Assembly (NCBI GenBank): GCA_018266475.1
Contig: JAFEAI010000005.1
Coordinates: 1-38,352 of the forward strand
Direction of reading: 5' to 3'
From: Bacteroidota bacterium
GTDB taxonomy: Bacteria; Bacteroidota; Bacteroidia; Flavobacteriales_F; PHOS-HE28
DNA: 38,352 bases
Part shown: piece by piece, positions 1 through 38,352 of the stretch
Position numbering within the stretch: the first letter of the stretch is position 1
How the letters are laid out: the number at the start of each line of letters is the position of its first letter
The notes under the pieces: generated by a model
Told to the model about the DNA's origin: nothing
Seen by the model: the letters and a program-made list of their open reading frames with translations, nothing else
Database searches by the model: none
Program-made: the position numbers and the translations under genes

Positions 1-66
1 AAGCAGCACCGTGATCGAACCTGCGCATGTGGATAAAAGGCCGCCGCCACCCTCCCCCAACGGGGG

Positions 67-74
67 TACCTTCG
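67..74 (+). promoter_or_regulatory. -7-like promoter box of dnaE
   Basis: TACCTTCG fits the Bacteroidota -7 consensus TAnnTTTG with one change (T to C at position 7) and ends 13 nt before the dnaE ATG. I see no clear -33 TTG at the usual 19-nt spacing. It is supported mainly because the same degenerate box recurs before many genes of this window. Confidence 0.45.
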
Positions 75-87
75 TGGCCCTTTCACC

Positions 88-3000
88 ATGCAATTCTCCC
101 ATCTCCACGTCCACACCCAGTATTCCCTGCTGGACGGCGCCAGCAGCATCCCTTCCCTCTTCAAGAAAGCCGCCGCTGACGGGCAGCCGGCCCTCTCCAT
201 CACCGACCATGGCAACATGTTCGGTGCCTTCAAGTTCGTGGCCGAGGCCGGCAAGCACAGGAACGACGACGGATCCCTGAAGGTGAAGCCCATCGTAGGC
301 TGCGAATTTTACGTGGTGGCGGACCGCACCCGCAAGCAATTCACCCGCGAGGAAAAGGACAAGCGCTTCCACCAGCTGATGCTGGCCAAAAATGCCGAGG
401 GCTACAAAAACCTCAGCAAGCTCTGCAGCTTAGGCTTCATCGACGGCTTCTACAGCAAATACCCGCGGATCGACAAGGAGCTCATCCTGCAGCACCACCA
501 GGGGCTGATCGCCACCACCTGCTGCCTGGGCGCCAGCGTGCCCCAGGCCATCCTGCACGGCGGCAATGACCTGGCCAAGGCCGAAGAAGAATTCAAGTGG
601 TGGCTCAACCTCTTCGGCGAGGACTACTACGTGGAGCTGCAGCGCCACGGCCTGCCCGAGCAGGACCGGGTGAACGCGGTGCTGGTGCAATGGGCCCGCA
701 AGTACAACGTGCCCCTCATTGCCAGCAACGACAGCCACTACACCGACCAAGAGGACAGCAACGCCCACGACATCCTCCTGTGCGTAAACACCGGCGAGAA
801 GCAAAGCACGCCCATCGCCACCGACGAGGACCTCTCCACAAAGGGCAAGCGCTTCGGCTTCCCCAACGACCAATTCTTCTTCAAGACCAAGGCCCAAATG
901 GCCAAGGCCTTCCACGACCTGCCCGAGGCACTGGACAACACCGGCCTGATCGTGGACAAAGTGGAGGTGCTCAAGCTCAAGAAGGACATCCTGCTGCCCA
1001 ACTACCAGCTGCCCGCAGGCTTCACCGACCAGGACGAATACCTGCGGCATTTGACCTACCAAGGCGCCATACGGCGCTATATCTACCGTACAGTCGACCC
1101 ATTGGGTCGACGCGACGGCTCTATCGACGGCTCTGGCGACGGTGACGGCGGCATCGATTCCCTCGACCCCAAGATCAAGGAACGGCTGGATTTCGAGCTC
1201 TTCACCATCAAAACGATGGGCTTCGCCGGCTACTTCCTCATTGTGCAGGACTTCATCAACGCCGGGCGCCACATGGGCGTGCTCATCGGCCCCGGCCGCG
1301 GCAGCGCCGCCGGCAGCGCCGTAGCCTACTGCATCGGCATCACCAACATCGACCCCATCAAGTACGACCTGCTCTTCGAGCGATTCCTCAACCCGGACCG
1401 CAAGAGCATGCCCGATATCGACACCGACTTCGACGATGAGGGGCGCCAGCGCGTGATCGACTACGTGGTGGACAAATACGGCAAGAACCAGGTGGCCCAG
1501 ATCGTTACCTACGGCAGCATGGCCGCCAAGAGCAGCATCCGCGACGTGGCCCGCGTGATGGACCTGCCCCTGGCCGAGGCGGACCGCTTGGCCAAGCTGG
1601 TGCCCGAGCGGCCCGGCATCCATCTGGGGCGCCTGCTGCACGCACCTATTGACGGCGACGGAAGCCTCAAGGACAAGGAAAGCCTGAGCAGCGATGAACT
1701 GGCCGCCGTGAAGCAATTGCGCGACATCCTCGAGAGCGGCGAACCCACCGCCGACATCCTGCGCGACGCCGAACGCCTGGAGGGATCCGTCCGCGGCACA
1801 GGCGTACACGCCGCCGGCATCATCATCGCCCCCAGCGACCTCACCGAGATCATCCCCGTCTGCACCGCAAAAGATTCCGACCTCCTGCTCACCCAGTACG
1901 ACGGGCGGGTGATCGAGGATGCCGGGGTGATCAAAATGGACTTCCTGGGCCTGAAGACCCTCACCATCATCCGCGATGCCCTGCGCATGATAAAGGCCAA
2001 TCACGGCGTGGAGATGGACATAGACGCCATCCCGTTGGACGACCCCAGGACCTTCGAGCTCTACCAGCGCGCCGAAACCAACGGCACCTTCCAGTTCGAA
2101 AGCACCGGCATGCAGAAGTACCTGCGCGAGCTGAAGCCCGACCAGTTCGCCGACCTCATCGCCATGAACGCCCTGTACCGCCCGGGGCCGCTGGAATACA
2201 TCCCCACCTTCATCAAGCGGAAGCTCGGCCAGGAGCCGATCGTGTACGACCTGCCCGAGATGGAGGAGCTCCTGAAGGAAACCTACGGCGTTACCGTGTA
2301 CCAGGAACAGGTGATGCTGCTCAGCCAAAAGCTCGCCGGCTTCAGCAAGGGCGATGCCGACATCCTGCGCAAGGCCATGGGCAAAAAGGACCGCGCCACG
2401 CTGGATAAAATGAAGGGCAAGTTCCTTGCCGGCACCGCCGAGCGCGGGTTCAACGCCAAGGTGTGCGACAAGATCTGGACCGACTGGGAGGCCTTCGCCC
2501 AATACGCCTTCAACAAGAGCCACAGCACCTGCTACGCCTTCGTGGCCTACCAAACCGCCTGGCTCAAGGCCAACTATCCGCCCGAGTTCATGGCCAGCGT
2601 GCTTACGCACTCCGGCGGCCAAATAGACAAGATCACCTTCTTCATGGAGGAATGCCGCCGCATGAGCATCCCCGTGCTGGGGCCTGACGTGAACGAAAGC
2701 CAGCTGCAGTTCAGCGTGAACAAGCAGGGGCAGGTGCGCTTCGGCCTGGGCGCCGTGAAAGGCGTGGGCACCAATGCCGTGGAGGCCATCACCGAAGAAC
2801 GCGCCGCCAAGGGCCCCTACAAGGACGTGTTCGACCTGATGCGCCGGGTGAACCTGCGCGCCGCCAACCGCAAGGCCCTGGAAAGCCTGGCATACGCCGG
2901 TGCCTTCGACAGCCTGCCCCGCACCCACCGCGCCCACTTCTTCCATAGCCCGGGCGAAGGCAAGCCCTCCTTCCTGGAAGTGCTGGTGCGCTACGGCCAG

Positions 3001-3756
3001 CAAAGCCAGGACAGCGCCGACAGCGCACAGGTGAGCATGTTCGGCGATGCCGAGGAAGGCGCCATGATCCCCGACCCGCCCATCCCCGCCATAGATCCAT
3101 GGAGCGCGCTGGAACAGCTGCACCATGAAAAGGAGGTCATCGGCTTCTACCTCAGCGGCCATCCGCTGGACGACCACCGCATCGCCATCAAATACCTGTG
3201 CAATGCACAGCTGCCCCAATTGCAGGACCTGCGCAGCGTGGCCGGCCGCGAGCTGTGCCTGGCCGGCATCGTCACAAAGGCCGAGCACCGCATCGCAAAA
3301 AGCGGAAAGCCCTTCGGCAGCTTTTCCCTGGAAGACCACCATGGCAAGCACGACTTCATGCTCTTCAGCGAGGATTACGTGAAATTCAAGCTGTACCTGC
3401 AGGCCGGCCTGCTGCTGCTGGTGAAGGGCCGCGCCACCGAGCGCACCTGGGGGCGTGATGAAGGCCAATTGGAGTTCAAGATCTCCAGCATGGACCTGCT
3501 GCCCGATGCGCGCGAGAAGTACCTCACCCGCTTAGTGCTCCAACTGGAGGCCATGCGCGTGGATGATGCCCTTAGCCGCGAGATCGCCGACATCCTGGCC
3601 TCCAACAAGGGCTCCTGCAAGGTGCTCGTCTCCTTAGTGGACCCCGAGGAGCAATTCACCGTGGAAGCTGCCAGCAAGGTGGGCCAAGTGAACATTTCCA
3701 ATGAGCTCACCCGCCGATTGGACGCTTTGTCCGACATAAAATGGTGGCTTAGCTGA
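88..3756 (+). CDS. dnaE: DNA polymerase III subunit alpha
   Basis: Catalytic subunit of the replicative DNA polymerase, working in the cytoplasmic holoenzyme. The 1222-residue product has, in order, an N-terminal PHP domain (HLHVHT at residues 5-10), the polymerase palm with GPGRGSAAGS and the metal-binding PDIDTDF motif (D443, D445), the fingers and helix-hairpin-helix region, a beta-clamp-binding motif QVSMF at 982-986, and a C-terminal OB fold (LAGIVTKAEHRIAKSGKPFG). The ATG at 88 places the PHP motif at the normal distance from the N terminus and follows a -7-like box. Oddity: residues about 333-360 are a Gly/Asp/Ser-rich segment encoded by an inverted repeat plus short tandem repeats, just before the conserved ERLDFEL block; I read it as an in-frame insertion relative to the family. 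A long antisense ORF across this gene is a codon-bias shadow. The identification is secure. Confidence 0.98.
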   Translation: MQFSHLHVHTQYSLLDGASSIPSLFKKAAADGQPALSITDHGNMFGAFKFVAEAGKHRNDDGSLKVKPIVGCEFYVVADRTRKQFTREEKDKRFHQLMLAKNAEGYKNLSKLCSLGFIDGFYSKYPRIDKELILQHHQGLIATTCCLGASVPQAILHGGNDLAKAEEEFKWWLNLFGEDYYVELQRHGLPEQDRVNAVLVQWARKYNVPLIASNDSHYTDQEDSNAHDILLCVNTGEKQSTPIATDEDLSTKGKRFGFPNDQFFFKTKAQMAKAFHDLPEALDNTGLIVDKVEVLKLKKDILLPNYQLPAGFTDQDEYLRHLTYQGAIRRYIYRTVDPLGRRDGSIDGSGDGDGGIDSLDPKIKERLDFELFTIKTMGFAGYFLIVQDFINAGRHMGVLIGPGRGSAAGSAVAYCIGITNIDPIKYDLLFERFLNPDRKSMPDIDTDFDDEGRQRVIDYVVDKYGKNQVAQIVTYGSMAAKSSIRDVARVMDLPLAEADRLAKLVPERPGIHLGRLLHAPIDGDGSLKDKESLSSDELAAVKQLRDILESGEPTADILRDAERLEGSVRGTGVHAAGIIIAPSDLTEIIPVCTAKDSDLLLTQYDGRVIEDAGVIKMDFLGLKTLTIIRDALRMIKANHGVEMDIDAIPLDDPRTFELYQRAETNGTFQFESTGMQKYLRELKPDQFADLIAMNALYRPGPLEYIPTFIKRKLGQEPIVYDLPEMEELLKETYGVTVYQEQVMLLSQKLAGFSKGDADILRKAMGKKDRATLDKMKGKFLAGTAERGFNAKVCDKIWTDWEAFAQYAFNKSHSTCYAFVAYQTAWLKANYPPEFMASVLTHSGGQIDKITFFMEECRRMSIPVLGPDVNESQLQFSVNKQGQVRFGLGAVKGVGTNAVEAITEERAAKGPYKDVFDLMRRVNLRAANRKALESLAYAGAFDSLPRTHRAHFFHSPGEGKPSFLEVLVRYGQQSQDSADSAQVSMFGDAEEGAMIPDPPIPAIDPWSALEQLHHEKEVIGFYLSGHPLDDHRIAIKYLCNAQLPQLQDLRSVAGRELCLAGIVTKAEHRIAKSGKPFGSFSLEDHHGKHDFMLFSEDYVKFKLYLQAGLLLLVKGRATERTWGRDEGQLEFKISSMDLLPDAREKYLTRLVLQLEAMRVDDALSREIADILASNKGSCKVLVSLVDPEEQFTVEAASKVGQVNISNELTRRLDALSDIKWWLS
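1093..1148 (+). repeat. Inverted plus tandem repeat inside dnaE
   Basis: A perfect inverted repeat (GTCGACCCA, one central T, TGGGTCGAC; 1093-1111) is followed by a 12-nt imperfect tandem repeat with CGACGGCTCT at 1113-1122 and again at 1125-1134, then CGACGG at 1137. The frame stays open and encodes a Gly/Asp-rich loop between conserved polymerase blocks. It looks like a small repeat insertion tolerated in a surface loop. Confidence 0.7.
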
Positions 3757-3885
3757 CCAACTGACAGTTGAAAAGTGTTCGGCAAGGTCATTGATTAGCG
3801 CCCTTCCATGCGGAAATTAGCCCTCCGCACCGGCAACGAGTACACACAACGCGCATCCGAAACGCATCAAACACAACCACAAGAC

Positions 3886-4206
3886 ATGGCAATTGAACTG
3901 ACCGACAGCAACTTTGAGGAACTCGCCCTGAAGAGCGACAAGCCCGTAATGGTGGACTTCTGGGCGGAATGGTGCGGCCCCTGCCGCATGGTCGGTCCCG
4001 TGGTGGAGGAACTGGCCAAGGATTACGAAGGCAAGGCCGTGGTGGGCAAGGTGAACGTGGACAACAACCCCCAGGTGGCCATGAAGTATGGCATCCGCAG
4101 CATTCCAACCATCCTGTTCCTGAAGAACGGTGAAGTGGTGGACCGCAGCGTGGGCGCCGTGCCCAAGAGCACCCTGGCCACCAAGCTGGAAGGGCAGTTG
4201 GCCTGA
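3886..4206 (+). CDS. trxA: Thioredoxin
   Basis: Cytoplasmic disulfide reductase of 106 residues, the normal size for the family. The active site WCGPC has its two cysteines at positions 30 and 33, preceded by the usual VDFWAEW strand, and the cis-proline motif SIPT follows. I chose the ATG at 3886 ([10 protein letters not shown]) because it gives a standard thioredoxin N terminus; an upstream in-frame ATG at 3808 would add 26 residues with no family resemblance. It sits 129 nt after dnaE on the same strand, and I found no clear promoter box in that gap. It ends just before a strong palindromic terminator and is convergent with the T9SS cargo genes. Confidence 0.97.
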
Positions 4207-4222
4207 CCGGCCCCGGTATGAC

Positions 4223-4256
4223 GCAAGAAGCCCGGCGCATGCGCCGGGCTTCTTGC
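4223..4256. terminator. Perfect palindrome, likely bidirectional terminator
   Basis: GCAAGAAGCCCGGCGCA is followed directly by its exact reverse complement, giving a 34-bp perfect palindrome between the convergent ends of trxA and the T9SS cargo operon. The stem is flanked by A-rich and T-rich arms (AAGAAG/CTTCTT), so a hairpin followed by a short U-rich run forms in either direction. Confidence 0.8.
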
Positions 4257-4272
4257 ATTCAGTGCCTGCCTC

Positions 4273-5196
4273 CTACTCCACTTTCTGCCAACGCTGCGTG
4301 GCCCGGTAGCCCGCAGCCGTGGAGAACGAAACGAAGTACAGGCCGGGGCGCAGCAACTGCAGCTCCAGTGCCCCGGCAGCAGGCAAGGACCGCAATGCAA
4401 GAACGGTACGCCCCATGGCGTCCGCCACGGATGCATCCACCGCACCGGCCACCGGCAGCGCATAGTTCACGCGGCCCGTGCCCGGGTTGGGCCACAAGGC
4501 AAAAGGCCCGGGCCCATTGCCCTCCGGCAGCCCAAGGGGCAGCGCGCATCCGTTAGGGACCGCCTGATAGCCCACCACCTCATCGGAATAACAGGTAAGC
4601 GTGCAGTAGCATTCAAACACGCTTCCGCAGTGCCCGATGGGGAAGAAATAGCCCTCCAGCGTGCCGATGCGTTCCGCGATCCACTCGGCCGGGTAAAATC
4701 CGTCCGGGTCCGATCCCGTGCGCTGCACGTGCAGCTTGCGCAGCACCACCCCGTCCTGCTCCATCGTGCCTGTTTCCAGCACCGTGAACCGGTGGTCCGG
4801 CGGGCACTCCTCCGCGAAGGCCCAGGGCGCCCGCCAACTGTCCCCTACTTGGGCACCGAACCAGTACAGGGTATCCCACGCAGCTGCAGGCGCATTCCAC
4901 AGGAACACCACATCCGCCGCATGGCGCGTGATGGCCGCATGCGGAACCGATGAAAGGATCAGCGTATCCGTGCCAAACACATGGGTGATCAGCTGCTCGG
5001 AATCGATCCGCTGCGCCGATTGGCCGTCCACTACGGTATCACCCGCATAGTGGAAGCTGGTCTTGGCATCCATTCCCGGGCTTCCCGTATCGTACACCCA
5101 CCGGGCACCCGGCGGGCACCAGGATTGGGCGCTGGCGATGGAGCACCCGATTGCCCCCGCCAGGGCCATTGCGATGTTGAAGCTGTATTTGCTCAT
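4273..5196 (-). CDS. Secreted T9SS cargo protein with C-terminal sorting domain
   Basis: Unknown function; 307 residues. A signal peptide (about residues 1-23, ending SIASAQ) directs export to the periplasm. The last ~75 residues, starting at LWPNPGTGRV and ending in RPGLYFVSFS...QRWQKVE, form a type-A T9SS sorting domain, so the product should reach the surface or medium. The central part has no domain I can name; it contains a Cys-rich stretch (GHCGSVFECYCTLTC). The ATG at 5196 overlaps the stop of the upstream gene (ATGA), which implies translational coupling and favours it over the ATG at 5208. It is the last gene of a three-gene set of T9SS cargo, ending at a bidirectional terminator. 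Confidence 0.88.
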   Translation of the reverse strand: MSKYSFNIAMALAGAIGCSIASAQSWCPPGARWVYDTGSPGMDAKTSFHYAGDTVVDGQSAQRIDSEQLITHVFGTDTLILSSVPHAAITRHAADVVFLWNAPAAAWDTLYWFGAQVGDSWRAPWAFAEECPPDHRFTVLETGTMEQDGVVLRKLHVQRTGSDPDGFYPAEWIAERIGTLEGYFFPIGHCGSVFECYCTLTCYSDEVVGYQAVPNGCALPLGLPEGNGPGPFALWPNPGTGRVNYALPVAGAVDASVADAMGRTVLALRSLPAAGALELQLLRPGLYFVSFSTAAGYRATQRWQKVE

Positions 5197-6701
5197 TGCT
5201 TGATCCATTTGGCAACTGCCTTGGTGCCTGTTTCCGAAATGACTGACAGTAGGTACACGCCTGGGGAAAGCATGGATATGTCCAACGGAGCATCGCCGCT
5301 GCGCAAGTTATGTGCGAGCAAGGTGCGCCCCTGCAGGTCCTCCACAAGCACGCTGAACTTGCCCGGCATGTCCCAGGCTATGTGCAAGCGATCGTCGGCC
5401 GGGTTGGGATACACGCTTAGGGCGGGCACCGCTGCGGCCTCCTCGCCCACCCCCACGTTCAGCGGAAACAAGCGCATGAGCAGCCGCTGCTCAGGATGGT
5501 CCCCGCAGCCATCGTTGTAGCCGGAGAACCTGCCCCAAATGTAGATGTAGCCATTAGGTGCTTTCTTAATGCCCATTAAAGAACATCCTGGCGTTTGCCC
5601 ATATAGCGGCTGGGTAAAGCCCGCCCCGGTGCCTGGCAAATAGTCCCAGAGCACATTCCCTGCGGTATCAATAGTGGTGATGGCACCCAGCGTTTGGCCC
5701 CCGATCTCATTGAAATCACCGACCACGATCAGCTTGCCCGGCTCTATCTCGAGATAGTCCCATACGGCAGCCAAGCCCCTGAAGTAACCGTAAGCCAGGA
5801 AGGGGATGGATGGCCAAGTGGTATCGGTGCTGCCATCGGGCAGCAGGCGCATCACGGCTAAGGTGTCATCGGGATACTCCGGGGCCATGAACCGCCCGAA
5901 CACCAGCATGCGGCCATCCGGGTAATGGTAAATCGTGGAACCGCCCCCAGCCCAAGTGATGGAAGTATGGAAGGTGGTGTCCAGGTGGCTGTCCGGCCTG
6001 ATCTTGAACAACGCCCCTACCGGATGCCCTTCATACTCTAATCCATTTGAGGCGGTGATCAAAAAGTTCCCGTCAGGTAGCTCAAGGATGGTCCGCAGAA
6101 AGGCTTGGGGCGTGTACTTGTGGTCGAAGTCCGGATCAATTAGGCCATTGGGCAGTGCCTGCAACAATCCATAGCCCGGCTGATGCAGCACTTCATTGCC
6201 TTCCTCATCCCAGGCATGCCTGGTGTAATAGCCCAAACGCCACATTGTACCGTCGGGGAAGAGGTGGTAGCCACCGGCTTGGCCGAACGTCCACACCCAC
6301 GGAGGGGGATCAAGAAAGTAAGAGTGGTCCATTGTGCCTTCCACGAGATGGTATCTCGCATATCCATTGCTTCGTTGGATGTACAAGGAATTACCTTGGA
6401 TGGCAAGCTGACCTGCATCATTGACGTAGGTCGGCCCGAACAAGGGGTCGATGGCCCCGTGCGGCAACACCCGTGTAAGGCCAACGGTTGTAGTCCCCCC
6501 TTGTTGGATCACTTCCAGTGACTGCCTAAGGCCGAGGCCAGAGACAATGATCCGCCCGTTCGCCATAAAGGCCACGTCGTACAGCTCGCCAACCGGGGGA
6601 TACCCGAACTGGAAGCTTTCGTCCACGCACAGCGGTGCTTGCGCCCTGGCCGAAGCCAAGGCACAAGCACCGGTTGCCAATAGCAGGAATGCGCGCTTCA
6701 T
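5193..6701 (-). CDS. T9SS cargo protein with delta-60 repeats
   Basis: Predicted exported protein of 502 residues. The signal peptide MKRAFLLLATGACALASARAQA is followed by several copies of the delta-60 (beta-propeller-like) repeat, recognisable from recurring blocks such as IDPDFDHKY...LPDGNFLI, LDTTFHTS...YPDGRMLVFGRF and TDTTWPS...PGKLIVVGDFNEIGG. From about residue 430 there is a type-A T9SS sorting domain (VYPNPADDRLHI ... MLSPGVYLLSV). Function is unknown; delta-60 proteins are common surface proteins in Bacteroidota. It starts 6 nt after the stop of the metalloprotease gene and overlaps the next gene by ATGA, so the three are almost certainly one transcript. Confidence 0.9.
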   Translation of the reverse strand: MKRAFLLLATGACALASARAQAPLCVDESFQFGYPPVGELYDVAFMANGRIIVSGLGLRQSLEVIQQGGTTTVGLTRVLPHGAIDPLFGPTYVNDAGQLAIQGNSLYIQRSNGYARYHLVEGTMDHSYFLDPPPWVWTFGQAGGYHLFPDGTMWRLGYYTRHAWDEEGNEVLHQPGYGLLQALPNGLIDPDFDHKYTPQAFLRTILELPDGNFLITASNGLEYEGHPVGALFKIRPDSHLDTTFHTSITWAGGGSTIYHYPDGRMLVFGRFMAPEYPDDTLAVMRLLPDGSTDTTWPSIPFLAYGYFRGLAAVWDYLEIEPGKLIVVGDFNEIGGQTLGAITTIDTAGNVLWDYLPGTGAGFTQPLYGQTPGCSLMGIKKAPNGYIYIWGRFSGYNDGCGDHPEQRLLMRLFPLNVGVGEEAAAVPALSVYPNPADDRLHIAWDMPGKFSVLVEDLQGRTLLAHNLRSGDAPLDISMLSPGVYLLSVISETGTKAVAKWIKQ

Positions 6702-6707
6702 GGTTGC

Positions 6708-9700
6708 TTAGGGGTTTACTACCACGCGTTGGGCCCCCACCAACCTGCCCGCGTTGTAGAGTTCCACCAAATAGCTGCCTGGCGCGGTTCCGCGGGTATC
6801 CCAGATCTCCTGGCCGGGGGAAGCACCGATGGCCATTTCGTTCACCACCCTGCCCAAGGGGTCCACTATGCGGATCCGGGCCTGGTCCACCTTGCCGGGC
6901 AACGTGTGGCTGAAGGCCACCCAGGTGCTAGCCGGGTTGGGATGGGCGAGCAGCGAAGGTGTTGTAGCTGTGGATGTGGCTGCGGGTAGTGCCAACGCCA
7001 TCTTGGGCTGGTTTGCACCGCCCGTAACCGGAGGCATGCAGATGTTGTACCCATAGCACAACGTATTACGGGCATATGAAGAGGCCAAGGAAGGTTGGCG
7101 TGTGGCAATGCCCTCCATGGCCGCCAATTCACCGGGTTCCAATTGCATCAGGGTCCGTCCACCATCGATCACCGGGCGGATCGCCGTGATCAGGTCCAGC
7201 ATATCGTTGCGGTCCTGCATGCCCTGCTTCTCCAGCAAATAATCGGCATCCAAGCCTTGCAGCAAGGCGACGGCTTCATCGAAGCGGTTCTGCTCCAGCA
7301 GCACGTTCACCTCCCCGAACCGCGCTCGCAGGCTCGGGTTCAGTTGCCACCGCGCCAACAGACTGTCCGCAGGTTGGGCCACGGTATCGTTCAGCATGGC
7401 AGTGGTAAGCTCATCGTTCAACCGTTGGTATTCGCCGTTGTGCCAACCCATGTCCGCCTCCAAGCTGGTGCGCCAGGTCCGTTGGTTCCAGGAGGCAAAC
7501 ACCTGCGCCACCATGTATTCCGGCAAGGGGTTGGGCATTTCGTACTGCAGCCACTTGGTGAACCCGTCCCGCTGGGTGGCCTCCGGATTGGCCAAGCACA
7601 CCTCCAAGTACATGGCGTGGGGAAGGATGTTCTTCAGGCCCGCCTCTTTCAGGATGTCGGTGCTGAGGTAAGGGCTTTTTGCCATCAGTTCGTTGCGCAG
7701 CGCCCAGGCGTCCTGCGGCCAGCTGTGCATGATGGTCTCCTTCAGCTCATCGAAATCACCACCGTCCAGCAGGCTTTCATATACGTACTTCAGGTTCAGG
7801 TAGGCCGTACGTTCCTGGGCGATCTGCGGCATCAGGGCTTCCTTCACCGGGCCGGTGCCGCCCCCGCACAGGATCCGCGTGGGGCAGGTGTTGTGGGGCG
7901 ATGCAATTGCATTGCGCTGCACCCATGGTATGTTGTAGGCTCCCGCGTTCAGGTCCCCAGGCGGCAATTCCCAGAAATAGGTGATCGGGAGCACCCTTGC
8001 CTTATTGTGGTAGTTGTAGTAGGGCGAACTTCCGTTCTGCTGCGGGGTGAAGGTGTTGCCTGCGGAAACGGCGGAGGAGCCTTGGAAGATCTTGATGCAG
8101 TGATCCGAACCCGGGTTTGCGAAGGAGCTCCTGACCTCAAAATCTTCCTCGCCGTTCTGCACGTTCTGGTTGCAGATGAACGACAAGCCCGTTTTGGTGG
8201 GGTGTACTGGGTCCACGTTCGCATTTTCCCCAATGTACCCAAAGTGCACCCCTGCGGCCGTGTTCTTGTACACTTGGTTGTTGTACGCCGCAGTGTTGCT
8301 CACCACCACCCCTTCCGATCGGGCAGGGTATATGCTTGGTTTCGAGAAACGGTTCTCCTCGATCTTGAAGGCATTTGCATTGTTATGGTAAATGCCCCGA
8401 TGCTTTTCCTGGAACAAATCATCTAAGCCATTGAGTACCACATCGCGCCCCCCGATCACGAACTTGTTGCGCAGGATCGCGGCATTGTTCACGCCATCGG
8501 TATAGATGCCGCAGACGTTGTTCTCAAAGTAGGAATCCTTCACCGTGTAGGTATATCCCCCAATTCCGCTGGTGGTGGCACGGATGCCATGGTCCAGGCC
8601 GATGAAGCGGGAGGGCTTTAGCGAAGCCTGCGGGCACACGGGTTCAGGCTGCCCGGAACCGTACTCGCAAGGCGGAAGCTGCTGGCTGCACATGGCGGTT
8701 ACGCTGAAAGAAGCATCCAAGCTGAAGATGCCGACACCAAGGTCCGCACTGCCATGCACAATGCCGCCCGTTGCTTGGCCATTGGAGAAATCGCATTGCG
8801 AGAACGCGATCCCGCGCACTTCATTCAGGCGTACGTGTGCATCAAAGGGCGTGGCCCCCCTGTAATCGTCGTTCACTTCAAAAATTGCATGGCGGAAATA
8901 GCTGTTGTCGTTCTTGGTGGTTGCAGGGTTGTTGGGGTAGAAATTGCGGTACTTCATGTACTCCGCACCCCTGCGGCAGTTCCGGAATGTGGCTCCTGGA
9001 TCCGTGATCGTTCCTTGCACCATAAGAACCCCTCCCCGTTCATTCGGTGTGCCAAAGCGGTTATTGGCAAAGCCAATGTCGGCATGCTCGATCAGGGCAC
9101 CGTTCTTCAGGACCACAAGACCTTGGAAGGTAGGGTTGTTCGCAGGCTCCTGGTGCTGGTAGGAGGTGCCGTCCGCAATGATGCCGCGCCACATCTTGCC
9201 GGGGTGCGCACAGGTTATAGTCCCGCCGTCCACGATCAACCGCCCGCCCGGCCTCACTTCCACTATTCCGTCCACAGGCATGCGCACCTCGCATTTTATC
9301 GTGAGGGTCTTTCCGGCGGTCACTATGATGTCCTCGTACATTTTGATCGCAAAGTCCCAGGTTTCATCTTCCGTGATCCAATGTGTTCCGATGGAATGCG
9401 TTTCCTCAACGTATTGGTGCATGGTCCTATTGTCCAAGGTAAAGCTGTTGTCGTAGAACGACAATGCCCTATGCATCCGGCCCGCTTGCTTGCGGCTAAT
9501 GAATTTCTCATTTCCGCCCGAGGACATCAGAGGGCGGTAGTTGGGGAATTGGTTGAAGAAGCACGATGTCAGGTGGCACACATGGTTGGCCGTGGGATTG
9601 CATCCGTTGTAGCACGGGCTACCGGAGTTGGACATGGCCGGTTCGGGGCATGTGCCGAACACATCGCTGAGGAAGTCATAATGCGTGATCGCCCTGCCAG

Positions 9701-10472
9701 CACCGGCCTCTGGCCCATCATAGGTATGATGGAGGCCCAAGGCATGCCCATACTCATGGGCCAGATGGTAGGTATGGTCATCCAATGGGGTCCAAAGTGG
9801 CGAAGCCCCCCACATCGAATTCCTCGTGAAGACGTAGGAGTGGCTGCCATACCCGGGAACGGTACTGGTGGAGTAGTGCCCCCAACCGTATCCTGCAGGC
9901 CAGGTGCCTGGCTGTGCGAAGATGTGGTTCATGGCCTTTTCGGATCCGGGATAGGTGGAGAACACGTAGGCGAGTATGTTTGAAATGACCTGGCCCGTGC
10001 CATAGGGTTCGGCATTCCATGCATCGGAGTTGAGGAAGTAGATCTGGTTCAGCTTGAAGCGGATCCTGGTGTCCTGCACACCCGCTGGCGCGCCACAGGT
10101 GAGCGCATATCCGGCCGGCTGAACGTCACCGTACCACGTATTCACCCGATCGATCAGTTGCTGGGCCTCTGCCCTGAACTGCGGCGTATCCTGCCATCCG
10201 TTGCCTCCTTGGGAATTGCGGCAGATGACGAAGTTGATCAATACGGTCTTCACAGGAGACCAAACCTCCGGTGCCCAATACCCGGGTGTACGGTACTTGT
10301 CCAACCAAGTGGAACTGGAGTATGCGCAACCTGCACCCCGTTGTTCTCCGCTTTCAGGCTCCTGAAGGTTCGTTCCGCAGGTCCTGTCCATTGGAGGCTG
10401 TGCGTGCAACTGCCCCACGAAGGAGGCGATCAACGTTGCAATGGCGAGCAGGGTCCACCAGCTCCGCGCCAT
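6708..10472 (-). CDS. Large secreted metzincin-type metalloprotease with beta-helix and T9SS sorting domain
   Basis: A 1254-residue exported protein. Signal peptide at residues 1-24 (ending QLHAQ). The zinc-binding motif HEYGHALGLHH begins at H239, with E240 as catalytic base and H249 as third ligand, followed by a plausible Met-turn (RPLMSSGG); this is the metzincin pattern, most like pappalysin-type M43 enzymes. Residues about 390-870 have repeating short strands typical of a right-handed parallel beta-helix (for example EVRPGGRLIVDGGTI, LKNGALIEHADIGFANN). A helical region follows (about 880-1130), then a type-A T9SS sorting domain (AHPNPASTWVAFS to the end). First gene of a three-gene cargo operon behind a good Bacteroidota promoter. 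The substrate is unknown. M43 assignment is moderate; exported zinc protease and T9SS cargo are strong. Confidence 0.87.
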   Translation of the reverse strand: MARSWWTLLAIATLIASFVGQLHAQPPMDRTCGTNLQEPESGEQRGAGCAYSSSTWLDKYRTPGYWAPEVWSPVKTVLINFVICRNSQGGNGWQDTPQFRAEAQQLIDRVNTWYGDVQPAGYALTCGAPAGVQDTRIRFKLNQIYFLNSDAWNAEPYGTGQVISNILAYVFSTYPGSEKAMNHIFAQPGTWPAGYGWGHYSTSTVPGYGSHSYVFTRNSMWGASPLWTPLDDHTYHLAHEYGHALGLHHTYDGPEAGAGRAITHYDFLSDVFGTCPEPAMSNSGSPCYNGCNPTANHVCHLTSCFFNQFPNYRPLMSSGGNEKFISRKQAGRMHRALSFYDNSFTLDNRTMHQYVEETHSIGTHWITEDETWDFAIKMYEDIIVTAGKTLTIKCEVRMPVDGIVEVRPGGRLIVDGGTITCAHPGKMWRGIIADGTSYQHQEPANNPTFQGLVVLKNGALIEHADIGFANNRFGTPNERGGVLMVQGTITDPGATFRNCRRGAEYMKYRNFYPNNPATTKNDNSYFRHAIFEVNDDYRGATPFDAHVRLNEVRGIAFSQCDFSNGQATGGIVHGSADLGVGIFSLDASFSVTAMCSQQLPPCEYGSGQPEPVCPQASLKPSRFIGLDHGIRATTSGIGGYTYTVKDSYFENNVCGIYTDGVNNAAILRNKFVIGGRDVVLNGLDDLFQEKHRGIYHNNANAFKIEENRFSKPSIYPARSEGVVVSNTAAYNNQVYKNTAAGVHFGYIGENANVDPVHPTKTGLSFICNQNVQNGEEDFEVRSSFANPGSDHCIKIFQGSSAVSAGNTFTPQQNGSSPYYNYHNKARVLPITYFWELPPGDLNAGAYNIPWVQRNAIASPHNTCPTRILCGGGTGPVKEALMPQIAQERTAYLNLKYVYESLLDGGDFDELKETIMHSWPQDAWALRNELMAKSPYLSTDILKEAGLKNILPHAMYLEVCLANPEATQRDGFTKWLQYEMPNPLPEYMVAQVFASWNQRTWRTSLEADMGWHNGEYQRLNDELTTAMLNDTVAQPADSLLARWQLNPSLRARFGEVNVLLEQNRFDEAVALLQGLDADYLLEKQGMQDRNDMLDLITAIRPVIDGGRTLMQLEPGELAAMEGIATRQPSLASSYARNTLCYGYNICMPPVTGGANQPKMALALPAATSTATTPSLLAHPNPASTWVAFSHTLPGKVDQARIRIVDPLGRVVNEMAIGASPGQEIWDTRGTAPGSYLVELYNAGRLVGAQRVVVNP

Positions 10473-10558
10473 GCGGCGCCTTATACCATTCGCATTCGCG
10501 GCAGGGTAATCAGCCGCCGTTGGATGCTCAATCTTCCCTGCTTGGCATGGAAGTTGAA

Positions 10559-10570
10559 GGGGGGGGGGGG
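10559..10570. repeat. G12 homopolymer tract
   Basis: Twelve consecutive G on the plus strand (C12 on the sense strand of the protease gene), 87-98 nt upstream of the start codon and downstream of the predicted promoter, hence inside the mRNA leader. Tracts of this length are prone to slipped-strand length change; sequencing error in length is also possible. Confidence 0.85.
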
Positions 10571-10614
10571 AGTTTAGTCATTGCGTTTTGGTTTTAGGTG
10601 TTAAAAGGCGTTTT

Positions 10615-10645
10615 CAAACTTGAGGTGTATATTTTTCATTTCCAA
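10615..10645 (-). promoter_or_regulatory. Promoter of the T9SS cargo operon
   Basis: On the minus strand TTGG (-33) is followed after exactly 19 nt by CAAGTTTG (-7), against the Bacteroidota consensus TTTG-N19-TAnnTTTG. It lies in a locally AT-rich segment and predicts a leader of about 135 nt containing the homopolymer tract. Confidence 0.6.
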
Positions 10646-10818
10646 GTTAATTAAGTTATTTTAACAGAAATAGTAGAAACAGATGTTGAATAACTCGTAG
10701 TTGCGGATTATAGCGGGCCTGCGGAATTGGACGGCCGCCTCAGGTCCGCCCAACTGACGGCCATCCGTCGGCAACGCGGAAGATTACGGGCTGAGGACAA
10801 TGGATTTGCGGTACGCCC

Positions 10819-12567
10819 CTACTCGGCGAACTGCAGGTCATACAGCCTCCGGTAGGCGCCGTTCATGGCCAGCAGCTCCTGATGCGTGCCCTGCTCCACG
10901 ATGCGCCCGGCATCCACCACCAGGATGCGGTCGGCCTTTTGGATGGTGCTCAGGCGGTGGGCGATGACGATGCTGGTGCGCCCGCGGGTGATCTTCTCCG
11001 TGGCCCGCTGGATCATCTGCTCGCTGTGGCTGTCCACGCTGCTGGTGGCCTCGTCCAGCACCAGCACCTTGGGGGCGTTCACGTAAGCGCGGATGAAGGC
11101 CAGCAGCTGGCGTTGGCCCACGCTGAGGATGGCGCCGCGCTCGCGCACGGGCGTGTCGTAGCCTTGCGGCAGCTGCATGATGAACCCGTGGGCGCCCACG
11201 GCCTTGGCGGCTTCCACCACCACCTCGCGCGGGATGGAATCGTCGTTCATGGTGATGTTGTTGTGTACGGTATCGCTGAACAGGAACACGTCCTGCAGCA
11301 CCACGGAGATGCTTTTGCGCAGCTCGCCCAGGCGGTATTCGCGGATGTTCAGGCCGTCCAGCAGCACTTCCCCCTTTTGGTATTCATAGGCGCGGCTCAG
11401 CACGTTCACCATGCTGCTCTTGCCGCTGCCGGTGGCGCCCACCAGGGCGATCATCTCCCCTGCCCGCGCCTGGAAGGTGATGCCCTTGAGCACGTATTCC
11501 TCCTCATTGTAGGCCAGCCACAGGTCGCGGAAGGCAATGTCGCCCTTCACCCCTTCGGTGCCGCGGGTGCCGTTGGCTTCCATGCCCGCCTCGGTGTCCA
11601 GCACGGCGAACACGCGCTCGCTGCCCACCATGCCCATCTGCAGCACGTTGAAGCGGTCCGCCAATTGGCGCACGGGCCGGTAGAGCATGTTGATGAACTG
11701 CAGGAAGGCGATCAGCTCGCCGAAGGTGGCCACGCCCTGGAGCACATCGCCCACGCCCCACCAGATAAGGATGGCGATGGATACGGCGCTGAGCACGTCC
11801 ACCACGGGGAAGAACACCGAATAGGCCATCACCGAGCGGATGTGCGCGGCGCGGTGCCCGCGGTTGATCTGCTTGAACTTTTCGTGCTCCTGCCTTTCGC
11901 GCCCGAAGAGCTGCACGATGGCCATGCCCTGGATGTGCTCCTGCACGAAGGCGTTCAACTTGGCCACCTGGTTGCGCACGTCGATGAAGCTGCGCTGGAT
12001 GGAATTCTTGAAGATGCGCGTGGCCCACAGCAGCAGCGGGATGGGCACTAAGCTCCACAGCGCCAGCTCCCAGTTGTACACGAACATCACCACCACCACC
12101 ACCACCAGCTTCAGCAGGTCGCCCATGATGCTGAGCAGGCCCTGGGAGAAGATCTCCTCGATGGTCTCGATGTCGCTTACCACGCGCGTGACCAGCGTAC
12201 CGATGGGCGTGCGGTCGAAGTAGCGCATGCGGAACGTGGTGATCTTGGCGAAGAGCGCCTGCCGCAGGTCGATGGTGACGGTTTGGCCCAGCCAGCTGGT
12301 CCAGTAGGCCTGGTGGAATTGCACGAAGGCCTCCAACGCCATCAGGGCCACGAGCACGGCCATCAGGATGTACAGCCCTTGCACATCGCCCTTGGCGGCA
12401 TGGTCGTCCACCATCACCCCCATGAGCACCGGCCGCACCACGGCCAATAGCGACAGCAGGATGGTAAGGGCGAAGGTGGTCCAGAACAGGCGGCGGTACG
12501 GGCGCACGAACTGCATCACCCGGCGGAACAGGCCCGTGTCGAACGCCTTGCCCTTGGTGGCGCTCAT
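10819..12567 (-). CDS. ABC exporter, fused permease and ATPase
   Basis: A 582-residue half-transporter of the type-IV exporter (MsbA/lipid-multidrug) fold. N-terminal six-helix domain (about residues 20-320) is followed by a nucleotide-binding domain with Walker A GATGSGKSS (about 377-385), signature LSVGQ (about 480-484, a common variant of LSGGQ), Walker B VLVLDEATS and the H-loop IAHRLST. Likely acts as a homo- or heterodimer in the inner membrane exporting lipid or drug-like compounds; the substrate cannot be read from sequence. The ATG at 12567 overlaps the truA stop (ATGA), which fixes the start; the open frame extends 78 codons upstream through truA but that part is out-of-frame noise. 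Confidence 0.93.
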   Translation of the reverse strand: MSATKGKAFDTGLFRRVMQFVRPYRRLFWTTFALTILLSLLAVVRPVLMGVMVDDHAAKGDVQGLYILMAVLVALMALEAFVQFHQAYWTSWLGQTVTIDLRQALFAKITTFRMRYFDRTPIGTLVTRVVSDIETIEEIFSQGLLSIMGDLLKLVVVVVVMFVYNWELALWSLVPIPLLLWATRIFKNSIQRSFIDVRNQVAKLNAFVQEHIQGMAIVQLFGRERQEHEKFKQINRGHRAAHIRSVMAYSVFFPVVDVLSAVSIAILIWWGVGDVLQGVATFGELIAFLQFINMLYRPVRQLADRFNVLQMGMVGSERVFAVLDTEAGMEANGTRGTEGVKGDIAFRDLWLAYNEEEYVLKGITFQARAGEMIALVGATGSGKSSMVNVLSRAYEYQKGEVLLDGLNIREYRLGELRKSISVVLQDVFLFSDTVHNNITMNDDSIPREVVVEAAKAVGAHGFIMQLPQGYDTPVRERGAILSVGQRQLLAFIRAYVNAPKVLVLDEATSSVDSHSEQMIQRATEKITRGRTSIVIAHRLSTIQKADRILVVDAGRIVEQGTHQELLAMNGAYRRLYDLQFAE

Positions 12568-13322
12568 GGCTGCTGCGCGGGGATGAAGGGATAGTGGATG
12601 CGGGAGAGGTAGAGCCCGCAGGCCGGTGCGCTCTTGCCGGCCATGCCGCGCTGCCCGGAGGCCAGCACCTCGGCCATGTACGCCGCCTGCCAATGCCCGC
12701 GCCCGATGCGGATGCACGTGCCCACGATGGCGCGCACCATGTTGCGCAGGTAGCGGTCCGCCGTGATGGTGAACCGGTAACCGGCCTGCGTGGCGGCCCA
12801 TTCGGCCTGCCGCACCTCGCAGATGGCCGTGCGGTTGTCGCTGCCGGTGCGCTGGAAGCAGCTGAAATCCCGCTTGCCGAGCAGCAGCGTGCAGGCCGCG
12901 TTCATGGCCTGCACGTCCAGTTCCACGTGCAGCAGGTACGACCGGAGGTGCAGGAAGGGATCTTTTTGCCGGTGGACCAGGTACGTGTATTCGCGTTCCC
13001 TGGCGCTGAAGCGGGCATGGGCGTCATCCGCCACGGCATGCAGCTGCTTGGCCGCGATGCTGGCCGGCAGCACGGCGTTCATGCCCAGCACGAACCGGTC
13101 ATGGTCGGTGATGGGTGCTTGCGTGTCGAAGTGCAGGAAATAGGACGAGGCATGCACGCCGGTATCGGTGCGCCCGCAGCCCACCGCGTTCACCTTGGGG
13201 AGGTGCAGGCGAAGCTGCAGCGCCCGCTCCACCTCCGCCTGCACGCTGGCCGCCTCCGCCTGCCGCTGCCAGCCCCGGTAGGGCGTGCCGTCGTAGGCGA
13301 GTTCCAGGAAATAGCGGGGCAT
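12564..13322 (-). CDS. truA: tRNA pseudouridine(38-40) synthase TruA
   Basis: Converts uridines 38-40 of the tRNA anticodon stem to pseudouridine. The 252-residue product opens with RYFLELAYDGTPYRGWQRQ and carries the catalytic aspartate in GRTDTGVHA (D53), plus the conserved RNMVRAIVGT motif near the C terminus. Length and N terminus are normal for the family. It is first in a two-gene unit with the ABC exporter, coupled by a 4-nt overlap; this pairing looks like simple co-transcription, not a functional link. A -7-like box (TAATTTCG) lies 27 nt upstream, in a 62-nt divergent promoter region shared with the phosphoesterase gene. Confidence 0.97.
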   Translation of the reverse strand: MPRYFLELAYDGTPYRGWQRQAEAASVQAEVERALQLRLHLPKVNAVGCGRTDTGVHASSYFLHFDTQAPITDHDRFVLGMNAVLPASIAAKQLHAVADDAHARFSAREREYTYLVHRQKDPFLHLRSYLLHVELDVQAMNAACTLLLGKRDFSCFQRTGSDNRTAICEVRQAEWAATQAGYRFTITADRYLRNMVRAIVGTCIRIGRGHWQAAYMAEVLASGQRGMAGKSAPACGLYLSRIHYPFIPAQQP

Positions 13323-13349
13323 GTACGGGCGGGCACGTGTTAGGGGGCA

Positions 13350-13357
13350 CGAAATTA
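13350..13357 (-). promoter_or_regulatory. -7-like box of truA
   Basis: TAATTTCG on the minus strand, one mismatch from TAnnTTTG, ending 27 nt before the truA ATG. It sits in the short divergent region with the phosphoesterase promoter. Confidence 0.45.
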
Positions 13358-13372
13358 AGGGCTGGCCCTAAC

Positions 13373-13380
13373 GACCTTTG
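13373..13380 (+). promoter_or_regulatory. -7-like box of the phosphoesterase gene
   Basis: GACCTTTG differs from TAnnTTTG only at its first base and ends 4 nt before the ATG at 13385, which would make the mRNA essentially leaderless. Confidence 0.45.
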
Positions 13381-13384
13381 GCCC

Positions 13385-13882
13385 ATGAAGCGCATCGGCC
13401 TGTTGAGCGACACCCACGGCTGGCTGGATCCCCGCCTGCGCGCGCATTTCTCCGCCTGCGACGAGATCTGGCATGCCGGCGACATAGGCACGGGCGGGGT
13501 GACCGATGCACTGAAAAGCTGGAAACCCTTGCGGGCCGTACACGGCAACATCGATGGCACCGCGCTGCGCGCCGATTTCCCCGAAAACCTGCGCTTCACC
13601 CTGGAAGGCGTTGACGTGTGGATCACCCACATCGGCGGAAGGCCGCCACGCTATGACCCCGCCGTGCGCGCGGCCTTGAAGGACAATCCGCCCGCGCTGT
13701 TCATCTGCGGCCATTCCCACATCTGCATGGTGAAGTACGACTCCGCGCTGAACATGCTGTACATGAACCCCGGCGCCGCAGGCAGGCACGGCTGGCACAA
13801 GGTGCGCACCGCGTTGCGCTTCACCATGGACAACGGAAAGCTCAAGGACCTGGAGGTGATCGAGCTGGGGGGGCGGGGAGAA

Positions 13883-13900
<18 letters not shown>
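13385..13900 (+). CDS. YfcE/MJ0936-type metallophosphoesterase
   Basis: Small calcineurin-fold phosphodiesterase, 171 residues. All metal-binding blocks are present in order: SDTHG (residues 8-12), HAGDIG, VHGNID, THIGG and GHSHI. Proteins of this size act on phosphodiester or nucleotide substrates; the natural substrate is unknown. I start at the ATG at 13385 ([12 protein letters not shown]), which puts the first motif at its normal position; an open frame reaches back to 13115 but crosses truA antisense. The last codons (GEVGSGQ-stop) are encoded by the first units of the heptamer repeat array, so the repeat supplies the stop codon and the original C terminus may have been altered. Confidence 0.93.
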
Positions 13901-14103
<203 letters not shown>

Positions 14104-14122
14104 TGCTGTTTGTCAACACAAG

Positions 14123-14596
14123 CTACCGCAACCGGTCCATGCTCTTCACCAGCTCCTCATCCTTGCGGATGCCGCGCATGGCCAGCAGGACAAAGACCAC
14201 CATCACCAGCGGCAGAAAGGCAGAAAGCCCGTAGCTGTTATGCACCCTGCCCCCCTGCTCCAGGTAGGCGCGCATGGAATTGTCCGTGATGAACAGGAAG
14301 ACCTGCACGGCCACCAGCAGCAGGTTGGCCGCCCCGGCAAGGCGCAATTGGCGGGGCCGGTTGCCGTACATAAAGGCCACCACCACCAGGAAAGCGCACA
14401 GCACGCCGACCAGCACCGCAAAGGGCACCTTGGCCGCAGCATCGGCAACGGGTATGCCATCGCCGGTGAAAAAGCCCGTGGTGCGGAAGACGAAGGTCTG
14501 TTCCCCCCGGGTGAACGTGTCCACGGGGAAGAGGAACGTGAGCAGGCCGGCAAGCACGGCCAGGGCCAGGAAGAGGGTCTGTTTTCGTTGAAGCAT
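14123..14596 (-). CDS. DUF4293 family membrane protein
   Basis: A 157-residue protein with four predicted membrane helices (about 5-20, 55-78, 88-108, 125-145). The N terminus [13 protein letters not shown] and the C-terminal [15 protein letters not shown] match the DUF4293 pattern I know from Bacteroidota, where the family often adjoins rho. Function unknown. In-frame ATGs exist at 14626 and 14641, but the start at 14596 matches the family N terminus and a GATCTTCG -7-like box lies between 14626 and 14596. The gene is divergent from rho across a repeat-rich spacer and convergent with the phosphoesterase gene across the heptamer array. Confidence 0.85.
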
Positions 14597-14606
14597 CTGC
14601 GGGGCG

Positions 14607-14614
14607 CGAAGATC
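14607..14614 (-). promoter_or_regulatory. -7-like box of the DUF4293 gene
   Basis: GATCTTCG on the minus strand ends 10 nt before the ATG at 14596 and lies downstream of the alternative start at 14626, so it helps decide the start. Confidence 0.4.
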
Positions 14615-14652
14615 GGCCTTGGACATGAACGGAGGAAACACCGCCGCGCCTG

Positions 14653-14896
14653 CCGCGTAAAACTTCCAGGGTTATCGGGTCTAACGCGCCCGTAGGGCGC
14701 GTCATCCATTAGAATTCAAACCACGGATGGACACCGATGAACACGGATCACGGACCTGCCTGCCAAGCAAACCAGCCCTCCCTATCCGTGTGCATCCGTG
14801 TGCATCCGTGTGGATCCGTGGTTCAAGACAGTGCGTGAATGCGCCGACAGGCGCATGGATAAGACCCGATAGCTCTGGTAAAACTTCCCGCGTAAC
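14653..14896. repeat. REP/BIME-like imperfect inverted repeat
   Basis: Two related arms face each other. Each contains, from outside in, the block CCAGnGnTATCGGGTCT (left plus strand near 14667; right on the minus strand near 14866-14880), a small GC hairpin (ACGCGCCC-GTA-GGGCGCGT at 14684-14702; TGCGCC-GACA-GGCGCA around 14840-14855), a TTnAACCACGGAT block, and two to four copies of a CACGGATG-type octamer. Outer ends are CGCGTAAAACTT and AAAACTTCCCGCG. The structure, about 240 bp with nothing coding inside, resembles a pair of REP units in inverted orientation. It fills most of the 444-nt gap between the DUF4293 and rho genes. Confidence 0.75.
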
Positions 14897-15040
14897 CGTC
14901 CGGCGCATTATTATTGCACCGTCATTCGCGAGCGGGCCTGCTTCATTGGCCAGCGCTTCCGCCGAAACCGACACCGATCTTCCTATTCGCCCTTGCGGCA
15001 TGATGCGGTCAGCCGCATCGCTCTTCGAACCCTTTTCCAC

Positions 15041-16993
<1,953 letters not shown>

Positions 16994-17006
16994 GCAGGCG
17001 CCGCCG

Positions 17007-17492
17007 ATGTCGGGCTTCAACACCACCCTGCTGCTGGCCGTGCTGGCCATGGCCCTGCGCACCGGCCTCTTCTATGCGGGCATCCGCGTGGCGCCCTTCG
17101 ATTTCATCCCGCTGCACCTGCTGCTAATCGTACTGGCCGTGTACTTCAGCGGGCATTTCCTGCTCCGCCAGGATGCATCACGCGGCTTCGGGGAGCTGTT
17201 GCGCACGGGCTTCCAATCGGTGTTCGCCTACGCCTTCCTGATCTCGGTGTTCAGCTGGTTTTTCTACCGCCACATCGATGCCGCCGCGTTCACCACCTAC
17301 AACGCCAAGCTGGTGCAGGGCTTCGTGGAACAGGGCTTTCCGGTGGAGGATGCGCGGCAGAAGGTGGGCGCCCTGTACAACGCCACCAGCTACGCCGCGC
17401 TCACCTTCTTCGGCAGCTTCCTGGTGGGCAGCATCAATGCCTTCGCCTTTGCCGCCCTGCACCACAAGGTGCTGCGCCGCTTCCGCAAATAG
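17007..17492 (+). CDS. DUF4199-like integral membrane protein
   Basis: A 161-residue protein with four hydrophobic segments (about 6-24, 34-52, 70-90 and 128-150). The arrangement of a periplasmic loop with [15 protein letters not shown] between helices 3 and 4 and the [16 protein letters not shown] last helix fit the DUF4199 family of Bacteroidota; I give this family name with moderate certainty. Function is unknown. It starts 13 nt after rho and is probably co-transcribed with it. Convergent with mpl, whose stop is 17 nt away. Confidence 0.75.
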
Positions 17493-17509
17493 CGCGGCAG
17501 GCACGGGCA

Positions 17510-18883
17510 TCAAGCAATGAAGGCCTCGGCCATGGCAGCCAGGTCCAGCCCGCCGAAATTGCCGCTGCTCATCATCAGCAGCACGCTGCCGCCGGCACCG
17601 CTGGCGGCTTCGCGCACGGCTCCCATCAGTTCCACCGGGTTGGTCACCACGCCGAGGCCCTGCCGGCCAAAGGCCTGCACGATGCGCTCCGGCGGTATGG
17701 GCGGAAGCCGCTTCAGCTGCACCGCGTGCGGGTCGTAGAACACCAGGGCCCTGTCCGCACCGTCCAGGCTGCCCGCGTACTGGTCCAGGAAGTTCTCGCT
17801 CAGGCTGCTGAAGGTGTGCAGCTCCATGCACGCCACCAGCCGCCTGCCCGGGAATTGCTCCCGCACGGCCTCCACCGTGGCCTTCAGCTTGCTCGGTGAG
17901 TGCGCAAAATCCTTGAACACCGCGCGCGTGCCGCTTTCCGCCAGCTTCTCCAGCCGCTTGGCGGCGCCCGTGAAGGAGCGGATGGCATTGTAAAACGCAC
18001 GGTCGCCGATGCCAAGCTGGTGGCATACGCGGCGCGCGCCCTCCAGGTTCATCAGGTTGTGGCGGCCAAAGACCTTCAGCGGCACCTCCCCGTCCTGCGT
18101 GGCCAAATAGGTGATGCCGTTGCGGATGGCATGCGGAGGCACCCCGTAAGGCACTTGCTCCACATCGGTGCGGCCCTTGCGGGCAAGGGCCAGCTTTACC
18201 ACCTCGGGGTCCTCCGCGCAATACACCAGCTTGCCGCCCGGCTCTATCAGGTCCATGAAGCGCGCAAACTGCTCCAAATAGCTTGCGTAGGTCTTGAACA
18301 CGTTGATGTGGTCCCAGGCGATGCCGCTCACCAATGCGATGTTGGGCCGGTACAGGTGGAACTTGGGCACCGGCTCCAGCACGGAGGCCAGGTACTCATC
18401 ACCCTCGATCACCGCCACGGTGCTATTGGGGCCCAGCTTCACCATGCAGTCGAAGCCCTCCAGCTGGGCGCCCACCAAGTAATCAAACTCGGCCCCCTCG
18501 GCGCGCAGCACGTGGATGACCATGGAGGTGATCGTTGTTTTGCCATGGCTGCCGCCGATCACCACGCGCGTCTTGTTCCGCGTTTGCTCATGGAAATAGG
18601 CCGGGTAGCTGTACACCGGTATGCCCAGCTCCCGGGCGCGCAGCAGTTCGGGATTGTCCGCCCGCGCGTGCATGCCCAGGATCACCGCATCAAGGTCGGC
18701 GGTGATGTCCTCCGGATGCCAGCCCAGGTGCGCGGGCAGCAGCCCCAGGTTGTGCAGCCTGGTGCGGCTGGGTTCGAAGAGCTCGTCATCGCTGCCGCTC
18801 ACCTCCATGCCCTGCCGGTGCAGCGCAATGGCCAAATTGTGCATGGCGCTGCCGCCGATGGCGATGAAGTGGACGCGTTTCAT
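17510..18883 (-). CDS. mpl: UDP-N-acetylmuramate:L-Ala-gamma-D-Glu-meso-DAP ligase
   Basis: Murein-recycling ligase that joins the L-Ala-gamma-D-Glu-meso-DAP tripeptide to UDP-MurNAc in the cytoplasm. The 457-residue product has the Mur-ligase layout: Rossmann N-terminal domain starting VHFIAIGGSAMHNLAIAL, ATP-binding P-loop IGGSHGKTTITS (residues 109-120), central domain with IEGDEYLASV and FGRHNLMN, and C-terminal domain with KDFAHSPSKLKATVEAVR. The GGSAMHNLA motif and length separate Mpl from MurC. The ATG at 18883 gives the expected N terminus; the open frame runs 30 codons further without similarity. Divergent from ispH. Confidence 0.95.
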   Translation of the reverse strand: MKRVHFIAIGGSAMHNLAIALHRQGMEVSGSDDELFEPSRTRLHNLGLLPAHLGWHPEDITADLDAVILGMHARADNPELLRARELGIPVYSYPAYFHEQTRNKTRVVIGGSHGKTTITSMVIHVLRAEGAEFDYLVGAQLEGFDCMVKLGPNSTVAVIEGDEYLASVLEPVPKFHLYRPNIALVSGIAWDHINVFKTYASYLEQFARFMDLIEPGGKLVYCAEDPEVVKLALARKGRTDVEQVPYGVPPHAIRNGITYLATQDGEVPLKVFGRHNLMNLEGARRVCHQLGIGDRAFYNAIRSFTGAAKRLEKLAESGTRAVFKDFAHSPSKLKATVEAVREQFPGRRLVACMELHTFSSLSENFLDQYAGSLDGADRALVFYDPHAVQLKRLPPIPPERIVQAFGRQGLGVVTNPVELMGAVREAASGAGGSVLLMMSSGNFGGLDLAAMAEAFIA

Positions 18884-18889
18884 GGAGGC

Positions 18890-18897
18890 CAAAATTG
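18890..18897 (-). promoter_or_regulatory. -7-like box of mpl
   Basis: CAATTTTG on the minus strand differs from TAnnTTTG only at its first base and ends 6 nt before the mpl ATG, implying a near-leaderless message. Confidence 0.4.
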
Positions 18898-18998
18898 GAG
18901 CTGCCCGGCACCGCCCGAACGGCCGCGCGCAAGAAATTTCCACGCCTGATCGTGGGGTGGTGATGAAGGCCATCCACGCGCACGGCCCTGGCCGAGAT

Positions 18999-19006
18999 TA
19001 CCTTTG
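18999..19006 (+). promoter_or_regulatory. -7 box of ispH
   Basis: TACCTTTG matches TAnnTTTG perfectly and ends 12 nt before the chosen ispH ATG. A -33 TTG at 19-nt spacing is not seen. Confidence 0.5.
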
Positions 19007-19018
19007 GGCCACGGCAGC

Positions 19019-20242
19019 ATGCGCACATTCAACATTCCCGCCCATTACCGGTCGAACCTGATCGGGCGGATCAAGGCCTTCCGCAAAACACAGGACCCCC
19101 GCAAGCAGGATTTCACCCCCACCCTGCTGGACCTTGGGCCGCTGCGCTTCATCCTGGCGCGCCACTTCGGCTTTTGCTACGGGGTGCAGAATGCCATTGA
19201 GATCAGCTACAAGGCGCTGGAGGAAAACCCCGGCAGGCGCATCTTCCTGCTCAGCCAAATGATCCACAACCCCGAGGTGAACGAAGACCTGGAGAGCAGG
19301 GGCCTCCGGTTCATCCAGGATACCCACGGGCGCATGCTGATGAGCTGGGATGAGCTGCGCAGCGACGACATTGTGATCATTCCGGCCTTTGGCACCACGC
19401 TGGAGACCGAGGCCCGCCTGAAGGCCCTGGGCATAGACCCGCTGAAGCACAACACCACCTGCCCCTTTGTGGAGAAGGTGTGGAAGCGCAGCGAGCAGTT
19501 GGGCGAACAGCACCATACCGTGGTGATCCATGGAAAGGCCGCGCACGAAGAAACCCGGGCCACCTTCAGCCACACGGCGAAAGGCGCACCGGCCATGATC
19601 CTGAAGGACCTCCACGAAGCCCGGGAGCTGGGGCGGATCATCCTCGGCACCCTGCCGGAAAGCCGCTTCCATGAACTGTTCGGCACGCGCTGCACGCCCG
19701 GCTTCGATCCCGCCAAGGACCTGCAACGGGTGGGCGTGGTGAACCAAACCACCATGCTGGCCACGGAAACCCAGGCCATCGCCGACCACCTGAAGGAGGT
19801 GATGCTGGAGAAATACGGCCAGGCGCAGCTGAAGGACCACTTCGCCGACACGCGCGATACGCTGTGCTATGCCACCAACGACAATCAGGACGCCACCACC
19901 GAGCTGATGAAGGAACAGGCCGACCTGGCCCTGGTGGTGGGCGGCTACAACAGCAGCAACACCAGCCACATCGTGGAAATGCTGGAGGGCAAGTTCCCCA
20001 CCTTCTTCATCAACGGCGACAAGGAGATCATCGACGGAACCACCATTGAGCACTACAACTACCCCGCGCAAAAGCTGGAGCATACCACGGGCTGGCTGCC
20101 CGCCAAGCGGCCGGTGACCATTGTGCTCACCAGCGGCGCCAGCTGCCCGGATACCCTGCTGGACCGCGTGATGCTGAAGGTGCTGGGCCTGGTGGAAGGC
20201 GTGCGGCAGCCCGATGAGGTGATCGGCCGGTTGGTGGAGTGA
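19019..20242 (+). CDS. ispH: 4-hydroxy-3-methylbut-2-enyl diphosphate reductase
   Basis: Last enzyme of the MEP isoprenoid pathway, an iron-sulfur reductase making IPP and DMAPP. Three cluster cysteines are visible: C53 in GFCYGV, C148 in NTTCPFV and C376 in GASCPDT. Catalytic-site elements such as HGKAAHEET, VNQTTML and GGYNSSNT are present. At 407 residues it is the long form (E. coli has 316), with an N-terminal extension (FNIPAHYRSNLIGRIKAFR) and an insertion, like plant and cyanobacterial enzymes and other Bacteroidota. The ATG at 19019 (MRTFNIP) follows a perfect -7 box; an ATG at 19004 lies within that box and is unlikely. Convergent with cmk, 13 nt between stops. Confidence 0.96.
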   Translation: MRTFNIPAHYRSNLIGRIKAFRKTQDPRKQDFTPTLLDLGPLRFILARHFGFCYGVQNAIEISYKALEENPGRRIFLLSQMIHNPEVNEDLESRGLRFIQDTHGRMLMSWDELRSDDIVIIPAFGTTLETEARLKALGIDPLKHNTTCPFVEKVWKRSEQLGEQHHTVVIHGKAAHEETRATFSHTAKGAPAMILKDLHEARELGRIILGTLPESRFHELFGTRCTPGFDPAKDLQRVGVVNQTTMLATETQAIADHLKEVMLEKYGQAQLKDHFADTRDTLCYATNDNQDATTELMKEQADLALVVGGYNSSNTSHIVEMLEGKFPTFFINGDKEIIDGTTIEHYNYPAQKLEHTTGWLPAKRPVTIVLTSGASCPDTLLDRVMLKVLGLVEGVRQPDEVIGRLVE

Positions 20243-20255
20243 GCGCCACGGAGCG

Positions 20256-20957
20256 TCAAACCTCGGCCCCTACTCCGATGGCGCGGGCCACGTGCCCCAA
20301 TGCGAGCTGGAACTGTTCTTCCGCGCTCAGGTCGCTGTTGTCGATCTCAATGGCATCCGCCGCCTTGGTCAAGGGATCGGCCTTGCGGCTGGTGTCGTCC
20401 GCATCGCGTTGGCGGATGTTGTCCAGCACTTGCGCAAAGGTGACATCGGCGCCGTTGCCCAGCAGCTCCAGGAACCTGCGCTCGGCGCGCACTTCGGGCC
20501 GGGCGGTCATGTAGAGCTTTACCTCCGCGCGGGGGAACACCACCGTGCCGATGTCGCGCCCGTCCATCACCACGCCCCCGCCCTGGCCCAGGGCCCGTTG
20601 CAGGCGCACCAGCTTGGCGCGCACCTCCGGCAGCGGGCTTACCAACGTCACGCGCTGGCTCACCTCCAGGCTGCGGATCTCATATTCCACGTTGCGGCCG
20701 TTGAGCCAGGTGGCGCTGCGCTGTGCGTCGTCATCGTACTTGAAGGCGATGTCGATCCCGTCCAGCGCACGCAGCAGCCCTTCCTTGTCCAACTGCCCGC
20801 CCTGCACCAGGCCCTGTTCCATGGCGAACAGCGCCACCGCGCGGTACATGGCCCCGCTGTCGATGTAGGTGTAGCCCAGGTGGTGCGCCAGTTGCTTGGC
20901 AAGGGTGCTCTTGCCGCAGCTGCTGAAACCGTCGATGGCTATGTTGATCCGGCGCAT
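20256..20957 (-). CDS. cmk: Cytidylate kinase
   Basis: Phosphorylates CMP/dCMP to the diphosphates. The 233-residue product begins RRINIAIDGFSSCGKSTLAK with the P-loop GFSSCGKS at residues 10-17, and has the CMP-binding YIDSGAMYRA and DGRDIGTVVFP motifs and the lid RQRDADDTSRKADPL. The ATG at 20957 gives the normal N terminus and is preceded by a TATTTTCG box; the open frame extends 14 codons further into the porQ spacer. It follows porQ on the same strand, an arrangement I recall in other Bacteroidota. Confidence 0.96.
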   Translation of the reverse strand: MRRINIAIDGFSSCGKSTLAKQLAHHLGYTYIDSGAMYRAVALFAMEQGLVQGGQLDKEGLLRALDGIDIAFKYDDDAQRSATWLNGRNVEYEIRSLEVSQRVTLVSPLPEVRAKLVRLQRALGQGGGVVMDGRDIGTVVFPRAEVKLYMTARPEVRAERRFLELLGNGADVTFAQVLDNIRQRDADDTSRKADPLTKAADAIEIDNSDLSAEEQFQLALGHVARAIGVGAEV

Positions 20958-20967
20958 GGTGCGGCCA

Positions 20968-20975
20968 CGAAAATA
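20968..20975 (-). promoter_or_regulatory. -7-like box of cmk
   Basis: TATTTTCG on the minus strand, one change from TAnnTTTG, ends 10 nt before the cmk ATG and lies in the porQ-cmk gap, so cmk may have its own promoter. Confidence 0.45.
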
Positions 20976-21002
20976 AGAATACCCGCCGGTGGCCGGCATT
21001 CC

Positions 21003-22058
21003 CTACTGCGCCGTGCCATGCTTGAGCTCGGCAAAGCGCATGGCAAGGGTAAAGGTGTTGCTGGCGCCGGCCGGGTTGAATTGCGCGTAGCTGTAGCTGA
21101 TGTGCAGCTTGCTCACCCGAAGGCCGATGCCGAGGCTGACCCCGGAAAGGCCGGGTTTGGCGTCCATGGCCAGTTCCTGCCGGCGGCGGAAGTTGTAGCC
21201 GAAGCGGAGCATGAAGTTCTGGCTCAGCATGATCTCCACGTTGGGCACGGCATGCAGCATGGCCCTGTGGGCGGTGGTCACCTTCTTCACCACGGCCTCA
21301 CCGGTGGTGGGGTCTATCTGCTGCACCGTGTTGGGGTCGTGGAAGGTGAGGTCCCATTGCTGCAGGTTGTCCAGCGAAAGGCCCATGCGGAAGGGTGCAT
21401 GGCGGAACTTGTAGGTGGCCGCGAGCTGGGCCTGCAAGGGCAGTTTTTCCTTGGTGCCGGTGTAGCTGCTGGCCACAAAGCCGATGTTTCGCACGGTGGC
21501 CCCCACGGTGAGGCCAAGTGCTTTCTTCACGAACACCCCGCCGATGTCCGCCGCCCAGCCCGTGGAGGTGTATGCCTCGATGTTGGAGGTGATGAACTTC
21601 AGGTTCACCCCCATGCTGAACACGCTGTCGATGGCGCGGCCGGCACCCACTTGCACCACATATTCGCCGGAACGGAAGCTGCCTTGGTCCATGCCGGTTT
21701 CATCGCGGCGCGTGAAGGTGCCGTAATCCACGTATTGCACGCCTCCGCTGAGGGTGACCCGGGCACTGTCCAAATGGTGCGCGTATGCTGCGTAGCCCAT
21801 GTTGATGCCGCTGATGTAGGGCAGCCAGCTCAGTGCGGCCTGCTTGCCCATGGAGGCGTTGAGCAGCGCGGGGTTGAACAGCCCCAGGTTGATGTCGTTG
21901 TCGTACACGGCCACCGGGGACCCGCCCAGGGCGGAGATCCGCGCGGAACTGGGCACGTCCAGCACCCGGAATACGGAGGTGCCGCCCAATTGGGCCTGGG
22001 CCGCCGCAAAGGTGAAGACAAAGGAGATCGTTGGGAGGATGCGATGAAGTGGATGCAT
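21003..22058 (-). CDS. porQ: Type IX secretion system protein PorQ
   Basis: Outer-membrane beta-barrel of the PorV/PorQ type (351 residues). In known T9SS systems PorQ delivers A-LPS to the PorU sortase complex that processes cargo at the cell surface. Evidence: signal peptide ending AAAQAQLGG, the diagnostic N-terminal SARISALGGSPVAVYDNDINLGLFNPALLN, alternating amphipathic strands throughout, and a terminal strand ending NTFTLAMRFAEL. Its presence agrees with the three T9SS cargo genes at 4.3-10.5 kb. It lies 96 nt downstream of queA and 45 nt before cmk, all on the minus strand. A weak box (TATCTTGC) is 27 nt upstream. Confidence 0.9.
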   Translation of the reverse strand: MHPLHRILPTISFVFTFAAAQAQLGGTSVFRVLDVPSSARISALGGSPVAVYDNDINLGLFNPALLNASMGKQAALSWLPYISGINMGYAAYAHHLDSARVTLSGGVQYVDYGTFTRRDETGMDQGSFRSGEYVVQVGAGRAIDSVFSMGVNLKFITSNIEAYTSTGWAADIGGVFVKKALGLTVGATVRNIGFVASSYTGTKEKLPLQAQLAATYKFRHAPFRMGLSLDNLQQWDLTFHDPNTVQQIDPTTGEAVVKKVTTAHRAMLHAVPNVEIMLSQNFMLRFGYNFRRRQELAMDAKPGLSGVSLGIGLRVSKLHISYSYAQFNPAGASNTFTLAMRFAELKHGTAQ

Positions 22059-22154
22059 GTGGTCGGGGCCGGCCGCGAAAGGAACGCAAGATAGGCGCGG
22101 GTAGTATGCCGGGCGTAGGGGTTGGCCGGGAGCTTATGCACATGCGGCTGCGGC

Positions 22155-23381
22155 TTACCGCCGCCACAGCAGCGAACTGTCGCCGTAGCTGAGGAAGCGG
22201 TAGCCGTGGTGGAGGGCATGGCCGTACACGGTGCGCCATTGCGGGCCTACCAGCGCCGCCACCAGCAGCAGCAGAGTGCTGCGGGGCTGGTGGAAGTTGG
22301 TGACCAGGCCGTCGGCCAGCCCAAACCGGTAGCCCGGTGCGATCAGCAGGGTGGTGGTGCCTTCCACGGCTTCCAGCCGGTGCAGGTCCAGCCAGGCCAG
22401 TACGCCTTGCAGCGCATCTTTCACCGGCACTTCCGGCTGGCCGCTGTAGGGCCGCCACTGGTCCACGGCGAGCTGTGGCGGGTTGGCTCCATTGGCCAGG
22501 TCGGCACCGAACCAATACAGGCTTTCGATGGTGCGCAGGGCCGTGGTGCCCACGGGCACTACGGGACCATGGCCAAGGTGGGCAAGCAATTGTTCCACTG
22601 CGGTGCGGGGAATGCGCACCTGCTCGCTGTGCATGGCATGGCCGCGCATGGTGGGGCTTTTCACCGGCAGAAAGGTGCCTGCACCCACGTGCAGCGTGAC
22701 CCGCGTGCTTGCAATGCCCTTCCTTGCCAGCGCTTGCAGCACCTGCGGGGTAATGTGCAGGCTGGCCGTGGGCGCCGCCACCGAGCCGGGCCGCTCGGCG
22801 AACACCGTGTTGTAGCGTGCATCATCATCCACCTCAGCGGCACGGCGCATGTAGGGCGGCAGCGGCACCGCTCCGAAGTGCTCCAATTGGTGCAGGAACG
22901 GCGTGCCCCCTTCCCAACTGAACTCCAGCAGGTGCTCCCCGTCCTGTTGGTCCACGCGGGACATGGCCAGGCGGCGGCCCTGGTCTTCAAGCACCAGGTC
23001 CTCCCCTTTCCAGCGCTTGGCGTTGCCCAGCATGCACCACCAGCGTGACCGGCCACGGTCGTTCAGGGCCTGTTCCATGGGGCGGCCGTCCGCCGGTGCC
23101 AGCACCATGCATTCGATCACCGCTCCGGTGGCGCGCCGGAAGCGGATGCGGGCATGAACCACCCGCGTGTCGTTCAGCACCAGCAGGGTGTTTGCGGGCA
23201 ACAGGCCGGGCAGGTCGGTGAACCGGTGGTCGGTGATCTTCCCCCCGGCGCATGCCAAGAGCTTGGCGCCGTCGCGCTCCGCAAGCGGATATTGCGCGAT
23301 CCGGTCTTCGGGCAGCTCGTAGGACACCTCCTCGATGGAGATCCCGCCGGGGTCCGGGGAAAACGGTTCCAAAACGCCCAT
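22155..23381 (-). CDS. queA: tRNA preQ1(34) S-adenosylmethionine ribosyltransferase-isomerase
   Basis: Transfers and isomerises the ribosyl group of SAM to make epoxyqueuosine in tRNA. The 408-residue product shows YELPEDRIAQYPLAERDGAKLL, a LLVLNDTRVVHARI block, LHITPQVLQAL, HVGAGTFLPVK and the C-terminal TNFHQPRSTLLLLVAA, all QueA hallmarks. Length slightly exceeds E. coli QueA (356) because of internal loops. The ATG at 23381 shares its A with the stop of the porin gene (TGATG), so the two are translationally coupled; the longer open frame to 23735 merely overlaps the porin gene. Followed by porQ after 96 nt. Confidence 0.95.
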   Translation of the reverse strand: MGVLEPFSPDPGGISIEEVSYELPEDRIAQYPLAERDGAKLLACAGGKITDHRFTDLPGLLPANTLLVLNDTRVVHARIRFRRATGAVIECMVLAPADGRPMEQALNDRGRSRWWCMLGNAKRWKGEDLVLEDQGRRLAMSRVDQQDGEHLLEFSWEGGTPFLHQLEHFGAVPLPPYMRRAAEVDDDARYNTVFAERPGSVAAPTASLHITPQVLQALARKGIASTRVTLHVGAGTFLPVKSPTMRGHAMHSEQVRIPRTAVEQLLAHLGHGPVVPVGTTALRTIESLYWFGADLANGANPPQLAVDQWRPYSGQPEVPVKDALQGVLAWLDLHRLEAVEGTTTLLIAPGYRFGLADGLVTNFHQPRSTLLLLVAALVGPQWRTVYGHALHHGYRFLSYGDSSLLWRR

Positions 23382-24583
23382 CAAATGCCGAGTTCCACTT
23401 GCAGCATGGCACCGTAGTGGTTGCCCGCATGGTCCATGTCCGCAATGCCGTCGCGCCAATGGTAGAGCAGGGCCGATTGCAATTTCACCCGGTGGCCGTT
23501 GAGGTAGTAGGTGAAGCCCAGCACGGCCTCGTCCTCGTCGTGGTATTGTGCGCGCACATTGGCGTCCGGGCGCACCACGGAATAGCGGGCGATCAGCTCC
23601 GCCTTGGTGCCGAGCATGCGGCTGGCCTGCGAGGTGAAGCCCCAGCCTTCGTTCACGGCGGCCATGCCGTGGGCGGTGGTGTCCTGCACAAAGGGAGATC
23701 CCCCGGCCAAGCGGCTGGCAAAGTCGTTCTCCCAAGCGAAGCCTTTGTATTTGAACATGGCATCGGCGAAGAAGGTGTTGATGGTGCGGTCCTGGCCCAA
23801 GGGGAACAGGGCCCCCTGCTGGGCACGCTGGCGCAGCGCGTTGCGGTCGGTGCTGTACGCGGCGGCCACGGCGAGCTTGGGTGCGGGCTCCCGGTACTGG
23901 TCACCTTCCACATAGGCGCCGTTGCCGTGGAACTCGCCGAAGGGGAACCATTCCAGCCGCCCGGTGTAGCACAGGCCCTTGTTGCTTGCATAGGTGGCCC
24001 TCCCCTGCCCGTTGGAAACGGCGGCCTGCACGCGCACGGGCCGCCCCGCCAACGGAAGGTCCTGCACAAGAAAGATCCCTTTGTCGCGGTCCAGCGTGAA
24101 TGCTTGGTTGGCGATGGGCCGCTCGGGCAGTTGCAGTTCGCCGGAGGAGATCATGGCTTGGCGCCCACCGGGCAGTTTTCCCTGGCCGAAGCCGATGCGG
24201 GTGCGGGCGGCAGCCTTGTAGAACACCATGGCGTCCAGCAGCGGGCTGGCGGCGGCGGTGCCGTCGCCAATGGCCATGTCGTGATCGGCGAGCCCTATTT
24301 GGACCTTGTATTCCAGGCGGGGCGAAACGGCGAAGCCCTCCAGCTTGAGGCGGAAGCGACGCACCTGCATGTCGTAGCTGTTGGCGGCCATGCCATGGTT
24401 GTATCCGCCCAGGAAAGTGGCACGGTCCTGCATGCGGAAGCGGAAGCGCACCTGGTAGGCGGAATCCTGGAGCAGGACAATGCCGGGTGGCGCAGTGGCC
24501 GGGGCTGCCGCAGGGCCTTGTGCCTGTGCGAGGGCCGCCATAAGCGCGGCCATGGTAGCGGAAAGAAGCCTTGATGCCTGCAT
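23381..24583 (-). CDS. Porin O/P-like outer membrane protein
   Basis: Predicted outer-membrane beta-barrel of 400 residues with signal peptide (about 1-23, ending ALAQAQ). The layout resembles phosphate-selective porin O/P: an early FRFRMQDRATFLGGYN strand, YDMQVRRFRLKLEGFAVSPRLEYKVQIGLAD, then GFGQGKLPGGRQAMISSGELQLPERPIANQAF, and a last strand of alternating residues ending LQVELGI. Phosphate or polyphosphate uptake is possible but specificity is not certain from sequence. The start at 24583 leaves a clean signal peptide; the longer frame to 24625 overlaps a promoter box. Coupled to queA. Confidence 0.85.
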   Translation of the reverse strand: MQASRLLSATMAALMAALAQAQGPAAAPATAPPGIVLLQDSAYQVRFRFRMQDRATFLGGYNHGMAANSYDMQVRRFRLKLEGFAVSPRLEYKVQIGLADHDMAIGDGTAAASPLLDAMVFYKAAARTRIGFGQGKLPGGRQAMISSGELQLPERPIANQAFTLDRDKGIFLVQDLPLAGRPVRVQAAVSNGQGRATYASNKGLCYTGRLEWFPFGEFHGNGAYVEGDQYREPAPKLAVAAAYSTDRNALRQRAQQGALFPLGQDRTINTFFADAMFKYKGFAWENDFASRLAGGSPFVQDTTAHGMAAVNEGWGFTSQASRMLGTKAELIARYSVVRPDANVRAQYHDEDEAVLGFTYYLNGHRVKLQSALLYHWRDGIADMDHAGNHYGAMLQVELGI

Positions 24584-24603
24584 GAACGCGCGGGTTCCGG
24601 ATG

Positions 24604-24611
24604 CAAAGATG
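24604..24611 (-). promoter_or_regulatory. -7-like box of the porin-queA-porQ unit
   Basis: CATCTTTG on the minus strand, one change from TAnnTTTG, ends 20 nt before the porin ATG and lies just downstream of the lon terminator, as expected for a new transcription start. Confidence 0.5.
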
Positions 24612-24628
24612 GCCATGCCTTGCACGGC

Positions 24629-24655
24629 GAAGGCCGGCGCATGGCACCGGCCTTC
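24629..24655 (-). terminator. lon terminator hairpin
   Basis: GAAGGCCGG and CCGGCCTTC form a perfect 9-bp stem with a 9-nt loop, 19 nt after the lon stop. No long T-run follows, so it may act as a stem-loop at an mRNA end or together with Rho. It separates lon from the porin promoter. Confidence 0.6.
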
Positions 24656-24674
24656 CCAATGATCCCAAAGGGCA

Positions 24675-27125
24675 TCACGCCACCAGCAGCGCGTGCTCCA
24701 CCTTCTCCTTCAGCAGGGCATGCTTCACCACGTCGATCATTTCGGTGACGTAGTGGAAGCGCATGCCCTTCACATACCGCGCATCGATGTCCTCAATGTC
24801 CTTGCGGTTGTCCTCGCTGAGGATGATCTCCTTGATGCCGGCGCGCTTGGCGGCAAGGATCTTTTCCTTGATGCCGCCCACGGGGAGCACTTTCCCGCGC
24901 AGGGTGATCTCGCCGGTCATGGCCAGGAACTTGCGCACCTTTTGCTGGGTGAAGGCACTGGCAATGCTGGTGACCATGGCGATGCCTGCCGAGGGGCCGT
25001 CCTTGGGGGTTGCGCCTTCAGGCACATGCACGTGTACGTTCCAGCGCTTGAACACCTCCTGCTCCAGGCCGATGATGTCGCTGTGGGCCTTCAGGTATTC
25101 CAGGGCGATCATGGCGCTTTCCTTCATCACGTCGCCCAGGTTGCCGGTGAGGGTGAGCTTGCCCTCCCCCTTGGTGATGCTGGTTTCCAGGAAGAGGATG
25201 TCCCCTCCCGTGGGGGTCCATGCCAGGCCGGTTACCACGCCGGCCACGTCGTTGCCCTGGTATTTGTCGCGGGCATGGCTGGGGCCGAAGACCTTGGCCA
25301 GGTCCTGCACCTGGAAGGCCGTGGCGTACTTTTCCTTCAGTGCGATCTGCTTGGCGCGGAAGCGCACCAGCTTGGCGATGCGCTTCTCCAGCGTGCGCAC
25401 GCCGCTTTCATCGGTGTAGTTGTCCACGATGGCCTCCAGCACGCCTGCGCCCATTGCAAACTGCTTGGCCTTGATGCCGGTTTCCTTGAGCTGCTTGGGC
25501 AGCAGGTGCCGCTTGGCGATCTCCAGCTTTTCCTCCAGGGTGTACCCGTTCACCTCAATGATCTCCATGCGGTCGCGCAGGGCGGGATGGATGGTGCTGA
25601 GGGAGTTGGCCGTGGCCACGAACATCACGCGGCTGAGGTCGTAGTCCAGCTCCACGTAGTTGTCATAGAAGGCGTGGTTCTGCTCGGGGTCCAGCACTTC
25701 CAGCAGCGCGCTGGCGGGGTCGCCGTGGAAGTCCTTGCCCACCTTGTCGATCTCATCGAGCACGAAGAGCGGATTGCTGGTGCCGGCTTTCTTTAGGCTT
25801 TGGATCAATCGGCCGGGCATGGCGCCGATGTAGGTCTTGCGGTGGCCGCGCACTTCGGCCTCGTCATGCAGGCCGCCAAGGCTCATGCGCACGTATTTGC
25901 GCCCCAGTGCCTCGGCCATGCTTTTGCCCAAGCTGGTCTTGCCTACGCCGGGCGGGCCGTAGAGGCACACGATGGGGGCTTTCATGTCCCCCTTGAGCTT
26001 GAGCACGGCCAGGTGTTCGATGATGCGCTCTTTCACTTTTTCAAGCCCGAAGTGGTCGCGGTCCAGGATCTTTTGTGCCTTGTGCAGGTCGAACTTGTCC
26101 TGGGTGAATTCGCCCCAGGGGAGCTCCAGCAGCAGCTGCACGTAGTTGTACTGCACGCTGAACTCCGCGCCGGCGGGGTTCATGCGCTGCAGCTTCATCA
26201 GTTCCTTGTCGAAGGCCTCGCCCACCTTGGCCGTCCATTTTTTCTTCTTGGCGGCGGCGCGCATTTCCTCGATCTCCTGCTCGATCGGGTTTCCGCCCAG
26301 CTCGTCCTGGATGGTTTTTATCTGCTGGTGCAGGAAGTATTCGCGCTGCTGCTTGTCCACCTCGGTGCGCACCTTGCTCTGGATCTCGTTCTTCATCTCC
26401 AGCATCTGCAGCTCCTTGGTGAGGTGCGCCAGCAGCAGGTTGGCCCGCTCGCGCAGGTCGGCCACCTCCAGCATGCGCTGCTTTTCGGCCACCTCGCCGT
26501 TCATGTTGCTGCTGATGAAGTTCACCAGGAAGCTGGGGCTGTCGATGTTCTTGATCGCGAAGCTGGCCTCGGTGGGGATGTGCGGGCTGGCCTTGATGAT
26601 GTTGGTGGCCAGGTCCTTCAAGGAGCTTACCAGCGCCTCGAATTTCTTGTCGCCCTTTTCGGGGCGCTGCTCGGTGAATTCCTGCACCCGCGCGGTGAAG
26701 TAGGGCTCGGTGCGCACCATTTCCACCAGCTCGAACCGCTTTTTGCCCTGGATCACGGCGGTGGTGCTGCCGTCGGGCATGCGCAGCATGCGGATGATGG
26801 TGGCGATGGTGCCCACCTTGTTGAGGTCCTCCGGGTTGGGCTCCTCGATCTCGGGGTCCTTCTGGCTTACCACGCCCAAGGTGCGGTTGCCCCGGTACAC
26901 CTCCTGGATCAGCTTGATGCTGCGGTCGCGCCCCACGGTGATGGGGATCACCACGCCCGGGAACAGTACCGTGTTCCGCAAGGGCAGGATGGGCAGCTCG
27001 GGGGGAGTCTTCTCCGCGTTCATCTGCTCCTCATCCTCTGCGGTGAACAACGGGATCAGTTCGGTTTCGTTGTCCATCACTTCCGAGGAGAAGAGCGGGG
27101 TTCCGCCTTTCATGAAATCGTTCAT
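24675..27125 (-). CDS. lon: ATP-dependent protease Lon
   Basis: Cytoplasmic AAA+ serine protease that degrades misfolded and regulatory proteins. 816 residues: LON substrate-binding domain beginning [19 protein letters not shown], helical linker, AAA+ module with Walker [10 protein letters not shown] (about 390-398) and Walker [10 protein letters not shown], and protease domain with the Ser-Lys dyad S712 ([11 protein letters not shown]) and K755 ([10 protein letters not shown]). The N-terminal start is somewhat uncertain; I choose 27125 (MNDFMKGG), 24 nt after a perfect TATTTTTG box, while an open frame reaches 27197 through the promoter. Monocistronic, with a hairpin after the stop. Confidence 0.97.
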
Positions 27126-27149
27126 GCCAATGGTGCCAATGTGTCGTTT

Positions 27150-27157
27150 CAAAAATA
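27150..27157 (-). promoter_or_regulatory. -7 box of lon
   Basis: TATTTTTG on the minus strand is a perfect TAnnTTTG match, ending 24 nt before the lon ATG. No good -33 at 19 nt. No CIRCE or other heat-shock operator is apparent. Confidence 0.55.
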
Positions 27158-27193
27158 CAATACCTCGCCCGGCGTTCGGGAAAAATGCGTGGC

Positions 27194-27216
27194 GCACGCT
27201 TGGGCAAGCTCCGTGC
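27194..27216 (-). terminator. Possible terminator of the GlmU-like gene
   Basis: GCACG/CGTGC with an inner GCTT/AAGC can form a hairpin 24 nt after the stop, with a T5 run 8 nt further. Weak stem and poor spacing, so tentative. Confidence 0.3.
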
Positions 27217-27240
27217 CGACCTTCCCCGGCTGCGAAGTTG

Positions 27241-28425
27241 TCAGTGGCGGTAGCGTTCCGTCAGGTGGAACACCTCCGAAAGGACCTTCCTGTCCTGCAA
27301 GGTCAGCGGCAACTTGCGCCGCTCCATCACGCGCTGGCAGGTCTCCAAGGCCTTTTCAAGGGCATAGGTGCCGCCCTCCCCCCAGGAAAAGGAGGCGATG
27401 TGCTTGGGCGGAAAACCGCTGCCGAACACATTGGCGCATACCCCGGCCACGGTGCCGGTGTTGAACATGGTGTTGATGCCGCTCTTGGAATGGTCGCCCA
27501 TCACTAAGCCGAGGAATTGCTGGCCCGTGGGCGCCAATGCGCCTTCGGCATAGTTCCAGGCGTTCACTTCGCCATAGGTGTTCTTCAGGTTGCTGGTGTT
27601 GGTGTCGGCGCCCAGGTTGCACCATTCGCCCAGCACGCTGTTGCCCAGGAAGCCGTCGTGCCCCTTGTTGCTGTACCCCAGGACCACGCTGTTGTTCACC
27701 TCCCCTCCTATGCGGCATTCGGGGCCGAAGGCGCACGGGCCGTAGATCTTGGCCCCCATCTTCAGCTGTGCCCCTTGGCCCAGGGCGAACGGCCCGCGGA
27801 CCATGCATCCTTCCATCACTTCGGCATCGCGCCCGATCCAGATGGGGCCATTGCCGGTGTTCAGGATGGACGCCTCCACGCGGGCGCCTTCCTCCAGGAA
27901 GATGAGGCCCGGGTCGCCAAGCACCGTGTTGGAGGCACTAAGCGGCTGGCTGTGCCTGCCTTCGGTGATCAGCCCAAGGTCGTAGGTGATGGCTTTTCCG
28001 CACAGCTGGAACAAGTGCCACGGGCGCTCGACCAGGAATACGTCCGCCTCATGCTCCACCGGCGTCAAATAGCCCGGGGGAAGGCTCCAGTGGAGGTCTT
28101 CCGCACGGGCGGAACCTTCCAGGCAAAAGGCGAGCACCTTTCCCCGGTTCATCAGCACTTCGCCGGGGCCCAGGTTGAGCACGGCGGCGGCAAGGGCAGG
28201 ATTGGGCAGCAGGCCGCCATGCACCTCGAAGACCTGTTGGGCTTCCCGGGCCGGGAATTTCTCCCGCAGGTAGGCCTCGGTGCTGAAGCCCACGGGCAGG
28301 CCGGAGAGGCGCTGCCACGCTTCCGCAAGGGTGAGGATGCCCGGGCGCAGCATCCCTACGGGCCTTGTGTAGGTAAGCGGCAGCAGGTGCGTGTGCAGCC
28401 CGGCGTCGGAAAGGAGGATGGCCAT
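27241..28425 (-). CDS. GlmU-like sugar nucleotidyltransferase with left-handed beta-helix
   Basis: A 394-residue protein made of a divergent nucleotidyltransferase-like N-terminal half (MAILLSDAGLHTHLLPLTYTRPVGMLRPGILT; residues 1-190) and a C-terminal left-handed beta-helix of hexapeptide repeats (about 195-350; VEASILNTGNGPIWIGRDAEVMEG, MGAKIYGPCAFGPECRIGGEV). It matches the Bacteroidota group annotated as putative sugar nucleotidyltransferase/GlmU family. The classical pyrophosphorylase signature LAAGxGTRM is absent, so GlmU activity should not be assumed; a role in activating or acyl-modifying a sugar phosphate is the general expectation. Start at 28425 gives the family N terminus; the frame continues 30 codons upstream without similarity. 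Confidence 0.85.
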   Translation of the reverse strand: MAILLSDAGLHTHLLPLTYTRPVGMLRPGILTLAEAWQRLSGLPVGFSTEAYLREKFPAREAQQVFEVHGGLLPNPALAAAVLNLGPGEVLMNRGKVLAFCLEGSARAEDLHWSLPPGYLTPVEHEADVFLVERPWHLFQLCGKAITYDLGLITEGRHSQPLSASNTVLGDPGLIFLEEGARVEASILNTGNGPIWIGRDAEVMEGCMVRGPFALGQGAQLKMGAKIYGPCAFGPECRIGGEVNNSVVLGYSNKGHDGFLGNSVLGEWCNLGADTNTSNLKNTYGEVNAWNYAEGALAPTGQQFLGLVMGDHSKSGINTMFNTGTVAGVCANVFGSGFPPKHIASFSWGEGGTYALEKALETCQRVMERRKLPLTLQDRKVLSEVFHLTERYRH

Positions 28426-28461
28426 GCGTTGCGCGCCAGGGCAAGTGCATTGGCGCAGGGG

Positions 28462-28469
28462 CGAAGATC
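28462..28469 (-). promoter_or_regulatory. -7-like box of the GlmU-like gene
   Basis: GATCTTCG on the minus strand, identical to the box before the DUF4293 gene, ends 36 nt before the ATG. Confidence 0.35.
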
Positions 28470-28649
28470 GCAAGAGATGCGTGGAGGATGCCTCAATATT
28501 TCCCCCTGGGGGCATGCCAAGGCCTTGCGCAGGCTATCATCTGACGGCAACCTGGAGGTGCCAGGGACTTCTTCCCAAGGTGGAGGTGGCCATGTTCGTG
28601 TTTCGCACCGGGTGCCTCACGCCCACCCCGCAGGCAAGCCCTTGGGGAA

Positions 28650-28684
28650 CGGAAGGAGGCACATCGAACGATGCCTTCCTTCCG
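28650..28684 (-). terminator. Hairpin after the carbonic anhydrase operon
   Basis: CGGAAGGAGG pairs with CCTTCCTTCCG (one bulge) around an inner CATC-GAAC-GATG stem-loop, 15 nt beyond the stop of the carbonic anhydrase gene. A long stem but no T-run on the minus-strand side, so probably an mRNA-end or terminator structure. Confidence 0.5.
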
Positions 28685-28699
28685 CTCCCACATGGGTCA

Positions 28700-29365
28700 T
28701 CAAGCTACCTGTACCATGGCTGCCAATGGCGCAACCTCCCGTACAAAGGCGCAAGCGTGGACCACTTCCACCTGGCCGGTTGACACGTCGTACATCGCTC
28801 CGGCCAGGCCCACTTCACCGTTGGCAAGCCGATCGCGCACAATGGGGCTCCCTTCCAGGATCGCATCAATGGACAGGCACACGTTGGCTGCGGCCACACG
28901 GTCCTGGTACGGGCCCGGGCCTTCCTCCCCGGCTGCTACGCGTTGCACGGCCGGGGCGATCCGCGCCAGGGTCCCTGAAAGGTTGCCCATGCGTACGTTG
29001 CCGCAGGCGCCGGCCACCGCGCCGCACGCAGTATGGCCCAGCACCATCACCAGTTTCACCCCGGCCGCCGCCACGGCGTATTCGATGCTGCCAAGTACGT
29101 CGGGGTTCACAATGTTTCCCGCAATGCGTATGCTGAAGATATCTCCCAGGCCCTGGTCGAAGACCAGCTCAGCGCTGGTGCGCGAGTCCATGCAGCTAAG
29201 GACGACGGCCCCGGGGAATTGCCCCTGTGCGGTGGCTTTTACCTGCAACTGGAGGTCACGGTTCGCCTTCAAGTTGTTCGCGAACCGTGTATTCCCCTCC
29301 ATCAGCAGGCGCAGCATGGCTGCCGGCGTAAGGAGCGCGCGTGATTCCCTGGTGAGCGACCTCAT
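28700..29365 (-). CDS. Beta-class carbonic anhydrase
   Basis: Interconverts CO2 and bicarbonate. The 221-residue product has the zinc ligands C58 (SCMDSR), H111 and C114 (LGHTACGAV), with D60 and R62 of the catalytic dyad, matching the plant-type beta family. No Sec signal peptide is seen in the chosen frame, so cytoplasmic. The ATG at 29365 overlaps the stop of the SulP gene (ATGA), so the two are translationally coupled; that arrangement points to bicarbonate as the substrate of the transporter. The open frame extends to 29434 within sulP but lacks similarity. Confidence 0.95.
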   Translation of the reverse strand: MRSLTRESRALLTPAAMLRLLMEGNTRFANNLKANRDLQLQVKATAQGQFPGAVVLSCMDSRTSAELVFDQGLGDIFSIRIAGNIVNPDVLGSIEYAVAAAGVKLVMVLGHTACGAVAGACGNVRMGNLSGTLARIAPAVQRVAAGEEGPGPYQDRVAAANVCLSIDAILEGSPIVRDRLANGEVGLAGAMYDVSTGQVEVVHACAFVREVAPLAAMVQVA

Positions 29366-30957
29366 GCTTGGGAGGCATTGGGCAATGCGGAGGCAAAGCG
29401 GTAGGATTCGCGGAGGTGTTTTACGCTGAGCCACGCGGCGGTGCGGTGGCGCCGGCGTTCGCTTTGGCCCACCACCTCCACCACGGACCCGCGCTCGGAA
29501 GCTCGCATGCGGCCATCGTCAAGGATCTCCTGTATGTCAATGTCCAGTGCCACGGTGCGGCTCACGTCAATAACGATCCGCGATCCCGGCGGCAACTCAT
29601 CCAGCGTGCGCTGGATGCTGGCCTTGTTAAGAAAACTGGTTTCCTCGCCAAGGGCAATGCGCACCGGAGTGCCTGCCTGCACGGATCGTTCCAACAGATG
29701 GAACGGCACCATGTAGTTGTTGCGCAGGATGACGAACAGCGCAACGGCCATGCCCAGGCCCACGCCTTGCAACAGATCCAGGAAGACCACGCCGAGGACC
29801 GTGGCAATGAACGGGGTGAAGCGCATCCAACCGCCCTTCCACATTTGCGCGAAAAGAACCGGTTTGGCCAGCTTGTAGCCCACCTGCAACAGGATCGCTG
29901 CCAGTGCCGCAAAGGGGATCATGCCCAACACCCCGGGGAATAGCGCCAGGGCCAACAAGATCCAAAGGCCGTGCAGAATGGCCGAGAGCTTGGTTCTTCC
30001 GCCGGATTGGATGTTGGTGGAGCTGCGCACGATCACTTGCGTTACCGGCAAGGCCCCCAGGAACCCTGCCGCCATGTTGCCCACGCCCTGGGCCAACAGT
30101 TCGCGGTTCTTGGGAGTTAGTCGCCGCTGGGGATCCAATTTGTCGGCGGCTTCCACCGAGAGCAGCGTCTCCAGGCTGGCCACCACGGCCAAGGTGATCG
30201 CGGTTGTCCATACTTGTATGTCGGAGAGGCCGCCCCACTCCGGCCGGGGGAACAGGCTGCCCCATCCACTGCCCGAAAGGTCGGGAAGGCGCACAAAATG
30301 TGCAGCCGACAGGGCGCCGAAGGAGGAAAATCCGCCCCAGGCACCCATTGCCACACCCACCACCACGGCCAGCAAAGGCCCCGGCATCATGGCCAGCAAG
30401 CGGTTCCTGCGTACAAAAGGCTGCTCCCACAGCATCAGTACCAGCAAGCAGCACACGGTGATGACCACCGCTCCGGGATGGGGCGCGGCGGCGGCAGCGG
30501 CAAGATCGGCAAACACACCGCCTTCACCTTGCGCACCGGGGGTGAAGCCCAAGGCATGGGGCACCTGGGCGATGGCGATGAAGATGCCGATACCGGCCAG
30601 CATGCCCTTGATCACGGAGGAAGGGAAGAAATAGGCAATGGCCCCGCCCTTGGCCAGGCCGAGCAGGAACTGCAATGCACCTGCGAGCAGCACGGCCATA
30701 AGGAAGAGCGGGAAGGAGCCCAAGGCGGCCACGCTGGTGACCACGATCGCGGCAAGCCCCGCAGCGGGGCCGGATACTCCAAGTGGGGATCCACTGATGG
30801 CCCCCACGACCAGGCCACCTATCATTCCGGCCAAAAGGCCGGAAAACGGAGGGGCGCCGGAGGCCAAGGCGATGCCAAGGCACAAGGGAATGGCGACCAG
30901 GGAAACAACGAGGGAAGATGGAAGGTCGCGTTTGAGCGACCCGAAAAGGGATTGCAT
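29362..30957 (-). CDS. SulP-family anion transporter with STAS domain
   Basis: Inner-membrane anion transporter of 531 residues. N-terminal membrane domain (about 12-14 helices) begins LPSSLVVSLVAIPLCLGIALASGAP and includes GSPLGVSGPAAGLAAIV and a later GALPVTQVIVRSSTNIQSGGRTK segment typical of SulP proteins. The C-terminal STAS domain (about 420-520) includes SRIVIDVSRTVALDIDIQEIL. SulP members carry sulfate, bicarbonate or other anions; tight coupling to a beta-carbonic anhydrase favours bicarbonate (BicA-like), by inference. I start at 30957 (MQSLFGSLKRDL); the frame to 31200 is not family-like and overlaps the preceding gene. Confidence 0.93.
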   Translation of the reverse strand: MQSLFGSLKRDLPSSLVVSLVAIPLCLGIALASGAPPFSGLLAGMIGGLVVGAISGSPLGVSGPAAGLAAIVVTSVAALGSFPLFLMAVLLAGALQFLLGLAKGGAIAYFFPSSVIKGMLAGIGIFIAIAQVPHALGFTPGAQGEGGVFADLAAAAAAPHPGAVVITVCCLLVLMLWEQPFVRRNRLLAMMPGPLLAVVVGVAMGAWGGFSSFGALSAAHFVRLPDLSGSGWGSLFPRPEWGGLSDIQVWTTAITLAVVASLETLLSVEAADKLDPQRRLTPKNRELLAQGVGNMAAGFLGALPVTQVIVRSSTNIQSGGRTKLSAILHGLWILLALALFPGVLGMIPFAALAAILLQVGYKLAKPVLFAQMWKGGWMRFTPFIATVLGVVFLDLLQGVGLGMAVALFVILRNNYMVPFHLLERSVQAGTPVRIALGEETSFLNKASIQRTLDELPPGSRIVIDVSRTVALDIDIQEILDDGRMRASERGSVVEVVGQSERRRHRTAAWLSVKHLRESYRFASALPNASQA

Positions 30958-31066
30958 GGCATGAAATTTTGGACAGGGACCCGCCGTGGCCAAGCCGCAC
31001 CGTGCCGGGTCCCGGGATGGCACGCGTTCAAAGGCTTGGCAGAAAGGCGCCTCGCGGGCGCCGGCA

Positions 31067-31360
31067 TCATACTGTCCTGGGCGGACGCAGCAACACGTCG
31101 CTGATCGGGCCCGCAGGCACCGCCTCATCGCGGTCGCTGAAAAGGGCCTTGATCTGTTGGTCCAGGTGCAGGGCACTTCCGCACCATGCCCGGTGATCAT
31201 GCAGGGTGGATTTCAATACTTCCCGCCCATGGTGCTGCTCCTCTTCCACCGGGGCAGGTGCCGTGATCACCTTTTCGGAAGCAACGCTAAGCAACGTGGG
31301 AAGCCATGCCGTGGACAGCAGCAACCCGCTGAACAAGGCCGCCAAGGCCACCAGCATCAT
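31067..31360 (-). CDS. Small single-pass membrane protein leading the SulP operon
   Basis: Not recognised; 97 residues. One hydrophobic helix at the N terminus (MMLVALAALFSGLLLSTAWL) is followed by a polar region with EEEQHHGREV and a His/Asp-rich stretch (LHDHRAWCGSALHLD). It is orientated for a periplasmic or cytoplasmic polar tail behind one anchor. The start is ambiguous: 31360 is preceded by AAAGGAG at 8-nt spacing, the only good Shine-Dalgarno of the window, whereas 31387 (MIACKGASR) lies 8 nt after the promoter box. I prefer 31360. Located 109 nt before the SulP start and transcribed from the strong promoter at 31396, so it is probably a member of the bicarbonate module. Confidence 0.6.
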   Translation of the reverse strand: MMLVALAALFSGLLLSTAWLPTLLSVASEKVITAPAPVEEEQHHGREVLKSTLHDHRAWCGSALHLDQQIKALFSDRDEAVPAGPISDVLLRPPRTV

Positions 31361-31395
31361 ACGTGAGGCTCCTTTGCACGCAATCATGGACCATG

Positions 31396-31426
31396 CAAAA
31401 ATAGCGGGAGCAGATGGGTCCCCCAA
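31396..31426 (-). promoter_or_regulatory. Consensus Bacteroidota promoter of the SulP operon
   Basis: On the minus strand TTGG is followed after 19 nt by TATTTTTG, a perfect -7 element and a good -33. This is the best promoter match in the window and lies immediately after the PiT stop codon. The predicted start is near 31390. Confidence 0.75.
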
Positions 31427-31446
31427 GGTCGGCTTTCCAACAAATC

Positions 31447-32850
31447 CTAATCAACTCCCATCATCATGCACACCCAATAGGTAAGTGCGGCCATCAGCGC
31501 GCTCACCGGAATGGTGATGATCCACGCCCACAGCAGGCGGATGGTGACGCCCCAGCGCACGGCGCTCAGCCGCTTGATGGCGCCCACCCCGATGATGGAG
31601 CCGGTGATGGTGTGGGTGGTGCTCACCGGGATGCCCATCTGCTCGGTAAGGTACAGGGTGATGGCACCGCCGCTCTCAGCGCATACGCCCTCCAGCGGCG
31701 TTACCTTGGTGATGCGAGTGCCCATGGTCTTTATGATCTTCCAGCCGCCGCTCAACGTGCCTAAGCTGATCATGGTGTAGCAGGCCAGCGGAACCCATTC
31801 CGGCATTTCCTTGAAATCCGTGATGTTCCCGTTGGCGATCAGCGCGGCCGCGATGATGCCCATCACCTTCTGCGCATCATTGCCGCCATGCCCCAGGCTG
31901 AAGGCTGCCGAGGTGGACAGCTGCAGGCGCTTGAACATGCGGTTCATGGTGAAGGCGTTGGGCGTGCGCACCTTCTCCACGTAGATGTACGTGCCGCAGA
32001 ACAGCAGCACCAGGAACATCATGCCGTAGCGGATCCAATGGTTGTCGCCGTTGGCAATGGCCTTGGCCACCTTGGCCTGGTCGATCCCGGGGTCCACTTC
32101 GCGCTGGATCATCCCGGCCACGCCCTGGGCGCCCTTGCGCGGGTACATGGCGATGTAGGGCACCGCCTCCTCGTATTTCAGTTTTGCGGCCTGGTAGGCC
32201 TCCTCCATCTCCGGGTGCAGCATGGCCTTTTCATGCAAGGCCGGCACGCCCATGGCCGCCTCCAGGTTGCGCTCCATCTTGCCTTCCTGCAGGTGTACGA
32301 AGAAGAGCCATACGAACATGCCCCCAAGCAACATCAGGCTTACGCGGAACCAAGTGTTCTCCACCAGGGTGACCAAGGAAATGAGGATGCTGACGAACAT
32401 GCCGATCAACGGCGCCAAAAAGATGAAGGCGATGATCGTGAGGATCTTGTTGGTCTCCACGATCTCCGAGATCGAGAGCCCGCTCTGCTTGGCATAGGCA
32501 TGCGCCAATGCCGCACCTGCAAAGCCACCGATCAACGTGTGCGAGCTGCTGCTGGGGATGCCGTACCACCAGGTGAGCAGGTTCCAGATGATGGCGGCCA
32601 CCAGCCCGCTGAAGATCACCGGCAGGGTGATGAACTCCTGGTGTACCACCTTGCTGATGGTATTGGCCACCGCATGGTCCTTGAAGATGAAGAAGGCGGC
32701 GAAGTTGAACATGGCCGCCCACAGCACGGCCTGAAAGGGCGACAGCACCTTGGTGCTCACCACGGTGGCAATGGAGTTTGCCGCATCGTGGAAGCCGTTG
32801 ATGTAATCGAACAGCAGCGCCAGGATGATGATGGTGACCAACAGGCTCAT
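31447..32850 (-). CDS. PiT-family inorganic phosphate transporter
   Basis: Low-affinity phosphate (metal-phosphate) transporter in the inner membrane, 467 residues. The two PiT signature halves are present: N-terminal GFHDAANSIATVVSTKVLSP with GIPSSSSHTLIGG, and C-terminal LGHGGNDAQKVMGIIAAAL with GIPVSTTHTITGSIIG. They are separated by a hydrophilic loop (about residues 190-250). Start at 32850 (MSLLVTIIILALLFDYING). It follows the DUF47 gene after an 82-nt gap on the same strand, the common pit-DUF47 pairing. No Pho-box-like operator is evident. Confidence 0.95.
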   Translation of the reverse strand: MSLLVTIIILALLFDYINGFHDAANSIATVVSTKVLSPFQAVLWAAMFNFAAFFIFKDHAVANTISKVVHQEFITLPVIFSGLVAAIIWNLLTWWYGIPSSSSHTLIGGFAGAALAHAYAKQSGLSISEIVETNKILTIIAFIFLAPLIGMFVSILISLVTLVENTWFRVSLMLLGGMFVWLFFVHLQEGKMERNLEAAMGVPALHEKAMLHPEMEEAYQAAKLKYEEAVPYIAMYPRKGAQGVAGMIQREVDPGIDQAKVAKAIANGDNHWIRYGMMFLVLLFCGTYIYVEKVRTPNAFTMNRMFKRLQLSTSAAFSLGHGGNDAQKVMGIIAAALIANGNITDFKEMPEWVPLACYTMISLGTLSGGWKIIKTMGTRITKVTPLEGVCAESGGAITLYLTEQMGIPVSTTHTITGSIIGVGAIKRLSAVRWGVTIRLLWAWIITIPVSALMAALTYWVCMMMGVD

Positions 32851-32932
32851 GGGCGCGGCTTGGCAGGTGAATGGGCGAAAAGGGCGCTTCCTGGCCCGTT
32901 ACCGATGGGGGCTGCTGCAAACGCTCGTGCCA

Positions 32933-33580
32933 TCAGGCATACTTGAGCATGATCGATTCGATCACGTTGGCCACGTCCTCGCATTTGTCCGTGGCCATTT
33001 CCAGCATCATGTACATCTCCCGCATCTTGATCAGGTGGATGGCGTCCTTCTCGTTGGCGAAGAGCTTTTCAATGGCCGCATCGCACACCTCGTCGGCCTC
33101 GTTCTCCATGCTGTTCACATCGATCACGAACTGCTGGTGCGCGTTGGGCTTGTTCATGTCCCGCAGGTGGTGTACCGCCATCTGCACGATCTTGGCCCCT
33201 TCATGCACCAGCCGCGCCAGCTCCCGGCACGTGTCATCCGGCTTGTTGATGTGGAACATCTCCAGGTTCTTGGCGCTGGCCAGGATGTAATCGGCCACAT
33301 CGTCCAGGCTGCCTGCCAGCGAGTGGATGTCCTCCCGGTCGATGGGCGTAATGAAGTTGCGCGCCAGTTCCTGGAAAATGGTGTGCGTAAGGTCGTCGTT
33401 GGCCCGCTCCTGCAGCACTAACCGCTCCAGCACCGCCGTGCGGTGCGCCCCGGGTTCCGAACCCATGATCAGCACCAGGTCCTCGCTCATCTTCAGCACG
33501 TTGGCCGCCGAGGCCTCGAAGTGGTAGAAGAACACTTTGTCCTTGGGCTTGAACATGCGGAAGAAGGCTCCTATCGGCAT
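32933..33580 (-). CDS. DUF47 (PhoU-like) phosphate transport regulator
   Basis: Helical protein of 215 residues (MFKPKDKVFFYHFEASAANVLKMSEDL), matching the DUF47/PhoU-related family that is encoded next to PiT transporters and is thought to modulate them. The helical bundle includes ERANDDLTHTIFQELARNFITPIDREDIHSL and DEVCDAAIEKLF, with metal-binding-type E/D residues. The gene has a perfect TACATTTG box 23 nt before its ATG, and is divergent from the PaaY-like gene. Function is inferred from neighbour and family. Confidence 0.93.
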   Translation of the reverse strand: MPIGAFFRMFKPKDKVFFYHFEASAANVLKMSEDLVLIMGSEPGAHRTAVLERLVLQERANDDLTHTIFQELARNFITPIDREDIHSLAGSLDDVADYILASAKNLEMFHINKPDDTCRELARLVHEGAKIVQMAVHHLRDMNKPNAHQQFVIDVNSMENEADEVCDAAIEKLFANEKDAIHLIKMREMYMMLEMATDKCEDVANVIESIMLKYA

Positions 33581-33603
33581 GGGCGGGAATGGATTGGCGG
33601 GCC

Positions 33604-33611
33604 CAAATGTA
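33604..33611 (-). promoter_or_regulatory. -7 box of the DUF47-PiT operon
   Basis: TACATTTG on the minus strand, a perfect TAnnTTTG match, ends 23 nt before the DUF47 ATG. No TTG at the 19-nt position was found. Confidence 0.5.
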
Positions 33612-33687
33612 GCCCGGCACCCTGCTTCATGCTTGCCATCATGCCGCTTTCATGCATTGGTAACCATTTCTTCACGATGGCAGTCCT

Positions 33688-33695
33688 TAGGTTCG
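33688..33695 (+). promoter_or_regulatory. -7-like box of the PaaY-like gene
   Basis: TAGGTTCG, one change from TAnnTTTG, ends 4 nt before the ATG. The flanking TTCGCGCCATG is identical at the DUF486 gene start. Confidence 0.45.
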
Positions 33696-33699
33696 CGCC

Positions 33700-34302
33700 A
33701 TGTTCTATAGTTTCAACGGGTATAGGCCGGTGGTGCATCCTTCGGCCTTCGTGCATCCGCAGGCCGCGGTCACCGGCAACGTCATTATCGGCCGCAACGT
33801 GTACATCGGCCCCGGTGCGGCGCTGCGCGGCGATTGGGGCGCCATTGTGGTGGAGGACGGCTGCAATGTGCAGGAGAACTGCACGGTACACATGTTCCCC
33901 GGCGTTACCGTGCGGCTGGAGGAGGCGGCCCACATCGGCCACGGCGCCATCATCCATGGGGCGCATGTGGGGCGCAACTGCTTGGTGGGCATGAATGCCG
34001 TGCTGATGGACCGCGTAGTGCTCGGCGAAGGGTGCATCGTGGGCGCCCTGGCCTTTCTGCCCGCCGATTCGGTGTGGGCGCCGCGCCAGGTGATCGTGGG
34101 CAATCCGGCCAAGGCCGTAAAGGCGGTGGGCGATGACATGCTGGCCTGGAAATCGGAGGGTACCCGCCTTTACCAGGAACTGCCGGGGGAGCTGCACGCC
34201 ACGCTTCAGCCTTGCGAGCCGCTGCGCGAAATGCCCGCCGACCGCCCGGCCATGGATGCCAAGTACCGCACCTGGCACGAGGCAAGGAAACCGCAGGGCT
34301 GA
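33700..34302 (+). CDS. PaaY/CaiE-type gamma-carbonic-anhydrase-like hexapeptide protein
   Basis: A 200-residue left-handed beta-helix protein. Three histidines in gamma-CA positions are visible (H64 in CTVHMFPG, H81 and H86 in HIGHGAIIHG), and the sequence VVHPSAFVHPQAAVTGNVIIG...GAALRGDWGAIVVEDGCNVQENC follows PaaY/CaiE closely, including the C-terminal extension LAWKSEGTRLYQEL. PaaY-type proteins have carbonic anhydrase or thioesterase-associated roles; no phenylacetate or carnitine genes are nearby, so the job here is open. Divergent from the DUF47-PiT operon; convergent with the next gene (8 nt between stops). Confidence 0.9.
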   Translation: MFYSFNGYRPVVHPSAFVHPQAAVTGNVIIGRNVYIGPGAALRGDWGAIVVEDGCNVQENCTVHMFPGVTVRLEEAAHIGHGAIIHGAHVGRNCLVGMNAVLMDRVVLGEGCIVGALAFLPADSVWAPRQVIVGNPAKAVKAVGDDMLAWKSEGTRLYQELPGELHATLQPCEPLREMPADRPAMDAKYRTWHEARKPQG

Positions 34303-34310
34303 ACCCGGCC

Positions 34311-34694
34311 CTATCCTTTCCGCTTGCCGGGCGGCGCGGTGCGCTGCACCTCCTCCTGCCAATCCATGTGCAGCTTGTGCAGCAAGTGGTGTACGGTGGG
34401 CGCCAGCATGGTGGCCACAATGGTGAGCAAGGCCACGCCGCAGAAAATGGCATACGTGCCGGCAAACCACTTGGAGGCCGTGTTGGGCATGGGGTCAACC
34501 GGGCCCATGCCGCCCAGGATCATGCTCGCGTTGAGGAAGGCGTCCGTGAGCGGCATGCCTGCCAACACCATGTATCCGGCAATGCCGATGGAGAGGCTCA
34601 GCAGCACGAAGGCCAGCGCCCACAGGGCATAGCGGACCTGCTTGCGGAGGTAGGCGCGCCGGTGCGGCAGCGGGCCGTTGAAGAGCGGGAACAT
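34311..34694 (-). CDS. Small two-helix membrane protein with pore-like loop
   Basis: Family not confidently recognised; 127 residues. Two membrane helices (about 25-48 and 73-98) enclose a segment NASMILGGMGPVDPM that looks like a re-entrant or pore loop, followed by a polar, basic tail (LLHKLHMDWQEEVQRTAPPGKRKG). Such an arrangement resembles minimal channel-like proteins, but the K-channel TVGYG filter is absent, so ion-channel function is speculative. The ATG at 34694 follows a TACATTTC box by 5 nt; an alternative TTG start at 34715 lies upstream of that box. Convergent with the PaaY-like gene. Confidence 0.7.
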   Translation of the reverse strand: MFPLFNGPLPHRRAYLRKQVRYALWALAFVLLSLSIGIAGYMVLAGMPLTDAFLNASMILGGMGPVDPMPNTASKWFAGTYAIFCGVALLTIVATMLAPTVHHLLHKLHMDWQEEVQRTAPPGKRKG

Positions 34695-34699
34695 GCCGG

Positions 34700-34707
34700 G
34701 AAATGTA
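34700..34707 (-). promoter_or_regulatory. -7-like box of the small membrane protein gene
   Basis: TACATTTC on the minus strand, differing from TAnnTTTG in the last base, ends 5 nt before the ATG and rules out the longer TTG-start frame. Confidence 0.4.
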
Positions 34708-34771
34708 GCGATCAACAGCGGATGGTTGGTGGATGGCGGCCCATCCCGGCCTTGCGGTGCCGTGCAGGCGG

Positions 34772-34779
34772 GACCTTCG
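34772..34779 (+). promoter_or_regulatory. -7-like box of the DUF486 gene
   Basis: GACCTTCG ends 4 nt before the ATG at 34784. Two bases deviate from TAnnTTTG, but position and context equal those of the PaaY-like gene. Confidence 0.35.
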
Positions 34780-34783
34780 CGCC

Positions 34784-35152
34784 ATGCGCGGTTTCCTCAG
34801 CATCGGATTGCTCGTGCTCAGCAATTCCTTCATGACCGTGGCCTGGTACGGCCACCTCCGCTTCAAGGAACACCCCGCCTGGGCCAAGTGGGGCCTGTTC
34901 TCGGTGATCCTGGTAAGCTGGGGCATCGCATTTTTCGAGTACTGCCTGCAGGTGCCTGCAAACCGCATCGGGTACGCCGGCTACGGCGGGCCCTTCTCGC
35001 TGGTGCAGCTCAAGGTGATCCAGGAAGTGATCACCCTCGCGGTGTTCGTGGTGTTCAGCATGGTCGCCTTCAAGGACATTGAATTCCGGTGGAACCACGC
35101 CCTGGCCGCCGCGTTCCTGATCGCCGCAGTGTGGCTCGTGTTCAAGAAATAG
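34784..35152 (+). CDS. DUF486 / DMT-like four-helix membrane protein
   Basis: A 122-residue protein with four membrane helices (about 3-20, 36-52, 78-95, 103-118), matching the DMT-family DUF486 pattern (SNSFMTVAWYGHLRFKE, FEYCLQVPANRIGY, LKVIQEVITLAVFVVFS). Members are small transporter-like proteins whose substrate is unknown. The ATG at 34784 gives the family N terminus; the open frame starts 17 codons earlier. Its stop is 1 nt from the ATG of the antiporter gene, so the two are co-transcribed and probably coupled. Confidence 0.9.
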   Translation: MRGFLSIGLLVLSNSFMTVAWYGHLRFKEHPAWAKWGLFSVILVSWGIAFFEYCLQVPANRIGYAGYGGPFSLVQLKVIQEVITLAVFVVFSMVAFKDIEFRWNHALAAAFLIAAVWLVFKK

Positions 35153-35153
35153 G

Positions 35154-36881
35154 ATGGAGGACGGATTGTACAAGGAACTGGTGGTGGTGCTGGCCTTGGC
35201 CGTGGCCATCATCCTGTTGTTCCGCCGCCTGAAGATGCCCGGCGTGCTCGGGTTCATCATCGCCGGCATGATCGCCGGGCCCCACATGCTCGGCTGGGTG
35301 GACAAGGTGGAGCGCGTGAACGAGCTGGCCGAGTTCGGCATGATCTTCCTCCTGTTCGTCATCGGTATGGGCTTCAGCCTGCAGGAGCTGGCCTCCATCG
35401 GCACCACCGTGTTTGTGGGCGGCTCCTTGCAGGCGCTGTTCACCATCGGGCTTTCCACCGGGGTGTGTACAATGCTGGGCATGCCGCTGCCCGCCGCCAT
35501 CTTTACAGGTTTCCTGGTCACCCTCAGCAGCACCGCCATCGTGCTGCGCGTGCTGCAGGAAAAAGGCCGCTTGGATTCCCCCGTGGGGCGGGTCACCTCC
35601 GGCATCCTCATCTTCCAGGACATCCTGGTGGTGCCCATGATGCTGGTGGTGCCCATGCTCGCCGGCAAAAGCAGCAACATCGGCGGCGACCTGCTGCTGC
35701 TGCTGGGCAAGGTGCTGCTGCTGCTCACCGCCGTGTTTGCCTGCGGCCGGTGGGCCGTGCCCCGCCTGCTGCGCACTGTGGCCCGCGGGCGCAACAAGGA
35801 ACTCTTCATCCTTACCGTGGTGCTGCTGTGCTTCGCCGCCGCCTGGGGCACCGCCGCCCTGGGCCTGTCCCTGGCCTTGGGCGCCTTCTTCGCAGGCCTT
35901 ATCATCAGCGGCACCGACCAGGTACACCAGGCCGCCGATATGGTGAAGCCCTTCCACCAATTGTTCATGAGCTTCTTCTTTGTGAGCATCGGCATGCTGG
36001 TGGACCCCGCCCTCTTCGTTTCCGCTCCTGCCACGGTGCTGGGCCTGGCCTTGCTGGTGATGGTCGGCAAAACGCTGGCCGGCTTCCTGGCGGTATGGCT
36101 GCTGCGCTACCCCGTGCGCACCGCCCTCCAATGCGGGCTTGCCCTCTTTCAAGTGGGTGAATTCTCTTTTGTGCTTGCCCTCGGCGGCATCAGCTACGGC
36201 CTGCTCACCCACGCACAGCACCAGCTCTTCCTGGCCGTGTCCATCATTACCATGGCCGCCACCCCCATGGTGATGGCCCGTTCGCGCCGCATTGCCGGAG
36301 GCACCTTCAACACCCTGCTGCCACGCACCGGCCAGGCCTTGGACGACCTGCTCAGTGTGCAGGCCGAGGAACCTGTGCCGGAAAAGCCGCCGGTAAAGGA
36401 CCATGTGCTGATCATCGGCTTCGGACTGCCCGGACAGCAAGTGGCCTGGGCCGCGCAAAGCGTGAAGGTGCGCTGCGTGGTGGTGGAGGAGGATCCCGAC
36501 CTGGCCGAACTTGCCCAGCAGCGCGGCATGCTCACCATCCAAGGCGATGCCACGCAACCCGGCGTGCTCGAAAAAGCCCATGCCGCGCTGGCCCGCGCCG
36601 TGGTGGTAACCCTGCCGGACCCCGTGCAGGCCAAGCGCGTGGTGGCCGAAGTGCATGCGTGCTCAAAGGCCCGCCTGCTGGTGCGCGCGCGCACCGCAGC
36701 CTCCGAGGGCAGCCTCTACGCCAAGGGCGCGAACGAGGTGGTCTCCGAAGACCTGGAAACGGGCCTGCTGCTGATGGACCGCGTGCTGCGCAGCTACCAG
36801 GTGCCCAAAGGCCGCGTAGCCGAGATTGCCGATCACCTGCGCAACATCCGGCAACTCGAGGCCGAGGCCGCCACGAGCTGA
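35154..36881 (+). CDS. KefB-type monovalent cation:proton antiporter (CPA2) with TrkA-N domain
   Basis: Inner-membrane K+/Na+ proton antiporter, 575 residues. N-terminal CPA2 membrane domain (about 11-13 helices; LGFIIAGMIAGPHMLG near residues 36-51, ALSLALGAFFAGLIISGT and QAADMVKPFHQLFMSFFFVSIG). A cytoplasmic Rossmann TrkA-N/RCK domain starts at about residue 420 (HVLIIGFGLPGQQVA, VVVEEDPDLAELAQ, GDATQPGVLE), typical of Kef potassium efflux systems gated by nucleotide or thiol ligands. Follows the DUF486 gene after 1 nt. The IS256 element inserted 35 nt beyond its stop and does not interrupt the gene. Confidence 0.94.
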   Translation: MEDGLYKELVVVLALAVAIILLFRRLKMPGVLGFIIAGMIAGPHMLGWVDKVERVNELAEFGMIFLLFVIGMGFSLQELASIGTTVFVGGSLQALFTIGLSTGVCTMLGMPLPAAIFTGFLVTLSSTAIVLRVLQEKGRLDSPVGRVTSGILIFQDILVVPMMLVVPMLAGKSSNIGGDLLLLLGKVLLLLTAVFACGRWAVPRLLRTVARGRNKELFILTVVLLCFAAAWGTAALGLSLALGAFFAGLIISGTDQVHQAADMVKPFHQLFMSFFFVSIGMLVDPALFVSAPATVLGLALLVMVGKTLAGFLAVWLLRYPVRTALQCGLALFQVGEFSFVLALGGISYGLLTHAQHQLFLAVSIITMAATPMVMARSRRIAGGTFNTLLPRTGQALDDLLSVQAEEPVPEKPPVKDHVLIIGFGLPGQQVAWAAQSVKVRCVVVEEDPDLAELAQQRGMLTIQGDATQPGVLEKAHAALARAVVVTLPDPVQAKRVVAEVHACSKARLLVRARTAASEGSLYAKGANEVVSEDLETGLLLMDRVLRSYQVPKGRVAEIADHLRNIRQLEAEAATS

Positions 36882-36916
36882 ACCCGGAAAAAGGGTGCGA
36901 GGGTGGCTCTTTCGCA

Positions 36917-36941
36917 GAGAGTATACTGAAATGTGTGTCAA
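36917..36941 (+). repeat. Left terminal inverted repeat of the IS
   Basis: Begins GAGAGTATAC and ends TGTGTGTCAA. It aligns with the reverse complement of 38328-38352 at 20 of 25 positions, including the shared inner block GTGTGTCAA. Confidence 0.85.
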
Positions 36942-36955
36942 GCTACGTTTGACAC
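36935..36955 (+). other. Hairpin at the inner edge of the left IS end
   Basis: GTGTCAA (36935-36941) pairs with TTGACAC (36949-36955) across a 7-nt loop. It covers the -7 box of the transposase promoter, so it could limit expression from outside transcripts, as IS-end stem-loops do in other elements. Confidence 0.5.
36944..36951 (+). promoter_or_regulatory. -7 box of the transposase gene
   Basis: TACGTTTG is a perfect TAnnTTTG match and ends 16 nt before the transposase ATG. The element thus carries a host-type Bacteroidota promoter. Confidence 0.5.
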
Positions 36956-36967
36956 CAGATCAGCACC

Positions 36968-38206
36968 ATGACCATAAAGAGAGCAAAGAAGACGGAAACG
37001 GCATTCGACTATGCCGCATTTGAAAAGGAGGCGATAGCTGGCTTGACGGCCGGCAAGGGCCTCATAGGCGAAAACGGGGTACTTACGGCGATGATCGGAC
37101 GCTTGCTGAGCGCGGCTTTCGAGGGGGAGATGGATGCCCACCTCGCGGAACGCGGCGACAGCGGCAACCGGCGCAACGGATACACGGACAAGACGGTGCG
37201 CACAAGCATGGGGCCGGTGGCGGTGCGCCCGCCGCGGGACCGGGAGGGCAGCTTTGAACCGGAGATCATCCCGAAGTGGGACCGCACGTTGGCCCCCGAG
37301 CTCGAGGCGCAAGTGCTGCACCTGTACGGCATAGGCACCAGCTACCAGGATATCCAGGCGCACCTCAGGCGGATGTACGGGGTGAACTATTCGCCCTCGT
37401 TCCTCAGCCATGTGACCGACCAGGTGCATGGGGAGATCGAGCAATGGCGCAACCGGCCCTTGGAGGAGTGCTACTTCGCGATCTACCTGGACGCGATCCA
37501 CTACAAGGTGCGCGAGAACAGGAAGGTGGTGACCAAGGCCGTGTACAGCGTTTACGGGGTGAACATGGCCGGGGAGCGGGACGTGCTGGGCCTGTTCATC
37601 GGCGAGGCTGAGGGTGCCCGCCACTGGGCGCGCGTGCTGGAGAACATCCGTGACCGTGGCGTGAAGGACGTGTTCTTCTTCTGCGTGGACGGGCTCAATG
37701 GCTTCAGTGAGGCGATCCAGGACATCTTCCCCTGTGCGATCACCCAGCGCTGCCTCGTGCACATGGTGCGCACCAGCCTGAAGATCGTCTCATACAGGGA
37801 CTACAAGGAGGTGTGCAAGGGCCTGCGGGCCATCTATGCACAGGACACCGCTGAGGCCGCCCTGGAAAAGCTGCAGGAGTTCAAGGAGCGCTGGCACAGC
37901 AAGTATCCCGAGATCGCCGCCAAGTGGGAGAAGGACTGGGCGGAACTCAGCCCCTTCTTCGACCAGCCCGAAGCGGTGCGGCGCGTGATCTACACCACCA
38001 ACGCGGTGGAGGCCCTTCACCGCGTGCTGCGCAAGGCCACCAAGACCAAGGGGGCCTTCATCAGCGAAAGCGCCCTGGAGAAGCAGCTATATTTGACCTT
38101 GGTCCACAACCGCAAGAGCTGGGGCAAGAAGGTGCGCGGATGGCCGGACATCCTTCGGGCATTGCGGAGCCACTTCCCCGAGCGCTTCAAGAACGACGGC
38201 ATTTGA
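36968..38206 (+). CDS. IS256-family transposase
   Basis: DDE transposase of 412 residues. The catalytic triad can be read as D175 (AIYLDAIHYKV), D241 (FFCVDGLNGF) and E348 (TTNAVEALHRVLRK), and the N-terminal region contains the MGRLLSAAFEGEMDAHL-like and SGNRRNGYTDKTVRTSMGPV blocks usual for the Mutator/IS256 superfamily. Full length, with no frameshift or stop, so the element may be active. The ATG at 36968 follows a consensus -7 box. Codon use is like that of the neighbours, so the element may be long resident or from a similar genome. Confidence 0.97.
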   Translation: MTIKRAKKTETAFDYAAFEKEAIAGLTAGKGLIGENGVLTAMIGRLLSAAFEGEMDAHLAERGDSGNRRNGYTDKTVRTSMGPVAVRPPRDREGSFEPEIIPKWDRTLAPELEAQVLHLYGIGTSYQDIQAHLRRMYGVNYSPSFLSHVTDQVHGEIEQWRNRPLEECYFAIYLDAIHYKVRENRKVVTKAVYSVYGVNMAGERDVLGLFIGEAEGARHWARVLENIRDRGVKDVFFFCVDGLNGFSEAIQDIFPCAITQRCLVHMVRTSLKIVSYRDYKEVCKGLRAIYAQDTAEAALEKLQEFKERWHSKYPEIAAKWEKDWAELSPFFDQPEAVRRVIYTTNAVEALHRVLRKATKTKGAFISESALEKQLYLTLVHNRKSWGKKVRGWPDILRALRSHFPERFKNDGI

Positions 38207-38327
38207 GGACCCATAAAGAGACCATTGGCGCACCAATCCACAGCTTACCAACACCAACGAACAGGTTATGAGTCTCCCCCAAACCCCCTCGTTGAAAACC
38301 CAACAACATCAACAACTAAAAAGTAAG

Positions 38328-38352
38328 TTGACACACTTTTAGGAATACTCCC
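38328..38352 (-). repeat. Right terminal inverted repeat of the IS
   Basis: Reads TTGACACACTTT...ACTCCC on the plus strand; reverse complement GGGAGTATTC...GTGTGTCAA pairs with the left end. It abuts the end of the window. Confidence 0.85.

Follow-up and report, generated by a model that had tools for sequence, protein, structure and literature searches.

What does an operon of three predicted surface proteins contribute to a cell, and do all three of its products act together? The question is raised by a locus in a 38,352-nt stretch of Bacteroidota DNA (here called the window), where three genes, A, B and C, each predicted to encode a protein with a signal peptide and a T9SS sorting domain, follow one another closely on the minus strand. 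The first-pass annotation proposed that the three are translated together and work together, perhaps as a proteolytic or adhesin complex at the cell surface. Here we argue that the locus is, on balance, probably a phase-variable, head-swapping T9SS surface operon organised around a conserved A–B pair. Two features bearing on this reading, the swapping of heads on A and a repeat tract upstream of A, went unnoticed in the first pass.

Operon layout and genomic setting

Gene A (6708..10472, minus strand, 1254 amino acids) is defined by its open reading frame, by Pfam and NCBIfam profiles and by a structural model of residues 25–1180. It is followed after 6 nt (6702–6707) by gene B (5193..6701, minus strand, 502 amino acids), which encodes a secreted delta-60/DUF5122 beta-propeller protein with a T9SS sorting domain, and then by gene C (4273..5208, minus strand, 311 amino acids from the first ATG), which encodes a secreted, beta-rich, cysteine-containing protein, likewise with a sorting domain. 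Translation of C from its first ATG gives a 16-nt overlap with B, translation from the second ATG at 5196 (MSKYSF, with the sequence ATGA) an overlap of 4 nt; 5196 is the likely start. The gene order, coordinates, strand and 6-nt gap are as first annotated, and so is the 4-nt overlap if C starts at 5196. The signal peptides of all three proteins were assigned by eye from the translations, and the presence of both signal peptides and sorting domains leads us to regard B and C as predicted surface proteins. Between C and trxA a 30-nt perfect palindrome (AAGAAGCCCGGCGCATGCGCCGGGCTTCTT; 4225..4254, minus strand) can be read directly from the sequence and is a possible candidate for a shared terminator.

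The operon lies between trxA and an ABC-transporter gene (4206–10819). These two flanking genes are adjacent in three of eight relatives, with 82–98 nt between the matches (L261–L263). In two more (L260 and L264) they are separated by other genes, which by eye encode sorting-domain proteins and a regulator of LytTR type, and in the other three they are not neighbours. With the slot empty, otherwise filled or split, the operon looks like the cargo of a variable slot.

Domains and predicted structures of A, B and C

Sorting domains had been assigned to all three proteins, and this is borne out for B and C, which score 39.3 and 25.5 bits against NCBIfam TIGR04183 (cut-off 23); A falls slightly under the cut-off at 19.2 bits. 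Of the 32 proteins aligned for A, 29 match the Por_Secre_tail profile (PF18962); the row for the window ends before its own sorting domain. The C-terminal 80 residues of C take the fold of T9SS sorting domains of known structure (8glk, Z 10.9; 8gl8, Z 10.3; 8qb1, Z 10.2). The N-terminal domain of C adopts a fold with no firm match among solved structures, the similarity to 3fzx (YmcC-like; Z 8.1 over 163 residues, rmsd 4.9) lying in the common range. As annotated, C is small and cysteine-containing, with eight cysteines in 311 amino acids, one of them within the signal peptide. The delta-60 identity of B is likewise upheld by a single DUF5122/delta-60 repeat scoring 40.7 in Pfam (cut-off 27), whereas NCBIfam TIGR02608 scores 37.7 against a cut-off of 76.5. 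Sequence searches of solved structures returned a marginal match for B, to 5jvk (E 0.0013) and inside the sorting domain, and marginal matches only for A.

Gene A encodes, in order, a signal peptide (10401..10472, minus strand, if translation starts at the internal ATG; boundary placed by eye on the translation), a metzincin head of adamalysin/M43-like type (9438..10253, minus strand; from profiles, model and zinc motif) and a core (6711..9407, minus strand; from alignment and model) that comprises a beta-helix (7911–9389), a helical region (7047–7847), a CYGYxxC motif (7017–7067) and the sorting domain (6711–6941). The model, with a mean pLDDT of 71, ends where the sorting domain begins. Its alpha/beta head is predicted with moderate confidence and the right-handed beta-helix with confidence; the helical region and a linker follow. 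The description of A as a metzincin/beta-helix protein agrees with both the zinc motif and the model: HEYGHALGLHH at residues 239–249 (9726–9758) fits the metzincin consensus HExxHxxGxxH, and the modelled head resembles adamalysin (1iag; E 4.1e-4, probability 1.00, TM-score on target 0.64), with an rmsd of 7.3 over 284 columns and moderate confidence in the head. Curated Pfam cut-offs are missed by both metallopeptidase profiles (Reprolysin_5, 20.6 against 27; M43, 15.5 against 23). Taken with the motif, the model predicts a metzincin fold for the head of the window protein. The Z-scored structure matches of the A model span the beta-helix only. Among the proteins that this helix resembles are NosD, tailspikes and the passenger of Vag8 (Z 25.8 over 354 residues, rmsd 3.2). 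In the A alignment, each Pfam family besides the sorting domain and the metallopeptidase heads is found in at most two of the 32 members.

A and B form a conserved unit

Matches to a profile of the A core are found at E 1e-40 in 35 of 45 genomes of the family, and a scan of species genomes gave 70 A loci, judged from record titles to be mostly in Bacteroidota with one in Ignavibacteriales and with Brumimicrobium and Cryomorpha isolates among them. Rather than lying at unrelated loci with no conserved gene pair, the orthologues stay together: of 61 distinct A genes that have 900 nt or more of sequence behind them (26 duplicate records and eight with less than 900 nt having been removed), 47 carry B directly after the core, five of the others being followed by another sorting-domain gene and nine by none. 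Neither B nor another sorting-domain gene lies downstream at three Brumimicrobium A loci. For the window and the loci examined from the same genus the count is 27 of 27; these loci come from the better-scoring part of the candidate list, mainly from higher-scoring A-like places, and weaker A-like genes fall outside it. All four A cores in the window's own genome adjoin B, and at one same-genus locus (L204) a second, divergent A-like gene is followed by a different sorting-domain gene. Because the pair recurs in most relatives examined, the pairing of A and B is more than chance: the two form a conserved unit. Distances among A cores also correlate with those among B proteins (r 0.78 for 41 pairs and 0.67 for 24 same-genus pairs, kinship ignored), the maximum in 1000 shuffles being 0.20 and 0.28, respectively.

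Gene C is a looser member, since C-type genes also occur elsewhere in the window's own genome. It follows B in 13 of 39 units (12 of an initial 51 having been removed as too short after B), with no sorting-domain gene in 23 and a different one in three; at one locus (L053) a C-type gene precedes A.

These counts bear on the proposal that A, B and C make up one stable, constitutive surface complex for proteolysis or adhesion. It would account for the tight gene spacing, for the A–B distance correlation and for the A–B–C order kept in Cryomorpha ignava (L214), a Vicingaceae MAG (L226) and an ALOHA record (L242). The protease head, however, is not conserved with B, C is missing after B in 26 of the 39 units and A genes carry repeat tracts, and we regard such a complex as unlikely. 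That the genes belong together as a unit is upheld chiefly for A and B, C being optional. Proteolysis as the common function is not supported: the protease is an exchangeable head, in whose place the cores most similar to that of the window have a Vps10-type propeller or a subtilase.

Two variations on the usual layout were also seen. In a Vicingaceae MAG (L228, 10588–18163) one A gene is followed by five tandem B genes. Among units with a second class of propeller head (L068–L072, L077 and L189), C follows B in none of the seven with enough sequence, six having no further sorting-domain gene and L189 a different one; several protease and Vps10 heads, unlike this class, do have C.

Heads are exchanged on a common core

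Only the core of A, that is the beta-helix, helical region and sorting domain, is common to its relatives; the head varies. A core 75% identical to that of the window (L053) carries a Vps10-type propeller (PF15902, 41.8 bits against a cut-off of 33), and one that is 68% identical (L056) carries an S8 subtilase (PF00082, 71.8 against 21.8). DNA similarity between the window and these two loci begins only within the beta-helix, near 9170. The Pfam scan, which covered ten heads, found elsewhere a beta-helix head (PF13229, 51.2 against 25.9), M43-like heads slightly below the cut-off of 23 (20.6–21.4) and further heads of BNR or other propeller-like type. Grouping by BLAST linkage divides the heads of the 41 pairs into 14 classes, the M43-like heads being spread over several. 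Of 24 same-genus A genes, 15 differ in head class from the gene with the nearest core: heads are exchanged on a conserved core. The swapping is not free, since nearest core neighbours share a head class at a frequency of 0.375 compared with 0.14 for shuffled labels (P 0.0085).

As B stays whichever head is present, its role is most likely tied to the core of A and not to proteolysis. At five loci, orphan A tails of 171–212 amino acids without an evident signal peptide adjoin B copies (L066, 8085–8618; L070, 7005–7643; L086, 2765–3325; L087, 6185–6700; L088, 4298–4816), as repeated recombination would predict.

A modular variable end, a conserved partner and orphan A tails beside B copies could also bring to mind a polymorphic effector system, in which the heads would be toxic and B or C would act as immunity or anchoring partners. 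We consider this very improbable, as the variable end is N-terminal and not a C-terminal toxin with a cognate immunity gene, the heads matched by Pfam are ordinary secreted folds (proteases, propellers and a beta-helix), and B and C themselves bear signal peptides and sorting domains.

Repeat tracts at the start of A genes

Upstream of A in the window lies a tract of 12 C residues (10559..10570, minus strand; G on the plus strand), which we propose to be a phase switch. It is crossed by a short leader reading frame (10528..10581, minus strand) that opens at ATG 10581, encodes MTKLPPPPSTSMPSRED and then reaches a stop. This ATG is out of frame with A, its frame closing after 17 codons, and deletion of one C from the tract would join it to the frame of A. 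As read from the sequence, then, the length of this repeat tract, placed where a predicted surface gene begins, would set the frame of ATG 10581. A second usable ATG of A, at 10472, lies past the tract and opens a frame with a signal peptide of its own, and because of this the tract could sit in a leader.

Upstream of the leader ATG, a match to the Bacteroidota −7/−33 promoter consensus is weak (TTG...CAAGTTTG), being reached by 7% of shuffles. A TAC[AC]TT element occurs at nine of 11 loci against 0.20 expected and was set aside, having been picked post hoc; the window is among the two that lack it.

Such tracts recur across the genus. A C/G run of at least nine lies within 200 nt of the open reading frame start in nine of 25 same-genus A genes, where 0.28 would be expected from the background of eight tracts in the 285,309 bases elsewhere (P 4.6e-12), and is absent from the other 16. 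One of these, the tenth tract-bearing gene of the 25, has instead a CCTT repeat of 12.75 units, and a metzincin-headed relative (L164) has (AC)16 directly past its start. The count of 25 excludes L056, which has an N gap and poly-runs, L061, where the frame of the head is interrupted, L164, whose frame is defined from stop to stop only, and genes cut at contig ends. Many of the same-genus tracts fall inside the code for the signal peptide. At L064, for example, the tract lies within a signal peptide in the frame of A, MRTRRLWLAALAAAFIASPPPTGLLLITSAYAQ, if it has one C fewer, and in six genes (L060, L064, L070, L071, L072 and L078) the signal peptide, judged by eye, needs translation through the tract in the correct frame to be complete. 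In three genomes, five signal peptides that are homologous to one another have conserved flanks around tracts of C5-A-C6, 8, 9, 11 and 12, these being differences between homologous loci, with one genome per species and the window tract not among them.

Of 12 A genes with a tract, 11 have their closest upstream ATG in the wrong frame in the assemblies, where neutral switching would give two thirds; assembly errors could contribute to the excess. The exception is L079, and at L067 and L080 an ATG further upstream is in frame. This count excludes L056, L059 and L081, where the tract is far upstream or suspect, and L077, which has no ATG. No C/G run of at least eight is found at the start of A in 32 loci taken, from title and divergence, to lie outside the genus, an absence in which composition may play a part.

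Genome-wide, long C/G runs are not confined to signal peptides. The window's own genome has 14 separate runs of at least 10, not an unusual total given that a rough hand calculation for random sequence of 60% GC gives about 29; of the 14, three are tied to a signal-peptide leader (the window, L124 and L126) and two more lie at an N terminus (L125 and L127). In a second genome (G010, a single contig) the corresponding figure is three of seven, and the tracts at L136 and L137 split the signal peptides of other surface proteins.

Could the tracts instead have no active role, being remnants prone to slippage or errors of assembly in a genome rich in GC, with A starting downstream? The ATG past the tract in the window would allow this, as would the fact that the named same-genus records are MAGs, that the poly-C runs at L056, L122 and L159, at contig ends or beside an N gap, look artefactual, and that most long C/G runs of the window's own genome lie away from signal peptides. 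We nevertheless doubt it, given the strong positional bias towards A genes, the six signal peptides (by eye) that need the tract to be translated and the finding that repeats of three types share this position. Alternatively, a polymerase or ribosome slipping on the C run might give a constant low level of A with no heritable switching, which would fit with most assembled tracts being out of frame while the cores downstream are open and conserved. That the tracts vary in length across homologous sites speaks against this, as do the AC and CCTT repeats, which to our knowledge are not classical slippage signals, and we hold it to be quite improbable. Phase variation of A genes across the genus is well supported, and less so for the window tract because of the second ATG after it.

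Poly-C/G tracts of at least 10 in signal-peptide regions beyond the A genes counted above were noted at L124 and L126 in the window's own genome, at L136 and L137 in G010, at L142 and L145 in G032 and at L153, L154 and L157 in G029. Two of them (L153 and L154) belong to further A-type heads and the rest to other surface proteins, some of which presumably end in an S74-like tail-fibre chaperone region. Together these tracts hint at a phasome that might extend across the whole genus. At L053 and L055, tracts of C12 and C10 are found 1.3 kb upstream of A and in front of a C-type gene, and no signal peptide is visibly split by them. Elsewhere in the window, tandem repeats with a 7-nt unit, (AGTGGGC)n and (CTGCCAT)n, occur at 13945–14051 after an open reading frame at 13115–13900; L090 ends in another heptamer repeat.

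A model for the operon

In the phase-variable reading that we favour, A would be a multidomain surface protein in which a swappable N-terminal head sits on a stalk formed by the right-handed beta-helix, followed by the helical region and the sorting domain. B, a secreted beta-propeller, would be translated along with A and serve its core whatever the head, possibly in direct contact, and C would be an optional third member at the surface. Slippage within the run of 12 C would shift the start codon at 10581 into or out of the frame of A, so that living cells would stochastically make or skip the protein, and with A off, translational coupling would probably mean less B and C. Recombination within the conserved core would move heads between copies, the likely gain being varied surface activities with respect to substrates, phages or grazers.

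A more far-reaching version, possible but tentative, is a genus-wide display resembling antigenic variation, with several A–B operons per genome built on a single stalk-and-anchor chassis that takes different heads. At any given moment the repeat tracts would keep most copies off, and the spare A tails and B copies would serve as recombination donors. Every cell would then carry its own combination of proteases and propellers.

Repeat-driven phase variation is known mostly from host-adapted pathogens. If the phase-variable reading is right, uncultivated Flavobacteriales would diversify their surfaces stochastically by means of repeat-switched T9SS proteins with exchangeable heads, and the A core and its partner B would gain a testable role. 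If the upstream starts are used, automatic gene calls that begin past the tract would miss the true start and the signal peptide.

Comparison with known systems

A literature search of partial coverage returned no paper that we recognised as dealing with the A–B–C operon or with repeat-driven phase variation of T9SS cargo. A 2025 review describes phase variation in Bacteroides as inversion, in the part of it available to us (PMC11868660); the string 'flavobacter' is absent from its text.

Like T9SS type A cargo in general (TIGR04183/PF18962), the proteins combine a signal peptide with a C-terminal sorting domain, export being predicted here; unlike it, they form a conserved, co-translated gene unit around a core barely covered by Pfam. 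The window head shares the HExxHxxGxxH motif and the modelled fold of adamalysin and pappalysin (M43) metzincins but is one of several head types of A, with Pfam scores below cut-off. The right-handed beta-helix is shared with surface proteins such as the Vag8 autotransporter passenger (7akv), PfbA (4mr0) and phage tailspikes (Z 20.9–25.8 over 335–354 residues and 11–13% identity for 7akv, 6nw9, 2vbe and 4mr0), from which A differs in its predicted T9SS export, exchangeable head and helical region.

The closest parallel for the tracts lies in simple sequence repeat (SSR) contingency loci. As far as the accessible text of the source goes, those of Campylobacter have repeats at the starts of surface genes with in-frame and out-of-frame states, and the phasome cut-offs used there are C/G runs of at least seven, dinucleotide repeats of at least six units and tetranucleotide repeats of at least five (PMC6321876), lengths that the A-gene repeats reach. 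In the sources as far as available, Neisseria and Haemophilus likewise have poly-C/G, dinucleotide and tetranucleotide repeats at surface-gene starts. Unlike these contingency loci, the operon described here belongs to the Bacteroidota.
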